Virus record (IMG/VR): IMGVR_UViG_3300032333_000153
Span: 1-56,726 of that record
Origin: a virus
Length of the DNA stretch: 56,726 nt
Direction: 5' to 3' (one strand)
Both the position numbers and the translations under genes were made by a program. This document shows, in pieces, positions 1 to 56,726 of this stretch; positions within the stretch are counted from its first letter, which is position 1, and each line of letters opens with the position of its first letter. The notes below the pieces were generated by a model. That model did no database searches. It saw only the letters and a list, made by a program, of their open reading frames with translations, and had not been told where the DNA came from.

Positions 1-1817
1 CCCCGATCTCGGCCAACCAGTATTCCATTCAAGCGCGCGACGTTCTGGGCAATCCAGCGTATGCAACCACAACAGATACCCCCGGCGCGGTCCCATCGTT
101 CGAGTTCACCAATGGGTCGGCCGTTGTCAGGATTACGCTTAATAACCACGGTTTGCAGGTGGGCGATACGTTCCCTGTCCTGATTCCTGTCGTTGCTGGC
201 GGCGTAACTGTCGAAGGCAACTATCTGGTTCAGTCGCTGGATAGTGGATCTCCAACCAGCATCTTCACCATTCAGGCCGCCAACTCAGCGACAAGAGCAC
301 CAACTCTAACTGCTTCTGGTACTGGCTCAGTTGCCACCCTGACATTTGCGACATCGCCGTCCTACACAATCCCTGTCGGCAGCACGATTGTCGTGGCCGG
401 CGTGACGCCCGGCGGCTACAACGGCACCTACACGGTAACAGCATCGTCTCCGGGCCGCGTTTCGTATGCCAATGCAACAACCGGCTCAATGAGCGGTGCC
501 GGCACCATCTTCGTGAGCGTTGTTAAAGAGAACAACAACCTCGCCGGGCTCGTCTACTACAATGGCACAGGCCCTCTAGCGGTCAATTCTGGGTACGGCG
601 TCGGCGGCTACGGCACGGGTGGCTACGGCTCCGGCGTTCCGCCTGTTGCCGGCGGCGGCACAGCAATCACCAACACCATGGACTGGTCGCTCGACAACTG
701 GGGCGAGACGCTGATTGCATCTCCTCTGGATGGGCCGATTTACGAGTGGTCCCCGTCTGCCAACAACCCAACTGCAACGATCATCCCCGAAGCCCCTCAG
801 ATCAATGAGGGCGTCTTCGTGGCGATGCCGCAGCAGCAGATCATCGCCTACGGCAGCACGTTCAACGGCGTGAAGGATGCGCTCCTTATTCGCTGGTGCG
901 ATGTAGCCAACTACAATTCGTGGGTCGGACTCGTCACCAATCAGGCGGGCAGCTACCGGATACCCAAGGGCTCCCGCATCATTCAAGGCATTCAGGGGCC
1001 GCAGCAGGGTCTCATCTGGACGGACCTTGCCATCTGGGCGATGCAGTACGTCGGACCGCCCTATGTCTACCAGTTCAACGAACTCGGCACCGGCTGCGGC
1101 CTGATCGGGCGCAAAGCTGCCGCGTCGGTCAACGGCGTGGTCTATTGGATGGGTCAGAGCCAGTTCTTCCGACTCGCTGGCGGCGGCGTTGAGCCCATCC
1201 GCTGCCCGGTTTGGGACGTGATTTTCCAAGACTTGGACACCAACAACCTCGATAAGATCCGCGTTGCGCCCAATTCGCGCTTTGGCGAGATTTCATGGTT
1301 CTACCCGACCCAGTCGAACGGCGGCGAGGTCAGCCACTACGTCAAGTACAACTTCCTCCTTGACCAGTGGGACTTCGGAACGCTCGCCCGGACTGCTTGG
1401 ATCAACGAGAGCGTTCTCGGTCCTCCGATTGGCGCTGCGCCCGACCAGTACATCTATCAGCACGAGACATCGACGGACGCAGACGGTCAGGCCATCAACG
1501 CGAGCTTCCAGACGGGCTACTTTGTCCTGACGGAAGCAAACGTGAAGATGTTCATCGATCAAATCTGGCCGGACATGAAGTGGGGATACTACGATGGAAC
1601 GCAGAACGCGCAGGTCCAACTGACGTTCTTCGTGGCCGACTACGCCGGTCAGACGCCCCTCCAGTACGGGCCGTTCCTCATGACGCAGGCGACCACGTTC
1701 TTGACGCCCCGTTTCCGTGGCCGCCTCGTTTCGATTAAAGTCGAAAGCAACGACATCGGGTCGTTCTGGCGTCTCGGAAATATCAGGTATCGCTTCCAAG
1801 AGGATGGAAAATACTAA
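1..1817 (+). CDS. Tail hub / packaged-DNA stabilisation protein (P22 gp10-like), 3' part
   Basis: The reading frame is open from base 3, so the 5' end lies outside the left edge; the gene start at 56076 on the right edge is probably its first part. The C-terminal 300 residues resemble P22 gp10-type tail accessory proteins: a propeller-like body with repeated W/Y blades such as VYWMGQSQFFRLAGGG and YNFLLDQWDFGTLARTAW. Before it lies a Gly-rich linker (GVGGYGTGGYGSG) and an Ig-like module (TIPVGSTIVVAG, GYNGTYTVTA) that recurs in the right-edge half (VVVSGVDP, GYNGTHVLTAG). The protein would plug the tail below the adaptor ring. It shares TAATG with the next gene. The role is inferred from family resemblance and context. 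Confidence 0.75.
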   Translation, partial: PISANQYSIQARDVLGNPAYATTTDTPGAVPSFEFTNGSAVVRITLNNHGLQVGDTFPVLIPVVAGGVTVEGNYLVQSLDSGSPTSIFTIQAANSATRAPTLTASGTGSVATLTFATSPSYTIPVGSTIVVAGVTPGGYNGTYTVTASSPGRVSYANATTGSMSGAGTIFVSVVKENNNLAGLVYYNGTGPLAVNSGYGVGGYGTGGYGSGVPPVAGGGTAITNTMDWSLDNWGETLIASPLDGPIYEWSPSANNPTATIIPEAPQINEGVFVAMPQQQIIAYGSTFNGVKDALLIRWCDVANYNSWVGLVTNQAGSYRIPKGSRIIQGIQGPQQGLIWTDLAIWAMQYVGPPYVYQFNELGTGCGLIGRKAAASVNGVVYWMGQSQFFRLAGGGVEPIRCPVWDVIFQDLDTNNLDKIRVAPNSRFGEISWFYPTQSNGGEVSHYVKYNFLLDQWDFGTLARTAWINESVLGPPIGAAPDQYIYQHETSTDADGQAINASFQTGYFVLTEANVKMFIDQIWPDMKWGYYDGTQNAQVQLTFFVADYAGQTPLQYGPFLMTQATTFLTPRFRGRLVSIKVESNDIGSFWRLGNIRYRFQEDGKY

Positions 1818-2170
1818 TGGCGTCGCTTGGGGACATCCTCACTACCCAGAAGAATGGCGTCGTCGCCATCAACAACATATTTCAGGCGCTTTCCGCACTG
1901 AACCCGACAACCACCTCGGCAACCGTCACGTCGTCCACCCTCGTCATCACCGGCAGCGGTCGGTTGATTTCGTTCTCGGTCGTCGTTGCCGGCAGTGCGA
2001 ATGGGTTGATTCACAACACAGGCACGCCCTCCGGGGGCACGGCTGCAAACGCTCTCGTCGCGACGCCCACCACTGTCGGCGTTTACGCTGCAAACATGGT
2101 CTTCACCAACGGCTTGGTCATCGCTCCGGGCACGGGGCAGTCAATCAACGTCACATATTCGCAGGGGTAA
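1817..2170 (+). CDS. Small virion-associated protein of unknown function
   Basis: A 117-residue protein whose ATG overlaps the stop of the tail-hub gene (TAATG), so the two are translationally coupled. It is rich in Ser, Thr, Ala and Val with alternating hydrophobic residues, as in small beta-sandwich decoration or tail proteins. It has no Cys, signal peptide or membrane segment. The N-terminus (GDILTTQKNGVVAINNIFQA) looks helical. I do not recognise a named family; position between the tail hub and other structural genes suggests a virion or tail component. Confidence 0.7.
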   Translation: MASLGDILTTQKNGVVAINNIFQALSALNPTTTSATVTSSTLVITGSGRLISFSVVVAGSANGLIHNTGTPSGGTAANALVATPTTVGVYAANMVFTNGLVIAPGTGQSINVTYSQG

Positions 2171-2173
2171 GAG

Positions 2174-2734
2174 ATGCCGCTCAAGAAGGGTTCATCTCAG
2201 AAGACGGTCAGCTCCAACATTTCAGAGCTGGTTCACTCTGGTCGCCCCCAGAAGCAGGCGATAGCCATCGCCCTAAAAACTGCGCGGGAGGCTCGCGCCA
2301 TGGGCGGCATGCCTCCCCCGAAGCCGCAGACACCAACTGCCTCAAAGCTGCACGTCGGGCCGATTCATTCTCCAGTTGCCGGGCGCACGGACCATCTTCC
2401 CATGCATGTCCCGTCTGGCTCGTATGTGATCCCCGCAGACATCGTTTCCGCGCTGGGCGAAGGAAACACGATGGCGGGGTTTCGGACTGTCAAGACGATG
2501 TTTCAGGGTGCGTCTGCCGGGCAGCGTTCTCTTGGCGGATTTGCGGGAAGCTCTGGGGAGCCAGTTGCTATTGTGGCGGCTGGCGGCGAGTACGTTTTGA
2601 CGCCGGACGAAGTTGCGTGGGCTGGCGGCGGCGACATGGACGCCGGCCACAAGGCGCTGGATCAGTGGGTAAAGCAGACGCGAGCTGAAACCATTAGCAC
2701 GCTCAAGAAGCTACCGGGGCCTCGCCGTGACTGA
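2174..2734 (+). CDS. Conserved phage structural-cluster protein with KKGSSQ N-terminus
   Basis: 186 residues. The N-terminal 45 residues (MPLKKGSSQKTVSSNISEL, then QKQAIAIALKTAR) are a short helical module that I recognise from many phage structural clusters, usually annotated as an uncharacterised domain (DUF6496-like; I could not verify the name). The middle and C-terminal parts contain HVPSGSYVIPADIVSALGEG and GGEYVLTPDEVA, a pattern seen in podovirus proteins next to tail-hub genes. It follows the preceding gene by 3 nt with an SD-like AAGAGATG context and ends just before a GNAT gene. Function is unknown; likely a minor virion or assembly protein. Confidence 0.75.
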   Translation: MPLKKGSSQKTVSSNISELVHSGRPQKQAIAIALKTAREARAMGGMPPPKPQTPTASKLHVGPIHSPVAGRTDHLPMHVPSGSYVIPADIVSALGEGNTMAGFRTVKTMFQGASAGQRSLGGFAGSSGEPVAIVAAGGEYVLTPDEVAWAGGGDMDAGHKALDQWVKQTRAETISTLKKLPGPRRD

Positions 2735-2753
2735 GGCAAGTAAGGGGAAAACT

Positions 2754-3245
2754 ATGGCGAACGAACTGAAGGTCTGGGTAGGAACACCAGAAGACGTGTA
2801 CGACATCATGGATCTGGCGCTCGCGGCATGCAACGAAAACGGTTTCGTTCAGCCTAATCCTGAGCGCTTGCTGGGAGAGATCTGGCCGGCCCTCAATCGA
2901 GACAAGGGGATCGTTGGTATCGTCGGCGTTCCGGGGCAGAAGCCACAGGGTGCCATTCTTTTGCGAATTGGCAATATCTGGTATAGTGATGAGGAAATAC
3001 TTGAGGAGCGTGCCGTTTTCATTCACCCCGACTTTCGGGCCGTCAAAGGCGGAAGGGCTAGAAAGCTTTGTGAATTTGGAAAGAAGGTGGCCGATGAATT
3101 GGGGATCCCGCTGACTATTGGCGTTCTCTCCAACCATCGGACAGAGGGAAAGATCCGAATGTATGAGCGGATCTTCGGCAAACCTTCCGGGGCTTATTTT
3201 CTGTATGGCACTCGGACCGGCGAATGGCGCGGGGCGGCTGAGTAA
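2754..3245 (+). CDS. GNAT-family N-acetyltransferase
   Basis: 163 residues from the ATG at 2754, which has AAGGGGA 5 nt upstream; an in-frame GTG at 2727 overlaps the previous gene and has no good ribosome site. The GNAT fold is visible: a beta strand with VFIHPDFR, the acetyl-CoA loop region KGGRARKLCEFGKKVADELG, and motif B KIRMYERIFGKPSGAYFLY. The enzyme would transfer acetyl from acetyl-CoA to an amine or protein substrate. Such genes occur in phage tail-gene clusters, where the target is unknown; a virion protein or a host protein are both possible. Confidence 0.8.
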   Translation: MANELKVWVGTPEDVYDIMDLALAACNENGFVQPNPERLLGEIWPALNRDKGIVGIVGVPGQKPQGAILLRIGNIWYSDEEILEERAVFIHPDFRAVKGGRARKLCEFGKKVADELGIPLTIGVLSNHRTEGKIRMYERIFGKPSGAYFLYGTRTGEWRGAAE

Positions 3246-3259
3246 GCAGAGGGGCTAAT

Positions 3260-6200
3260 ATGAGCGGCGGCGGAAAAACCCAAACAGCTACCCAGCAGAT
3301 CCAAGTCCCGCCCGAGGTAATGGCGCGTTACACCGCCGTTAACAAACGAGCGGAAGAAGCCGCCGCCCAGCCCTTTCAGGCTTACAGTCAAGACCCGAAC
3401 GCCTTCGTCGCTCCGTTGACGGCGACGCAGCGAGCGGGCATTCAGAACATCAATCAGGCGGCTGGGATGACCCAGCCGTACTTCCAGACCGCCGCCGGGC
3501 TTACGCTTGGTGGCGCTCAGGGTGTCGGGCCGCTGACGCAGCAGCAGATCGGCTATTACCAGAATCCGTTCACGCAGTCGGTCGTCGGCTCCACGCTGGC
3601 GGGCCTTCAGCAGCAGCAGGGGCAGCAGCTCGCCCAGCAGCAGGCAGAGGCGATCAAGGCCGGAGCGTTTGGCGGCGACCGGGCAGGCATCCAGCGCGCC
3701 CAGCTTCAAGGCCAGCAGAACCTTGCCACGGCGCAGGCGATCTCGCCGCTGATGATGCAGGGTTACCAGCAGGGCGTTCAGACGGCGATGGGCCAGCAGA
3801 ACGTCCTTGCGCAGGATCTCCAGCGCCAGTTGGCGGCTGGGCAACAGCTTGGCGGCCTTGGCGCTCAGTCGCAGCAGGCGGCATTGGCTGGCGCGCAGGC
3901 TCAGCTTGGTGCGGGCACTGCTGAGCAGCAGACGGAGCAGGCCGGCAAGCAGGCTCTCTACAACCAGTTCCTTCAGGAGCGTGGGTATCCGTTCCAAGTC
4001 GCGCAGTTCCTTGCGAACATCGCGATGGGTACGGGGGCGCTGTCAGGGTCAACGACAACCACAACACAGCCCGCTCCTTTCATGTCAGACGAGCGCGAAA
4101 AAACCAATATTCAGCCGCTTGGTGGCGGCCTGTACGCCTACGACTACAAGGACGACGTGCGTCGCGCCGAGGAAGAAGGGCGGCCCATGCCGCCCAAGCG
4201 CGTCGGCCCCATGGCTCAGGATATTGAGAAGCAGGATCCTGACCTCGTCAGCGAAGTGAATGGCCACAAAGTGGTTGGTCGCCCCCAGAAGGCGCTTGGA
4301 GGATTCGCTGGCAAGGGTGGCGTTCAGGCTCCGTCCTACGCTCCTCCGCCCAACGCCGTGCAAAACGTGCCGAGGGCATATCAAAACATGCAAGCCACCC
4401 AGAGCAATGCTGGCAAGGGTGGTGTTCAGGCTCCATCCTACGCCCCTCCGCCCGACGCTGCCCAAAACGCGGCGAGGGTGTATCAAAACATGCAGACGCT
4501 TCAGAGCGCCGGAACAGGCGGTCAGTTGCCGCAGGGGGGCCAAAGCACTGGCCAGCAGGCAGTAGACTCCAACGCGCCAACGCAGAGCCAACTGATGGCC
4601 GGTCAGGGCCAAATGTTGCAGAGCCAAGGCGCACTTACTCCTGCTCAGATGGCGGCCATTCCGGGCAATTCCGGTATATTTACGCAGCCTTTTGGTCCGA
4701 TGGGTGGCCCGTCTATTGGTGGCAAGGGGTCCGTTCAGTCGAACTCTTTCCCGTCTCAGTCTGCCTCTTACGGTCAGATGTCTCCATCAATGCCGCCCAT
4801 GGCTCCCAGCTATGGCGGAATGCAGCGTGGCTTTGGAAAGGGTGGAGTGCGGGCTCCCTCTTATGCCTCTGGTGGGGCAGTCGTAGGCTCCGAGGACATG
4901 CGCGCCATTCTGGCCGCCATCGGTCAGCCGCTTGCGTTCTACGGCGGCAAGGGCCTTTACGGCGGATCTGGGACTGGCGGGGCTGGCGCTCCCGGCTACA
5001 TCCCGCAGTCGCAGGTTGCACAGCCGAAGCTGGTCACGGCTGGCGGCTTGCCTGCACAGCGCCCGTCTGGTCTCAGCGAGGCTCTTGATACGGGAACAAA
5101 GATCGCGGGCCTTGCCCAAACGGGCAAGGGCGCACTGGTTGGGTCAGAAGGTTCTGGCGGCAAGAAGGGCAGCACTGGCCTGTTTGGCAGTGAGGGATCC
5201 TTCAATCGGAAGGGGTACATTTCTGGCCTTGGCGGTGCAGAAGCTGGCCCCTCTCGCGCAGCCCCTCCGGCCCCGAAGGGGGCTGACAAGATCGCCGAAA
5301 CGATGCCGCCGGCTGAGTGGGATACAAACAGGCTCTTCGGCTATCGCGGCGGCCTGATGCGAAATGATTACGCCATGGGCGGTGGCTTGCCTTACGCCAC
5401 CGGCGACATGGGCGAAGACCCGTTGCAGAAGATCGGCGAGCCTGACGAGCAGAAGCGCGAGCTGATGACGCCGGGCAAGCTCGGTGCGCCGGCTCCGGGT
5501 GTCGGTAACGAGCTTTTGGACGCCGGATCGAAGATCGCCTCCATCGCCAAGGTGGCGATGATGTTTGCGCCGTCCGACGCCCGCATGAAGGACAACATTG
5601 AGCAAGTCGGCGAGCTTTACGACGGCCAGCCGGTCTATCGCTACAACATGAAGGGCTCGCCCAAGACCCAGATCGGCCTCATGGCGCAGGATCTGGAACG
5701 CAATGGTCATGGCGACGCGGTTGCTGGCCTCGGCGGCATCAAGATGGTCGATTACAAGCGCGCCACTGACGTGGCGGCGGGTCTCGCGCCCCGGCAGGGC
5801 TATCAAGAGGGCGGCACGCCCAGATCTGAAGATGAGGAGCGTATCTTGCGGGCACGGGAGGCGGGAAGATCACCGCCGCCGGGTGTCGCGAGCGGTGAGC
5901 GCCCTGTTGGCGGAGTGGTGCCTCCCGAACAAATTCCTTCTCGCTCGCCTTATGCAACCCTAATCGGTGGCATGTTCGGTCGCGACATGAAGCCTGAAAC
6001 AAAGCAGGCCCTCATGTCCGAAAACCTCTGGGTTCCGGCGCTCGCCGGCATCGGATCAATGCTGGCGTCAAGGTCTCCGTATCTGGCCAGCGCTATTGGC
6101 GAAGGGCTCGTTGGCGGCACGAGCGCGTACACTGGCCTTCAGAAGCAGCAGTCCGAGGCCGATGAGGCCAGCGCCCGGACGGGGCTCACGAACGTGCAGG

Positions 6201-7450
6201 CGGCTGGAGCGTCCATCAAGTACGACGCAAGGGGCTTCCCGCAGGCTGTGCTTGTCTCTGATGGGCGTGGCGGTATGCGCTACGTTCCCTTCTACGAAGT
6301 GCTGGAGAACCCTGACAGGTACAATCTCCTGCCGCAAACCCGGCGCGAAGTCGAACAGGCCGCACGCACGGCGAGCCCGCGCAGTGAAGCGCCTCCTGCC
6401 GCTGTCAGCAGGCAACCTGTGCCCGCGAGAACGACGGCAGACACCCTTCCTCCCGCGCCTCCGCCATCCGGTGTACAGCCGGCGCGGGAGCCTCCCGCAA
6501 CCGCAGGGGCCGCTCCGCAGGCCGCTCCGCCTGCCGCTGCTGCGCCTGCGGCTACTCCGCCTGCCGCCACTGGCCCAGTCACGCGGGTCGGCGCAATCGA
6601 GATCCCGAAGGAGGGCGAGTACCGCATCGACGTGGCCCCGGCTCGCGGCGGCATTGCGGACGAGTACATCCGCAGCGTGTTGCCTCCGGGTGTCAACATT
6701 AACAATCCGCGCGCCATTGAGGCAGCGATCAACACGGTGCCGAACCTGCGTGAGCGGGCGGAAAAAGAAGCGGCTACTGCTCAGTCTATTCGTGACGCGT
6801 CTCGCGCGACGGATCGTAGTATTTCCGATTTGTGGTCTCTGGCCACGTCGGTTAACCGCATCAGCACTAACAACCTTACCGGAGAAGGCGCTGGGCAGGA
6901 GGGTCGTGCGGCTCTGGTGAACATCTACAATACGGCGGCCAAAATTGCGGGGCTCCCCGGCGCGCAGATTGATGTCGGCTCGGACATTCAGGAAACTGAA
7001 ATCATCCGCAAGATCCAAGAGCTTGGGTCTGTGCAAATGGCCGCGCAGGGCGGATTTAATGCTGCGGCTGTTGCTACTTCAATCCGCAACGCGATGCCCA
7101 GCGGCAATCTCACGAAGGAGGCGGCGAACACCATCATCTCCAACATGTTGGTGGAGTTCCAGCGGGATCGCGACTTCGCTCGCTACTACGACGCCTACAC
7201 GCGCCGCTATGGCACTGCACTGAACGTCTACGACAACTTCAACAAAGAGATGGGCGACCGTTACGACCTTGAGCGGCAAAGGCTTAAGGAGTCGATGCAG
7301 GCCTTCCCGATCACTGAGCGCGTCAACGGACAGACTGTGACGCGGCGCGAAAGTGCTGTCGATATTCTTCGCAGAGACCCATCATCGTCGCGTCGATTTG
7401 ATGCGCGATTTGATACACCCGGACTGGCGCGCTACTGGAGGACCAACTGA
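3260..7450 (+). CDS. Giant virion protein with two internal S74 (endosialidase chaperone-type) modules
   Basis: 1396 residues, very rich in Gln, Ala, Gly and Pro. Residues 1-260 are Gln/Ala-rich helices. Two S74-like modules follow: SDEREKTNI at about 276 with GPMAQDIEKQDPDLV, and SDARMKDNI at about 772 with GLMAQDLERNG. Both keep the Ser and the Lys five residues later (S276/K281, S772/K777) that form the autoproteolytic dyad of the endosialidase intramolecular chaperone. Between them are repeats of the form GKGGVQAPSYAPPP (three copies). A Pro/Ala linker at about 1030-1110 precedes an alpha-helical C-terminal domain of about 270 residues. Position between GNAT and another giant protein suggests an internal or ejected virion protein rather than a fibre. 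It shares its end with the next gene start region (ACTGATG). Confidence 0.75.
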   Translation: MSGGGKTQTATQQIQVPPEVMARYTAVNKRAEEAAAQPFQAYSQDPNAFVAPLTATQRAGIQNINQAAGMTQPYFQTAAGLTLGGAQGVGPLTQQQIGYYQNPFTQSVVGSTLAGLQQQQGQQLAQQQAEAIKAGAFGGDRAGIQRAQLQGQQNLATAQAISPLMMQGYQQGVQTAMGQQNVLAQDLQRQLAAGQQLGGLGAQSQQAALAGAQAQLGAGTAEQQTEQAGKQALYNQFLQERGYPFQVAQFLANIAMGTGALSGSTTTTTQPAPFMSDEREKTNIQPLGGGLYAYDYKDDVRRAEEEGRPMPPKRVGPMAQDIEKQDPDLVSEVNGHKVVGRPQKALGGFAGKGGVQAPSYAPPPNAVQNVPRAYQNMQATQSNAGKGGVQAPSYAPPPDAAQNAARVYQNMQTLQSAGTGGQLPQGGQSTGQQAVDSNAPTQSQLMAGQGQMLQSQGALTPAQMAAIPGNSGIFTQPFGPMGGPSIGGKGSVQSNSFPSQSASYGQMSPSMPPMAPSYGGMQRGFGKGGVRAPSYASGGAVVGSEDMRAILAAIGQPLAFYGGKGLYGGSGTGGAGAPGYIPQSQVAQPKLVTAGGLPAQRPSGLSEALDTGTKIAGLAQTGKGALVGSEGSGGKKGSTGLFGSEGSFNRKGYISGLGGAEAGPSRAAPPAPKGADKIAETMPPAEWDTNRLFGYRGGLMRNDYAMGGGLPYATGDMGEDPLQKIGEPDEQKRELMTPGKLGAPAPGVGNELLDAGSKIASIAKVAMMFAPSDARMKDNIEQVGELYDGQPVYRYNMKGSPKTQIGLMAQDLERNGHGDAVAGLGGIKMVDYKRATDVAAGLAPRQGYQEGGTPRSEDEERILRAREAGRSPPPGVASGERPVGGVVPPEQIPSRSPYATLIGGMFGRDMKPETKQALMSENLWVPALAGIGSMLASRSPYLASAIGEGLVGGTSAYTGLQKQQSEADEASARTGLTNVQAAGASIKYDARGFPQAVLVSDGRGGMRYVPFYEVLENPDRYNLLPQTRREVEQAARTASPRSEAPPAAVSRQPVPARTTADTLPPAPPPSGVQPAREPPATAGAAPQAAPPAAAAPAATPPAATGPVTRVGAIEIPKEGEYRIDVAPARGGIADEYIRSVLPPGVNINNPRAIEAAINTVPNLRERAEKEAATAQSIRDASRATDRSISDLWSLATSVNRISTNNLTGEGAGQEGRAALVNIYNTAAKIAGLPGAQIDVGSDIQETEIIRKIQELGSVQMAAQGGFNAAAVATSIRNAMPSGNLTKEAANTIISNMLVEFQRDRDFARYYDAYTRRYGTALNVYDNFNKEMGDRYDLERQRLKESMQAFPITERVNGQTVTRRESAVDILRRDPSSSRRFDARFDTPGLARYWRTN

Positions 7451-10116
7451 TGAACGAGCAAGATCCGTTCGGTCACCTCCCTCCGATCAGCGCGCCAGCC
7501 ACGACCACCCGACCCGGCGAAGATCCTTTCGAGCGGCTCCGTCAGGCAGAGTTCGTCGAGCGGAGACGCAGCCAAGAAATGCCGAAGACGCCGCAGACCT
7601 TCGGCGAGCATGCCGCCGACATCCTTGGTGCTGGCGCGGCTGGCGTGGGGCGCGGTATCGTGTCGCTGCCGGGCATCGTCGGCGACATCGGTCAGCTTTA
7701 CGAGCGCTCCCCTGCCTACGCCGCATGGGTTCAAAATCGCGTTCAGGAGCTGCGCGGCAAGGCGCAGCCCGGATCCGCCCGAAAGGCATATGAGGAACGC
7801 CTCGCTCCGATTGAGGAGCGCATGACGCCGGGCGAGCGCGCAGGAACCGAATACAGAATTGCCGGAGTTCCCGTCCCCACCGGGCAGTCCATGGTGAACT
7901 TGGCCGCCGGAGCGGTTCCGAGCATCAAGTACGAAGGCAAGACACCGACATCGCGCGTCGTCGGCACCGTTGGTGAGTTCGTCGGGCAGGTTCCCGCTAC
8001 GTCCGCTGTGTCGATGGGTGTGCGTGGCGCACTGGGTGCGCCCAAGGCCGCTGGAGCGGGTCAGGCAGCGGTGCGTGAGCTTGCGACCACCACGGGGGCT
8101 GGGGTGACCAGCGGGGCCGCCGGCGAGGCTCTGAGGGGCACTGACGATGAGGCCGCTGCGCGCGTGCTCGGCGTGGTGCCGGGCATGCTGGCGGGCCGCG
8201 CCATAGCTGGCCGCACGCCTGCCGCCACGGCGGAGCGCAGCGAGCGCATCGCTGGCGACATCGTTCGCGAGACCGATCCCGACATCACTCGCCGCCAGCC
8301 GATGCTCGACAAGACGCTGGAGGGCGTGGAGCCTACGTCGGCACAGGCTTACGGCTCGCGCATGGAGGCGCTGGAACGCGCCGTGCCGGGCGGCCAACAG
8401 GCTGCACGCACGCAGGCCGACCAGAGCCGCATGATCGTCGAGCGCGCTGCCGCTGCAATCCCGGAGGAGATCCAGCCGGGCGGCGTCAAGGACACGACCG
8501 TCAACCCGATGTCGATGTCATCGGCGGAGGCGCAGAACCTCTACCGAGCCATCCAAGAGCCAGCCCGCGTGGCCTATGAGGCCGCGTGGGATCACCCTGC
8601 TTTTACGCAAGCGCGCTACAATTCCAGCGCCGTGGGCCGGGCGATTGATGATGCGTTCAAGGAAATGGGCACCGCGCGGCTGAGCGTTGGCAACGACGTG
8701 ATGCAACAGATTGAGGCCCTTCGGAACTACTCTGGCGGCCAGATCCCGTTCGCAGACGTTCAGCGGCTCAAGGCGGATGTGAACGCCGTCCTGCGCGATC
8801 CGACGGCCAAACCCTCGGCGGTTACGGCTGCAAAGGCTATTTCGACCAAGCTCGACGACATGATGACCGACACGAAAGCCGTGTCGAACATCTTTATGAA
8901 GGGCGTCACGCCCTCTGAGGTTGGTGCGGCGTTTGACAATGCGCGCACAATGACGCGCGAGTACAAGAGCACGTTTGAGACGCCAGCCACGAAGCCCCTT
9001 TCAGAGGTTCATAGCCGGTATCATTCCGAGGCCGGTCGCCCGGTCATTGAGCCTGAGCTGTTCCTGTCCAAGGTGCTCGGATCGCCCGACGAGGCACTGT
9101 CGCGTTACCGCGAGATCCAGAACATTCCGGGCGTCGATGTGGCTCGCCCTGTCGGTGATTGGGTCGTGTCGAAAATCCTTGGCGGAAAGGCGTTTATCAC
9201 GCCGGAGATGATCGCAAACTTCCGCAAGAACCCCGGCTACGACGGCCTGATCCGCGAGGTTCCCGGCCTTGAGGCGCGCTTGGATCAGATCGCCAACACG
9301 GGGCTCGGCAACCAGATCGTCATGTCCCTGTCGGACGCCATACAGCGTGATCCGGCAAAACTGTCGAGCTGGATCAAAAATAACCGGGCAGACATCAATA
9401 AATTCGTGACCGACCCGGATGGCCGCGCCTTCATCGACCGCGTCAATCAGTCGGCCAACATCCTGAAGAAGTTGCCCGTGAATGAGGAGCTTCCGCAGGG
9501 TGCTCAGCAGCGACTGAAACTGCTGTCGAGCGGTGATATGTTCACGCTACTGCACGGGCGCGCCATCGGTTCATTTGCGGGGGCTGCGGCGGGCTACGGC
9601 GCAGGCAAGGCGCTCGGAATGACTATTCCTGCCCAGATTGCCTTTGAGGCTCTAGGAGCCGCCGCAGGCGCTACCGCATCACAGGTTATGAGCCCCGTGA
9701 CCCGGTTTGCTGCGCGCATGGTGTACGGCACCACGCAGGAGCAAGCTATGGCGGCCCTCCAGCGCGCTGTTACTGATCCTCAGTTCGCACGCTTCTTGGC
9801 GCAGAAGCCTTCCGAGGCAAACACGCTTCGTCTCAACGCCTTCCTGCGCGAGATGAGCGCACGCGCCCCGGCGCTCGGCATGGCGGCGGAGCGTCTTCCT
9901 GACGAGCCCGCGCCGCCGCCCAAGACGACTGAGGAGATGTATCGCGAACTCACCATCCCGCTTCAGCGTCGGGGTCGTGCGACAGGCGGTGCGGTGAACC
10001 TTCGCGAACTCGCCAAGACGGCGAAAAATCATGTAACATCCAGCACTGAGAAGCTCCTTAACGAGCACGACGACACCGTCGCCAAGGCGCTTGAAGTTGC
10101 CAACAAGCACATCTGA
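7450..10116 (+). CDS. Putative internal virion / DNA-ejection protein
   Basis: 888 residues, Ala-rich and mostly alpha-helical. Residues about 150-260 and 700-750 hold glycine-zipper-like hydrophobic stretches (for example SFAGAAAGYGAGKALG), as seen in ejection proteins that insert into the host envelope. The C-terminus has RGRATGGAVNLRELAKTAKN, a form of the [KR]xGG motif shared by other proteins of this phage. The ATG directly overlaps the end of the preceding giant gene, so the two are probably made together. No enzymatic motif was seen. By size and place it matches the gp7/gp16/gp20-type ejection proteins of P22-like podoviruses; this is inference. Confidence 0.7.
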   Translation: MNEQDPFGHLPPISAPATTTRPGEDPFERLRQAEFVERRRSQEMPKTPQTFGEHAADILGAGAAGVGRGIVSLPGIVGDIGQLYERSPAYAAWVQNRVQELRGKAQPGSARKAYEERLAPIEERMTPGERAGTEYRIAGVPVPTGQSMVNLAAGAVPSIKYEGKTPTSRVVGTVGEFVGQVPATSAVSMGVRGALGAPKAAGAGQAAVRELATTTGAGVTSGAAGEALRGTDDEAAARVLGVVPGMLAGRAIAGRTPAATAERSERIAGDIVRETDPDITRRQPMLDKTLEGVEPTSAQAYGSRMEALERAVPGGQQAARTQADQSRMIVERAAAAIPEEIQPGGVKDTTVNPMSMSSAEAQNLYRAIQEPARVAYEAAWDHPAFTQARYNSSAVGRAIDDAFKEMGTARLSVGNDVMQQIEALRNYSGGQIPFADVQRLKADVNAVLRDPTAKPSAVTAAKAISTKLDDMMTDTKAVSNIFMKGVTPSEVGAAFDNARTMTREYKSTFETPATKPLSEVHSRYHSEAGRPVIEPELFLSKVLGSPDEALSRYREIQNIPGVDVARPVGDWVVSKILGGKAFITPEMIANFRKNPGYDGLIREVPGLEARLDQIANTGLGNQIVMSLSDAIQRDPAKLSSWIKNNRADINKFVTDPDGRAFIDRVNQSANILKKLPVNEELPQGAQQRLKLLSSGDMFTLLHGRAIGSFAGAAAGYGAGKALGMTIPAQIAFEALGAAAGATASQVMSPVTRFAARMVYGTTQEQAMAALQRAVTDPQFARFLAQKPSEANTLRLNAFLREMSARAPALGMAAERLPDEPAPPPKTTEEMYRELTIPLQRRGRATGGAVNLRELAKTAKNHVTSSTEKLLNEHDDTVAKALEVANKHI

Positions 10117-10126
10117 GGGGGCTTAA

Positions 10127-11020
10127 ATGGCCAGTTCTTTCACTACGAACAAGAACATCGAGAAGCCCGGCTACAACGACTACGCCGCCAACCCGACAGG
10201 CTGGTCTGGTCCAATCAACGCCGACTGGGACATCATCGATAGGGGCTTTGGCGGCGTTCTGTCGAAATCCACGACTGGCGGCACGACAAACCTGACTATC
10301 ACCGAGACCCAGAATCTCGTCCTTTTGATTTCTGGAACGCTCGCTTCTAACGCCATCTTTACGCTACCCCTAAACACCGCCTCAACGGGCATTGTCGCTG
10401 GTCAGTGGATCATCAAGAACGCCACTTCTGGCAGCTTTACGGTCACCTTTGCCCCCACGTCAGGCGGAGGTACGTCTATCGCCATCCCGCAGGGTCAGGT
10501 CAAAGTTATCTTTTCTGACGGCACAAATGTCGCAGAAACAGTGTCTATTCCGTCTCAGTTTCCATCTGGCACAGCAATGTTGTTTGCACAAACTTCTGCT
10601 CCAACAGGATGGACAAAATCAACGACGCACGACAACAAGGCTTTGCGTGTCGTGAGCGGGGCGGCCTCAAGCGGCGGCTCTGTTGCTTTTACGACGGCGT
10701 TCGCGTCGCAGTCAGTCACCGGTACGGTTGGCGGGACTTCGCTGAGCATATCTCAGATCCCTGCGCACCGGCATTATGTTTTTCTGAACTCCGGGGCATC
10801 GAACGATCAGATCTCGGGTGAGGCTCGCTCACAGGTAGCGTATACGTCTGGCAACCCTGCGTCCGGGTATTACATACGCGGCAATGACACAGTAAGCGAA
10901 CCTACTTTGGGTCCGAGCGGCGCGGCTGGGTCTGGCGGATCCCACGACCATACGTTCACCGGGACAGCCATCAACCTCGCCGTTGCCTATGTCGATGTCA
11001 TCATCGCGACAAAGGATTAA
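10127..11020 (+). CDS. Tail fibre tip / receptor-binding protein with HxH motifs
   Basis: 297 residues. Residues 1-45 (NKNIEKPGYNDYAANPTGW, WDIIDRGFGG) form a virion-attachment-like N-terminus found in many fibre proteins. The middle is a Thr/Ser-rich beta stalk. The C-terminal 130 residues match the collar/needle type tip: TSAPTGWTKSTTHDNKALRVV, then SQIPAHRHYVF and GSHDHTFTG, then YVDVIIATKD. HxH pairs of this kind bind iron in T4 gp37-like tips. It probably contacts the host receptor. SD GAGGGG lies a few nt before the ATG. Confidence 0.85.
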   Translation: MASSFTTNKNIEKPGYNDYAANPTGWSGPINADWDIIDRGFGGVLSKSTTGGTTNLTITETQNLVLLISGTLASNAIFTLPLNTASTGIVAGQWIIKNATSGSFTVTFAPTSGGGTSIAIPQGQVKVIFSDGTNVAETVSIPSQFPSGTAMLFAQTSAPTGWTKSTTHDNKALRVVSGAASSGGSVAFTTAFASQSVTGTVGGTSLSISQIPAHRHYVFLNSGASNDQISGEARSQVAYTSGNPASGYYIRGNDTVSEPTLGPSGAAGSGGSHDHTFTGTAINLAVAYVDVIIATKD

Positions 11021-11022
11021 AC

Positions 11023-11307
11023 ATGGAACTTAAGAACGGATCGTTCTGCCCGCTCATCAAAAAGGACTGCGTGCAGCTCAAGTGCGCTTGGTTCACGATG
11101 CTGCGCGGCACGAACCCCAACACTGGCAAGGAAGTGGATGAGTGGATGTGCGCAGTAACCGCGCTTCCACTCTTGCAGATCGAAGTTGCAAAAGAGGCTC
11201 GCCAAGGTGCGGCTGCGACTGAGAGCTTCCGCAACGAGATGGTAAAGGCCAACCAGCAAAACGGGATTGTCGCCTCGCTGATAAGCACTCGGTCTTTGCT
11301 GGAGTAG
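11023..11307 (+). CDS. Small Cys-containing protein downstream of tail fibre
   Basis: 94 residues, starting 2 nt after the fibre-tip gene, so the two form one unit. Four cysteines (residues 9, 16, 21 and 43; CPLIKKDCVQLKC and WMCAV) could bind a metal or an Fe-S cluster. The second half is a charged helix. I recognise the N-terminal pattern from other phage fibre neighbourhoods but no function is known. A fibre chaperone or attachment protein is possible. It is the last + strand gene before the convergent junction. Confidence 0.7.
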   Translation: MELKNGSFCPLIKKDCVQLKCAWFTMLRGTNPNTGKEVDEWMCAVTALPLLQIEVAKEARQGAAATESFRNEMVKANQQNGIVASLISTRSLLE

Positions 11308-11315
11308 CGAAAAGA

Positions 11316-11336
11316 CCCCCGGTGGTAAGCCGGGGG
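11316..11336. terminator. Hairpin terminator in the convergent junction
   Basis: CCCCCGG, a 7-nt loop, then CCGGGGG: a perfect 7-bp stem just after the last + strand gene stop. Read on the minus strand the stem is followed by TCTTTTCGC, so it is best as a terminator for minus-strand transcripts. On the plus strand no T-run follows. Confidence 0.6.
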
Positions 11337-11360
11337 CCAAGTCAGGGACACAGACAGGGT

Positions 11361-11380
11361 TAATCAGAGGAGGCTGATTA
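11361..11380. repeat. Inverted repeat TAATCAG / CTGATTA
   Basis: A perfect 7-bp stem with loop AGGAGG, within the 138-bp gap between the convergent genes. The loop is itself a ribosome-site-like sequence but no gene follows it. It may be part of a bidirectional termination region. Confidence 0.45.
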
Positions 11381-11417
11381 GCGCCTGCGAATAAGGCACC
11401 GAGAACATCCCGATGCC

Positions 11418-11435
11418 CTTCGGCTCGCGCCGAAG
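11418..11435. repeat. Inverted repeat CTTCGGC / GCCGAAG with TCGC loop
   Basis: A perfect 7-bp stem with a tetraloop, 10 nt past the stop of the minus-strand transglycosylase gene. No T-run follows on either strand, so it is a transcript-end hairpin candidate rather than a clear intrinsic terminator. Confidence 0.45.
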
Positions 11436-11445
11436 ATCTGCGAGT

Positions 11446-11991
11446 TTACATCCTTCTCGCTGTAATCATAGCCGCATAACGCTGCTTGTACCGCTCGGCG
11501 TTGCGATTGAGTTTCTTGTTCCATCCACCGACGCCCGCCACATGGCACCGAGCCATTTCCTGTGCCGTGCGGACGCCGTGCCTAATGCACATCTCCATAT
11601 GAGAAATCCCGGCGGCCACGCCATACTCGCACTCGTGGAGCCTAGAGGGGTTGTATCCCAGCCCTCTTGCTGATGCCGGCATGACCTGCATCACGCCCTT
11701 TGCACGCCCGTGGCGGGTGGATGGGCCGGTGGCGCGGCAGTTAAACCCGCTCTCCAATTTAGCTATGCGTAGAGCAGTATCCACCCACTGTGGACCCAGC
11801 TTTTGCGCCGCCTGCCGGGCGACGATCTTCTGCACTTCGCCCCGCGCTGCGGGGGCTGATGGTGCGGTCTGGACTTGAGCGTCCCTCCAGTTTCCTGACC
11901 TGTCACGCGCAAAGAACTCGGCAGAGGACATTTCTGCAAATGCTGGCGCTGAAGACGCCAAGAGGGCCACAATCACGATAAGCGCTCGCAT
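11446..11991 (-). CDS. Secreted lytic transglycosylase (SLT domain)
   Basis: 181 residues from the ATG at 11991, which has AGGAG 5 nt upstream; an upstream in-frame start at 12018 would hide the signal peptide. Residues 1-19 are a Sec signal (MRALIVIVALLASSAPAFA, cleavage after AFA). The SLT core follows: catalytic Glu in RIAKLESGFNC (about E80), GVMQVMPASARGLGY, and YGVAAGISHMEMC. It would cleave the glycan strands of peptidoglycan in the periplasm. It lies far from the amidase/spanin cassette at 54-55 kb and on the other strand, so it may act in lysis early, at entry, or against competing phages. Activity is inferred from family motifs. Confidence 0.88.
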   Translation of the reverse strand: MRALIVIVALLASSAPAFAEMSSAEFFARDRSGNWRDAQVQTAPSAPAARGEVQKIVARQAAQKLGPQWVDTALRIAKLESGFNCRATGPSTRHGRAKGVMQVMPASARGLGYNPSRLHECEYGVAAGISHMEMCIRHGVRTAQEMARCHVAGVGGWNKKLNRNAERYKQRYAAMITARRM

Positions 11992-12056
11992 GCTAACTCC
12001 TGTTGCTGGCAGGACCATTCACTCCATAGGCACTGCGGTTGACGAAAAATGCTTTC

Positions 12057-12230
12057 TCACTTGCCGTACTTTTTCTCTATCTCTTCAAGAGTTAGAGACT
12101 TCACTTCAGCCAGCGTCACTGGCTTTAGGTCACTCTGGGTCTTGCTCTTCGCCGCGCCAGCGATGGCCTTCTGGCGTCTCTTCTCCGGGCTGTAGTTGCC
12201 CCGGTGCTGGCGCAGGGAGACTGGCTTCAT
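12057..12230 (-). CDS. Small basic protein of unknown function
   Basis: 57 residues from the ATG at 12230 (AAGGAG 6 nt upstream). It is Lys/Arg/Gln-rich (RQHRGNYSPEKRRQKAIAG) with an amphipathic helix at the end (TLAEVKSLTLEEIEKKYGK). It overlaps, in another frame, the 3' part of the DUF1289-like gene. Possibly nucleic-acid binding; no family recognised. Confidence 0.6.
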   Translation of the reverse strand: MKPVSLRQHRGNYSPEKRRQKAIAGAAKSKTQSDLKPVTLAEVKSLTLEEIEKKYGK

Positions 12231-12318
12231 GCTTGCTCCTTCCGGCAATAGCTTGTCCACACCCGATACAGACGTTTGCAGGGTCTAGCCTGCAAACGCC
12301 GATGCACGGTGTCCTCAC
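12130..12318 (-). CDS. DUF1289-like short zinc-binding protein
   Basis: 62 residues from a GTG whose bases overlap the TGA of the upstream gene (GTGA), so it is translationally coupled. The first 25 residues carry the DUF1289 signature: TPCIGVCRLDP then VCIGCGQAI, with four cysteines likely to bind one metal. The remaining residues are Pro/Glu-rich and overlap another gene in a different frame by about 100 nt, so the conserved part may be all that matters. DUF1289 proteins are short bacterial proteins of unknown role. Confidence 0.55.
   Translation of the reverse strand: MRTPCIGVCRLDPANVCIGCGQAIAGRSKHEASLPAPAPGQLQPGEETPEGHRWRGEEQDPE
12273..12298. repeat. Perfect 10-bp inverted repeat inside the DUF1289-like gene
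   Basis: CGTTTGCAGG, loop GTCTAG, CCTGCAAACG. It falls exactly over the codons of the first Cys pair region (CRLDPANVC). No T-run follows, so it is not a standard terminator. It could be an mRNA hairpin affecting expression or a protein-binding site. Confidence 0.6.
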
Positions 12319-12506
12319 TTCTGTTTAGACTCAAACACCCGCAACGCTATAGTCAAAGCAGAGTTGTACGAAACATCAAGCCCCATTGATTCCTTGACGT
12401 TCTTTCGGATCACATCAAGCCTATCGACGTTATCCTTGGATATTGAGATGATTTTTGGCTTGCCAATGTTCTTCTTTGGGCGGCCAAGTTTAGCAATTTT
12501 CGCCAT
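12315..12506 (-). CDS. Ribbon-helix-helix-like small protein
   Basis: 63 residues from the ATG at 12506. A basic N-terminus (KIAKLGRPKKN) precedes a possible ribbon strand KIISISKDN and two helices (VDRLDVIRKNV, SYNSALTIALRVFE). The layout is that of ribbon-helix-helix DNA-binding proteins, which act as dimers, often as repressors. It overlaps the end of the upstream dCTP deaminase-like gene by 17 nt. DNA binding is an inference. Confidence 0.6.
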   Translation of the reverse strand: MAKIAKLGRPKKNIGKPKIISISKDNVDRLDVIRKNVKESMGLDVSYNSALTIALRVFESKQK

Positions 12507-12951
12507 CTTCAAACCTCGCTGTTTGTGCGCCACGTTGCTGGTTCTGATATTTGCCCCTGTAGGGCAGCTCTGTCGGTTCAGACAGAAGGTGGAAGATCAC
12601 CTGAGCGATGGGCGATCCAGATTCGATCAGGATCTCGCTGTAGCCGTGGTTTGTTAACTCTAATGTTAACCACCCCTGCCATCCGGGCTCGATCACAGTG
12701 TTCTGCACGGCGAGACCTTGGCGCGCCCACGTCGATTTGTCGTGGACGAAGCCGATGACATCGTCGTGCATGGTGAAGCGCTCCACCGTTGACGCCAGCG
12801 CAAACGCCCCCGGCTTCAGCAAGATGTACTCCGCTATCCTTACGTCGTACCCTGCGGGTCCGAGCCCGTATGTCATGCCGTTCGCCACCGCCCTCTCCGA
12901 AAACGGATCAATAATGCCCGCCTCTCTGAGTATTCTTGGAACTAGGATCAT
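12490..12951 (-). CDS. dcd: dCTP deaminase / dUTPase-family nucleotide enzyme
   Basis: 153 residues, beginning at the ATG at 12951 with GGGAAGG upstream. Family signatures are clear: GYDVRIAEYI, then FVHDKSTWARQGLAVQN, then the catalytic Glu in VIEPGWQGWLTLELTNHG (E88), then IAQVIFHLL and GKYQNQ near the end. The trimeric enzymes of this family deaminate dCTP to dUTP, or hydrolyse dUTP, keeping dTTP supply up and uracil out of DNA. Which of the two reactions this one performs cannot be told from sequence by eye. It sits in the early nucleic-acid gene block. Confidence 0.85.
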   Translation of the reverse strand: MILVPRILREAGIIDPFSERAVANGMTYGLGPAGYDVRIAEYILLKPGAFALASTVERFTMHDDVIGFVHDKSTWARQGLAVQNTVIEPGWQGWLTLELTNHGYSEILIESGSPIAQVIFHLLSEPTELPYRGKYQNQQRGAQTARFEDGENC

Positions 12952-13375
12952 GCCGAACCTTCCCTTGTAGCCTCTTGTTGTTCGTGTACGCCCACGAGTT
13001 GGCCTTGTGGACCGCATACACAGAACTGGAGTGGTCGCACTGCATCAGCTTGCCGATCTTCGGGTGCGACCAGCCCCGCAGGTACAGAACCCAAGTTATC
13101 GCTCTCCTGCACATGCAGATGCGATGTCGGCGCCCCTTCCCTATTACGGCGAACCAAGAAACATTGTACGCCAGCAACATCGAAACGATTGAGGATCTCA
13201 CGTCCGACGCTACGGCTGGCATGCCGTAGGCCAAAAGTGCAATCTTGCGCTGCTCTTTGCTGAGAGAGCTTTCTTCAGTCTTTGGCGGTATCTTGATTGA
13301 GACGACAGACGCACGTCTCGGCGCTATGCGGTTCTTGACTGCCGCATAGTGCGCAATCAGCTCTTGGGCGTTCAT
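12908..13375 (-). CDS. DnaA domain IV-like DNA-binding protein
   Basis: 155 residues. The central 50 residues resemble the C-terminal DNA-binding domain of DnaA: RRAITWVLYLRGWSHPKIGK followed by the signature-like CDHSSSVYAVHKA, comparable to the GRDHSTV(I/L)HA helix-turn-helix of DnaA. There is no AAA+ ATPase domain. It may bind DnaA-box-like sites, to attract or block host DnaA, or act as a plain regulator. The N-terminal 70 residues are basic and not recognised. It overlaps the dCTP deaminase-like gene start by 44 nt. Confidence 0.7.
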   Translation of the reverse strand: MNAQELIAHYAAVKNRIAPRRASVVSIKIPPKTEESSLSKEQRKIALLAYGMPAVASDVRSSIVSMLLAYNVSWFAVIGKGRRHRICMCRRAITWVLYLRGWSHPKIGKLMQCDHSSSVYAVHKANSWAYTNNKRLQGKVRHDPSSKNTQRGGHY

Positions 13376-13602
13376 TCAGATCGCTTCCCTATCACCCGGT
13401 CGCGAATGTACTGGCGGAGCATCGTTTCTGTTGAGATCGCCACATCGTACTCAGACCAGACATCTGTCGGGTTCTCGTGCGGGCGATCCATCACCGAGCA
13501 CCACGCCTCCCACAGCTCGGGATTGGCGACGTGGCACGGCTCGTTACTCGCTCCCTCCATCGGGAGGGACAGTAGAAGATCCATTGCTGTCAGCGGCCCC
13601 AT
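13372..13602 (-). CDS. Small acidic protein of unknown function
   Basis: 76 residues from the ATG at 13602 (GGAG about 8 nt upstream); a later Met at 13560 is possible and would cut the overlap with the upstream gene from 59 to 17 nt. It is Trp- and Glu-containing (NPELWEAWCSVMDRPHE) with no recognised motif. Its stop overlaps the next gene's ATG by 4 nt (ATGA), so the two are coupled. Confidence 0.6.
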   Translation of the reverse strand: MGPLTAMDLLLSLPMEGASNEPCHVANPELWEAWCSVMDRPHENPTDVWSEYDVAISTETMLRQYIRDRVIGKRSE

Positions 13603-13855
13603 ATCTCATCTCCGATGCGAAAGCTAAGTAGTTGATGGCGTCCAGATAGTTGTCGCGCTTGTCCCGGTTGCCGGACATGCGCGCGAGCTTCGTGGCCACA
13701 AGGACCATGGCGACATCATACGCCGTGACCATGCGACCGGTCGCCAGCGAGGCGATGATGGCGATCTTGGTGAAGTTATTCTCAATCCCGCCGTAGTCTT
13801 CTCCGCGCTCACCGATCAGGTCAGCGCACTCCTTAAGCGCTCTGTGCGGATCCAT
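13544..13855 (-). CDS. Conserved phage protein, DUF6378-like
   Basis: 103 residues, ATG at 13855 with GGAGAGG upstream. The pattern GERGEDYGGIENNFTKIA, then YDVAMVLVATKLARM, then DNYLDAINYLAFASEM matches a widespread phage family of alpha-helical proteins (I recall it as DUF6378, unverified). The alternating acidic helices resemble MazG-like nucleotide pyrophosphohydrolases, which would fit beside a dCTP deaminase, but the metal-binding ExxE motif is not clear. Ends with a Pro/Ser/Gly tail. Confidence 0.65.
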   Translation of the reverse strand: MDPHRALKECADLIGERGEDYGGIENNFTKIAIIASLATGRMVTAYDVAMVLVATKLARMSGNRDKRDNYLDAINYLAFASEMRYGAADSNGSSTVPPDGGSE

Positions 13856-14110
13856 TCACCTCTCCTCAAGCACGCGGATCTTGCCGATGAAAGAACAGTT
13901 TATGATGCTAGTGCCGCGAAACTTGTACTTCCCAGCAGACTGGAAGCGATCCTCCGCATCGTAGTAGTATTCACTCACCATGATGTAGTCGTGCTTGTGC
14001 AAAAGAAAGTAGAACTCATCGATTGAGTTGATCCCCTTTATTTCGCACGTAATCTGATGGACCGGCTTACCTTGGTTTGATGGCATGTGCATTGTCAGAA
14101 GAAACTTCAT
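13856..14110 (-). CDS. Small protein of unknown function, first gene of the leftward operon
   Basis: 84 residues with AAGGAG just upstream of the ATG at 14110. Composition is mixed alpha/beta with many aromatics (DEFYFLLHKHDYIMVSEYYYD). It is the first gene after the leftward promoter at 14139-14168. Its stop abuts the next gene's start (TGAATG). No family recognised. Confidence 0.65.
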   Translation of the reverse strand: MKFLLTMHMPSNQGKPVHQITCEIKGINSIDEFYFLLHKHDYIMVSEYYYDAEDRFQSAGKYKFRGTSIINCSFIGKIRVLEER

Positions 14111-14138
14111 CTCATCTCCTTAACTCGAGAACGATCCA

Positions 14139-14168
14139 AACATACGCGCAGGCCGGCGAAGGCGTCAA
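14139..14168 (-). promoter_or_regulatory. Leftward sigma70-like promoter
   Basis: On the minus strand: TTGACG, 18-nt spacer, TATGTT. It points at the small-gene block ending at 11.4 kb. The operator GACAAAATGTC begins 2 nt upstream of its -35 element. Confidence 0.65.
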
Positions 14169-14169
14169 G

Positions 14170-14180
14170 GACAAAATGTC
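14170..14180. promoter_or_regulatory. Operator-like site GACA-AAA-TGTC
   Basis: An interrupted palindrome with 4-bp arms, next to the -35 of the leftward promoter and 18 nt from a second, related site at 14198. Likely bound by a regulator such as the Cro-like protein encoded just to the right. Confidence 0.55.
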
Positions 14181-14186
14181 TCGCAA

Positions 14187-14215
14187 TTGACCCCGCAGAC
14201 AATTTGTCTTAGTTT
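14187..14215 (+). promoter_or_regulatory. Rightward sigma70-like promoter with operator in the spacer
   Basis: TTGACC, 17-nt spacer, TAGTTT, 23 nt before the Cro-like gene. The spacer contains GACAA-T-TTGTC at 14198-14208, a perfect 5-bp inverted repeat. A protein bound there would block RNA polymerase, so the downstream gene is probably autoregulated. Confidence 0.65.
14198..14208. promoter_or_regulatory. Operator GACAATTTGTC, copy 1
   Basis: Perfect 5-bp inverted repeat with one central base. The identical 11-mer occurs at 28321-28331 in front of the GapR-like gene. Placement inside a promoter spacer supports a repressor-binding role. Confidence 0.65.
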
Positions 14216-14237
14216 CCCGTCAGATAAGGGGTGACGC

Positions 14238-14435
14238 ATGTCTGTTGTGAACTGGGACTTGATCGAGCAGATCGCTCATGAGCTTGGGGTGACGAAGTAC
14301 GCCACCGCCAAGTGGCGGCAGCGCGGGCAAGTCCCCTACAAGTGGCGTCTGCCGATTGTCCTGAAGTCAGACGGGCGGATCCGCTGGGACCAGTACCACA
14401 AGATGGACAATCAGCGCCGTAGGGACGTTAACTGA
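14238..14435 (+). CDS. Cro/YdaS-like helix-turn-helix regulator
   Basis: 65 residues with AAGGGG upstream of the ATG. Residues 8-40 form a small helix-turn-helix of the type found in Cro/YdaS-like proteins: LIEQIAHELGVTKYATAKW then RQRGQVPYKWRLPI. It is a lone rightward gene facing the leftward early operon, in the classic place for a switch regulator, and the shared intergenic region holds two operator-like sites. Its last 25 nt overlap the 3' end of the convergent VRR-NUC gene. Target sites are inferred. Confidence 0.75.
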   Translation: MSVVNWDLIEQIAHELGVTKYATAKWRQRGQVPYKWRLPIVLKSDGRIRWDQYHKMDNQRRRDVN

Positions 14436-14734
14436 GCCTTCGCGCTCTCTTGGCCGTGCGCGACAATCACCGTGTGGCCGATTGAGATCAGGTACTCTCG
14501 CCAGTCCTTTTGCTTTTCGCCCAAGGTTCCGCCCTTGGCGCTCTTCATCTCAACCCAGACGCTCCATGCCGGGATGAACAAGTCGGGCACCCCGGCAGAC
14601 ACGCCCTCGGCCTTGAGGCGCGCCCCTGTGGCGATGCTGCGGGCTCCGCCATTGGGGATGGCGAAGATCCGCACGCCGGGGTGGTTCTTGCGGAACCACG
14701 AGACGAACTCACGCTGCTCAAGGTGTTCGCTCAA
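14411..14734 (-). CDS. VRR-NUC domain nuclease
   Basis: 107 residues if started at the TTG at 14734, which overlaps the upstream TGA (TTGA) and has GGAG about 9 nt before; a TTG 30 nt further up is an alternative. The VRR-NUC core is visible: IPNGGARS, LKAEGVSAGVPDLFIP (metal-binding Asp), WVEMKSAKGGTLGEKQKDW (ExK), and GHTVIVAHG. These are PD-(D/E)XK-fold nucleases thought to resolve branched DNA. Its neighbours are a helicase and an exonuclease, so a role in replication or recombination is likely. Confidence 0.85.
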   Translation of the reverse strand: MSEHLEQREFVSWFRKNHPGVRIFAIPNGGARSIATGARLKAEGVSAGVPDLFIPAWSVWVEMKSAKGGTLGEKQKDWREYLISIGHTVIVAHGQESAKAQLTSLRR

Positions 14735-14928
14735 AACGGAAGCTCCTGCACCCACTTCTCGCAAGCGTCTGTCGTTGCAGCAAATTCAGGCGGTGGCGTC
14801 ATGTTAAACACGATGCACTCGCCCTTCAGGCTGTAGTTATCGCACGTATGGCAGCAGCGCGGCGGACCCTTTTGGATCCACTCGCGCCACGCAACGACAA
14901 AGTCGGGCTCAGACGGTTTCTGCGACAT
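14731..14928 (-). CDS. Small Cys-rich protein between helicase and VRR-NUC
   Basis: 65 residues. Four or five cysteines (RCCHTCDNY, GECIVF, DACEKW) suggest a metal-binding fold. It overlaps the end of the helicase gene by 20 nt and the VRR-NUC start by 4 nt, so it is made as part of that unit. This pattern is seen in other phages as an uncharacterised protein next to VRR-NUC genes. Confidence 0.7.
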   Translation of the reverse strand: MSQKPSEPDFVVAWREWIQKGPPRCCHTCDNYSLKGECIVFNMTPPPEFAATTDACEKWVQELPF

Positions 14929-16522
14929 TCCACTCCCTCTTAATCACGCGAAAATACTTCCCATCGAGGCGATATTCAATCTGCTTTGGTGGCCGGCCAG
15001 CATTCATGTCTGTGACGATGGAGTCAAGAGGTCGCAAATTCAGGGACACTCCAATGGTAAGAACTTTGGCGCTACGAGCCAAAGAGCGCAGTTGCTTCTC
15101 CGCCTTGTCCCCCGCGTACCCATCGTACCCGATGGTGAGGTACTCCGTCACTGGCGGATCCGACAACGCGCCGTAGTACGTCACCGCGAGCATCTCCTTG
15201 CCGCTCGCCCGGCTGATGTGCTTGCGCCAGCGCCACGCTGACACATTCAGGACCGACCCCTCAATCCCCATGATGTCGATGTCGGACAGCTTCCACTTCT
15301 TCGGCGGCGGAGCTGGGAATGGCGTGCCGCACGACGGGCAGACCTTTGCGCTGGGGTGGCACAACTCGCCGCACTCCTCGCAGACCTTCACAGGAGGCTC
15401 GCCAGATGCCTCTCCCTTCTTCTTGGGTGGCCTGACAGCGGTGATGGGGCCGTGCGTCTCCACGACGCCCGCAAAGTCGAGGATGAGGCAGTGGTCCGTG
15501 TGCGACTTTGGTCGCATGCCACGGCCCGCCATCTGCACGTACAGGCTGGGGCTCATGGTGGGGCGCACCATCGCGATCAGGTCGATGTCCGGGTAGTCGA
15601 ACCCTGTCGTCAGGACGTTGGCGTTGGTGAGCGCTTGGATCCTGCCGGCCTTGAAGTCGTTCAGGATCTGCTCGCGCTCCGCCTTGGGCGTCTTGCCGGT
15701 CACGCACTGGGCCTCGACGCCGCAGTCACGAAGTATCTGCGCCATGTTGTTGGCGTGCTTGACGCCAGTGCAGAAGAACAGCCACGCCTTGCGGTCGCCG
15801 GCACGCTCGATGACCTCGCGCACCACGGCTTCGTTGGTGAGCTTTTTGTCCACGGCGGCCTGCAACTCGGATTCAATGAAGTCGCCGCCGCGCTGGTGGA
15901 CCTTGGACACGTCCAGCTTGTTCTCAGTGGTTTTGCTCCGCAGCTTGGCGAGGAAGCCCTTGTAGATCAGCTCCTCGATACTGACTGAATCCAGCAGAGC
16001 GTGGAACAGCGCAGGCTCGTCGGTGATGAGCCCGTGGCCTAGCCGGTACGGCGTGGCGGTGAGCCCCACGACGCGCAGGCGGGGATTGATGGCGGTCAGC
16101 TCCCGGATCAGTTTGCGGTAGCCGCCCTCGTTCTTGTGAGAGACGAGGTGGCACTCGTCGATAATCACCAGATCAATGTGGCCGACCTCTGAGGCCCGAT
16201 CACGAATGGACTGGATGCCCGCGAAGGTGATCGGCTCCTCCAGATCCTTGCGCCGCAGGCTGGCGGAGAACACGCCCAGCGGAGCGCCGGGCCAGTGCTG
16301 AAGCATCTTCTCGGAGTTCTGCTCGATCAGCTCCTTGACGTGCGTCAGCATGAGGATGCGCGTCTCGGGGTAGGTCTGGAGCGCTCCCTTACACAGGGCG
16401 GCGATGATGTGGCTCTTGCCTGCGCCAGTCGGAAGCACGAGGCACGGGTTGCCCCCGTTGCCGGCCTCAAACCAAGCGTAGAGTTCGTCTATGACGCGCT
16501 GCTGATAGCCTCGGAGATTCAT
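14909..16522 (-). CDS. SF2 DEAD/DEAH-type helicase with zinc ribbon and extra C-terminal domain
   Basis: 537 residues. Helicase motifs in order: Q-like RGYQQRVIDELY, Walker A LPTGAGKS (30-37), DECH box VIIDECH (119-125), LTATPYR (about 155), and motif VI QMAGRGMRP (about 340). A zinc ribbon follows (VCEECGELC...VCPSCGTPF), then about 120 residues with an OB/beta-like pattern seen in related phage helicases. It would unwind or translocate on DNA using ATP, in replication or recombination. Its ATG overlaps the upstream gene's stop by 4 nt. Confidence 0.88.
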   Translation of the reverse strand: MNLRGYQQRVIDELYAWFEAGNGGNPCLVLPTGAGKSHIIAALCKGALQTYPETRILMLTHVKELIEQNSEKMLQHWPGAPLGVFSASLRRKDLEEPITFAGIQSIRDRASEVGHIDLVIIDECHLVSHKNEGGYRKLIRELTAINPRLRVVGLTATPYRLGHGLITDEPALFHALLDSVSIEELIYKGFLAKLRSKTTENKLDVSKVHQRGGDFIESELQAAVDKKLTNEAVVREVIERAGDRKAWLFFCTGVKHANNMAQILRDCGVEAQCVTGKTPKAEREQILNDFKAGRIQALTNANVLTTGFDYPDIDLIAMVRPTMSPSLYVQMAGRGMRPKSHTDHCLILDFAGVVETHGPITAVRPPKKKGEASGEPPVKVCEECGELCHPSAKVCPSCGTPFPAPPPKKWKLSDIDIMGIEGSVLNVSAWRWRKHISRASGKEMLAVTYYGALSDPPVTEYLTIGYDGYAGDKAEKQLRSLARSAKVLTIGVSLNLRPLDSIVTDMNAGRPPKQIEYRLDGKYFRVIKREWNVAETV

Positions 16523-16869
16523 GGCTCACCCTCGACTGATTTCCATGCGTTTAGAATGTAGATCCTAGTGGAGCGAGCATGGCTTCGAGGATCTCTCATG
16601 GGCCTGTATTGAGAAGTCGGGATCAAAACTTTCTTTTTTATCAAGGTGTTTATAAGTGCTCCCCATGCGTTGGGGTGATTGGGCTCAAGGCCCAGCTCAG
16701 TGAGAGTTGCGCGAATGTCTTCCCCTGTGAGAAATTCGCCTTCTCTCCCTTTTAAAACTATGCGCAACCGATTTCGCACCGCTTCCATCCAAGGCAGGTT
16801 GGAAGCAGTGACTTTTTCCATCCCGTCTTTTTTGTTCTGCATCGATTTTTCAGCATCAAACTCAATCAT
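16519..16869 (-). CDS. Putative winged-helix-like protein
   Basis: 116 residues from the ATG at 16869 (AAGGGGG upstream); longer in-frame forms overlap the preceding nuclease gene. Residues 30-110 have a helix-helix-helix-hairpin pattern: WMEAVRNRLRIVLKGREGE, FLTGEDIRATLTELGLEPNH, ALINTLIKKKVLIPTSQYR, then SHARSTRIYILN. This resembles winged-helix modules found next to phage helicases and nucleases. The DNA is locally AT-richer than the flanking genes. DNA binding is inferred. Confidence 0.65.
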   Translation of the reverse strand: MIEFDAEKSMQNKKDGMEKVTASNLPWMEAVRNRLRIVLKGREGEFLTGEDIRATLTELGLEPNHPNAWGALINTLIKKKVLIPTSQYRPMRDPRSHARSTRIYILNAWKSVEGEP

Positions 16870-16898
16870 CCGAACCCCCTTTTTTAGGATCTGGGTAG

Positions 16899-17912
16899 TC
16901 ACCTCACCACCTTTGCATCTGGCCACAGCTTCTTGATCTCGCTCACCACGCTACTGGCGCAGCCCTCTGGGTTGGCGACAATTTCAGTGGACGAGAAGCC
17001 GTCCCCACCATTCACGACCAGCTTGCCGTTGATGATATAGGTCAGAGACCACTCGTCAGGCTCGCCCAGCTTGGCGTTCCACGGCACCATGTCCGGATGC
17101 AGGACGTGCGCGTCGCAGCCTTTCAACTGATACTCAAACGGTATTCCTTCAGCGTCGAAGCGCTCGCACTTCCACGTCGAGTCCTCCTTCGGGGTCGAGT
17201 GAGCACAGGTGCGGCAATTGACGTGTTGCGTCGGTTGCTTCTCGTGGCACATCGCATGCGCCGGACAGAAGCGGCATTGATACCACGTCGGATCCGTTGA
17301 GATTGGCGGCGGCATCTCATCTGACAGGGCCAGCCGCTTACCGCGTGCGATCAGCTTCTCGGCGGCCTCCTTGTCGAACTTGACGCGCTCGATGTAGTAG
17401 CGATCATCATCCTTGCAGACCGCCACATACAGGGCGCGCTCGATGAATGTTCCCGCCATGTAAATCTGCATCTGGCCCCAGTGTTCGGGCTTAGCCTTCA
17501 ATACGCCTTCCTTCTCCAGCGCGTCGAAGCTCTTTTTGTTGTGCGTTTTGAACTCGGCGATGTGGCGGGTTTGCGGAGCCTCGGGAACGCCGCCCTCGAT
17601 GATGGCGTCGGCGCTTCCGGAGACATGCGACCCAAAGCTCACGTTCGCTTGTCGCTTGGAGAAGTCGATGCCGGTCATTGCGAGATCTTTCATGATCGTC
17701 GCCTCCTCGGCATGTCCACGCCGGAACAGGCGCAGCATGCGGCCTGAGAACTTCTCACGCGCCGCCCAGCGGAATGACAGCCAGATCCAGCGGTCGCACG
17801 GATGGCCGAGAATAGATGCGCCAAGGTGAGGGCGCGGCTTGTCTTCTTTGGCCTCATGCGCCTTGTCGATCAGCAGCACGATGTCATTCTTGGGTGGCGG
17901 GATGGGGGCCAT
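16899..17912 (-). CDS. PD-(D/E)XK exonuclease (RecB/Cas4-like) with Cys cluster
   Basis: 337 residues. Nuclease residues: HVSGSADAIIEG (D102), HIAEFKTHNKK (E120, K122) and a following QMQIYM helix, the order of the RecB/lambda-exonuclease fold. A Cys/His cluster (YQCRFCPAHAMCHEK then VNCRTCAH) at about 210-240 could hold a zinc or Fe-S centre as in Cas4/AddB-type nucleases. With the Sak4-like ATPase and DUF669 protein encoded upstream it would resect DNA ends for single-strand annealing. The last 60 residues are not recognised. Confidence 0.85.
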   Translation of the reverse strand: MAPIPPPKNDIVLLIDKAHEAKEDKPRPHLGASILGHPCDRWIWLSFRWAAREKFSGRMLRLFRRGHAEEATIMKDLAMTGIDFSKRQANVSFGSHVSGSADAIIEGGVPEAPQTRHIAEFKTHNKKSFDALEKEGVLKAKPEHWGQMQIYMAGTFIERALYVAVCKDDDRYYIERVKFDKEAAEKLIARGKRLALSDEMPPPISTDPTWYQCRFCPAHAMCHEKQPTQHVNCRTCAHSTPKEDSTWKCERFDAEGIPFEYQLKGCDAHVLHPDMVPWNAKLGEPDEWSLTYIINGKLVVNGGDGFSSTEIVANPEGCASSVVSEIKKLWPDAKVVR

Positions 17913-18110
17913 TTACTTCGTCTCCTGACTGACTGCTGTCTTCATGTTGCCGCTCACGTACTGCTCGACAGTCGTAAACATGCTTTCGCAGCTCTTGCAC
18001 TTTCGCCGGCGGAACGTCTTTCCGTCATGCGAGCGCGTCATCACCACGCCGCTGCGCGTGTCGTGACAGTGTGGGCAGTGGACGCCTACTTGATTGTATT
18101 TGTCGGGCAT
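17913..18110 (-). CDS. Zinc-ribbon protein, NrdR N-terminus-like
   Basis: 65 residues. VHCPHCHDTRSGVVMTR, then FRRRKCKSCESMFTTVE, is the CxxC-x(n)-RRRxCxxC-FTT(V/Y)E pattern of the NrdR and Ogr-type zinc ribbon. NrdR represses ribonucleotide reductase genes; here the ATP-cone domain is missing, so this is only a ribbon module, perhaps a transcription activator or regulator. Stop and next start are adjacent (TAAATG). Confidence 0.75.
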   Translation of the reverse strand: MPDKYNQVGVHCPHCHDTRSGVVMTRSHDGKTFRRRKCKSCESMFTTVEQYVSGNMKTAVSQETK

Positions 18111-18325
18111 GGCGATGCATCCTGTTCAGAAAGGGCCTTGCTCGCGATCTCCTGCGCGTAGGGCAAACTGTTGGCGTTTAGTATGAGCTTAAGAGCTTCG
18201 CACAGGCGTTCAATTTTGTCGGCGGCGTCGCCCCAAGTGAAAAAGTGAAAGCCTTCGGGCAAATCGGAAATGCCGTACAAGCCGACCTCATCCTGTGTGC
18301 GCAGGTTCTCTATAATGTCGCTCAT
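18086..18325 (-). CDS. Small protein of unknown function
   Basis: 79 residues. Its ATG overlaps the upstream stop (ATGA). The middle has an amphipathic helix pair (GDAADKIERLCEALKLIL, YAQEIASKALSEQDA), a shape shared with the neighbouring tiny proteins. It overlaps the zinc-ribbon gene by 25 nt. Confidence 0.6.
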   Translation of the reverse strand: MSDIIENLRTQDEVGLYGISDLPEGFHFFTWGDAADKIERLCEALKLILNANSLPYAQEIASKALSEQDASPCPTNTIK

Positions 18326-18516
18326 CGTTTCCCCTCCTCTTCAAGAGCAACGCGTGCAGATCGCCCGCAGGACGGAACGAACTCGTCAACGTAGCACTCG
18401 CAATCACCGCAGCGGCAAGCGTAGGTTGCCAGAGCTTTGCGCAGGCGTTTGATCTCGTCATGCGCCTCTTCTAGTCGGACGATGTAGTCCTGAAAGCAGA
18501 CGCAATTGTCGCTCAT
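18322..18516 (-). CDS. Small Cys-rich coiled-coil protein
   Basis: 64 residues from the ATG at 18516 (GGAGAGGAG upstream). A helix DYIVRLEEAHDEIKRLRKAL leads to a Cys cluster CRCGDCECYVDEFVPSCG, probably a metal site. ATGA overlap with genes on both sides. Confidence 0.6.
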   Translation of the reverse strand: MSDNCVCFQDYIVRLEEAHDEIKRLRKALATYACRCGDCECYVDEFVPSCGRSARVALEEEGKR

Positions 18517-18719
18517 GACTTTTTCTCCTCTCCAAGGGGCGTGTCGCGCATCTCTTTCAAGCCCGACGCATCCATGTGGTCGATGATGCAGAACACGCAG
18601 TACCGTCTCTCCTGCTTGCGCTCTACAGACACCGCTCTGACATGGATGATGGCGGAGTGCCGGCCGTGAACGTCGCACTGCCGCGTTGGCAGTCCTATGG
18701 TGATTTCGTTGTCCATCAT
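18513..18719 (-). CDS. Small Cys/His protein of unknown function
   Basis: 68 residues from the ATG at 18719 (AGGAG 5 nt upstream; a second Met follows directly). Cys and His residues (RQCDVHGRHS, YCVFCIIDHM) look like a small zinc-binding fold. ATGA overlap with the genes before and after. Confidence 0.6.
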   Translation of the reverse strand: MMDNEITIGLPTRQCDVHGRHSAIIHVRAVSVERKQERRYCVFCIIDHMDASGLKEMRDTPLGEEKKS

Positions 18720-18913
18720 TTCTTCTCCTGTAGTGCTGTCGCGGGGATGAAAATACGCGGCCCTACAAAAACTGATCCACTGCATGTTTTGTCGTCGTTC
18801 TTTTCATCGTGGCGTCGAACGATGCCGCACCGTTTGCAGCACGTTAGATTGCGGTACATTGTCCACTCGTGGTGCAATGGACTGTCTTTCATCTTTATTT
18901 TTTCCTCGTTCAT
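18716..18913 (-). CDS. Small Cys-containing protein of unknown function
   Basis: 65 residues from the ATG at 18913, chosen because it overlaps the upstream TGA (ATGA), as in the other genes of this train; a Met at 18892 with GAGGA upstream is an alternative. CCKRCG plus a later Cys may bind metal. No family recognised. AT-richer than the neighbouring helicase genes. Confidence 0.55.
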   Translation of the reverse strand: MNEEKIKMKDSPLHHEWTMYRNLTCCKRCGIVRRHDEKNDDKTCSGSVFVGPRIFIPATALQEKK

Positions 18914-19068
18914 TTTGGCACACACATTGATTTTTGAAGCGAAAACACACGGCTGTTTTTCTGGACAAACTCCATCGCAGCTTCGCATCTTTGCTGCGAT
19001 GAGAACTCTTGTGTTGTTATGCTTTGGCCGTTGTAAACAGATGATATGACAATCAGAACATACATCAT
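18910..19068 (-). CDS. Short conserved-looking protein, 52 residues
   Basis: Begins at the ATG at 19068 with GGAGAGGAGAAGAGGG upstream. Sequence MMYVLIVISSVYNGQSI, then EFSSQQRCEAAMEFVQ, resembles many short phage and prophage proteins that start with a beta hairpin and a Cys-containing helix. Function unknown. Linked by ATGA overlaps on both sides. Confidence 0.6.
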   Translation of the reverse strand: MMYVLIVISSVYNGQSITTQEFSSQQRCEAAMEFVQKNSRVFSLQKSMCVPK

Positions 19069-19421
19069 TCCCTCTTCTCCTCTCCAAGGGCGGCGCGGGC
19101 CTTTTCCATAGCAATGCGCCACGACGGCTCATACCTCAATAATGGCGGTCCGTTTTGCATATCGATCAAACCTTCCAACGCCTCCCGCAGTCTCCCGACT
19201 TCCTGCCCCAGCGTCACGATGTCGAGTTGCTGCTCCGCGATGTGTTCGCGCAGACCCTCAGCCGCCGCTTCCAGTTTCACAAGATCGTCTTCGAGACGGC
19301 AGGCGTAGTAGTGCATGTGGCTACGATTTTTCTCAGCCTTCTCCAACGCATCCGCAGCGCGGTGCGCCGCCGTGTAGTGCGCCGGGTACGAGCGAAGCTC
19401 CTGTACTAGTTCATCAATCAT
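19065..19421 (-). CDS. Coiled-coil protein
   Basis: 118 residues, almost entirely helical with heptad-like spacing (RLEDDLVKLEAAAEGLREHI, LGQEVGRLREALEGLIDMQ). No enzymatic motif. Its ATG overlaps the TGA of a 31-residue reading frame upstream. Confidence 0.65.
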   Translation of the reverse strand: MIDELVQELRSYPAHYTAAHRAADALEKAEKNRSHMHYYACRLEDDLVKLEAAAEGLREHIAEQQLDIVTLGQEVGRLREALEGLIDMQNGPPLLRYEPSWRIAMEKARAALGEEKRE

Positions 19422-19513
19422 GCCTCTCCCCTCTTAATCCTCATGCGACGCAGTTCGTAGGTGATGACGTGGGAGTTATGTTGCTTTGGTCGCGTGTATC
19501 GATGACGCCTCAT
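19418..19513 (-). CDS. Candidate 31-residue basic leader peptide
   Basis: MRRHRYTRPKQHNSHVITYE followed by 11 more residues, over one third Arg, Lys and His. AGGAG lies 9 nt before the ATG, and its TGA overlaps the coiled-coil gene's ATG (ATGA), the arrangement used by all genes of this train. It fills most of the otherwise empty 140-bp gap. It could be a real small protein or a leader. Confidence 0.45.
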   Translation of the reverse strand: MRRHRYTRPKQHNSHVITYELRRMRIKRGEA

Positions 19514-19534
19514 GCGTCGATGCTCCTATGCGTT

Positions 19535-19554
19535 GCCGGGGCCGAAGCCCCGGC
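19535..19554 (-). terminator. GC-rich hairpin after the DUF669 gene
   Basis: GCCGGGGC, CGAA loop, GCCCCGGC: perfect 8-bp stem with a stable tetraloop, 9 nt past the DUF669 gene stop. There is no T-run, so it may be an attenuator or 3'-end stabiliser. Confidence 0.5.
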
Positions 19555-19563
19555 GTTGCTAGA

Positions 19564-20043
19564 TCAGCGAGCCCACGGGGGCGCGGAGGAAGACTTCGCA
19601 GCCGGAGCGGAAGCCGGTGCCGAGGCCATAGGCTTCGGGGGCGACGCACCAGCCGACCCGAAGCCACTCACTTCGTTCTTGTCCCCGTACTGAGGATCAG
19701 ACTTGATCTTCAATTTGACCTTCAGGTTTCCGCCGATGAGCTGATCCGTGTCGGTCAGGCGAGCGATGCCGAGGGCCTCCATGATCGAGCGGAGCTGCTG
19801 GCGACCGATCTCCTCGGCCTTGGGGTTGGCGTTCTCAGTGTTGATGTTGCCGTACACGACGCGGCCCTCATGCGAGGGGCCGGTGATGTCGTAGCGCACC
19901 GCAATGTACTGGCCCGTACCAGCCTTGGTGGTCTTCAGTTCCGCGCTGTGAATGGTCGCGGTGTACCAGCCAGCCGGGAGGCACTCGTAGCTGCCGCCAG
20001 ACGGGAGATCTTCAGCGAGAAAGGACTTTCCGAGGTTTGCCAT
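19564..20043 (-). CDS. DUF669-family ssDNA-binding-like protein
   Basis: 159 residues from the ATG at 20043. The pattern LPAGWYTATIHSAELKTTKA, GTGQYIAVRYDI, NINTENANPKAEEIGRQQL, then GGNLKVKLKI fits the DUF669 family, found beside phage recombinases and thought to act as single-strand DNA-binding proteins. The C-terminus is Ala/Pro/Ser-rich with an SSB-like flexible tail, though it ends in Trp-Ala-Arg rather than an acidic tip. With the Sak4-like ATPase it would form an annealing pair. Confidence 0.75.
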   Translation of the reverse strand: MANLGKSFLAEDLPSGGSYECLPAGWYTATIHSAELKTTKAGTGQYIAVRYDITGPSHEGRVVYGNINTENANPKAEEIGRQQLRSIMEALGIARLTDTDQLIGGNLKVKLKIKSDPQYGDKNEVSGFGSAGASPPKPMASAPASAPAAKSSSAPPWAR

Positions 20044-20048
20044 GCTTC

Positions 20049-20426
20049 TTACTCCTTGGTGATGGTGAATGATGGGCGACCGGGGGTCGTGGTAATCGCC
20101 CCCAGCAGCGGTGTCGTGATCGCAGGATCTGTCGCGTCCCACGCCTTGGCGTTGATCTCCGGCTTCCAGCGAAACAGGTTCGTGAGGTGCTCGTACACGC
20201 CGGCCTCGACGGCCAGCTCTTGCAGCTTGTCGGCGTCAATCTTGCGATTGAGACGACCGACGACCTTCAGCTTATAGCCTTCAGCCTTCCAGTTCTCGGT
20301 CCCGTCGAGGGTATCGGGGACGCGGAGCGCCCCGATCAACTGGTCCTCAATGGAGCGGCGAAGCTCGATGGCCTCGCGCTCAGCTTCCTTGGCGGCGAGC
20401 CACTGAGATGAGAGTTCGGCGATCAT
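20049..20426 (-). CDS. Conserved phage recombination-cluster protein
   Basis: 125 residues. An N-terminal coiled coil (QWLAAKEAEREAIELRRSIE) leads to a beta-rich part (GYKLKVVGRLNRKIDADKLQ) and FRWKPEINAKAW. This layout is familiar from proteins encoded between phage SSB-like and Sak/Erf-type recombinase genes. Function unknown. It overlaps the upstream gene by 4 nt. Confidence 0.65.
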   Translation of the reverse strand: MIAELSSQWLAAKEAEREAIELRRSIEDQLIGALRVPDTLDGTENWKAEGYKLKVVGRLNRKIDADKLQELAVEAGVYEHLTNLFRWKPEINAKAWDATDPAITTPLLGAITTTPGRPSFTITKE

Positions 20427-20770
20427 AGCCCCTCTCCTTCGGTGAACTCGACGCGGACGCAGGCAGTGCGGTTGATGTTTGCATTTGCATTTGCCTGCTC
20501 ACGCGTAGGGTACGCGCAACCAAAAAAGACTTCTTCTGTGTCATACAAATTGATCCATACCTCATGCTTCTTCGGCACGTTCACGAGGTCGTAGGGGCTC
20601 TCCCTGTCGGATATGACGCGACCATCGGCATGCCTGTACCCGATAGTTTCTTTTCCAGCTATTGTTACGGCGATGACGATGGGGCGATCATCCTTCAGGT
20701 CCGTTGCCACAACACGCACTTGCTCAGGCGCGTAGCGGAACTGGACGGGCTCCTTCGGGTCGAAAGGCAT
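20423..20770 (-). CDS. Small protein of unknown function in the recombination cluster
   Basis: 115 residues from the ATG at 20770, which overlaps the Sak4-like stop (TGATG). Beta-rich (RVVATDLKDDRPIVIAVTIA, KHEVWINLYDTEEVFFG). No motif recognised. AT-richer in its second half than the flanking genes. Confidence 0.6.
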   Translation of the reverse strand: MPFDPKEPVQFRYAPEQVRVVATDLKDDRPIVIAVTIAGKETIGYRHADGRVISDRESPYDLVNVPKKHEVWINLYDTEEVFFGCAYPTREQANANANINRTACVRVEFTEGEGL

Positions 20771-21441
20771 CACCGACCCCCGATCTTTTCGATGACCGCC
20801 CCGAGATCCGGAGCCTCCCACGGCGCGAGCTTGCCGGAGCGATCTTTGGCCGCCCACAGGCCGTCCGTGTCGCACATCAGGGCGCGCTGGGTGTTGCCCT
20901 CAGCGTCCCGCTCGACACGGAGCGCCAGAACCTCGTCGAAGAAGTAGGGCAACGACTGGCCGACCTTGTTGCCGGGCATCGAGGGCGCGTAGAGCATGCG
21001 GCCCATCTCGTCCTGCGACTTCTCCAGCTTCGCGCTCATGTAGACGTGCTTGCCGGGCAGGTCGCGGAACGCGCGGATCAGGTCAGAGACCTGCTCCTGC
21101 ATCGCGCCGTATGCCTGACGCGGATCCTTGGCGATCTTCTTCTCAGCGTTGAGGATCACTTCGGCGATCTCGCTGATGCTGTCGAGCGCGACGCTCTGGT
21201 ACTCCTCGCCGCCCTCGCCGGTGACGTAGACGTAAGCCTGCCGCAGGTCGTCGATGGTGTTGATCTCAATGAATGGCAAATCCGCATCCTGAATGGACAG
21301 GAGGCCGGCCTCAGCCGACAGCACGATGGGTTTCGGCAGCGTGGTGATGAGCGAGGTCTTGCCCGCACCTGCCGCGCCATACACGAGCAGCTTGACGCCG
21401 CTCTTGGTCAGGTCACGAGTTCTTTTGATGGAAATGGCCAT
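20770..21441 (-). CDS. Sak4-like RecA-fold recombinase / ATPase
   Basis: 223 residues from the ATG at 21441 (GGGGAG upstream). Walker A VYGAAGAGKTS (21-30), then LSAEAGLLSIQ, and Walker B VALDSISE (84-91), with KHVYMSAKLEKSQDEMGR and a closing EKIGGR. This is the AAA_24/Sak4 type, phage single-strand annealing proteins with a RecA core, which work with a dedicated SSB-like protein. Its gene context (DUF669 protein, PD-(D/E)XK exonuclease) supports recombination-dependent replication and repair. Confidence 0.82.
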   Translation of the reverse strand: MAISIKRTRDLTKSGVKLLVYGAAGAGKTSLITTLPKPIVLSAEAGLLSIQDADLPFIEINTIDDLRQAYVYVTGEGGEEYQSVALDSISEIAEVILNAEKKIAKDPRQAYGAMQEQVSDLIRAFRDLPGKHVYMSAKLEKSQDEMGRMLYAPSMPGNKVGQSLPYFFDEVLALRVERDAEGNTQRALMCDTDGLWAAKDRSGKLAPWEAPDLGAVIEKIGGR

Positions 21442-21442
21442 T

Positions 21443-21544
21443 TCAGTTGCTCCCCTTGAAGCGCGCAATCTCGAAGGCCGCAGCCACGAACAGCGCGAAC
21501 ACGCACACAGGTCCGAAGACCACAAACAGATCTGATGTTGTCAT
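21443..21544 (-). CDS. 33-residue membrane peptide
   Basis: MTTSDLFVVFGPVCVFALFV, then AAAFEIARFKGSN. A single hydrophobic segment (about residues 6-25) with a positively charged C-terminus. AAGGGG lies a few nt before the ATG. It sits directly upstream of the Sak4-like gene and ends 1 nt before that gene's ATG. Could be a regulatory or holin-like peptide; function unknown. Confidence 0.55.
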   Translation of the reverse strand: MTTSDLFVVFGPVCVFALFVAAAFEIARFKGSN

Positions 21545-21565
21545 TGGTTGACCCCTTGGGTGGGA

Positions 21566-21583
21566 GCGGGGCCGGAGCCCCGC
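21566..21583 (-). terminator. GC-rich hairpin between small genes
   Basis: GCGGGGC, CGGA loop, GCCCCGC: perfect 7-bp stem, 9 nt past the stop of the 80-residue gene. There is no T-run. Same design as the hairpins at 19535 and 25668. Confidence 0.5.
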
Positions 21584-21591
21584 CGAAGCGA

Positions 21592-21834
21592 TTACTGGAT
21601 CTCGGAAAGGTCGATGTTGCCCAGAGAGTCGATTGCGCTCTCGATGTAGCCCAGCGCATCTTGCAGGGTGCTGAACTCGTCCTGCTCTTGCTGGCCCTTT
21701 TCGCTCTCGGCGTACTTTTCGGAGCGGTTGCTGATCTTCTCGTCCATGGTGGTGACCATGGCCTCAAACTCGGCCTGCATCTCTTGCAGGCGGGAGAGCA
21801 TCTTGCTGATCTTTTTCTGTTCGGTCTTGTTCAT
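21592..21834 (-). CDS. Small charged coiled-coil protein
   Basis: 80 residues, highly charged and helical (KISKMLSRLQEMQAEFEAMV, ISNRSEKYAESEKGQQEQDE, ALGYIESAIDSL). First leftward gene at the 21.8-21.9 kb divergent junction. No family recognised; similar small coiled-coil proteins open the early operons of other phages. Confidence 0.65.
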   Translation of the reverse strand: MNKTEQKKISKMLSRLQEMQAEFEAMVTTMDEKISNRSEKYAESEKGQQEQDEFSTLQDALGYIESAIDSLGNIDLSEIQ

Positions 21835-21950
21835 CGGTTTGTTTCTCCGTCGCCGCGTCGGTCAATCCAGTTCGGCGATGAGTGATCTTTACCCCATCCT
21901 TGTTGTGGTGTAAACAGCTTTCGGAACAAAAATCACAAGAGGCCATGAAA

Positions 21951-22127
21951 ATGGAAATCGAACAGTTTAGGTCAATTCTGAACCTTCTGAATCTCAAGGA
22001 GGTTTCGCGCGAAACAGGCGTACACGCCAACACTCTTTACAGGATCGCAGCCGGGGGCGAGCCTAAGTATTCGACCGTGCTTCGCATCATGGTATACCTT
22101 AAGTCAAAGGGGCTCCTGAATGGCTGA
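21951..22127 (+). CDS. Small helix-turn-helix regulator
   Basis: 58 residues from the ATG at 21951 (AGAGG 8 nt upstream; the ATG at 21945 is too close to it). The helix-turn-helix LKEVSRETGVHANTLYRIAA, then EPKYSTVLRIMVYLKSKGLL, resembles minimal Cro/XRE-type proteins. It overlaps the primase/helicase start by 8 nt and faces the leftward operon, so it probably regulates the divergent pair and itself. Confidence 0.7.
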   Translation: MEIEQFRSILNLLNLKEVSRETGVHANTLYRIAAGGEPKYSTVLRIMVYLKSKGLLNG

Positions 22128-24159
22128 TCTGGTCAACATATTTGGTGCTCCGATCACGCTCGGGCAGAAGCAAGAGGCCGCGCCCCTCGAACATCAGATC
22201 GCCGACGCAATGCAGGCGGCGGGGCTAACACCACCGCATCCGATCCACATTGATGGCAAGCTGCATCGGTTTCGGACGGGCACGAAGGGGCAGGGCGGCC
22301 ACGGGGACAAGACTGGCTGGTACGTCATTTTTCCAGACGGGATACCTGCCGGAAAATTCGGCTGCTGGCGGGCCGGCCTTGAATCCAATTGGCGCGCGGA
22401 GATCGGGCGGACCCTGACGCCGGTCGAGGAGATGGCGCACGCTCGGCGGTTGGCGGAGGCCAAGGCGGCCCGGGACGCAGAACAGGCCAAGAGCCGGGAG
22501 ACCGCCGCCAACACAGTTGAGCAGATATGGGTAAACGCTGGAGCGGCAAGCCCGGACCATCCGTATTTGGCTCGCAAGGGCGTCCAGCCGCACGGCGCGC
22601 GTGTGACCGGCGATGGCCGGCTGATCGTCCCGCTGTACGGCTCAGACGGAAAAATTTCCAGTCTGCAATACATCGCCCACGACGGTGGAAAACTTTACCA
22701 TCAGAGCGGCGAAACGGGCGGAAAATACTGGCAGGTCGGCGTCTCCGATACGCCCGGCACGATCTACATTGCCGAGGGCTTCGCGACTGCGGCGACTATC
22801 CATGAGGTGACCGGGCGGCCCTGTGTTGTGGCGTACTCGGCCAGCAATCTGGTTCCGGTGACCGGCGAGATCCGGGAGCGGCTCGGCCCCACGCAGGTAA
22901 TCGTGATCGTGGCGGACAATGATAAATCCGGGACTGGCCAGAAATACGCTGACAACGCGAGCGCAAAATATGGGGCTCAGGTGATTATGCCGCCGGAGCC
23001 GGGCGACGCGAACGACTACGTGCAGGCCGGGCATGACCTGAAGGCGCTCCTCTATCAGGCTTCCTCGGAGAACCCGCTGGAGAAGCTCAAGGTCGTCTTT
23101 GGCGACCAGCTTGGGGCGGACTACGAGCCGCCCGACGAACTGATCGAGGGGCTGCTGACGCTGTGCAGCCTGACGGTGCTGTACGGCGATTCAAACAGCG
23201 GAAAGACCTTCTTCGCGCTCTCGCTGGCGACGGCGGTGGCGACCGGCGAGCCTTGCTATGGCCGGCGCGTCGATACCGGCTTGGTTTTGTATCTGGCCTC
23301 CGAGGCTCCCGGATCCATCCGGGCGCGCATGCAGGCGCTGAAGAAGTTCCACGGGTGCGACCTGAAGCGGCTCGCGATGGTGCCGGTCCCGTTGAATTTT
23401 TACTCGGGCGAGAAGGATGTCACGGACGTACTGGCGGCGGTCAAGGACATCGAGGCCCTCAAGGGCGAGCGGGTCCGGCTCATCATCGGGGACACGCTGG
23501 CGCGCATGTCGGCGGGGGCGAACGAAAACAGCGGCGAGGACATGGGGCCGGTCATGGCCCGGTTTGATCGGCTCTCTCAGGCGACCGGCGCGGCGGTCCT
23601 CATCATCCATCACAGCGGCAAGGATCAGGCGCGGGGCGCGCGAGGATGGTCGGGCATCCGGGCGCACATCGACACTGAGATCGAGGTGACGGAGGTGAAT
23701 GACGACCGGACGGCCAGCGTGACCAAGCAGCGCGAGCTGCCGTCCAAGGGCGAGGACATCCCGTTCAAGCTGGAGGTCGTCGAGATGGGGACCACGAAAT
23801 TCGGGGCTCCGGCCACGACCTGCGTGGCGGTCCCGGACGAGAAGGTGCGCGAGAAGAGGCCGAAGCCGGAAAGCAAAATCGAGCAATATAGGAAAATCTT
23901 CCAGAACACATGGTTCGCGACGGGGTGCGAATTGAGGGGCGACAGCGAACCCTACGTCAGCCGGGCGGGCATTCTGAGGTACATGATGGAGGGTCTTGGG
24001 CATACCGAAAAGACGGCGCTGAAGAAGGTAAAGCCGGGCTCTGATGACGAGCTGATCGGGGCTCTGCTGCTTGCCAAGATCATCAGGGAGGAGGAGCACG
24101 GGTGGGTCGTCATCGACAAGGTGCAGGCTTCAGCTATGCTTATCAGCAGGAAAAGCTAA
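22120..24159 (+). CDS. Bifunctional Toprim primase / RepA-like helicase
   Basis: 679 residues. An N-terminal primase-type region (WYVIFPDGIPAGKFGCWRAG), then a Toprim core with IAEGFATAATI (E219) and VADNDKSG (D266/D268). The C-terminal ATPase has Walker A YGDSNSGKT (355-363), LYLASEAPGSI, Walker B LIIGDTLARMS (454-464) and LIIHHSGKDQARGARGWSG, as in AAA_25/RepA hexameric helicases. It would lay primers and unwind the fork in a replisome that uses host DNA polymerase, as no polymerase gene is present. No CHC2 zinc finger is visible. A GTAC-rich region follows. Confidence 0.88.
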   Translation: MADLVNIFGAPITLGQKQEAAPLEHQIADAMQAAGLTPPHPIHIDGKLHRFRTGTKGQGGHGDKTGWYVIFPDGIPAGKFGCWRAGLESNWRAEIGRTLTPVEEMAHARRLAEAKAARDAEQAKSRETAANTVEQIWVNAGAASPDHPYLARKGVQPHGARVTGDGRLIVPLYGSDGKISSLQYIAHDGGKLYHQSGETGGKYWQVGVSDTPGTIYIAEGFATAATIHEVTGRPCVVAYSASNLVPVTGEIRERLGPTQVIVIVADNDKSGTGQKYADNASAKYGAQVIMPPEPGDANDYVQAGHDLKALLYQASSENPLEKLKVVFGDQLGADYEPPDELIEGLLTLCSLTVLYGDSNSGKTFFALSLATAVATGEPCYGRRVDTGLVLYLASEAPGSIRARMQALKKFHGCDLKRLAMVPVPLNFYSGEKDVTDVLAAVKDIEALKGERVRLIIGDTLARMSAGANENSGEDMGPVMARFDRLSQATGAAVLIIHHSGKDQARGARGWSGIRAHIDTEIEVTEVNDDRTASVTKQRELPSKGEDIPFKLEVVEMGTTKFGAPATTCVAVPDEKVREKRPKPESKIEQYRKIFQNTWFATGCELRGDSEPYVSRAGILRYMMEGLGHTEKTALKKVKPGSDDELIGALLLAKIIREEEHGWVVIDKVQASAMLISRKS

Positions 24160-24365
24160 GGTGAAGCGTACTGAGCGTACCGTACCGTACTTTGGCGTAC
24201 TGAGTACGTTCTGGGCAAGGCGTCGTTGTCCGGGCAGTAGCGTACCGGCGGGGGGGAGGGGCACCGGTACGTACCCCCTTTACAGGGGGACGTCCCCCCG
24301 GTACGTTACGTGGCCCGGACACGATGCGGGCGGTACGGTTCGAGATTTTCATGATGGAGGATGGG
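24160..24365. other. GTAC-rich non-coding region, candidate replication origin
   Basis: The longest gap between genes. GTAC occurs 11 times between 24168 and 24336 where less than one is expected by chance. Direct repeats GCGTACTGAG lie at 24166-24175 and 24195-24204, with further GCGTAC at 24175 and 24240. A G/C-rich part at 24262-24305 can fold: ACCGGTAC, CCCCC-TTTACA-GGGGG and CCCCCCGGTAC. The position right after the primase/helicase gene suits an iteron origin, but a regulatory or termination role is possible. No credible gene is present. Confidence 0.55.
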
Positions 24366-24698
24366 ATGAGAAAGAGGCGTACCTTTTTTGGAAGTAGGCC
24401 GGTCAATCCGGGCTGGGTCGAGCACCCAGAGGTCTTCGAGAGGGATGATGAGACTTGGAAAATATTCTTTAGCCTAAGCTCAGCGGATAAGGGGTACGTG
24501 AACTTCAAAATATTCGCGGACGGGCCTGTGAAGTCGAAGGCAAACTACTGGATCGGGATGAGCCGGAGGCGGTGCTTTAACACCGACCTCGTTCTGCTTC
24601 GTCACCGGGGGGATCTGTACGATTGGGCCATCGAGGAGATGAAAGGAATATTTTCAGATCACATCGGGCCGATCAATGAGGGGGAGTTTGCGCCGTGA
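24366..24698 (+). CDS. Protein of unknown function
   Basis: 110 residues from the ATG at 24366, with GGAGG 5 nt upstream. Basic N-terminus (MRKRRTFFGSRPVNPGW), then a beta-rich body (TWKIFFSLSSADKGYVNFKI, YWIGMSRRRCFN) and an acidic helix. It is AT-richer than the primase/helicase gene. It overlaps the next start by 1 nt (TGATG). No family recognised. Confidence 0.65.
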   Translation: MRKRRTFFGSRPVNPGWVEHPEVFERDDETWKIFFSLSSADKGYVNFKIFADGPVKSKANYWIGMSRRRCFNTDLVLLRHRGDLYDWAIEEMKGIFSDHIGPINEGEFAP

Positions 24699-24943
24699 TG
24701 AGCGAGAATTTGGATGATGGCGTTTGGTGCGACTTGATGAGCTGTCACGTAATGGACGTGCAGGCCGACCGCAATGGCGTGGTGGTCTTCAGCCTCGCCT
24801 ACAAAAATGTCCCGGACATGACCGGGACAATTAAGAGGGCGAAGCAGTTTGATCCGGACGTGAACGTGATCCTCGCCATGGCTCCGGGAAAGCCTCTCGT
24901 GCGCTACGTGCGCGGGATCAACGATTTCTGGAGTTACTGCTAG
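24698..24943 (+). CDS. Small protein of unknown function
   Basis: 81 residues from the ATG at 24698 (GAGGGGGAG upstream). Beta-rich (GVVVFSLAYKNVPDMTGTIK, VNVILAMAPGKPLVRYV). Its end overlaps a convergent HTH gene by 4 nt. No family recognised. Confidence 0.6.
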   Translation: MSENLDDGVWCDLMSCHVMDVQADRNGVVVFSLAYKNVPDMTGTIKRAKQFDPDVNVILAMAPGKPLVRYVRGINDFWSYC

Positions 24944-25149
24944 GCCCGCTCAATGCGCTTGGCCAGCCAGCGCAGGGACAGGGCGCCCTCGTCTAGGGCC
25001 ATGATAATCAGGGCGACGGGGCGGGGGATGTCCTGCCTGCCCCGGAGCCAGTTCTGGATGGTCTTGGTCGTCACGCCGCAGATGTGGGCCAAGTCGATCT
25101 GGAACAGGCCGTGGCGGAGAAGGGCGGTCTGAAGGTCTTGGGGGCTCAT
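24940..25149 (-). CDS. XRE-type helix-turn-helix protein
   Basis: 69 residues from the ATG at 25149 (AGGAG upstream). SPQDLQTALLRHGLFQIDLA, then HICGVTTKTIQNWLRGRQDI, is a clear XRE/YdaS helix-turn-helix; a hydrophobic helix (RPVALIIMALDEG) and SLRWLAKRIERA follow. Probably a transcription regulator of the leftward accessory genes or of the convergent primase region. Confidence 0.75.
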   Translation of the reverse strand: MSPQDLQTALLRHGLFQIDLAHICGVTTKTIQNWLRGRQDIPRPVALIIMALDEGALSLRWLAKRIERA

Positions 25150-25211
25150 GCGTAGTCTCCTCATGAAATGGCCGCCAGAGGCCCCAGAAAGGTCGCTGGC
25201 GGCCTTGGTGG

Positions 25212-25436
25212 TCAAGTGGGTAGTCGGTTGTATATCCCGTCTATCCAGCAGCACGCGGTCTCCTTGAGCGCCTCCGGCAGGGTGCCGGGGGAGCGGGAGA
25301 TGACCGCAAGCTCGAAGCTGTAGTGCTGGCCATCGTCGGGGTGGTAGACGTCCACGTCGGCGCGCTCGTCGCCCATCGTGTAGCGGACGTGATAGCTGTA
25401 GTCGCGGTGGTAGCCGGAGATATGGAGTTTGGTCAT
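25212..25436 (-). CDS. Small protein of unknown function
   Basis: 74 residues, starting 3 nt after the upstream gene. Tyr/His-rich beta sequence (SGYHRDYSYHVRYTMGDERA) ending in a Cys-containing helix (ETACCWIDGIYNRL). No family recognised. Confidence 0.6.
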   Translation of the reverse strand: MTKLHISGYHRDYSYHVRYTMGDERADVDVYHPDDGQHYSFELAVISRSPGTLPEALKETACCWIDGIYNRLPT

Positions 25437-25439
25437 CGC

Positions 25440-25646
25440 TCAAGCCCTGACGATGTAAGAACCGCCGTCAAGTTCGTAAACTGTGCCGGGATCTAGTTGG
25501 GCCAGAAGATCCTCGACAGCGGCCTCTGGGGTGTTTCCGTAGCCAACAGGATCCGTCCATTCGCCGCCGTACTCCGAGGTGACGGCGACCCAGTCGAGGC
25601 CGGATGTGGCAGCGAAGCCGAGATAGGGGTGGGTTTCAATACGCAT
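25440..25646 (-). CDS. Small protein of unknown function
   Basis: 68 residues from the ATG at 25646; GGAG from the upstream ATGGAG serves as its ribosome site, the same arrangement as in the 25977, 26346 and 27181 genes. Beta-rich with ETHPYLGFAATSGLDWVAVT and AAVEDLLAQLDPG. It resembles small proteins encoded in phage accessory blocks but no name applies. Confidence 0.6.
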   Translation of the reverse strand: MRIETHPYLGFAATSGLDWVAVTSEYGGEWTDPVGYGNTPEAAVEDLLAQLDPGTVYELDGGSYIVRA

Positions 25647-25667
25647 ATCGATCTCCATTGGGTTGAG

Positions 25668-25689
25668 GGGCGGGGCTGGAACCCCGCCC
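25668..25689 (-). terminator. GC-rich hairpin downstream of the coiled-coil gene
   Basis: GGGCGGGG, 6-nt loop, CCCCGCCC: perfect 8-bp stem, 6 nt past the stop of the minus-strand gene ending at 25696. There is no T-run; a weak terminator or transcript stabiliser. Confidence 0.5.
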
Positions 25690-25695
25690 GATAGA

Positions 25696-25977
25696 TCAGA
25701 CCATGGCCTTGATGTTGACCTTCGGCTTGTCGCGGAGCGTGGTGATGAGCGTCACCTTGGTGCAGGCGGCGACCTGCTCGGCGGTCAGAAGCTCCTTGAC
25801 GGCCTTGGTGTCGAGCGTGGAGCGCTCGGAGAGGCTCACGACGACGGTGGCGTAGTCGCCCTCGATCACCTCAAGGCCGGTGGCCTTGATCTCGGCCTTT
25901 ACGGCCTCGAACTCTTTGGTGAGGGCGTCGATTTCCTGCTTGAGGATGGTGAAGCGGTCGGCGAGGTAAGCGGTCAT
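25696..25977 (-). CDS. Coiled-coil protein under promoter module A
   Basis: 93 residues from the ATG at 25977 with GGAG upstream in ATGGAGCCCAAT. Residues 1-45 form a coiled coil (DRFTILKQEIDALTKEFEAV), then a beta part (EGDYATVVVSLSERSTLDTK) and VAACTKVTLITTLRDKPK. The second half resembles a domain seen in phage proteins adjacent to host-nuclease inhibitors, but I cannot name it. It is transcribed from promoter module A. Confidence 0.65.
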   Translation of the reverse strand: MTAYLADRFTILKQEIDALTKEFEAVKAEIKATGLEVIEGDYATVVVSLSERSTLDTKAVKELLTAEQVAACTKVTLITTLRDKPKVNIKAMV

Positions 25978-26015
25978 ATTGGGCTCCATTGGTTTGTGTC
26001 GGTGTTGACGCTCAG

Positions 26016-26045
26016 ACTATACGCGAAATCTTTTCGTGTGGTCAA
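26016..26045 (-). promoter_or_regulatory. Promoter-operator module A
   Basis: Minus strand: TTGACC, 18-nt spacer, TATAGT. The spacer holds CGAAA-AGA-TTTCG. Its -35 hexamer contains the TGA stop of the upstream 43-residue gene. Drives the gene at 25977. Confidence 0.8.
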
Positions 26046-26173
26046 GCGTTCTTTTCGGGGATCCTCATGAGATCCTTGTAGTGGGCGAGCAGGCGCGGAG
26101 AGGCGTAGCGGGCGTCATCGCGGCATATGCCTTGGCGGCGCAGCAGGCGGTAGATCTTTTGAACTTTGGTCAT
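26042..26173 (-). CDS. 43-residue basic protein
   Basis: MTKVQKIYRLLRRQGICRDD, then ARYASPRLLAHYKDLM and a short tail. GAGG lies 6 nt before the ATG, 8 nt after the upstream stop. Two basic helices suggest nucleic-acid binding. Its stop codon is part of promoter module A. Confidence 0.55.
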   Translation of the reverse strand: MTKVQKIYRLLRRQGICRDDARYASPRLLAHYKDLMRIPEKNA

Positions 26174-26181
26174 GGCGAGCC

Positions 26182-26346
26182 TCAGAAGTTGTAGGGCTTG
26201 ATGTTGCGTGCCTTGCAGACGGCGCGGGCCGCGCGCTTGTTGGCGACGAAGACGCGCTCGCCGTTCTGGTATTCTTCGCCGTTGCAGGGGCGAGCGACGA
26301 TGGTGAGCTTGTAGCCGGTGCTGGTCTTGTGGAGGTAGGCGATCAT
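26182..26346 (-). CDS. 54-residue protein under promoter module B (internal start)
   Basis: Begins at the ATG at 26346, with GGAG from ATGGAGCACACA upstream, 34 nt downstream of the -10 of module B. Sequence MIAYLHKTSTGYKLTIVARP, then ANKRAARAVCKARNIKPYNF: a beta hairpin and a basic helix. Same frame as the sigma-like gene, so it can be made alone from its own promoter or as the tail of the fusion. Confidence 0.65.
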   Translation of the reverse strand: MIAYLHKTSTGYKLTIVARPCNGEEYQNGERVFVANKRAARAVCKARNIKPYNF

Positions 26347-26664
26347 TGTGTGCTCCATTGGTGTGTGTTCAACGGATTCACTATAGGCGAAATCTTTTCG
26401 CCCTGTCAACAGGGGCTCGCCACAAAGAGTGCTGTTGTATCGCGTGATGCGTTCGGCCTTGTAGTAGATTTGTCGGGTGCGCTCGCGAGACAGGCCGATC
26501 CGTCGCCCAATCTCGGCGAGCGTAGCCCCGGAGCGGCGGGCCGCCAGCACGTATCGATGGCGCAAGCGGGAAACTTCCCCTCTCGCCCAGTGCGGATCGT
26601 GGCCGCGAGCTAATAGGCGGGCATAGTAACGACCAAGCGTGTTTTTAAACTCAAAACGAGACAT
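26182..26664 (-). CDS. Sigma-70 region 4-like protein, read through in frame into the next gene
   Basis: 160 residues from the ATG at 26664. Residues 30-75 match the sigma region 4 helix-turn-helix: LRHRYVLAARRSGATLAEIG then RRIGLSRERTRQIYYKAERI; GLSRERTRQI is the hallmark of region 4.2. There is no stop before the downstream 54-residue gene, so residues about 85-106 are encoded by promoter module B, and the last 54 are identical to the short gene. It lacks sigma region 2, so it may redirect host RNA polymerase or act as a repressor/activator. Whether the full fusion is made is uncertain. Confidence 0.7.
   Translation of the reverse strand: MSRFEFKNTLGRYYARLLARGHDPHWARGEVSRLRHRYVLAARRSGATLAEIGRRIGLSRERTRQIYYKAERITRYNSTLCGEPLLTGRKDFAYSESVEHTPMEHTMIAYLHKTSTGYKLTIVARPCNGEEYQNGERVFVANKRAARAVCKARNIKPYNF
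26380..26409 (-). promoter_or_regulatory. Promoter-operator module B
   Basis: Minus strand: TTGACA, 18-nt spacer, TATAGT. The spacer holds GGCGAAA-AGA-TTTCGCC, a perfect 7-bp inverted repeat. It lies inside the open frame of the sigma-like gene. Confidence 0.85.
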
Positions 26665-26700
26665 GCCATACTTCTCCGTGTTTATGTGCTTGGATGGTGG
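26651..26700. repeat. 50-bp repeat, copy 1 (pair with 27804-27853)
   Basis: 41 of 50 bases match the segment at 27804-27853. Both copies span the start of a gene beginning Met-Ser-Arg-Phe-Glu on the minus strand. In this copy the other frame still reads QAHKHGEVWHVSF-stop, the end of a gene that is intact only at the second copy, so this looks like a remnant. Confidence 0.65.
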
Positions 26701-26704
26701 GGGC

Positions 26705-27181
26705 TTACCGCTTGCGCGGCTTGCCCGTCTTCGTGAGGGTCGCCTGATAGTCGAGGGCCTGTTGCATTTGCGCAGCCTTCTGTTCCGCGTTGAATCCCTT
26801 GCGAACGGGGGTGTTGGGAGGGGCGATCAGGCCACCGCGCTCTGTGGTGACTTCGAGATAATCCAGAACCTCCCACGCGCCCGTCGTCTTGTTCATCGAC
26901 TTGACGCTGTGATTGGGCTTGATTTCGGTGACGCGGTAGAACTTCCCCGTGCTGTCATTCAACATAAAGTCTCCAACCTGAAGCTGGTCGAGGCGGACTT
27001 TGCGCAGAGCAGAAAGGAAAGCGGCGGCGGCAGCGCCCCGCTTGGTGTAAGCGATACCCTTGCCGTTGCAGCCATAGCAGCGGTCGCCGTCGATCTGGTT
27101 GTAAGAGTAACGACCAGAGCCGCCGCAGCGGGTGCAGGTCTGGGTCTCAAGGGCGGTCGGGGCGGTGCAGGTGATTGTCAT
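26705..27181 (-). CDS. DnaJ-type zinc-finger protein
   Basis: 158 residues from the ATG at 27181 with GGAG in ATGGAGTTAGAC upstream. CTRCGGSGRYSYNQ and CYGCNGKG form a CxxCxGxG pair as in the DnaJ zinc region. A beta-rich middle part (LQVGDFMLNDSTGKFYRVTE) and a helical basic tail follow. Proteins of this type recur in phage accessory regions; binding to nucleic acid or protein is possible. Transcribed from promoter module C. Confidence 0.7.
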   Translation of the reverse strand: MTITCTAPTALETQTCTRCGGSGRYSYNQIDGDRCYGCNGKGIAYTKRGAAAAAFLSALRKVRLDQLQVGDFMLNDSTGKFYRVTEIKPNHSVKSMNKTTGAWEVLDYLEVTTERGGLIAPPNTPVRKGFNAEQKAAQMQQALDYQATLTKTGKPRKR

Positions 27182-27214
27182 GTCTAACTCCATCAGTGTG
27201 TATTCGATGGAGTG

Positions 27215-27244
27215 ACTATAGGCGAAAAGATTTCGCCTTGTCAA
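27215..27244 (-). promoter_or_regulatory. Promoter-operator module C
   Basis: Minus strand: TTGACA, 18-nt spacer, TATAGT. The spacer holds GGCGAAA-TCT-TTTCGCC, a perfect 7-bp inverted repeat with the central trinucleotide inverted relative to modules A, B and D. Drives the DnaJ-type zinc-finger gene. Confidence 0.85.
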
Positions 27245-27284
27245 GCGGGGTCACGTTGCTTTTATTCGCCACGGCCTTCTGTGA

Positions 27285-27509
27285 TTAGCTGCGTCGTATG
27301 AGATCAATGACCTCTTGGATCTCGGGTCCGACTGACGTGACATAGTTCATACGTTCGTCGCGTATCGCGAACTCCAAGAAGCCAACAACAATCGCCAGCG
27401 CTTTATCGCGATCCTTGGGCAGTGACACCATGCACGGTACGATGCGCTTTTCGCTGGAGTTGTCCAAGTGACGCTCGTACTGCATCTTCGCCACCTTGCG
27501 TGCGTCCAT
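27285..27509 (-). CDS. Small protein of unknown function
   Basis: 74 residues, CAGGAG upstream of the ATG. A basic start (MDARKVAKMQYERHLDNS) then a hydrophobic helix (DKALAIVVGFLEFAIRDERM) and an acidic end. No family recognised. It lies between module C and a zinc-ribbon gene. Confidence 0.6.
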   Translation of the reverse strand: MDARKVAKMQYERHLDNSSEKRIVPCMVSLPKDRDKALAIVVGFLEFAIRDERMNYVTSVGPEIQEVIDLIRRS

Positions 27510-27565
27510 GCTTGTCTCCTGTAGTTACCAATCGTAGGTAAACGGCTCATCGACGGAATTACCCG

Positions 27566-27817
27566 TCAACGACCGTTGCACCAGAAAGTTTCAGAATATT
27601 CGCGCGGCCAGCGGTGGCTGTTGTCGGCGGAGCAGTGGGGGCAGGTGATGGATCCTCGCCACGTCTCGACGTGCTCAACCAAGTCGCCCCGGTTGTAGTG
27701 CCAGTCAACGAAGCGCCACTTGCATTCAAACGCGATTGGGGAGGCGGCTGGCTTGCCGCACTCCCCGCAGATGTAGCTGACTGTGGTTTTGTCTGTGTAC
27801 CGTTCAAAACGGGACAT
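27566..27817 (-). CDS. Zinc-ribbon protein
   Basis: 83 residues from the ATG at 27817 (GGAGAGG upstream). SYICGECGKPAASPI and ITCPHCSADN supply two CxxC pairs for a zinc site, separated by WRFVDWHYNRGDLVEHVETW. It starts Met-Ser-Arg-Phe-Glu like the sigma-like gene because the DNA around both starts is duplicated. Function unknown. Confidence 0.65.
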   Translation of the reverse strand: MSRFERYTDKTTVSYICGECGKPAASPIAFECKWRFVDWHYNRGDLVEHVETWRGSITCPHCSADNSHRWPREYSETFWCNGR

Positions 27818-27853
27818 GCCAGACCTCTCCGCGCTCATGCGCTTGGAGGGCGG
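27804..27853. repeat. 50-bp repeat, copy 2 (pair with 26651-26700)
   Basis: 41 of 50 bases match copy 1. Here both the upstream gene end (QAHERGEVWHVPF) and the downstream gene start are intact, so this is probably the parent copy. Confidence 0.65.
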
Positions 27854-27953
27854 AGGCAAGCTCCAGCCGCAAGTGGGCGGCGGGCTCGTCCTGCCACTCG
27901 GCCTCCGCGATACGCTCGCGGAGGGCCTTGATGTGAGCGGTGAGGAGGATCAC
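27804..27953 (-). CDS. 49-residue helical protein
   Basis: Starts at a GTG that overlaps the upstream TGA (GTGA). A single long amphipathic helix (LTAHIKALRERIAEAEWQDE, HLRLELASALQAHERGEVW). Ends 13 nt inside the next gene. A copy of its last 13 residues survives in front of the sigma-like gene. Confidence 0.6.
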   Translation of the reverse strand: MILLTAHIKALRERIAEAEWQDEPAAHLRLELASALQAHERGEVWHVPF

Positions 27954-28240
27954 CACTGCGCGTGCTCGACGCACTCGTCGAGGATCAAGTCGCAGAAGTT
28001 CTTGTCGGCGATCACGACTGTGGTGACGGCCTCGAAGATCGGGTGACCGAGGCGGTAGACCTGCGTCACGTTCTTGGCGTTGGTGGCGGTGACGCTGTGG
28101 ATGTACCAGTCGTTGTCTTCGACTTCGATCTGGAGTTCGCCATTGAACATCACGCCGGCGAGGACGGCGTCGAGGCAAAGCTCCTCAACGGGGTAGACGC
28201 AGGCGGCGAGTTCACGGTCGGCGGTGTCGGGGTTGAACAT
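27950..28240 (-). CDS. Protein of unknown function under promoter module D
   Basis: 96 residues, AGGAG upstream of the ATG. Acidic, mixed alpha/beta (ELCLDAVLAGVMFNGELQIE, YRLGHPIFEAVTTVVIADKN). Three cysteines. First gene of a three-gene leftward unit with overlapping stops and starts. No family recognised. Confidence 0.65.
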   Translation of the reverse strand: MFNPDTADRELAACVYPVEELCLDAVLAGVMFNGELQIEVEDNDWYIHSVTATNAKNVTQVYRLGHPIFEAVTTVVIADKNFCDLILDECVEHAQW

Positions 28241-28279
28241 CTGTAATCTCCTAAGTTGGTGTGTCGCTGTGACAGGATC

Positions 28280-28308
28280 TTTATAGGCGAAATCTTTTCG
28301 GGTGTCAA
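28280..28308 (-). promoter_or_regulatory. Promoter-operator module D
   Basis: Minus strand: TTGACA, 17-nt spacer, TATAAA. The spacer holds CCGAAA-AGA-TTTCGCC. Drives the leftward unit beginning at 28240. Only 12 nt separate it from the GACAATTTGTC operator at 28321. Confidence 0.85.
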
Positions 28309-28320
28309 CAAGACCGAGAG

Positions 28321-28331
28321 GACAATTTGTC
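28321..28331. promoter_or_regulatory. Operator GACAATTTGTC, copy 2
   Basis: Identical to the 11-mer at 14198-14208. It overlaps the -35 of the rightward promoter of the GapR-like gene and lies next to the leftward module D, so one protein could affect both. Confidence 0.65.
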
Positions 28332-28355
28332 TTTTTTTTCGGAAGGTGCTAGGCT
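28327..28355 (+). promoter_or_regulatory. Rightward promoter of the GapR-like gene
   Basis: TTGTCT, 17-nt spacer with a T-run, then TAGGCT preceded by TGC (extended -10). The -35 overlaps the GACAATTTGTC operator. A ribosome site GGGAGAGGG follows before the ATG at 28386. Confidence 0.55.
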
Positions 28356-28385
28356 CTGAGGGTAAGGTTAGATTGGGAGAGGGTT

Positions 28386-28667
28386 ATGGCAGGCGAAAAC
28401 AATCAGTTAGCATCAATCGTGGAGCGTATCGAGAAGCTCGAGGACGAGAAGGCCATGCTGGCCGAGGACATCAAGGAGGTCTACGCCGAGGCCAAGGGCA
28501 ACGGGTTCGACCCCAAGATCCTCCGCAAGATCGTGGCCATGCGCAAGCAGGACGCGGACAAGCGGCGCGCGGAGCAGGCCGTGCTGGCGGTCTACATGAC
28601 GGAGCTGGGCATGCTCGCCGACACTCCGCTCGGGCAGGCGGCAATCGAGCGGGCGAGGGGCAAGTGA
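28386..28667 (+). CDS. gapR-like: GapR-like nucleoid-associated protein (DUF2312)
   Basis: 93 residues, close to the usual length of GapR. The pattern NQLASIVERIEKLEDEKAM, EDIKEVYAEAKGNGFDPKIL, RKIVAMRKQD and a C-terminal helix matches DUF2312 well. In Caulobacter GapR binds overtwisted DNA ahead of replication and transcription and helps topoisomerases. A phage copy may support its own replication or upset host chromosome organisation. It is the first rightward gene after the operator region and overlaps the next gene by 1 nt (TGATG). Confidence 0.9.
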   Translation: MAGENNQLASIVERIEKLEDEKAMLAEDIKEVYAEAKGNGFDPKILRKIVAMRKQDADKRRAEQAVLAVYMTELGMLADTPLGQAAIERARGK

Positions 28668-28885
28668 TGCTGTTCTGGATTTCTGTGGTCGTGGTGGCCT
28701 ACGTTCTGATCGGGTTTGTGTTCGCGGTCGGCGTCTACATCCAAGAGGATGGCGACCGGAACGACAGCGAGGTCACATTCGACACGTTCATGTGGCCCAT
28801 GGTGCTGGCCGCTGTCGTGGCCCTGCTCATCGCGAGGGGCGCACGCAAGATCGGCAACTGGATCATCAAGAAGAAGGGAGCGTAA
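28667..28885 (+). CDS. Two-span membrane protein
   Basis: 72 residues from the ATG that overlaps the GapR-like stop. Hydrophobic segments at 4-25 (WISVVVVAYVLIGFVFAVGV) and 44-58 (WPMVLAAVVALLIARG), an acidic loop (QEDGDRNDSE) between them and a basic C-terminus (NWIIKKKGA). Its size would suit a holin, but it is far from the lysis genes; an inner-membrane accessory protein is also possible. Confidence 0.7.
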   Translation: MLFWISVVVVAYVLIGFVFAVGVYIQEDGDRNDSEVTFDTFMWPMVLAAVVALLIARGARKIGNWIIKKKGA

Positions 28886-28887
28886 GC

Positions 28888-29472
28888 GTGGCAAAATCGG
28901 GGCGGCCTTTGACATGCAGTGTCGTGCAAAATGTCGAAATATACGCACTGTGTGAACCGGGCACCGATATCGTTCGGTACATCGGAAAGGCAAAGTGCGC
29001 TCAAAAAAGGTTGATGACGCACATACGGGAAAGCCGACGGAGAAGCCGCCCCGTCAATTTATGGGTAAGGAAAGTTTGCGCATCAGGAAACGTGCCTTCG
29101 GTGGTTATCTTGAGGGTTGTTCCTGTTGAGGTGTGGGAAGATGAAGAAAGAAAAATCATAGCTGAGTATCGGCAAAAATATTCAAACCTGCTTAACGTCG
29201 CGGATGGCGGATCTATGCCTAAGTCAGATCCTAAAAAGTCATCCGTTCGGATAAAGCTCGTTGTTGAGCAGCGTCACAAGAGCATTATGAGGGTCTATCG
29301 CATCATTGAGTACTACGTGAGTATGTCTCGCAGGCTTTTCCCTCACAGAACTGAGCGCTATCTCGCTGTCAAAGAAACGTGGAGGGCTGCGGTAATGGTT
29401 GCTCGAGCGAATGGAAAGATGGATATTCTTGAGCAAAAAGCAGGAGGCTTCCTTGCCGCCCACTCCCGCTAA
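28888..29472 (+). CDS. GIY-YIG nuclease, probable homing endonuclease
   Basis: 194 residues from the GTG at 28888. GIY-YIG motifs: VEIYALCEPGT (first), VRYIGKAKCAQKRLMTHI (second, with the conserved Arg), a Glu in EVWEDEERKIIAEYR, and LLNVADGG (Asn). The C-terminal 85 residues are basic and may bind DNA. The gene is AT-richer than its neighbours and sits as an insert between the membrane-protein gene and the terminase small subunit, whose start it overlaps by 20 nt. Confidence 0.8.
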   Translation: MAKSGRPLTCSVVQNVEIYALCEPGTDIVRYIGKAKCAQKRLMTHIRESRRRSRPVNLWVRKVCASGNVPSVVILRVVPVEVWEDEERKIIAEYRQKYSNLLNVADGGSMPKSDPKKSSVRIKLVVEQRHKSIMRVYRIIEYYVSMSRRLFPHRTERYLAVKETWRAAVMVARANGKMDILEQKAGGFLAAHSR

Positions 29473-29941
29473 AAAGGGGCGTCCCCCAATTCGCCCTAAC
29501 CCACTTGATCCGGGTATTGTTGATCGGATCTGCGAAGGGCTTGTTGCCGGCGAGACCATCACAAAGGTCTGTGAACCGGAGGACATGCCGCACTTCACCA
29601 TGGTCTATCGGGCCATGGCGAAAGACGAAGATTTCGCTAACGCTATCGCAAAGGCTCGCGCGGCGCAGCAGGAGGCCGAAATCGACAAGATGATCGACAT
29701 CGCTGATTCGGCGACCGCCGAGAACGTGAATGTCGCGAAGCTGCGGATATGGGCTCGCCAATGGCGGGCAATGAAGCTCTCGCCTAAAAAGTACGGCGAG
29801 AAGGTGCATGCGGAAGTCACCGGCGCGAACGGCGGCCCGATCCAAACTCAGGCAACGGTTGTGGACGCGACCCAGTTAGAGCCAGCGCAGCGCGAGGCGC
29901 TGAAGCTGGCCCTGCTGGCGGCAAAGGAGAAAAAGGGATGA
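29453..29941 (+). CDS. terS: Terminase small subunit (Sf6-like)
   Basis: 162 residues from the TTG at 29453, chosen because AGGAGG lies 5 nt upstream; a TTG at 29399 has no such site. After KKGRPPIRPNPLDPG come the helices of a DNA-binding domain (VDRICEGLVAGETITKVCEP, HFTMVYRAMAKDEDF) and an oligomerisation helix (KARAAQQEAEIDKMIDIADS) followed by LRIWARQWRAMKLSPKKYGE, typical of the Sf6 gp1-type small terminases. It would recognise the packaging site and feed DNA to the large subunit. The AGGAGG lies within the nuclease gene. Confidence 0.82.
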   Translation: MPPTPAKKGRPPIRPNPLDPGIVDRICEGLVAGETITKVCEPEDMPHFTMVYRAMAKDEDFANAIAKARAAQQEAEIDKMIDIADSATAENVNVAKLRIWARQWRAMKLSPKKYGEKVHAEVTGANGGPIQTQATVVDATQLEPAQREALKLALLAAKEKKG

Positions 29942-30192
29942 ACCAGTCAGAATTGAATGATGCCTTTAACGAAGCCATCAATGAAATGAAAGCAGACCCC
30001 AAGGAGTTCGTGATTACGTATGTGGCGGCGATGGTCTCCCTGCTTTACATGCGGGGAGCCATGATGGCGATCATTGATAATCCAAAGCACGCGGGACAGT
30101 TGGCTGAGTACGCGCTGGAGGGCATCGAGGAGTTCTCGCCCGACGAGATCGCCAAGTCGCTCGGGATGGCTGCGGAGGGGGCGCTGAACTGA
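29938..30192 (+). CDS. Small protein of unknown function in the packaging operon
   Basis: 84 residues, ATG overlapping the small-terminase stop by 4 nt. A hydrophobic helix (FVITYVAAMVSLLYMRGAMM) is flanked by acidic helices, so it may be a membrane-associated or helical-bundle protein. Its stop overlaps the next ATG (TGATG). No family recognised. Confidence 0.6.
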   Translation: MNQSELNDAFNEAINEMKADPKEFVITYVAAMVSLLYMRGAMMAIIDNPKHAGQLAEYALEGIEEFSPDEIAKSLGMAAEGALN

Positions 30193-30428
30193 TGCTCGAT
30201 GAGCTTGTCTCCACCGGGTGGCACTGGCAGTACGGTTGGCTGCGTCGCCCTGACCGCGACGACGCCCACGGCTATTGCTACGAGGAGCCTGACGGCGATC
30301 TCGTCTATACGCAGACGCTTCGCCACCGAAAGGCCATGCGCCTCGCCTGCTGGCGAGACGCGAAGACTGGCGAGAAGTATCTGGCGATCTGTCACGCGCC
30401 TGCGAAGGCGCACAAGTGGGCGAAGTGA
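30192..30428 (+). CDS. Small Trp-rich protein of unknown function
   Basis: 78 residues, rich in Trp and Arg (GWHWQYGWLRRPDRDDAHGY, MRLACWRDAKTGEKYLAICH). Stop is followed at once by the methyltransferase ATG. No family recognised. Confidence 0.6.
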   Translation: MLDELVSTGWHWQYGWLRRPDRDDAHGYCYEEPDGDLVYTQTLRHRKAMRLACWRDAKTGEKYLAICHAPAKAHKWAK

Positions 30429-31436
30429 ATGGCGGCCTATTACAACGAGATCGAACCTTACGCAGCGCAGTGGCTGCGGAACTTAATCACTGCCGGCCTA
30501 CTGCCGCAAGGAGAAGTTGATGAGCGGTCAATTGTCGATGTTTCCCCAGACGACCTGCGAGGATTCACCCAAGCTCACTTCTTCGCCGGTATTGGCGGAT
30601 GGTCTCACGCCCTCCGTCTCGCCGGATGGCCTGACGATCAAGAAGTCTGGACCGGCTCTTGCCCGTGTCAGCCGTTCAGCGTCGCCGGGAAAGGACTTGG
30701 GGCAGCCGATCCAAGGCACCTGTGGCCGCACTTTCACCGGCTCATTGCCGCCCGCAGACCGCCTGTCGTATTTGGCGAACAGGTTAGTGGAGCGGCTGGG
30801 TATGGTTGGCTCGACGGAGTTCAGTCTGATCTGGCGCAAGAAAGCTACACCTGCGAAGGCTTCGATATACCGGCTTGCTCCGTTGACGCGCCGCACATCC
30901 GACAGCGGCTCTATTGGGTCGCAAGCGACGTGGGGAACGCCGACCGTTCAGGCGGCGCGTCATGCAACGCTTTCGCCAGCGGAACAGAAGCGCGCTCCGG
31001 GAAACCTGTGGGTTCAGGTGTATGCCGCGACATGGCCGACGCCAAGAACTTCAGACGAGAAGAATGGGCGCGGCAAGACGGGCAACAGATCGCCGGAAGC
31101 GGCAGCGAAAGCGGGCTGGACGCTGCCGGAAATAACACGGGCGACATGGCTGACGCCGACAGCGCAGCCATCCAACGGAGACGGCGAGAGCTTTCTCAGG
31201 CGGAAGGGGCGAAAGCCGGATGGGGCGATAACGGATCTTGGGGCGCTGGCGCTTTCTGGTCTGACGCAATCTGGCTCACCGGAGCAGACGGCAAGTCGAG
31301 GCGCGCTAAACCCGGAGTTCCCCTGCTGGCTCATGGGGTATCCGCCCGAGTGGGACGCTTGCGCGCCTACGGCAATGCCATCGTCCCGCAACTCGCGGCG
31401 GAAGTCATAGGCGCGTACATGGAGTGTAGGCCGTGA
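30429..31436 (+). CDS. C5-cytosine DNA methyltransferase
   Basis: 335 residues. All main C5-methyltransferase motifs are present: I HFFAGIGGWS (50-59), IV GSCPCQPFSVAGKG with catalytic Cys80, VI VVFGEQV (113-119), VIII IRQRLYWVAS (157-166) and X RAYGNAIVPQLAAEVI (312-327). It adds a methyl group to C5 of cytosine in DNA using S-adenosylmethionine, probably to protect phage DNA from host restriction. The target-recognition region (167-300) is unusual: low-complexity and carrying DVGNADR, DMADAKN and DMADADS repeats, because the same DNA also encodes the nested gene. It overlaps the terminase large subunit start by 4 nt. Confidence 0.88.
   Translation: MAAYYNEIEPYAAQWLRNLITAGLLPQGEVDERSIVDVSPDDLRGFTQAHFFAGIGGWSHALRLAGWPDDQEVWTGSCPCQPFSVAGKGLGAADPRHLWPHFHRLIAARRPPVVFGEQVSGAAGYGWLDGVQSDLAQESYTCEGFDIPACSVDAPHIRQRLYWVASDVGNADRSGGASCNAFASGTEARSGKPVGSGVCRDMADAKNFRREEWARQDGQQIAGSGSESGLDAAGNNTGDMADADSAAIQRRRRELSQAEGAKAGWGDNGSWGAGAFWSDAIWLTGADGKSRRAKPGVPLLAHGVSARVGRLRAYGNAIVPQLAAEVIGAYMECRP
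30520..31410 (+). CDS. Protein nested in the +1 frame of the methyltransferase gene
   Basis: 296 residues wholly inside the methyltransferase gene, in the +1 frame. AAGGAG lies 6 nt before its ATG, a better ribosome site than that of the host gene. Sequence features look like a real protein family, often annotated as hypothetical or methyltransferase-related in phages: MSGQLSMFPQTTCEDSPKL, GSTEFSLIWRKKATPAKASI, three TW(G/P/L)TP repeats, and a conserved end NPEFPCWLMGYPPEWDACAP, the type of motif seen in target-recognition parts of some C5 methyltransferases. It could supply or modulate DNA recognition. Functional expression is inferred. Confidence 0.6.
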   Translation: MSGQLSMFPQTTCEDSPKLTSSPVLADGLTPSVSPDGLTIKKSGPALARVSRSASPGKDLGQPIQGTCGRTFTGSLPPADRLSYLANRLVERLGMVGSTEFSLIWRKKATPAKASIYRLAPLTRRTSDSGSIGSQATWGTPTVQAARHATLSPAEQKRAPGNLWVQVYAATWPTPRTSDEKNGRGKTGNRSPEAAAKAGWTLPEITRATWLTPTAQPSNGDGESFLRRKGRKPDGAITDLGALALSGLTQSGSPEQTASRGALNPEFPCWLMGYPPEWDACAPTAMPSSRNSRRKS

Positions 31437-33073
31437 CCGCGCACGTCCTGCGCTTCAACGGCCAGCTCATCGACATTGAGGGCCAGCTACTCTCAATCTC
31501 CAAAGCGGAGTGCGAAGAGTCGCTGGCCGAGTTCATTCGGCAGGCGTGGCACATCATCGAGCCGGGCGCTGACTACATTCACGGCTGGCACATAGACTTC
31601 ATCTGCGAGCACCTCGAAGCAATCACGGACGGCGTCGAGCTGGACGACGGCTCGCCCTACAACCGCCTGCTCATCAATGTGCCGCCGGGCACCATGAAGT
31701 CGCTCATCACGAACGTCTTCTGGCCCTCGTGGGAGTGGGGGCCACGCAACCAGCCCCACCTGCGCTATGTCTGCGCGGCGCACTCGCAAGACCTGTCCAT
31801 CCGCGACGGCCTGCGCATGCGGCGCCTGATCTCGTCCGAGTGGTATCAGGCGCGCTGGGGCGACCGCGTCATACTGACCGGCGACCAAAACCAAAAGACC
31901 AAGTTCGAGACGACCGCCACCGGCTTCCGGCAGGCAACCGCGTCCGGCTCCATCACCGGCGCTCGTGGCGACCGGGTCATCATCGACGACCCGCATTCGG
32001 TCGAGGGCGCGAACTCGGACGCCATGCGCCGCTCGACGAATGAGTGGTTCCTCGAGGCCGTCCCGACGCGCCTCAACAATCCGAAGCGCTCGGCCATCAT
32101 CGTCATCATGCAGCGCCTGCATGAGGAGGACGTGAGCGGCATCATCACGGAGAAGCAGCTCGGCTACGACCACATCATGCTGCCCATGCGCTACGACGAA
32201 ACGCGCCACTGCGTCACCCTGCTGGGCGTCGAGGATCCGCGCACGGAGGATGGCGAGCTGCTGTTCCCGGCCCGGTTCCCCGAGGACGTGGTGGACCGCG
32301 ACGAGAAGGTCATGGGTCCATACGCGACCGCCGGCCAGTTCCAGCAGCAGCCGACGCCGCGAGGCGGTGGCGTCATCAAGGCGAGCTGGTGGCAACCGTG
32401 GGACGCAGACGCTTACCCGCCCATGGACTTCGTCATCGCCAGCTTGGACACGGCCTACACGACCAAGCAGGAGAACGACTATAGCGCGCTCACCGTCTGG
32501 GGCGTCTTCTCCCGCGACAACACCATCGCGCTGGCCAACAAGGTCGCCAGCCGCGACGGCGAGAGCATCGCCGAGATCCAGCGCTACTACGTCGAGGGCG
32601 CGCCCCGCGTCATGCTCATGGCGGCATGGCAGGAGCGGCTGGAGCTGTCCGAGCTGGTTGAGAAGGTGACTAATAGTTGCCAGCGCATGCGCGTTGACAG
32701 GCTGCTGATCGAGTCCAAGGCCGCCGGCATCTCGGTGGCGCAGGAGATCCGCCGCCTCTACGGCTCTGAGGACTGGGCCGTCCAGCTCATCAATCCGGGC
32801 GCGATAGACAAGCTGGCCCGGCTCTACAGCGTCCAGCACCTGTTCTCGGAGGGGCTGATCTACGCCCCGGATCGACATTGGGCGGATCTGGTTATAAGGC
32901 AGTGCGAAGTCTTCCCGAAGGGCAAGAACGACGACTTGGTGGACACCGTGGCGATGGCGCTGCGCCACCTGCGCGAGCTTGGCATGCTGTCCCGCTCTGC
33001 GGAACGGTCGGCGGAGATTGAGGATCAGCTCATGCAGCGCGCCGGCGGTCCCGCGCCGCTGTATCCGGCTTGA
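31433..33073 (+). CDS. terL: Terminase large subunit
   Basis: 546 residues. ATPase half: Walker A PPGTMKS (84-90), Walker B RVIIDDPH (181-188), a coupling-motif region, and MQRLHEEDVSG (226-236). Nuclease half: FVIASLDTAYT (D339), LLIESKAAG (E427) and GKNDDLVDTVAMAL (D500/D501), the RNase H-fold acidic residues. It would cut concatemeric or circular DNA and pump it into the procapsid through the portal. It follows the small subunit with the methyltransferase pair between them, and portal comes next. Confidence 0.93.
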   Translation: MTAHVLRFNGQLIDIEGQLLSISKAECEESLAEFIRQAWHIIEPGADYIHGWHIDFICEHLEAITDGVELDDGSPYNRLLINVPPGTMKSLITNVFWPSWEWGPRNQPHLRYVCAAHSQDLSIRDGLRMRRLISSEWYQARWGDRVILTGDQNQKTKFETTATGFRQATASGSITGARGDRVIIDDPHSVEGANSDAMRRSTNEWFLEAVPTRLNNPKRSAIIVIMQRLHEEDVSGIITEKQLGYDHIMLPMRYDETRHCVTLLGVEDPRTEDGELLFPARFPEDVVDRDEKVMGPYATAGQFQQQPTPRGGGVIKASWWQPWDADAYPPMDFVIASLDTAYTTKQENDYSALTVWGVFSRDNTIALANKVASRDGESIAEIQRYYVEGAPRVMLMAAWQERLELSELVEKVTNSCQRMRVDRLLIESKAAGISVAQEIRRLYGSEDWAVQLINPGAIDKLARLYSVQHLFSEGLIYAPDRHWADLVIRQCEVFPKGKNDDLVDTVAMALRHLRELGMLSRSAERSAEIEDQLMQRAGGPAPLYPA

Positions 33074-33087
33074 TGGAGGTTGAAATC

Positions 33088-33303
33088 GTGAGCCAGCGAA
33101 TACTTGCCCGCGCCATCGTGGACGTGGAGGAGAGCCCAAGCCCGATCAAGCTCGGGCGCTTCCGTGTCGAGGTTTTCGGAGACGAGCCTCATGATTACGT
33201 CCGCGTCTATACCGTCCGGGCGAAATCTGATACTCTCGCCGCGCAGGAAGGTCTTCGGCTGTTTGTCGAGGAAATCGAGCTTTTACTTTCTGAAAAGGCG
33301 TAA
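33088..33303 (+). CDS. Small protein between terminase and portal
   Basis: 71 residues if begun at the GTG at 33088, which has GGAGG 8 nt upstream; an ATG at 33073 overlapping the terminase stop would overlap that site. Beta-rich (PIKLGRFRVEVFGDEPHDYV) ending in an acidic helix (EGLRLFVEEIELLLSEKA). No family recognised. Confidence 0.6.
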   Translation: MSQRILARAIVDVEESPSPIKLGRFRVEVFGDEPHDYVRVYTVRAKSDTLAAQEGLRLFVEEIELLLSEKA

Positions 33304-33305
33304 CA

Positions 33306-35567
33306 ATGGCCGGTCTCGTTAATCCCAACATCCGCCTGCCCGGCCTTCCTGAGCCGGAACTCCCGGAAGTCATTATCGAGGCCGGCACCGACGTGCCCGA
33401 CATCGACACGCAGGGCAACATCCTGAGGATTGACCACGCTGACGGATCCGTCACGGTCAGCCTCGACGGCAAGCCCATCGACGGGCCGGGCTCCCGCAAG
33501 GCCGGCGGCTGGTTCGACAATCTGGTGGACGAGATTGACGACATGGAGCTGGCGCGGATCTCCGATGACCTGCTGCGCGGGATCGGCGACGACATCCAGA
33601 GCCGGCAGGAATGGATCGACGACCGGGCGCAGGGCATCAGCCTGCTCGGCCTCAAGATCGAGATCCCCGGCCTTCAGGGCGCGTCCGACGGTGCCCCCGT
33701 CGAGGGCATGAGCAAGGTCCGGCACCCGCTGCTGCTGGAGGCGGTCCTCCGCTTTCAGGCCAACGCCCGATCCGAGATGCTCCCGACCGACGGCCCGGTG
33801 AAGATCCGGAACGACAACAACAACGCCGATCTGGCGCAGGATCAGCTCGCCCGCGCGCTGGAGCGCGACCTGAACCACTACCTGACGGACACGGCGTCCG
33901 AGTATTACCCCGACACCGACCGCATGCTGCTCATGCTCGGCTTCGGCGGGACGGCGTTCAAGAAGGTCTACTACTGCCCGCTGCGCAACCGCCCGGTCAG
34001 CGAGACTGTCGATGCCGACGACCTGATCGTGAACAACGCCGCCACCGACCTGCGCAACGCCAAGCGCATCACGCACCGGACGTACCTGCGGCCCTCGACG
34101 GTCAAGCGGCTCCAGCTCCTCGGCGTCTATCGCGACATCAATCTGTCTCAGCCCCGCTCGGCCACTCTGGACGCCGTCCAGCGAGCCCAGCGGTCCACGC
34201 AGGGTATCTCGGATGCGTCCATCAACCCGGACGACCGCGACCGCGAGATCTACGAGTGCTACTGCGAGCTGGACCTTCGTGGCTTCGAGCACCGCTTTAA
34301 GGGCAAGGAGACGGGCCTCGAAATCCCCTACCGCGTGACCATCGATGTGTCGTCGCGCGAGATCCTGTCGGTCGTGCGCAACTACGACGAGGATAGTGCC
34401 GAGCTGCCCGAGGCGCGCGTGAACTTCGTCAAGTACACGTTCGTGCCGGGCTTCGGCTTCTACGACATCGGGCTTCTGCACATTTTGGGCAACACCACCA
34501 ACGCGGTGACTGCTGCATGGCGCGAAATGTTGGACGCGGGCATGTTCGCCAACTTCCCCGGCTTCCTGATGGCCGACATGGGCGGGAGGCAAAACACCAA
34601 CATCTTCCGAGTGCCGCCGGGTGGCGGCGCGCTCGTGAAGACTGGCGGGATGCCGATCAATCAGGCGATCATGCCGCTCCCGTACAAGGAGCCCGGCGCG
34701 GCCCTGATGAACCTTGCCAACAGCATGGCGGAGACGGGCCAGCGCGTTGGTGGGACGGCTGAGCTGGCGGTCGGCGAGGGGCGCGCTGACGCCCCTGTCG
34801 GCACGACGCTGGCCCTGATCGATCAGGCCACGAAGGTGCTGAACTCGGTCCACAAGCGCATGCACGCGGCGCAGGCCGACGAGTTCAAGCTGCTGGTGCG
34901 GTGCTTCAAGGAGCACCCGGAGAGCTTCTGGCAGCGGTGTCAGAAGCCCTCGATGCAGTGGGACGAGCAGACGTTCCTCAAGGCCATCAACGACTGCGAT
35001 CTGGTCCCGCAGGCGGACCCGAACACGGCGAGCCAGACGCAGCGCATGATGAAGATCATGGGCCTGAAGCAGCTCCAGCAGGCGAGCCCGTCGCTCTACG
35101 ACCCGATTGCCATCGACAGCGCCGCGTTGCAGGCCATGGGCTGGAGCAACCCGCAGCAGTTCATGGTCCCGCCGGCGTCGCTCCAGCAGAAGGATCCGCC
35201 CGAGGTCGAGTACGCCAAGGCGAAGCTGGCCATTGAGAAGCAGAAGGCCGACGCCGACACCATGCGGGCGCAGGCCGACGTGCAGAAGACCTTGGCGGAT
35301 GTCGGCGGTCAGCCGGGAGGCGAGGTGGATCCGCTCAAGGTCGCGGAGATCGAGACGCGCAATCGCGAAATGGCCATGAAGCAGCAGGACATGCAGCTCG
35401 ACAGCCTAAACCGCGAGCGCGAGCGCGAGAGCCGCGAGCGTCTGGCGGCGGTCCGGCTGGCGCAGGACATTGCGAAGAACCCGATGGGCCTTCCGATAGT
35501 GCAGAACATGCTCGACCCTGCTATGTTGCAGAGATTGCAAAGCAACGAGCCCCCGCTGACGGAGTAG
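33306..35567 (+). CDS. Portal protein (P22/SU10-like)
   Basis: 753 residues, the size of podovirus portals. A disordered N-terminus, then the wing/stem region with GRPL-like SKVRHPLLLEAVLRFQANAR, GFGGTAFKKVYYCPLRNRPV, FVPGFGFYDIGLLHILGNTT and VTAAWREMLDAGMFANFPGF, and a long C-terminal coiled-coil barrel-like helix (KAKLAIEKQKADADTMRAQA, RERESRERLAAVRLAQDIAK). It would form the 12-subunit ring for DNA entry and tail attachment. The role is supported by the terminase before it and the capsid genes after it. Confidence 0.88.
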   Translation: MAGLVNPNIRLPGLPEPELPEVIIEAGTDVPDIDTQGNILRIDHADGSVTVSLDGKPIDGPGSRKAGGWFDNLVDEIDDMELARISDDLLRGIGDDIQSRQEWIDDRAQGISLLGLKIEIPGLQGASDGAPVEGMSKVRHPLLLEAVLRFQANARSEMLPTDGPVKIRNDNNNADLAQDQLARALERDLNHYLTDTASEYYPDTDRMLLMLGFGGTAFKKVYYCPLRNRPVSETVDADDLIVNNAATDLRNAKRITHRTYLRPSTVKRLQLLGVYRDINLSQPRSATLDAVQRAQRSTQGISDASINPDDRDREIYECYCELDLRGFEHRFKGKETGLEIPYRVTIDVSSREILSVVRNYDEDSAELPEARVNFVKYTFVPGFGFYDIGLLHILGNTTNAVTAAWREMLDAGMFANFPGFLMADMGGRQNTNIFRVPPGGGALVKTGGMPINQAIMPLPYKEPGAALMNLANSMAETGQRVGGTAELAVGEGRADAPVGTTLALIDQATKVLNSVHKRMHAAQADEFKLLVRCFKEHPESFWQRCQKPSMQWDEQTFLKAINDCDLVPQADPNTASQTQRMMKIMGLKQLQQASPSLYDPIAIDSAALQAMGWSNPQQFMVPPASLQQKDPPEVEYAKAKLAIEKQKADADTMRAQADVQKTLADVGGQPGGEVDPLKVAEIETRNREMAMKQQDMQLDSLNRERERESRERLAAVRLAQDIAKNPMGLPIVQNMLDPAMLQRLQSNEPPLTE

Positions 35568-35572
35568 CGTAG

Positions 35573-38500
35573 ATGGCCGGTGAGAAGCTGATCCGCGAGG
35601 CGATTGAGGCGGCCCGTGCGGCTATGGCGAGAGGCGCGCTTCCTCCCGCCGAGAACTCCCGGCTGACCCAGATCGCGACGACCGGGCCGTCCTACGACAA
35701 GGCGCTCCGTCATCTGGAGCGTGCGGGCATTGAGGGCCGGGCCATCGACTACGGTGCGGGGCGAGGCCACGGCCTGCGCAGCATCGGGGCCGACACGTTC
35801 GAGCCCTACCCGCAGGGCTGGACGCCGACGTTCACCAAGCCCGAAGACATCCCCGACGACGTGTATCGTCGCCTCGTGAACTTGAACGTGCTCAACGTGC
35901 TGGACCCGGAGGCGCGCCAGTCGGCGGTGCTGAACATGGGCCGCGTCGTGGAGCCGGGCGGTGGTGGCGTGATCTCGACGCGCGGTCGCGACGTGATGGC
36001 TGCGAGGGGTGAGCCGGGGCCTGAGCCCATGTCGCTCATCATCGGCGAGGGCGACAGCGCCCGCTACCAGAAGGGCTTCACGCCGCGTGAGCTGCGCGAG
36101 TACGTGGGCGACACGCTCGGCCCCCGCTTCGACGTTGAACCCTCCGACGTGGGCGCGGCGTCGATCATGTTCCGGCGCAATCGTGAGGATGGCGGCGCAG
36201 TCGATTTTAACGACACGCCCAACTACGCGCTCGACAACGATGCTGCTTTCTTCGACATGAGCCGCGTGTTCCCTCCGGCTCCGGGTCAAAAGCTTACCAA
36301 TCGCGCGGAGAACATCCCGCTCACCAGATCGTTCGGACCGGCGCAGCCGGAAGCGGTTGACCGGGCGCTTGACGTAGTTCGCTCCGAGCCTCGCCCGATG
36401 GACATCCGGGTGTCGCGCCAAGCGCCTCCGCCCCCGCGCCCTGTCCCGCGTCCTGCGCCTGTGCGTGCCCTGGCTGCGCCCGACACGTCCGAGTCGCGGC
36501 GGCTCTGGGAGATCTACAACGAGACCGGCAACCCGGCAGACTTCGTTCGCGCCAGCAACGCCATGCGCGCGGGGCGTGCGGAAGGCGGTCGCCTCCTCGA
36601 AGACCAGTACCCCACGCAGTACCTGCCAAACGTCGGGCGTCAGGTGATGGCGGATGGTGGCGAGACGGCCCAGTCCCGTCGCCGTGCGACGCTGGAACAG
36701 CTTGGCTCGTTTGAGGATCGCCCGGTCATGGACCCGGCGACCATGGGCGAGAACTGGGCCAACGCCGTGCGCCGGTTCCGTGAGAACCCGGTGCGCCCCG
36801 GCGAGGCCACTGTGCGCCCGCTGGAGCTTGGTGGTCGTGACGTGCTTGGCGGTGCGATTGCCGGGGATGGCGGCATCGTGCGTAGCCGGATCGCGGACAT
36901 CGTGGCTGGATCTCGCGGCCTGCCGGGCAGCGGGACACTGGGCTTTGGTCTCGCTGATTTCACGCCGGCTGGTGTCCCGCTGGCGGTCTCTGACTTCTCG
37001 GACGCCGTTCGCAACGAGGATTATCTGTCCGCCGGCCTGACTGCTGCTCTGCCGGCTGCGTACTTCGCCCGCAAGCCCATCATGGCGGCTGGCCGGGCGG
37101 TGTACGACGCCGGCGCGAGGGCTGTAGACACGGCCCGCGACGTGCTGGGCCGCGTTCCTGCGCCCGTGGCGGCTGGTGGAGCTGGTGCCGCCGTCATGAC
37201 GCCGGAGGAGGCGGAGGCGGGCAAGGCGGACATAGTGCGCCGTGGTCTTGAAGCCGTAACGCGGACTAACCCTCCGCCGCTTCCAAGATCCATGACGCTG
37301 GACGAGGTGCGCCGCACGTTTGATCCGCAGGCCGGCGTTGGCATGAGCCCCAGAGAGATCGACCTGCTAACGGATGCGTATAGCAAGGTTGCGTCTCCCG
37401 CGATGATGGATCCAGAGCTGGCTCAGCGAGGCCAAGAGATTGCGCAGGGGTACATCACCAAGCGCGGATCTGGGTATGGCGGTCGCAGCTTTTTCAATCA
37501 AAAGCCGTCTGTCCCCCTTGAGGAACTCGGTCGCGCCACGACTAGCATCCCGGTCTCTTCAGAGTTGAGGCCAATCGTGGAGAAGTCGTGGCAGGAGGTT
37601 GCTCGAGAGCGTCAGGGTAGCCCGGTCATCACTCTTGGCGGAGATCTTTCGGATTGGAACCGAATTGTGGGTTACGGCCCTCGAGACAACCTCTACGCCC
37701 TGTCGCGGCCTTCGGACATTCACGCTGGGTTCGATTACATGCGCGAGCCCAATCCTTATACAGTCTGGGCCAACAATCTTGAACACGCAGCCGTGCTGGA
37801 CAAAAAAGTCCAGCAGCAAAAAGACATTTTGCGTGCAGTGGATAAAGATTTGCCGATCATGGCGACTGCTGCCCCGATGGGTCCGCAGTCCATCGACAGC
37901 GCAAAAAACATGATGGATATGCTTCTGTCGGCGATTGAGGGGCGCGGGATACACCCTGAATACCTCAAGGATGCGACGGCATATTTGAAATCTGGCGCAT
38001 TTGGAAACACCCCAAAAGCGAAAGAAGCCTACAAAAAGAAAATGGAGGGATTCCCCGGTTTTGAGAAACCCGAGGAGGCCCGTCAGTTTCTTTTGAACAA
38101 CCCTGAAATCGCGGGGACGGTTCGTGGCGATATTGTAAAGGGTCTTGAGCGTAAAGACTGGGTCAAGAAGGGATTTCCTGAGATTGGACAGCTTCGCTAC
38201 GCTGCGTCATCGCCACAGTTTGGGCTTGCTGCGGGCAATTTGATGGGTGGCAGAATGGTCGAAATCGACCCCGCTTTGTTCGGGCGAGCGATGAAAGACA
38301 AGATGTTCAGCCATATGACCTACCCCGGCGACACGTTTGGAAGGTATTACGCCGACGTTCCGCTGGTTCATCGCCAGTACGGCGCTCCGGACGCCATGGA
38401 CGAACTCATGGTGAAGTACAATCAGTGGCGACCGGGCGCGAAGAAAAGCGATCCGCCGAAGCCCCCGATCACGGTGCATCCGTTCTCTCTACAGCAGAGT

Positions 38501-38698
38501 GGACGCGATACGGTTCGCAAGATGTTTGAAGAGCAACGCATGGTTCAGCGGATAAATGAGCGCATGCTTGAAAGCATTGAGCGCGGCGAACAACGCCGTC
38601 CTCTTTATGGTTTCAAGGATGGGGGCAATGTTGCGAACCATGCTATAAATCTCGCCCGTGAAATCAACTCGTCGCCGCGCGAGGAAACTGTCCCTTAA
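35573..38698 (+). CDS. Giant polyvalent-type protein with N-terminal methyltransferase-like domain
   Basis: 1041 residues. Residues 50-200 look like a Rossmann methyltransferase: AIDYGAGRGHGLRS (57-70), acidic FEPYP (76-80) and LVNLNVLNVLDPEARQ (101-116). Residues 420-560 contain a hydrophobic Ala-rich segment (LSAGLTAALPAAYFARKPIM). The last 350 residues carry VQQQKDILRAVDKDLPIMAT, APMGPQSIDSAKNMMDMLLS and GFPEIGQLRYAAS, a pattern I recall from large polyvalent phage proteins thought to be packaged and delivered with the DNA. The end FKDGGNVANHAINLAREIN is another [KR]xGG motif. The 3' third is AT-richer than the start. Delivery into the host is inference. Confidence 0.65.
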   Translation: MAGEKLIREAIEAARAAMARGALPPAENSRLTQIATTGPSYDKALRHLERAGIEGRAIDYGAGRGHGLRSIGADTFEPYPQGWTPTFTKPEDIPDDVYRRLVNLNVLNVLDPEARQSAVLNMGRVVEPGGGGVISTRGRDVMAARGEPGPEPMSLIIGEGDSARYQKGFTPRELREYVGDTLGPRFDVEPSDVGAASIMFRRNREDGGAVDFNDTPNYALDNDAAFFDMSRVFPPAPGQKLTNRAENIPLTRSFGPAQPEAVDRALDVVRSEPRPMDIRVSRQAPPPPRPVPRPAPVRALAAPDTSESRRLWEIYNETGNPADFVRASNAMRAGRAEGGRLLEDQYPTQYLPNVGRQVMADGGETAQSRRRATLEQLGSFEDRPVMDPATMGENWANAVRRFRENPVRPGEATVRPLELGGRDVLGGAIAGDGGIVRSRIADIVAGSRGLPGSGTLGFGLADFTPAGVPLAVSDFSDAVRNEDYLSAGLTAALPAAYFARKPIMAAGRAVYDAGARAVDTARDVLGRVPAPVAAGGAGAAVMTPEEAEAGKADIVRRGLEAVTRTNPPPLPRSMTLDEVRRTFDPQAGVGMSPREIDLLTDAYSKVASPAMMDPELAQRGQEIAQGYITKRGSGYGGRSFFNQKPSVPLEELGRATTSIPVSSELRPIVEKSWQEVARERQGSPVITLGGDLSDWNRIVGYGPRDNLYALSRPSDIHAGFDYMREPNPYTVWANNLEHAAVLDKKVQQQKDILRAVDKDLPIMATAAPMGPQSIDSAKNMMDMLLSAIEGRGIHPEYLKDATAYLKSGAFGNTPKAKEAYKKKMEGFPGFEKPEEARQFLLNNPEIAGTVRGDIVKGLERKDWVKKGFPEIGQLRYAASSPQFGLAAGNLMGGRMVEIDPALFGRAMKDKMFSHMTYPGDTFGRYYADVPLVHRQYGAPDAMDELMVKYNQWRPGAKKSDPPKPPITVHPFSLQQSGRDTVRKMFEEQRMVQRINERMLESIERGEQRRPLYGFKDGGNVANHAINLAREINSSPREETVP

Positions 38699-38707
38699 CC
38701 AAGCGGC

Positions 38708-38723
38708 ACGGGGGACGCCCCGT
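38708..38723 (+). terminator. Short hairpin after the polyvalent gene
   Basis: ACGGGG, GACG loop, CCCCGT: 6-bp stem 9 nt past the stop. No T-run. Weak candidate for termination or a translation spacer. Confidence 0.4.
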
Positions 38724-38742
38724 CAACTCCGGAGTGACGTGC

Positions 38743-40107
38743 ATGTCTGACATGGCAAAGAAGGCCCGCGAGGCAATGAAGGGCAAGGCCCGAAAGCTCG
38801 CCGCTGAGAAGGATCAGAAGGTCGATAGCTCTGACTGGTCGCCCGCCGAGCCGCTGAACGCGGAAGTGAAGACGGGCATGCGCCCGATCTCGCGCCGGGC
38901 GTACAAGTCTGGCGGCAAGGTCGAGGGCGCGAGCGCCCCGAAGAACCTTGGTCGCACCCAGCGTAAGGCTGGCGGCAAGGCCGAAGAGAAGTCCGAGGCG
39001 GCAGAGTACGCCAAGGCGAAGATCAACCGCGACGCCAAGGCGGCCAATCAGGAGCGCGAGGGCATCAAGCACATTGGTGGCCTGAAGTCTGGCGGGCGGG
39101 CCAAGAAGCAGAACGGCGGCGAAAACAGCGCCCCGGCCTCCGGCATTCGTGGCCGCATTCGCGACATGCTGAAGAAGGTCCACCCCGGCGATGCGGCGGT
39201 CCAGCGCGAGCAGCTTCGCGATGTTGGCAGCAGCCAGACCAGCAACATCCCCGCCGAGGATCGGGCTCGCATGGAGCGGATGGCCGGCGAGTCCGGCATG
39301 AAGAAGGGCGGTCGCGCCAAGCGCAAGGATGGCGGCAAGATCGCCACGACCCTCGCCGGGCAGGAGAAGATCCAGAAGGAGCAGGCGGCTGCCTCCAAGC
39401 CGACGCGCGGAAAGGCCCAGCACTACAAGAAGGGCGGTCGCGCTGAGAAGATGGTGGGCGGCCCGATGATGGATCCGCGCATGAGCATGGTGAAGCCGAA
39501 AGCCATGGACTTTGCTGGCGCTCAGGGCACGCCCTACAAGAAGGGTGGCCGCACCAAGAAGCTCGGCGGCGGCGCTCTCATGGGCGGCGTCCTCCCTGCC
39601 ATGGCCATGGGCGAGATGGGCGGCAAGGACAAGGACGAGGGCCGCGAGGCTCGCAAGTCCGGCGGCCGCACGAAGGCCAAGGGCAAGACCAACATCAACA
39701 TCGTCATTGGCGCTGCCAAGCCGGCAATGCCTGACGCCATGGGTGCTGGCGCTCCCCCGATGCCTCCTCCGGGCGTGCCGGTTCCGCTTCCGGGTGGCGC
39801 TCCGGGTGGTGCTCCGCCTCCGATGCCCATGCCGATGCCGATGCCGGCCCCCTCGGCCCCTCCGGGCATGCCCAGCCCGATGGGTCGCAAGACCGGCGGT
39901 CGCACTGTCGCCAAGTCCTACAAGGACATGACGGCGGGCGCTGGGTCTGGCGAGGGCCGCCTCCAGAAGACCGAGATTGCCGAAGGCAAGCGCGAGGCGC
40001 GCAAGGCCGGCGGAAAAGTTTACCGCTCCTACAAGGACATGGATGCGGGCGCAGGATCAGGGCTTGGGCGCTTGGAAAAGACGGAAATCGAAGCGCGTAA
40101 GAACTGA
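38743..40107 (+). CDS. Basic KGG-repeat protein
   Basis: 454 residues from the ATG at 38743 (CGGAG upstream; a GTG at 38734 is within that site). Lys/Arg/Gly-rich with about ten short motifs of the form [KR]xGG[KR] (KSGGKVEG, KAGGKAEE, KSGGRAKK, KKGGRAKR, KKGGRAEK, KKGGRTKK, KSGGRTKA, KTGGRTVA, KAGGKVYR) and a Pro/Met-rich stretch (MPMPMPMPAPSAPPGMP). The C-terminal SYKDM(T/D)AGAGSG repeat occurs twice. It is encoded between portal/polyvalent and head genes, so it is probably a DNA-binding or internal head protein. No enzyme motif. Confidence 0.7.
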   Translation: MSDMAKKAREAMKGKARKLAAEKDQKVDSSDWSPAEPLNAEVKTGMRPISRRAYKSGGKVEGASAPKNLGRTQRKAGGKAEEKSEAAEYAKAKINRDAKAANQEREGIKHIGGLKSGGRAKKQNGGENSAPASGIRGRIRDMLKKVHPGDAAVQREQLRDVGSSQTSNIPAEDRARMERMAGESGMKKGGRAKRKDGGKIATTLAGQEKIQKEQAAASKPTRGKAQHYKKGGRAEKMVGGPMMDPRMSMVKPKAMDFAGAQGTPYKKGGRTKKLGGGALMGGVLPAMAMGEMGGKDKDEGREARKSGGRTKAKGKTNINIVIGAAKPAMPDAMGAGAPPMPPPGVPVPLPGGAPGGAPPPMPMPMPMPAPSAPPGMPSPMGRKTGGRTVAKSYKDMTAGAGSGEGRLQKTEIAEGKREARKAGGKVYRSYKDMDAGAGSGLGRLEKTEIEARKN

Positions 40108-40111
40108 TGAA

Positions 40112-40152
40112 AAGGGGCGGCTGGTTCGGTACTTAGCCGCCCCTTAACTTTT
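40112..40152 (+). terminator. Intrinsic terminator after the KGG-repeat gene
   Basis: AAGGGGCGGCT, 12-nt loop, AGCCGCCCCTT, then AACTTTT. An 11-bp perfect GC-rich stem (40112-40122 with 40135-40145) followed by a short T-run. Ends the terminase-portal transcript or weakens it before the head genes. Confidence 0.75.
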
Positions 40153-40166
40153 GAAGGGGATCCGCT

Positions 40167-40385
40167 ATGGCGCAGACGTTCAGCGCGTACTTCGCGCATG
40201 AATTGCAAAAAATCATCGAACAAGAGATCAAAGAGAGGACAGAAAGTCTCGGAACGGGCATGGGAGTGGTTGATTTTGTCGATTACAAGCACAAAGTTGG
40301 GGTCATTACTGGCCTCCGTCTAGTAAAGGACGAACTTTTCAGCTTGGCTGAAGAAAGCTGCAACCGAAAAGAGTTCGGTCGGTAG
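40167..40385 (+). CDS. Small protein of unknown function
   Basis: 72 residues with AAGGGG upstream. Helical start (FSAYFAHELQKIIEQEIKER), then a small hydrophobic beta part (GMGVVDFVDYKHKVGVITGL) and a helix. Similar short proteins precede the GroES-like gene in other phages, as I recall, but no function is known. Confidence 0.65.
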   Translation: MAQTFSAYFAHELQKIIEQEIKERTESLGTGMGVVDFVDYKHKVGVITGLRLVKDELFSLAEESCNRKEFGR

Positions 40386-40402
40386 CAATAAAGGGAGACA
40401 AA

Positions 40403-40795
40403 ATGTCTAACATCGCGATGTTGCACGAGAAGGATCCAAAGGAAGTCCTTCTGGAGCAGGTTGGGGACATCTCCAAGATTGAAGTCTTCAACATGCAGGT
40501 GCTTGTGGCGGTCTACATCCGCCCCGAGAAGACCAAGAGCGGCCTCTTTCTGTCCGATAAGGCTCGTGACGAGGACCGTTACCAGTCAAAAGTGGGCCTC
40601 ATCATCAAAAAGGGGCCGACTGCGTTCGTCGATAAGGACGGGGAATGGTTCTCCGGCCTCGACATCAAGGAAGGCGACTGGATTGTGTTCCGCCCGTCTG
40701 ACGGTTGGAACGTCACGGTGAACGGCACGCTCTGCCGGATGCTCGATGACATGTCCGTGCGCGCTCGTATTGAGCACCCCGATCAGGTTTGGTGA
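40403..40795 (+). CDS. GroES-like co-chaperonin
   Basis: 130 residues. The GroES fold is suggested by VLVAVYIRPEKTKSGLFLSD, in which PEKTKSGLFLS (41-51) occupies the place of the mobile loop, followed by KVGLIIKKGPTAFVDKDGEW, GLDIKEGDWIVFRPSDG and a last strand VNGTLCRMLDDMSVRARI. Phage versions such as T4 gp31 partner with host GroEL to fold the capsid protein. Its place just before the scaffold and capsid genes supports that. It starts 17 nt after the preceding gene. Confidence 0.75.
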   Translation: MSNIAMLHEKDPKEVLLEQVGDISKIEVFNMQVLVAVYIRPEKTKSGLFLSDKARDEDRYQSKVGLIIKKGPTAFVDKDGEWFSGLDIKEGDWIVFRPSDGWNVTVNGTLCRMLDDMSVRARIEHPDQVW

Positions 40796-40802
40796 GGAAA
40801 AC

Positions 40803-41690
40803 ATGTCCAACAACGACGAAAAGCTCGAAGTTGAGATTGAAGACAGCGTCCCCGAGGTCGAAAAGACCGAAAAAGAGGTCGAAGTCGAGGCAAAACAGGA
40901 ACTTGAGCCCGATGATGGGATCAAAGACCTCAAAATGCGCCTCGAACAGGAGCGAATGGCCCGTGCGGAGGCCGAAAAGCAGGCTCAGGCGGCCCGTGAG
41001 CAGGCTTATTACGCCAGCAACGAGGTGCATGACACCAATTTGCAGCTCGTAAAGAACGCTATCGAAACTGTGAAGGGCAATAACGAGGTTCTGAAGCGCG
41101 CTTATAGCGAGGCGCTGTCTGTTGGCGACTACAGCAAAACCGCCGAGATCCAAGAGGCGCTTTCGCTCAATGCTGCGCGCCTCATGGAGCTGGAGAGGGG
41201 CCGCTCGGCCATGGAGCAGGCTCCCAAGCCGCAGCGTCCAGAGCCGGTCAACCCCGTCGAGGCGCTGGCAAACCAGCTTTCGCCTCGTTCGGCTGATTGG
41301 ATCCGCAAGAACCCTCAGTGCGTCACCGATCAGCGCATGTACCAGAAGATGGTGGCGGCTCACAATCTGGCCCTCGCGGACGGAATGCAGCCGGACACCG
41401 ACGACTACTTCGGCTTCATCGAAGATACGCTGAAGATCAATCGTCGTGCGCCCGCTGCCAAGCAGGAGGTCGAGGCCGATGACGACGCCTCGTCGTCTGC
41501 CGCCAAGGTGGTTCAGCGCCGCTCGGCTCCGCCGGCTGCGCCCGTCACTCGGGCAGGCAACGCCAGCGGCCAGCGCCCCGGAACGGTGCGCCTGACCCGC
41601 ATGGAGGCGGAGACGGCCCGCGATCTCGGCATGACTGAAGAAGAATACGCCCGCAACAAGATGCTGCTTCAGAAGGAAGGGCGTCTCTAA
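40803..41690 (+). CDS. Scaffolding protein
   Basis: 295 residues from the ATG at 40803. Very acidic N-terminus (EKLEVEIEDSVPEVEKTEKE), a long coiled coil (MRLEQERMARAEAEKQAQAA) and a basic C-terminus (RLTRMEAETARDLGMTEEEY, LLQKEGRL), the usual layout for scaffolds whose tail binds the capsid shell. Encoded just before two head proteins. No protease domain seen, so it may be recycled rather than degraded. Confidence 0.78.
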   Translation: MSNNDEKLEVEIEDSVPEVEKTEKEVEVEAKQELEPDDGIKDLKMRLEQERMARAEAEKQAQAAREQAYYASNEVHDTNLQLVKNAIETVKGNNEVLKRAYSEALSVGDYSKTAEIQEALSLNAARLMELERGRSAMEQAPKPQRPEPVNPVEALANQLSPRSADWIRKNPQCVTDQRMYQKMVAAHNLALADGMQPDTDDYFGFIEDTLKINRRAPAAKQEVEADDDASSSAAKVVQRRSAPPAAPVTRAGNASGQRPGTVRLTRMEAETARDLGMTEEEYARNKMLLQKEGRL

Positions 41691-41705
41691 GGCTTGGAGA
41701 TTACA

Positions 41706-42266
41706 ATGGCTCGCGTTAGCAAGTTTCAGGAAGCGGCGGCCTCCGCCGATGCAGCTCCGGAGCGCCCGCCGCTCCGCACCAGCCCCAAGGCGGAGGATCC
41801 GCGCGAGCGCGCCAGAAAGCGCGCTGAGGAGATCCGCGAGCATCTTGGCGGCCTCGATGAGGGCACGGACGAGTTCTACATCCCGGCCAGCATTGTGCCG
41901 GATGGTTGGACCTATGAGTGGAAGCGCTACACGATCTTCAATCAGGAGGATCCTGCTTACACCGTCCAGTTGAGGCGCGAGGGCTGGGATCCTGTCCCGG
42001 TTGATCGCTGCGCTCGCCACCGGGCAATGATGCCCGAGAATTGGTCCAAGGGCACGATTGAGCGCAAGGGGATGGTGCTGATGGAGCGCCCGTCCGAGAT
42101 CTCGGCGGAAGTTCGCCGCATGGATCTTCTGCGCGCCCGCCAGCAAGTTCGGGTGAAGGAGCAGCAGCTTGCCGCCACTCCGGACGGGACGATGACCCGC
42201 GATGACTCGCGGGTGGCCCCGAAGATCAGCAAGTCCTTCGAGGCGATCCCAATCCCCAAGGACTGA
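41706..42266 (+). CDS. Conserved phage head-cluster protein of unknown function
   Basis: 186 residues from the ATG at 41706 (TTGGAG upstream). Disordered basic start, then FYIPASIVPDGWTYEWKRYT, QLRREGWDPVPVDRCARHRA, GMVLMERPSEISAEVRRMDL. I recognise the DGWTYEWKR and GWDPVP parts from many podovirus head clusters, always uncharacterised. It lies after the scaffold and ends at a terminator. Confidence 0.75.
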   Translation: MARVSKFQEAAASADAAPERPPLRTSPKAEDPRERARKRAEEIREHLGGLDEGTDEFYIPASIVPDGWTYEWKRYTIFNQEDPAYTVQLRREGWDPVPVDRCARHRAMMPENWSKGTIERKGMVLMERPSEISAEVRRMDLLRARQQVRVKEQQLAATPDGTMTRDDSRVAPKISKSFEAIPIPKD

Positions 42267-42281
42267 TTGGTGACAGCAAGT

Positions 42282-42308
42282 AGAGCCGCCTCCGGGCGGC
42301 TCTTTACT
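42282..42308 (+). terminator. Intrinsic terminator before the capsid genes
   Basis: AGAGCCGCC, TCCG loop, GGCGGCTCT, then TTACTTT. Perfect 9-bp stem with a T-rich end. The T-run overlaps the -35 of the following promoter. Confidence 0.75.
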
Positions 42309-42330
42309 TTCCGGTAACGAAGAGTATTAT
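42303..42330 (+). promoter_or_regulatory. Candidate promoter for the capsid transcript
   Basis: TTTACT, 16-nt spacer, TATTAT, directly behind a terminator and 122 nt ahead of the head-protein gene. The intervening leader (42331-42452) has no gene; it ends with AAGAAGGAGG. Placement suggests separate, high transcription of capsid genes. Confidence 0.5.
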
Positions 42331-42452
42331 GCTCAGTCTTATGGGCGCTTTGCGCTCATGTCTCCCCCCGGCGTGGGAGAAAAGCCTGTCCTTGCTTCCC
42401 TAGCCTCCCCGGTGCGAGGTGACGGAGCTTCCCGTAAGAAGGAGGAACCGTC

Positions 42453-43046
42453 ATGGCGAATACCAATGCGCCCTTCGGTTTCCAGCAGTATAGCGGTACT
42501 GGCTCTGCCCCGACCTACGAGCAGGTCGCGGTAGTCATTGCCTATGACTCCCCTGCGATTTACAACGGCGACCCCGTTGAGAACGACGCCAACGGCCTCG
42601 TCATCCGCCCTCTGGACAACACGGTTCCGGCCTCCGGCATCGCTGGCGTGTTCGTGGGTTGCAAATACCTCTCGGTCTCGCAGAAGCGTACCGTGTGGTC
42701 GAACTATTGGCCCGGTCCGGGCGACGTTGCCTCCACCCAGACGGTTGAGGGCTACATCATCAACGACCCGAACGCGAAGTTCGTGGTTCAGACCGGCGCT
42801 ACTGGCGCGACCCAGACCACGGTGAACCTGAACGTCACGTTCGTTCTCGGCGCTGGCAACGCGGCGAATGGCCTCTCCACGGCCACTGTCGATGTCGCTA
42901 CCGCCGCCGTTACGGCGACGTTCCCCTTCCGCGTGATTGGTCTTGTTGAGAATCCGCCGGGCGCTCCGGGCACGGAGGCTGGCGCTTACAATCGCGTGAT
43001 TGTGGCGTTCAACAACGTGGCCACCAAGTCCCTGACGGGCATCTAA
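42453..43046 (+). CDS. Head / decoration protein
   Basis: 197 residues, AAGGAGGAA upstream of the ATG. Beta-rich and Thr/Ala/Val-rich, with FGFQQYSGTGSAPTYEQVAV, IAGVFVGCKYLSVSQKRTVW and FPFRVIGLVENPPGAPG. This pattern belongs to a protein found just before the major capsid gene in many podoviruses. It is probably a decoration or accessory capsid protein. It ends 15 nt before the capsid ATG. Confidence 0.75.
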   Translation: MANTNAPFGFQQYSGTGSAPTYEQVAVVIAYDSPAIYNGDPVENDANGLVIRPLDNTVPASGIAGVFVGCKYLSVSQKRTVWSNYWPGPGDVASTQTVEGYIINDPNAKFVVQTGATGATQTTVNLNVTFVLGAGNAANGLSTATVDVATAAVTATFPFRVIGLVENPPGAPGTEAGAYNRVIVAFNNVATKSLTGI

Positions 43047-43061
43047 GAGGAGTAAGGACCA

Positions 43062-43967
43062 ATGGCTGTCAATCTTTCGGCTATTAAAGACCTTCTCCTC
43101 CCCGGCCTCCGTGGAATTGAAGGCAAGTACGAGCAGATCCCGTCGCAGTACGACAAGATCTTCACGAAGCACAACTCGAAGATGGCTCTGGAGCGCACCG
43201 CTGAGATGCGTTTCCTCGGCTACGCTCAGTTGAAGACGGAAGGCGGTCAGACGGCGTTCGATAACAACGCCGGCGAGCGCTACGTCTACAACCAAGAGCA
43301 CGTCGAGATCGGCCTTGGCTACGCGATCACTCGCAAGGCCATCGACGACAACCTCTACAAGAGCCAGTTTGCTCCGTCGAACCTCGGCCTGATCGAGTCT
43401 TTCGCTCAGACCAAGGAAATCTACGGCGCGAACGTGCTGAACACCGCGACGAGCTATAATGCGTCGGTCGGCGGTGACGGCGTCGCTCTTGTGTCGGGTT
43501 CTCACCCGATTGATGGCGGCACGATTTCCAACTACGCCACCAACGATCTTAACGAAGCCACGCTGCTGAATGGCATGATCGCCATCCGCACGAACTTCAG
43601 AGATCAGGCTGGCCTGAAGGTCTTCGCGCGTGGTCGTCGTCTGATCGTCCCGCCGCAGCTCGAGCCGGTTGCGATCCGTCTGACGAAGACGGAACTGCGT
43701 CCCGGCACTGCCGACAACGATGTGAACGCTATCATGATGACTTCGGGCGGCCTGCCCGAGGGCTACATGGTCAACGATTACCTCACGTCGGCTCGTGCGT
43801 GGTTCCTGCTGACCAACATCGACGGCCTCTCCTACATGGAGCGCGTCGGCTTCGAGACCGATATGCAGGTCGATTTCGTAACAGACAACCTTCTCGTGAA
43901 GGGTTACGAGCGTTACAGCTTCGGTTACTACAACTGGCGTTCGATCTGGGGCTCGCTCCCGACCTGA
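43062..43967 (+). CDS. Major capsid protein (Mu gpT-like)
   Basis: 301 residues with AGAGGAGTAAGG upstream. The HK97-fold capsid family related to Mu gpT is suggested by MALERTAEMRFLGYAQLKTE, NQEHVEIGLGYAITRKAIDD, LKVFARGRRLIVPPQLEPVA and an end SFGYYNWRSIWGSLPT. It forms the icosahedral shell. The strongest terminator in the window follows. Assignment rests on the neighbours (scaffold, decoration, portal) as well as the motif pattern. Confidence 0.85.
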   Translation: MAVNLSAIKDLLLPGLRGIEGKYEQIPSQYDKIFTKHNSKMALERTAEMRFLGYAQLKTEGGQTAFDNNAGERYVYNQEHVEIGLGYAITRKAIDDNLYKSQFAPSNLGLIESFAQTKEIYGANVLNTATSYNASVGGDGVALVSGSHPIDGGTISNYATNDLNEATLLNGMIAIRTNFRDQAGLKVFARGRRLIVPPQLEPVAIRLTKTELRPGTADNDVNAIMMTSGGLPEGYMVNDYLTSARAWFLLTNIDGLSYMERVGFETDMQVDFVTDNLLVKGYERYSFGYYNWRSIWGSLPT

Positions 43968-43974
43968 TGCTACG

Positions 43975-44001
43975 AGGCGGGGCAAAAGCCCCGCCTTTTT
44001 C
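43975..44001 (+). terminator. Intrinsic terminator after the major capsid gene
   Basis: AGGCGGGGC, AAAA loop, GCCCCGCCT, then TTTTCT. Perfect 9-bp stem, tetraloop and T-run, 8 nt past the stop. Confidence 0.9.
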
Positions 44002-44076
44002 TAGGCGTTTGATCGCGTTGACCGGCCTAGCGGACGCTGCACAGACAACGCGATTTATCTCGTGCAGGAGGTAAGA

Positions 44077-44529
44077 ATGGGTTCCACTACTTTCACCGGG
44101 CCGATCAAGGCTGGTGACGTTCTTGACACGACCGGCACCACGCCGGGCACCATCCGGAACGTCGGCTTTGTCGCCATGGCGCAGACTGCGCCGATCACGC
44201 AGGCTGGCTCCGCTACGGCGTATGCCACGCCCATCGTCATTCCGGCCTACAGCCACATCCTCAACATCCAGTTTCTGACGACGACTGGCTGGGATGGTGC
44301 TGCTTCCACGATCAGCGTCGGCACAAGCGCCACCTCGAATGAGCTTGTTGTCGGGCAGAGCCTTGCCACCATCGGTCAGGCGTCGGCTGGTCCGGGCACT
44401 AGCGCAACTCGCACGGCGCTGTGGTCCAACGTCGGCGCGACCGATGTCGTCATTTACGTCCTGTCGGCAAACACTGGCGCTGGTGTTGGCGATCTGGTTG
44501 TTCGCTATCTTCAGGCTGAGAACGCCTAA
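44077..44529 (+). CDS. Small virion protein of unknown function
   Basis: 150 residues from the ATG at 44077, with AGGAGGT 3 nt upstream, a near-perfect ribosome site. Thr/Ala-rich beta protein (TFTGPIKAGDVLDTTGTTPG, SHILNIQFLTTTGWDGAAST, DVVIYVLSANTGAGVGDLVV). Likely a decoration or head-surface protein by position. Confidence 0.7.
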   Translation: MGSTTFTGPIKAGDVLDTTGTTPGTIRNVGFVAMAQTAPITQAGSATAYATPIVIPAYSHILNIQFLTTTGWDGAASTISVGTSATSNELVVGQSLATIGQASAGPGTSATRTALWSNVGATDVVIYVLSANTGAGVGDLVVRYLQAENA

Positions 44530-44541
44530 TAGGAGGCTTCC

Positions 44542-44778
44542 ATGGGTGCTTACAAAGGCAAGGCTTCCACGATCAAGGAAGCTGAAGAGAAGACCAACGG
44601 CTTCAAGAAGGGCGGCATGGCCGCCAAGAAGATGGCCGGCGGCTACGCGAAGGGCGGCTCGTCCAAGAAGGTCATGTCCTCTGCTGAGAGCTGCGAGCGT
44701 CCCGCCCGCAAGAGTGGTGGCGGCGTGTTCTCCTCGGCGGCGTCCGGCACGCCTCGCGGCAAGGCTTCCCACTACTGA
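44542..44778 (+). CDS. Small KGG-motif protein
   Basis: 78 residues, basic and Gly-rich: GFKKGGMAAKKMAGGYAKGG, ARKSGGGVFSSAASG. It repeats the [KR]xGG theme of the 454-residue protein encoded 4 kb upstream. Likely unfolded and nucleic-acid or virion associated. Confidence 0.65.
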   Translation: MGAYKGKASTIKEAEEKTNGFKKGGMAAKKMAGGYAKGGSSKKVMSSAESCERPARKSGGGVFSSAASGTPRGKASHY

Positions 44779-44809
44779 GCGTTTTCTCCCTTTCCGTTCA
44801 GTCGTGGGA

Positions 44810-44831
44810 GCGGGGGCCTTTGAGCCCCCGC
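44810..44831 (+). terminator. Hairpin terminator candidate
   Basis: GCGGGGGC, CTTTGA loop, GCCCCCGC: perfect 8-bp stem after the small KGG gene, 19 nt before the next ATG. No T-run follows. Confidence 0.5.
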
Positions 44832-44849
44832 ACTTGCATGGAGGGTACG

Positions 44850-45095
44850 ATGGCGAAGTCACCGGCATGGACCCGCTCTGAGGGCAAGAGCCCGAGCGGT
44901 GGCCTTAATGAGAAGGGCCGCGCGTCTTTGCGAGCGGCTGGCCACGACATTAAGCGCCCGCAACCTGAAGGTGGTGCGCGCAAAAAGTCATTCTGTGCTA
45001 GAATGACGGGCATGAAGCGCAAGTTGACGGGTGCCGCTGCGGCGGCGGATCCCAACAGCCGGATCAACAAAGCTCTTCGCAAGTGGGATTGCTGA
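44850..45095 (+). CDS. Small conserved protein (DUF6321-like)
   Basis: 81 residues from the ATG at 44850 (GGAGGG upstream). AWTRSEGKSPSGGLNEKGRA, then KKSFCARMTGMKRKL and DPNSRINKALRKWDC, form a pattern I recall as DUF6321, found in many phage head clusters. Basic, with Cys residues near the end. Function unknown. Confidence 0.7.
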   Translation: MAKSPAWTRSEGKSPSGGLNEKGRASLRAAGHDIKRPQPEGGARKKSFCARMTGMKRKLTGAAAAADPNSRINKALRKWDC

Positions 45096-45096
45096 C

Positions 45097-45264
45097 ATGG
45101 CCAAGCCATTCTGGGAAAAAGACGCTCCAGCAGGCGCGAAAAAGCGAAACATGAGCCGTCAGCAGGTTAAGGCGGCGAAGGCAAAAGCTCGCGCAGCGGG
45201 TCGGCCTTATCCTAATTTGATCGACAACGTGGCCGCCAGCCGCGCCAAGACGAAAGGCAAGTAA
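45097..45264 (+). CDS. Small basic protein
   Basis: 55 residues from the ATG at 45097, 1 nt after the upstream stop. Lys/Ala-rich (MAKPFWEKDAPAGAKKRNMS, QVKAAKAKARAAGRPYPNLI). DKxA-like N-terminus shared with small phage structural-cluster proteins; likely binds nucleic acid or is disordered. Confidence 0.6.
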   Translation: MAKPFWEKDAPAGAKKRNMSRQQVKAAKAKARAAGRPYPNLIDNVAASRAKTKGK

Positions 45265-45265
45265 G

Positions 45266-45586
45266 ATGTTCATTGGCACCATTACGGCTTCTGGCGCTGG
45301 GCGCAGTTCCGTTGTCGCTCCTGACCACTTCCAGACCCCGTTCAACGTCGGGATCGTGGCCAAAGTCACGGGCACAATCACTTTCAGCATCGAGTATTCG
45401 ATGGCTGATCCGATGGCGTCCGGCTACGTCGCTGGGTCTCAGACGTGGGTGGCTGCGACTGGCTTCTCGGGCATCTCGGCCACGACTGGGGGCTCGTTGA
45501 CTGTGCCTTGCCGTGCTATCAGTGTGAATGTGGCCTCTGGCGACGGCTCCGTTGTCGTTGAGCTTATTCAGGCAGGCCCTGCGTAA
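45266..45586 (+). CDS. Small beta-rich head protein
   Basis: 106 residues. TITASGAGRSSVVAPDHFQT, FNVGIVAKVTGTITFSIEYS and SVNVASGDGSVVVELIQAGP suggest a compact beta-sandwich like head-surface or tail-fibre-attachment proteins. It is encoded directly before the adaptor gene. Confidence 0.65.
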   Translation: MFIGTITASGAGRSSVVAPDHFQTPFNVGIVAKVTGTITFSIEYSMADPMASGYVAGSQTWVAATGFSGISATTGGSLTVPCRAISVNVASGDGSVVVELIQAGPA

Positions 45587-45597
45587 GGAGCGCCCCG

Positions 45598-46275
45598 ATG
45601 GCGACCAGCGGCACATACACATTCAACCCCGGCCTCGGCGAGATCGTTCTTTATGCCTATCAAAATATAGGCGTAAGGCCTGCCGCTGTTCTTCAAGAGC
45701 ACATGGAGTCCGCCCGAATGGCGGCAAACATGATGCTTGCTAGATTCTCAAATATGGGGGTGAACCTCTGGGCCGTGGATCTCATCACCACGCCGCTGGT
45801 TCAGGGCACGGCGACGTATGCTGTCGATGCGAACACGGTGATGATCCTCGACGCTTACATCGTGTCGGACAGCATCGACCGCATCATCCTGCCGATCAGC
45901 CGCACCGAGTATGCGTCTTATCCCAATAAGGCGCAGCAGGGCTTTCCGACCACGTTCTGGTTCGACCGCCTGATCTCGCCGACCGTCACGCTGTGGCCGG
46001 TCCCGGACGGATCCCAGACGAGCCTGAAATACTACCGCGTGCGCCGCTTGCAGGACAGCAACCTTCAGGGCGGCCAGCAGGTTGAGATCCCGTATCTCTG
46101 GCTTGAAGCGTTCGCAGACGGGTTGTCGTATCGTCTGGCCCGGATCTGGTCTCCCCAGATGGCCCCGGCGCTGAAGGCGCAGGCGGATGAGAGCTATGAG
46201 ATCGCGGCAGCTCAGGGCATTGAGCAGGCGCAGCAGTACATCTCGCCCCAGCTATCCGGTTACTGGAGGGCTTGA
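45598..46275 (+). CDS. Head-tail adaptor (P22 gp4-like)
   Basis: 225 residues. LGEIVLYAYQNIGVRPAAVL, HMESARMAANMMLARFSNMG, LVQGTATYAVDANTVMILDA and TFWFDRLISPTVTLWPVPDG match the podovirus adaptor/tail-accessory family related to P22 gp4. It would form the ring below the portal. Its stop overlaps the next gene region (CTTGATGG). Confidence 0.8.
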   Translation: MATSGTYTFNPGLGEIVLYAYQNIGVRPAAVLQEHMESARMAANMMLARFSNMGVNLWAVDLITTPLVQGTATYAVDANTVMILDAYIVSDSIDRIILPISRTEYASYPNKAQQGFPTTFWFDRLISPTVTLWPVPDGSQTSLKYYRVRRLQDSNLQGGQQVEIPYLWLEAFADGLSYRLARIWSPQMAPALKAQADESYEIAAAQGIEQAQQYISPQLSGYWRA

Positions 46276-46772
46276 TGGGCTACGCCAGCCAACAGGGTCG
46301 CGCGAGGGTCAGTGCCAAGAGCCCGAGAGCAGCCGGTCAGTGCGACCGCTGCGGGTTTCTCTACACGCACGCGAACCTGCGCTGGCAGTTTGACTGGCGC
46401 GGCGCGTCGCTCCAGAACCTTCGCCTGCTCGTGTGCAGGTCGTGCGAGGACACGGCGCAGAACCAGCTTCGCGCCATTGTGGTGCCGGCTGATCCAATGC
46501 CGATCCAGAACCCGCGTGTTCCCAACTACGCGGAGGCCGCGAGCAACACGCGCGTCACCTCCGGTCAGGACACCGTCAATCAAGCGACCGGCATCCCGGT
46601 TCCCGGTGGCAACACGCGCATCACGCAGAACGACGATACTCGCGTCACGCAGCAGACTGGCGAGCCGCCGGGTGGCCTCAATGAGCAGCCCGGCACGGAC
46701 CCGAATGTTCCCGGTCCCGTCAATCTGCCTCCCAACAACACCTCCGTTCCAGAGACAGGGCCGCTGACATGA
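46275..46772 (+). CDS. Zinc-ribbon structural-cluster protein
   Basis: 165 residues from the ATG at 46275, with GGAGGG 4 nt upstream. Residues 20-75 carry QCDRCGFLYTHANLRWQFDW, then LQNLRLLVCRSCEDTAQNQL, two CxxC pairs for zinc. A Pro/Asn/Thr-rich tail has repeats of the form NTRITQND/DTRVTQQT. The ribbon is a widespread companion of gp4-like adaptors in podoviruses; its role is not known. The HNH gene starts over its stop (ATGA). Confidence 0.75.
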   Translation: MGYASQQGRARVSAKSPRAAGQCDRCGFLYTHANLRWQFDWRGASLQNLRLLVCRSCEDTAQNQLRAIVVPADPMPIQNPRVPNYAEAASNTRVTSGQDTVNQATGIPVPGGNTRITQNDDTRVTQQTGEPPGGLNEQPGTDPNVPGPVNLPPNNTSVPETGPLT

Positions 46773-47320
46773 TTTGCAAAAAGTGTCAGCAGGATAAGGA
46801 TCTGTCGTGCTTTTATGTAAGGCGCGAAAACGGTCGCTACCGTTCGGAATGCAAAGTTTGCCATAGCGAAAGAACCGCTAAATGGCAGTCTAAGAACAGA
46901 GATAAAGTCCGCTCTTATGTCCGAAAGTCTTGCAAAAAGGCATATGACAGAGATCCGGATAAGTATCGATCTAAATCAAAACAAAGACGCGAGGCTTTTC
47001 CTGAAAAGGTGAGACTATCAGTCAACTCCTCTTATAAAAAAGCTTACGCTATCCGGCACCCTCAAGAGAGGGCTCGGCTTAACGCGGCAAGCGCTGCGCG
47101 TAGGCGGGCTTCTCCTCCATGGTTGAGCGCTATTGAGCGTGCGCAGATACAAGAGTTCTATGATATTGCAAAATGCCTGTCAGTTCAGACTGGCATTAAG
47201 CACCACGTAGATCATATCATGCCGATCAAAGGATCAGCTTCGTCGGGACTCCATGTTCCGTGGAATCTTCAAATTCTTACGGCGTCTGAAAACTGCGCCA
47301 AGAAGAACAAGGTGATTTGA
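46769..47320 (+). CDS. HNH homing endonuclease
   Basis: 183 residues. N-terminal zinc finger [14 protein letters not shown] and [12 protein letters not shown], a basic middle, and a C-terminal [15 protein letters not shown] (144-155), [10 protein letters not shown] (161-170) and ENCAKKNKV. Clearly AT-richer than both neighbours and inserted between structural genes that normally adjoin, so a mobile insert. It would cut DNA to spread itself or exclude related phages. Confidence 0.88.
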
Positions 47321-47321
47321 C

Positions 47322-49664
<2,343 letters not shown>

Positions 49665-49672
49665 GAACGCTA

Positions 49673-50551
49673 ATGCCTATCGTTTCTTCATTTGGTTCTA
49701 TTTCGTCTCGGGGCTTCGGCGAGTTTTCGCGCAGGGGGAAGTTTCCGGCCACTGTTGAGTATCTCGTAGTTGCTGGCGGCGGCGGCGGCGGGTGGAGCCG
49801 TGGCGGCGGCGGTGGAGCTGGTGGCTTCAGAACGGCAACTGGTTTGGCTGTTACGCCGGGTTCAGCAATAACAGTTACTATCGGCGCTGGAGGTATAGCG
49901 GCAATTGGCGGTGGTAAGGGCGGCGACGGCAGCAACTCAGTATTTAGCACAATTACTTCAGCCGGTGGTGGTGGCGGTGCTTCTTCGAATCTTTCAATTG
50001 GAAACAGTGGTGGTTCTGGTGGCGGCGGTACACTAGGTGGCTCGGCTGGCATTGGTAATACTCCCTCAACTTCTCCTTCTCAGGGCAATAACGGCGGAAC
50101 TGGCGCAACAACACCAGCATTCGGGGCGGGTGGCGGTGGCGGGGCTAGTGCAGCGGGGGCTAATGGGACAACTAGCGCAAGTGGGAAGGGCGGCAACGGC
50201 ACAGCCTCGTCAATATCCGGCACTTCAGTGACTTATGCTGGCGGCGGTGGTGGTGGTATGGATACGGCGGGCTCTGGTTCTCCCGGCGTTGGGGGAACCG
50301 GGGGCGGTGGAAATGGTGGAAAAACCAACGGAAGTAATACTGCCGGTACGGCCAACACAGGTGGCGGTGGCGGTGGCGGTGGGCGAAATCCGGGAGAGTT
50401 TGACGGCGCAGCAGGCGGTTCTGGCATCGTAATCATCCGTTATTCAGATACCTTTGATGCTGCAAGAGCGACCACGGGCTCACCGACGATCACAGTTGCA
50501 GGCGGCTTCAGGGTCTACACATGGACCGGATCAGGCAGCATCACTTTTTAA
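49673..50551 (+). CDS. Glycine-rich adhesin-type fibre protein
   Basis: 292 residues, nearly half Gly. VEYLVVAGGGGGGWSRGGGG, TVTIGAGGIAAIGGGKGG and many Gly runs end with GSGIVIIRYSD, the pattern of glycine-rich polyglycine-II-like domains seen in phage adhesins. The last 40 residues (GSPTITVAGGFRVYTWTGSG) are a small beta tail. Probably a fibre or tip that binds a surface sugar or protein. Confidence 0.8.
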   Translation: MPIVSSFGSISSRGFGEFSRRGKFPATVEYLVVAGGGGGGWSRGGGGGAGGFRTATGLAVTPGSAITVTIGAGGIAAIGGGKGGDGSNSVFSTITSAGGGGGASSNLSIGNSGGSGGGGTLGGSAGIGNTPSTSPSQGNNGGTGATTPAFGAGGGGGASAAGANGTTSASGKGGNGTASSISGTSVTYAGGGGGGMDTAGSGSPGVGGTGGGGNGGKTNGSNTAGTANTGGGGGGGGRNPGEFDGAAGGSGIVIIRYSDTFDAARATTGSPTITVAGGFRVYTWTGSGSITF

Positions 50552-50560
50552 GAGGAGACC

Positions 50561-50947
50561 ATGGCACACTTCGCAGAATTGGCTCAGAACAGCACCGTTC
50601 TTCAGGTTATCGTCGTCAACAACAGTGACGTGAACAACCTCCCGTTCCCGGAAAGCGAGCCTGTTGGGATCGCGTTCTGTCAGTCACTGCTCGGCCCGGA
50701 CACGCGCTGGGCGCAGACCTCCTACAACGCCAACTTCCGCTACAACTACGCGGGCATTGGTTACACATTCGACCCGACGCCCGCACCGAATGGCGCGTTC
50801 ATCCCGCCCAAGCCGTACCCGTCTTGGCTTCTGGACACCAACACGTTCCAGTGGAAACCACCCGTCCCGTATCCGACCGATGGCGGCATCTACACTTGGG
50901 ACGAGGAGACGCAGACGTGGGTTCCCGTGCCAGTTGAACCGGCCTGA
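50561..50947 (+). CDS. Conserved tail-fibre-cluster protein
   Basis: 128 residues with AGAGGAGACC upstream. MAHFAELAQNSTVLQVIVVN, RWAQTSYNANFRYNYAGIGY, PKPYPSWLLDTNTFQWKPPV and YTWDEETQTWVPVPV match a widespread protein of cyanophages and other marine phages, encoded near fibres, of unknown function. Trp/Tyr/Pro-rich, compact. Likely a virion protein. Confidence 0.8.
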   Translation: MAHFAELAQNSTVLQVIVVNNSDVNNLPFPESEPVGIAFCQSLLGPDTRWAQTSYNANFRYNYAGIGYTFDPTPAPNGAFIPPKPYPSWLLDTNTFQWKPPVPYPTDGGIYTWDEETQTWVPVPVEPA

Positions 50948-50983
50948 CGCCTTAAATCTAACCGGCATTGAAAGGGAGAAGTC

Positions 50984-53215
50984 ATGCCGATCAGCTCTGA
51001 AAAGGGGAAGCCCTTTATAAAATGGGTGATGTCGAAGGTTCCGCACGCGCGCAAGCTCGACATCGGCTGCGGCTGTGGAACATACGCGAAGATGTTCCCC
51101 GGCGGGGAGTGGACCGGCGTTGAGATCTGGCAACCCTACGTCGAAAGGTACGGGTTAAACGATCTTTACCCAATGCTTTACAACCAAGATGCGCGCGTAT
51201 GGTCGCCAGATGAGGGGCAGGCTTTTGACGTGACGTTCTTGGGCGACGTTTTGGAGCATATGAGCACTGAAGACGCCAGAAACCTTATAGATCGCGCAAG
51301 AGGCTGGTCAGATACCGTCGTCGTTTCAATTCCTATTGGGTATCACCCTCAAGGAGAGTGGGAGGGGAACCCCCACGAGACCCACATTACTGACGACTGG
51401 ACGGTTGAGAAGTTCTTTGATGCCTTTGGTGCTCCAACAACATACCGCGTTGACGGCGAGATAGGCGTTTTCATCTACTCCAAACACGAAGATTTGCTGA
51501 AAGACGCAAATGTGATCCCCAAGAAGATTCATATTGTTTGGATTGGAGATGAAACCAAGCGCCCGGACGAGTGCATTCAGACATGGCGCGACAAGAACCC
51601 GGATTGGGAAGTGCGGGTTTGGGGAAATGCCGAATTTGAACAGCGGGAATGGCTAAACATCGCTCACATGAAAGCTGTGTGGGGCTCTCAGCCCTTCGGC
51701 GTTGCGGACATGATGCGATATGAAATTCTGTATGAAGAGGGAGGCTTTTGCATTGACGCGGACAGCGTCTGCGAAAGGCCCCTTGATGACTATATCTTTG
51801 GCCACCAAGCAGTTCTCTTTTACGAAAACGAGGTTGAGCGGCCGGGGCTGGTCGCCAACGGCTATATGGCGTCTGTTCCGAAGAACCCATTCTTTCTTCG
51901 GATTGCCGAGAGCATCAGAAACGACCTCAATGTTCCAAATTCTCATGCGTGTATGGCCACAGGGCCGTTCAAGCTAACTGAATGTCTGGGGTGGCTTCCG
52001 CACCACGGCATTGAGATACTTCCATCGCACTTGTTTATGCCGGAACACCACACTGGGAGGGCTTATTCCGGCGATGATGTATATGGTCGTCAGTTCTGGG
52101 GGAGTACGAAGAACACTTACGGCAGTAAGTTTGTCAATGATCGACCGCTAAAGATCGTTGTCTACGCCATCAGCAAAAACGAGGAACAGTTTGTTGACCG
52201 CTTTTGTGCGTCAGCGAAGGATGCTGATCTGATCCTCATTGCAGACACGGGGTCAACCGATGGGACAGTGGAAAAGGCACGCGCGAACGGCGCTGTCGTA
52301 CACGACATCCACGTTGCTCCTTGGCGTTTTGATAATGCCCGGAACGCTGCTCTGGCCCTTGTGCCGCGCGATTTCGACGTGTGCGTCTCAATGGATCTAG
52401 ACGAGGTTCTTCAGCCGGGATGGCGGGTGGAAATCGAGCGCCTCTGGAGGCTCGGCGAAACGACGCGCATGCGCTACCTTTTTGACTGGAGCTGCGGCAT
52501 CGTTTTCCACGCCGACAAGATCCACGCGCGAAACGGGTATCTGTGGCACCACCCCTGCCATGAAGTCATAGTCCCAGATGGCCGGACGACGGAAGTCTGG
52601 GCAAACACGAATGCACTGCTCGTCACGCATTACCCGGACCCCAGCAAAAGCAGGGGCCAATATCTTGATCTGCTCGCGATGTCGGTGAAGGAAGACCCGC
52701 ATTGCCCGCGAAATGCGTTCTATTACGCCCGAGAGCTGACCTACTACGGACGCTGGGCGGACGCGGTTGCTTCTCTGACCAAGTACCTTGGCATGCCGGA
52801 AGCAGTTTGGCGGGAGGAGCGCTCCTACGCCATGCGTCTCCTGTCGAAGTCCTATGCCGAGACTGGCGACGCCGAAAACGCGGAGAAGTGGCTGCATCTG
52901 GCATGCGTTGAGGCACCGGGCATGCGCGAGCCATGGTGTGACGCAGCCTTGCACATGTACAAAGCCTCGCGGTGGCCAGAATGCTTTGCATACGCGAGCC
53001 GTGCCCTTCTCATCCAGAACAGGGCCAATCTGTATATGGCCGACCCGGCCGTTTGGGGGCACTGGGCTGATGATCTCGCCGCGATTGCGGCGTGGAACTT
53101 AGGTCTGAAAGATATTGCCTTGATGCATGCGGAGAGGGCATTATCCCTTTCGCCCGACGACCCCCGGCTGGCAGGGAATGTTCGACTTATGCGCAGCAAC
53201 GGGGGCGAGACGTGA
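50984..53215 (+). CDS. Fusion of methyltransferase, GT32-like and GT2-like glycosyltransferases with TPR tail
   Basis: 743 residues, AAAGGGAGAAG upstream. Domain 1 (1-170): SAM methyltransferase, KLDIGCGCGTYAKM (24-37), E47, FLGDVLEHM (85-93). Domain 2 (175-385): sugar transferase of the OCH1/GT32 type, KKIHIVWIGDE (180-190), ADMMRYEILYEEGGF then CIDAD (DxD at 258-260). Domain 3 (388-560): GT2, YAISKNEEQFVDR, IADTGSTDGTVEKA and SMDLDEVLQPGW (DxD). Domain 4 (575-735): TPR helices. Such a chain could build or cap a methylated glycan on the virion or on host surface sugar. The first half is AT-richer than the neighbouring fibre genes. The substrate is unknown. Confidence 0.85.
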   Translation: MPISSEKGKPFIKWVMSKVPHARKLDIGCGCGTYAKMFPGGEWTGVEIWQPYVERYGLNDLYPMLYNQDARVWSPDEGQAFDVTFLGDVLEHMSTEDARNLIDRARGWSDTVVVSIPIGYHPQGEWEGNPHETHITDDWTVEKFFDAFGAPTTYRVDGEIGVFIYSKHEDLLKDANVIPKKIHIVWIGDETKRPDECIQTWRDKNPDWEVRVWGNAEFEQREWLNIAHMKAVWGSQPFGVADMMRYEILYEEGGFCIDADSVCERPLDDYIFGHQAVLFYENEVERPGLVANGYMASVPKNPFFLRIAESIRNDLNVPNSHACMATGPFKLTECLGWLPHHGIEILPSHLFMPEHHTGRAYSGDDVYGRQFWGSTKNTYGSKFVNDRPLKIVVYAISKNEEQFVDRFCASAKDADLILIADTGSTDGTVEKARANGAVVHDIHVAPWRFDNARNAALALVPRDFDVCVSMDLDEVLQPGWRVEIERLWRLGETTRMRYLFDWSCGIVFHADKIHARNGYLWHHPCHEVIVPDGRTTEVWANTNALLVTHYPDPSKSRGQYLDLLAMSVKEDPHCPRNAFYYARELTYYGRWADAVASLTKYLGMPEAVWREERSYAMRLLSKSYAETGDAENAEKWLHLACVEAPGMREPWCDAALHMYKASRWPECFAYASRALLIQNRANLYMADPAVWGHWADDLAAIAAWNLGLKDIALMHAERALSLSPDDPRLAGNVRLMRSNGGET

Positions 53216-53223
53216 GGATAGCA

Positions 53224-53469
53224 ATGGACACGCAGTTCCTTTTCAACCTGTTTGCTGGGCTCGCTATCGGCGTTGGGGGATGGCTGGCTCGGCAACTGTG
53301 GGACAGTGTCCAGAGGCTGAAGGAGGAGGTCCATCAGATCGAGGTGGATCTCCCCCGCCACTACATCCGCAAAGACGAGTTCAAGGATGTCCTGAAAGAG
53401 ATTCGGGACATCCAAGCGGAAATCTTCCGCAAGATTGACGACCTCCGAAAAGAGAAGGCTGACAAGTAA
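53224..53469 (+). CDS. Single-TM coiled-coil protein (possible holin or pinholin-like)
   Basis: 81 residues. One hydrophobic segment (about 5-22, FLFNLFAGLAIGVGGWLARQ) then a long charged coiled coil (DSVQRLKEEVHQIEVDLPRH, FKDVLKEIRDIQAEIFRKID). This layout resembles XhlA/hemolysin-type or baseplate-hub membrane proteins; a role in lysis is possible as the amidase is 850 nt away. Stop and next start overlap (TAATG). Confidence 0.65.
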   Translation: MDTQFLFNLFAGLAIGVGGWLARQLWDSVQRLKEEVHQIEVDLPRHYIRKDEFKDVLKEIRDIQAEIFRKIDDLRKEKADK

Positions 53470-54320
53470 TGGCCGACGACAAGGTCGCTATATGGGGCTC
53501 CGGCCTCAAGTTTGGTCGCAAGCCGGCCAACGGCGAGCTTTTGATCGGCAACGGCGAAGACATGACGATGGCGACCCTGACGGCAGGGGCCGGAGCGTCT
53601 ATCACGAATGCGGCGGGCGCGATCACTATCTCGGCGACCGGCACGGGCATTGGAACAGTCACGGCATCTTCACCCTTGGCATCGTCTGGTGGCTCAAGCC
53701 CGGACATTTCACTGACAGGGACTGTCGGCGTCGCCAACGGGGGCACCGGTCGCTCATCTCTCACGGCGAACAACGTCATTTTGGGTAATGGCACAAGCGC
53801 TGTTGGGCTGGTCGCTCCGGGCGCATCCGGGAACGTGCTGACAAGCGACGGCACGACGTGGGCGAGCGTGGCTCCTACCAGTCCGCGCGGCTATATACTC
53901 ATCCAGTCGATCTCGTCCGGCGGAACTGGGACAATAACATTCAGCTCAATTCCATCAACTTACGCGCAGCTATGGTTCTTCTTCAAAGGCGTTAGTTTCG
54001 GTAACGCTGCGGCTCCGCAAATGCAGGTCGAGTTTAGCACCAACAATGGGGCAACTTTTTCTGCTGCGACCACAATCACTAACGCCGTTGCAGCGGCAAA
54101 TACCTTTGATGGGTTTGTCCAATGCGTTAACTACGCTGAAACATCAATGCTAAAGACCTGTTTCATGAACCTCTACACGCCAACCGTTAATGCCATTGTC
54201 AATAACGCTCTCACCCTGAATGTGCCAACAACAGTCACGGGCGTCATCAATGCAGTACGTTTTTCCGTAACGGCCAGTGGCACTTTTGACGCTGGGCTAA
54301 TAGATCTGAAGGGGTTGTAA
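53469..54320 (+). CDS. Tail-fibre-like protein
   Basis: 283 residues. Beta-helix-like stalk rich in Thr, Gly and Ser (TAGAGASITNAAGAITISAT, VGVANGGTGRSSLTANNVIL), with the GTGRSSLTANNVILGNGT pattern common in phage fibres, then a C-terminal jelly-roll-like part (STYAQLWFFFKGVSFGNAA). It overlaps the amidase start (TAATG). Probably a short tail fibre or host-binding protein. Confidence 0.75.
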   Translation: MADDKVAIWGSGLKFGRKPANGELLIGNGEDMTMATLTAGAGASITNAAGAITISATGTGIGTVTASSPLASSGGSSPDISLTGTVGVANGGTGRSSLTANNVILGNGTSAVGLVAPGASGNVLTSDGTTWASVAPTSPRGYILIQSISSGGTGTITFSSIPSTYAQLWFFFKGVSFGNAAAPQMQVEFSTNNGATFSAATTITNAVAAANTFDGFVQCVNYAETSMLKTCFMNLYTPTVNAIVNNALTLNVPTTVTGVINAVRFSVTASGTFDAGLIDLKGL

Positions 54321-54973
54321 TGCTCAAGCACGGCAACACACCAGTTACAACGGTCTTCGTCCACTGCTCGGCCACGCAGTCCGACTGGATGGATGACCAG
54401 CCGTTGTCCGCGAAGGTCGCGGAGATTACCCGCTGGCACATCAAGCGGGGATTCAGCACGGGTGGCTATCACTATTACATCGACCGCAATGGTGAGATCG
54501 CCAAAGGGCGCGACGAAAGCACGCCGGGTGCGCATGTCGCGGGTCACAACACTGGCTCTCTTGGCATCTGCCTGATTGGTGGTCATGGGTCGAGCGAGAA
54601 TGACCCGTTCTCAAAGAACTACACCCCAGAACAGGAAATCGCGCTCCTCAATCTCATTGAAGACATCAAGACGCGCGCCAAAATCACCAAGATCCGGGGC
54701 CACAATGAAGTCGCCGCGAAGGCTTGCCCGGGTTTCAACGTCAAGCGCTGGCTGGAAAAAAAGCCAGCTAAGAAGAAGTTGAGTGAAAGCACCACCATGC
54801 AGGCCAGCGCAGTCCAGATCGCCTCCGGGGCGGGCGCGGCGGCCACTGCGATTGGCGCACTGGACGGCTACGCGCAGCTTGCGGTTATCGTTTTGGCGTT
54901 CGTCATCATCGCTGCCGGGGCGTGGATCATGCGTGAGCGCATTCGAAAGTGGGCTCGGGAGACTTCCTCATGA
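54320..54973 (+). CDS. N-acetylmuramoyl-L-alanine amidase with C-terminal membrane anchor
   Basis: 217 residues. T7-lysozyme-like amidase (PGRP fold): TVFVHCSAT (His15 zinc), STGGYHYYIDRNG (Tyr50), HNTGSLGICLIGG, KIRGHNEVAAKACPGFNV (His128 and Cys136 zinc, Lys134). It cuts the bond between muramic acid and the stem peptide. After a basic linker the C-terminus is hydrophobic (about 165-205, YAQLAVIVLAFVIIAAGAW), a holin-like or signal-anchor tail. Start overlaps the fibre stop; its TGA overlaps the Rz ATG (ATGA). Confidence 0.88.
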   Translation: MLKHGNTPVTTVFVHCSATQSDWMDDQPLSAKVAEITRWHIKRGFSTGGYHYYIDRNGEIAKGRDESTPGAHVAGHNTGSLGICLIGGHGSSENDPFSKNYTPEQEIALLNLIEDIKTRAKITKIRGHNEVAAKACPGFNVKRWLEKKPAKKKLSESTTMQASAVQIASGAGAAATAIGALDGYAQLAVIVLAFVIIAAGAWIMRERIRKWARETSS

Positions 54974-55212
54974 TCTGGTTGCGCTGGATTTTCTCGCCGG
55001 TGGGGCGCTGGGTCGCAACTGTCGGTGCGGCGTTCTCCATTCTGTTCCTCGCGTACTTCAAGGGGCGGCAGGAGGGCAAAGAGGCTATTGAGCGCGAGCA
55101 GGCTCATGAACGCGAGCGGAGGGCGAGAAATGCGATTGAGGCTGATAGCGCTGTGCGCCGCGACATTGCTGCTGGCGGGTTGCTCAAGAACGACGGGCAC
55201 CGGCGGGATTAA
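54970..55212 (+). CDS. Rz: Inner-membrane spanin (Rz-like)
   Basis: 80 residues from the ATG at 54970, overlapping the amidase stop. A transmembrane segment (WVATVGAAFSILFLAYFKG) is followed by a charged periplasmic coiled coil (RQEGKEAIEREQAHERERRA), the i-spanin layout, though short. It would fuse inner and outer membranes with the o-spanin encoded in another frame inside it. Confidence 0.75.
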   Translation: MIWLRWIFSPVGRWVATVGAAFSILFLAYFKGRQEGKEAIEREQAHERERRARNAIEADSAVRRDIAAGGLLKNDGHRRD

Positions 55213-55318
55213 CGAGTGCGATTTCTGGCAGCCAATCTCATGGAGCCAGAAGGACACGCCTCAGACGATCACCGAAGTGAAGATCAATAACGCCAAACGG
55301 GCGGCGTGGTGCAAGTAG
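55130..55318 (+). CDS. Rz1: Outer-membrane lipoprotein spanin (Rz1-like), overlapping Rz
   Basis: 62 residues from the ATG at 55130, with GGAGGG 6 nt upstream, in the +1 frame of Rz and running past its end. Residues 1-18 are a lipoprotein signal: MRLRLIALCAATLLLAGC with lipobox LLAGC and Cys18 for lipidation. The rest (CDFWQPISWSQKDTPQTITE) matches Rz1-type proteins. An earlier Met at 55106 is possible but has a poorer site. Confidence 0.82.
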   Translation: MRLRLIALCAATLLLAGCSRTTGTGGINECDFWQPISWSQKDTPQTITEVKINNAKRAAWCK

Positions 55319-55358
55319 CCAAAATCGTGTAAAGTCTAGCAAAATCGGCGGGCTCACC

Positions 55359-56072
55359 ATGACGACAGGCTTAACCTACACAACATACAAGTCGCAGATC
55401 GCGACGATGGCGGTCGTCGAAGAGTCAGATCCCAACTTTCTGACGATCCTGCCCATGATGATTGATTACGCCGAGTTGCGGATGTACCGCGACTTGGACT
55501 TCCTGTTCACCTCCACCACGAACAGCACGCAGACCTGCGTCGTCGGTAGCCGGCAGATCTCCGTTCCGGTGGGCACGTTCGTCGTCACCGACCAGATCAA
55601 CGTGATCTCTCCCGCCGGCACATCTGATCCCAACGCTGGCACCAGAAACCCGCTCCTGCCGACGACGAAGGAGTTTCTTGATGCGGTTTATGGGACACCG
55701 AGCGCGCCCGGACTGCCCAAGTTCTACTGCGCCTTCAACGACAACGTGTTCCTGATTGGACCGTTCCCGGATCAGGCGTACCGCGTCGAGATTACAGGCA
55801 CCTTCAGGCCGGCGTCGCTGTCGATCAGCAACCCGACGACGTTCATCAGCGAGTATCTGCCGGATCTCTTCGTGATGGCGTCGATGGTCTACATCTCGGC
55901 GTACCAGCGCAACTTCGGGCGCGCAAACGATGACCCTCAGATGGCCATCACTTATGAGAGCCAGTATCAGGCACTGCTGAAGGGCGCTGCTGTCGAAGAG
56001 GCGAGGAAGAAGTACGAGGCGTCTGCGTGGTCTTCGCAGTCCCCGTCGCCTGTCGCCACCCCGACGAGGTGA
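55359..56072 (+). CDS. Phage adaptor protein (SU10-type)
   Basis: 237 residues. LTYTTYKSQIATMAVVEESD, FLTILPMMIDYAELRMYRDL, VVGSRQISVPVGTFVVTDQI, TKEFLDAVYG and YLPDLFVMASMVYISAYQRN match the adaptor family known from SU10-like podoviruses, which contacts the portal and nozzle/hub. It directly precedes the tail-hub gene (3 nt). A P22 gp4-like adaptor is also present at 45.6 kb, so this one may sit further down the tail. Confidence 0.8.
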   Translation: MTTGLTYTTYKSQIATMAVVEESDPNFLTILPMMIDYAELRMYRDLDFLFTSTTNSTQTCVVGSRQISVPVGTFVVTDQINVISPAGTSDPNAGTRNPLLPTTKEFLDAVYGTPSAPGLPKFYCAFNDNVFLIGPFPDQAYRVEITGTFRPASLSISNPTTFISEYLPDLFVMASMVYISAYQRNFGRANDDPQMAITYESQYQALLKGAAVEEARKKYEASAWSSQSPSPVATPTR

Positions 56073-56075
56073 TGC

Positions 56076-56726
56076 ATGCCCCATAATTCGCTCAAGCTCA
56101 TCCCCGGCGTTGACCAGAACAAGACCCCGGCCCTCAACGAGGCCGCGATCTCAACGACCAGCTTTGTCCGGTTCATCTCCGACCGCACGCTCGGCGGGCT
56201 GGTTCAGAAGCTCGGCGGCTGGACGAAGTTTTTTCCGAACCAGATTGGTTCGACCATTCGAGCCCTGTGGGCGTGGCAGGACATCAACTCCAATTCATGG
56301 CTTGCTGTTGGGGCAAATCAGTCCCTGTCGGCCATCGTTGACAATGGCGCTAAGACGATCACGCCTCAAACGACAGATGCCTCCACTTCAATCAGCGTGA
56401 CAGGCGCGTCGTGGTCTGACGGCGTCGCGACGCTGACCTTCTCGACTTCGTTTCCGTTTCAGCCGGGTACGACCGTTGTCGTTAGTGGCGTCGATCCCAG
56501 CCTAACTCCTCCCGCTCAGGGGTATAACGGAACACATGTCCTGACTGCTGGCGGCTCTGGGAGCATATCCTACGCCATAGCGTCAGACCCCGGCACGTAT
56601 GTGAGCGGCGGAACGATTGTCAGCGCGCAGGGCGTCCCTGTGTCGTTCAGTACGACGGCGGGCAGCTCTATTGTACTTGTCGATGACATCGGCAGCGCAC
56701 TGGACGCCTTTGATGTCGTTGATATC
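56076..56726 (+). CDS. Tail hub / P22 gp10-like protein, 5' part
   Basis: 217 codons open to the right edge, ATG at 56076. Residues 1-65 (LKLIPGVDQNKTPALNEAAI, SDRTLGGLVQKLGGWTKFFP, IRALWAWQDINSNSWLAVGA) resemble the start of P22 gp10-like hub proteins. An Ig-like module follows (VATLTFSTSFPFQPGTTVVV, GYNGTHVLTAGGSG) that is repeated at the left edge of the window. Together with 1-1817 it would give about 822 residues. Direct joining of the two edges shifts the frame, so a base is missing or duplicated at the cut. Confidence 0.75.
   Translation, partial: MPHNSLKLIPGVDQNKTPALNEAAISTTSFVRFISDRTLGGLVQKLGGWTKFFPNQIGSTIRALWAWQDINSNSWLAVGANQSLSAIVDNGAKTITPQTTDASTSISVTGASWSDGVATLTFSTSFPFQPGTTVVVSGVDPSLTPPAQGYNGTHVLTAGGSGSISYAIASDPGTYVSGGTIVSAQGVPVSFSTTAGSSIVLVDDIGSALDAFDVVDI

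Follow-up and report, generated by a model that had tools for sequence, protein, structure and literature searches.

For ten repressors of the Aca/AcrIIA1 type that have been tested, the site of action is an inverted repeat within the core promoter of the operon that encodes them (PMC9410906). Repressors of the Cro/CI type (434, P22, P2 C) have an XRE fold and palindromic operators that overlap early promoters. Repeated operators are described for Cluster A mycobacteriophages, where a single immunity repressor acts on repeated sites (stoperators) and the operator types differ between phages (PMC9283540). Finally, TgrL of the Caulobacter phage phi-CbK is an XRE-family repressor with early expression that has been described on host promoters (PMC10462132). 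The locus analysed here shares features with each of these systems, and differs from each of them.

The window, i.e. the whole stretch of DNA under study, is an entire IMG/VR virus record of 56.7 kb with 60% G+C, in which profile searches identified phage-type genes (terminase, portal, capsid, primase-helicase, recombination). Four sigma-70-type promoters, TTGAC(A/C), 17-18 nt, TATA(G/A)(T/A), lie on its minus strand between 26016 and 28308. All four carry a CGAAA-N3-TTTCG palindrome between -35 and -10, and each is followed by a ribosome-binding site and then a small ORF (Table 1). This arrangement, already proposed in an earlier note on the sequence, was borne out by a pattern search: the full promoter-palindrome pattern gave four matches in the record, none elsewhere in it, and none in 100 dinucleotide shuffles of the sequence. 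Likewise, CGAAANNNTTTCG has exactly four exact matches in the window, all of them at the A-D promoters. The 13-mer operator ends exactly 2 bp from the -10 box in all four copies, at a distance of 2 or 3 bp from the -35 box. Two copies do have extended arms, albeit not of 7 bp in both cases as previously stated, the longest being 8 bp in copy C and the next 7 bp in copy B; the eighth arm pair of copy C is formed by the last -35 base and the first -10 base. The central triplet is AGA in copies A, B and D as opposed to TCT in copy C, so that in copy C the 13-mer stands as its exact reverse complement. The gene set had been called dispersed, a description that does not suit four tandem, co-directional promoters within 2.3 kb.

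Table 1. Positions of the promoters, genes and other features of the window discussed in the text.
Feature	Position	Strand	Description
Promoter copy A	26045-26016	-	TTGACC-18 nt-TATAGT; operator CGAAAAGATTTCG; 5-bp arms; ahead of the operon of gene A and the proposed repressor
Promoter copy B	26409-26380	-	TTGACA-18-TATAGT; 7-bp arms; ahead of gene B
Promoter copy C	27244-27215	-	TTGACA-18-TATAGT; operator reversed (CGAAATCTTTTCG); 8-bp arms; ahead of gene C
Promoter copy D	28308-28280	-	TTGACA-17-TATAAA; 5-bp arms; ahead of gene D; divergent from the GapR gene
Gene A, 93 aa	25696..25977	-	Conserved first gene behind copy A; no assigned function
Small gene of gene-A operon	25440..25646	-	No assigned function
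Small gene of gene-A operon	25212..25436	-	No assigned function
XRE helix-turn-helix (HTH) protein, 69 aa	24940..25149	-	Proposed repressor; last gene of the gene-A operon
Gene B, 54 aa	26182..26346	-	Behind copy B; no assigned function
Gene C, 158 aa	26705..27181	-	Behind copy C; CxxC zinc-binding-like motif as in anti-TRAP/DnaJ (weak matches)
Gene D, 96 aa	27950..28240	-	Behind copy D; no assigned function
Sigma-4-like HTH ORF	26182-26664	-	
GapR (DUF2312) gene	28386-28667	+	Divergent from copy D
58-aa HTH protein	21951-22127		
CI-like HTH protein	14238-14435		
Copy C leader	27191-27225	-	Possible stem-loop
Promoter-like site	24279-24320	+	Palindrome GGGGGACGTCCCCC in the spacer
Gene downstream of this site	24366-24698	+	

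Relatives were collected from IMG/VR with gene A (25699-25977) as query, and not with the DNA motif; gene A was used because the HTH-family alignment was too diverse as a seed for a collection scan. The searches returned 45 and then 60 loci of uncultured phages, partly overlapping. A loose pattern, TTGAC-N3..5-GAAANNNTTTC-N-TATA, gave many unrelated matches in IMG/VR among the matches listed, and was consequently left out of the statistics. A spaced dyad was observed in the core promoter of 29 out of 43 non-redundant gene-A promoters, compared to 3.7 expected from shuffles and 7 in the adjacent downstream stretch. No clear dyad was found at the gene-A promoters of L158, L161 and L164. The earlier note had staked its proposal on the presence of the palindrome at orthologous promoters; it is indeed present there, with its sequence changed and its symmetry kept. 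The gene-A promoter reads GCGAAA-N3-TTTCGC in the window's group, GCGAAT-TTT-ATTCGC in L163/L168, CCGGAAA-N3-TTTCCGG in L140, TGCCC-N3-GGGCA in L156/L162/L213, TGAAGATTCTTCA in L166, TGGTTTTAAACCA in L155 and TGTAGC-N5-GCTACA in L212, and a second promoter of L144 carries CCAGAAATAAGTTCTGG. Many phages have their own operator version at 2-4 promoters (three each in L140, L163, L190 and L227, four in L168). In the whole records of L054 and L163, about 55 kb each, the exact core operator occurs three times, each time at a promoter in the gene-A neighbourhood and nowhere else. The operator centre varies within a single phage (ACG, CGG and TGG in L140) and is therefore probably not read. The inverted triplet of copy C had been taken as a sign that only symmetry matters, which agrees with the free centre of the relatives; within the window itself, the copies are one 13-mer in either orientation. 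As both arms change while the dyad is kept, a symmetric DNA-binding protein would read the palindrome, and we consider the motif, on the strength of these sequence comparisons, to be real and functional as an operator.

In most relatives that have sufficient sequence downstream, gene A is followed, usually within 0.4-2 kb, by a small XRE-type HTH gene; no HTH was detected in the available stretch of L164, L169, L231 and L234. In the window, its product matches HTH_3 in hmmscan with an E-value of 2.3e-4, just below Pfam's cut-off. The AlphaFold2 model of the protein (pLDDT 94) consists of five helices, comprising residues 3-12, 17-24, 28-35, 43-54 and 59-68. HigA2 and Aca2 are its nearest matches in Foldseek, and the 434 repressor and P2 C were also retrieved, all with E-values >0.01, as is usual for folds so small. 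A profile search of PDB chains returned Aca2 (E 0.0016), the 434 repressor (0.0026), Aca3 (0.19) and Aca1 (0.25). Aligned by eye, the recognition helix fits that of the 434 repressor without a gap, and the helix positions match residue for residue.

Repressor and operator change together from virus to virus, on account of which the XRE protein very probably reads the operator. For the covariation, 20 related groups were compared, several of the operators having been assigned by manual curation. The more alike two proteins are at helix positions 28, 29, 32 and 33, the more alike are their half-sites, with a partial r of 0.49 once the rest of the domain is accounted for (p 5e-5), and of 0.47 when gene-A identity was also removed (permutation p 1e-4, 20 groups), the Mantel-type permutation test being approximate. 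Proteins that are only 25-45% identical outside the helix but alike within it have half-sites in common, i.e. GCGAA in L128 and L163 (helix PR..QL), GGAAG in L138 and L202 (DR..RS), and TGCCC in L156 and L213 ([DE]R..YK). Within the main clade, residue 32 fully sets base -6: Q, D or E occur with C, R, H or G with G, and S with A. The same residue came first in a column scan of the main clade (p 0.003, uncorrected for about 60 columns); an unguided column scan of all 20 groups was dominated, and hence confounded, by the deep split between two clades. From the covariation we infer that the XRE protein binds the operators, and it is the likely regulator of the four promoters. The idea of one phage HTH regulator for a set of accessory genes is thus upheld by the kept dyad, the 2-4 promoters per phage and the recognition-helix covariation. 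The earlier note had named an HTH protein or the sigma-region-4-like protein in this role; the former is supported, in the shape of the XRE protein that it did not single out, and the latter is not (see below).

We consider it probable that the palindromes serve as operators of the 69-aa XRE repressor that the phage itself encodes, an arrangement which would provide a timed negative-feedback off-switch of the Aca/Cro type. The four strong promoters would be transcribed by host sigma-70 RNA polymerase at an early stage of infection. With growing amounts of repressor, dimers would occupy the palindromes between -35 and -10 and block the polymerase, so that the operon of the repressor and the remaining small accessory genes would be shut off jointly. 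Read-through from D, C and B into the repressor gene is possible, and this, combined with the last position of the gene in the copy-A operon, would produce a burst of early expression before the joint shut-off. With a near-consensus promoter, a normal spacer and a dimer on the spacer palindrome, RNA polymerase should be excluded. From such site geometry and by analogy we infer repression as opposed to activation by the protein, which would bind the sites as a dimer and come into action once the early burst is over.

The likeness to Aca systems lies in a small HTH gene that ends an operon of small genes, as seen in the window and most relatives, and in an inverted repeat that lies within that operon's core promoter, as seen for copy A and for 29/43 relatives. 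The nearest Aca by fold is Aca2 of phage ZF40 (Foldseek 0.9 Å over 55 residues, 27% identity), but the XRE protein is without the C-terminal extension of Aca2 (69 versus 116-125 aa). Moreover, the operator is common to several promoters per phage, and no known acr gene was found. For the latter reason, and because the protein is by sequence no closer to Aca2 than to XRE proteins in general, the system is not filed as Aca. In contrast to the two-repressor switch of Cro/CI-type systems, there is one operator per promoter and the regulator is inside the regulated operon; nor was a tyrosine integrase or a relative in bacterial genomes found here. With Cluster A phages the locus shares one repressor, several repeated sites and phage-specific operator types. 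Their stoperators, however, are asymmetric 13-mers, more than 20 over the genome of a temperate phage and bound by a monomer, whereas here palindromes are present only at 2-4 promoters. TgrL is similarly an early XRE-family repressor from a phage of an alphaproteobacterium, although the sites described here are the phage's own promoters.

The same HTH protein could bind the palindromes and yet activate the promoters, like MerR-type spacer binders or restriction-modification controllers. Controller proteins (C.Kpn2I, C.BclI, C.Esp1396I) are indeed among the Foldseek matches of the model, and some relatives have weaker -35 or -10 boxes. Still, a protein on the spacer should hinder the polymerase, and an operon-terminal repressor gene fits negative feedback. 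The window promoters are close to consensus with spacers of 17-18 nt, as opposed to the dyad in a 19-20-nt spacer of the MerR type, so that neither an activator nor spacer untwisting is needed. Activation is therefore regarded as unlikely. Should the palindromes instead be read by a host transcription factor, with no phage protein involved, the host regulator could supply timing or host sensing, and TgrL of phi-CbK and Caulobacter XRE proteins are known to share sites (PMC10462132). This is very unlikely in view of operators that differ between closely syntenic phages, and that track the phage-encoded HTH also with gene-A relatedness removed.

We assign an equally low probability to a different phage-encoded reader, for which the sigma-4-like protein, the 58-aa HTH, the CI-like HTH and GapR were considered. 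All four are DNA-binding-like, and some are close to the sites. The sigma-4-like protein and the 58-aa HTH are confined to about ten near loci, and the former has close copies in the nearest relatives alone, plus a single copy of 35% identity in L131. In the 56-kb record of L163, with its three operators, the CI-like HTH did not turn up, and GapR is conserved beside the island, yet the operators differ greatly. None of the four follows the operator in distribution or variation, and the sigma-4-like and other HTH proteins were rejected as the regulator by their distribution. That a promoter-leader cassette was merely copied, leaving a palindrome with no regulatory role, would agree with the common centre triplet and similar leaders (ACACACCAATGGAG) of the window copies. 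However, copying alone would not yield arms that both change with symmetry kept across phages, and the arms track the HTH helix, which renders this explanation extremely improbable. Repression by the XRE protein is the reading adopted in the following.

Gene A is the constant member of the regulon, and the other operator-led genes are mostly phage-specific orphans of about 50-270 aa. The genes tested gave no match to named anti-defence families, including anti-CRISPR, in PHROGs, Pfam and NCBIfam (named families only). PADLOC matches of gene D as Cas5f-like were weak (E 0.004) and judged marginal. The operator-led orphans fit accessory or counter-defence genes; as none of them was recognised as a known anti-defence gene, anti-CRISPR or other, the anti-defence role is put forward as a hypothesis. 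An Aca-like regulon of counter-defence proteins, made up of gene A and phage-specific small orphans in a large uncultured non-lysogenic phage group, is accordingly a possibility that we entertain with some doubt. If this is so, the operator could serve in each phage as a searchable tag for counter-defence genes, with a natural specificity code formed between half-site and recognition helix. The pairing of repressor and operator gives an orphan promoter motif its probable protein partner, with a specificity code that can be tested over about 20 natural variants. Orphan genes that are controlled jointly are marked by the operator, offering a route to candidate early anti-defence or host-takeover genes. 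While an Aca/Cro-like autorepressor is of a kind already known, the multi-promoter regulon, the operator-repressor covariation (about 20 variants) and the setting in uncultured, apparently non-lysogenic phages are new. The operon-terminal autorepressor with its core-promoter inverted repeat would thereby extend from single acr operons to a multi-promoter regulon with no visible integrase.

The sigma-4-like ORF runs on in frame, with no stop, across promoter B and into gene B, so that promoter B falls within a reading frame of 160 aa. L089, L111, L129 and L133 have this open fusion as well, suggesting a long and a short product.

Phage_integrase (PF00589) gave no match in the window or in seven relatives, in a search for tyrosine integrases on records that are possibly incomplete; a gene-A scan of bacterial genomes found no relative. 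With the same reservation as to incomplete records, a role in lysogenic immunity is therefore unlikely, and the phage group is apparently non-lysogenic. GapR is an alphaproteobacterial chromosome-structuring protein family, and a homologue is found near gene A in 38 of the compared loci. The host is judged to be alphaproteobacterial from the GapR gene alone. Named phages gave no match to gene A and a single, distant HTH match, from the record of a Microcystis phage. Microcystis-labelled phage records (including L183, Mvi-Yong1342-1) share with the window DNA over the GapR gene, or have an HTH 45% identical to the repressor. In reality, these phages may infect an alphaproteobacterium present in the Microcystis culture.

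For copies C and B, the leader could fold into a stem-loop that takes in the Shine-Dalgarno region (z -3.7 and -2.5, respectively), and small stem-loops of other kinds occur near the expected start in many relatives' leaders. A leader hairpin as a general second layer of control was dropped, as the leader set as a whole is weakly structured (mean z only -0.9 over 21 leaders), with copies B and C individually stable. On the opposite strand, an unrelated promoter-like site with a palindrome of its own in the spacer sits upstream of a plus-strand gene (Table 1). It is also present in L089, L111 and L135, and its palindrome is possibly a second type of operator.
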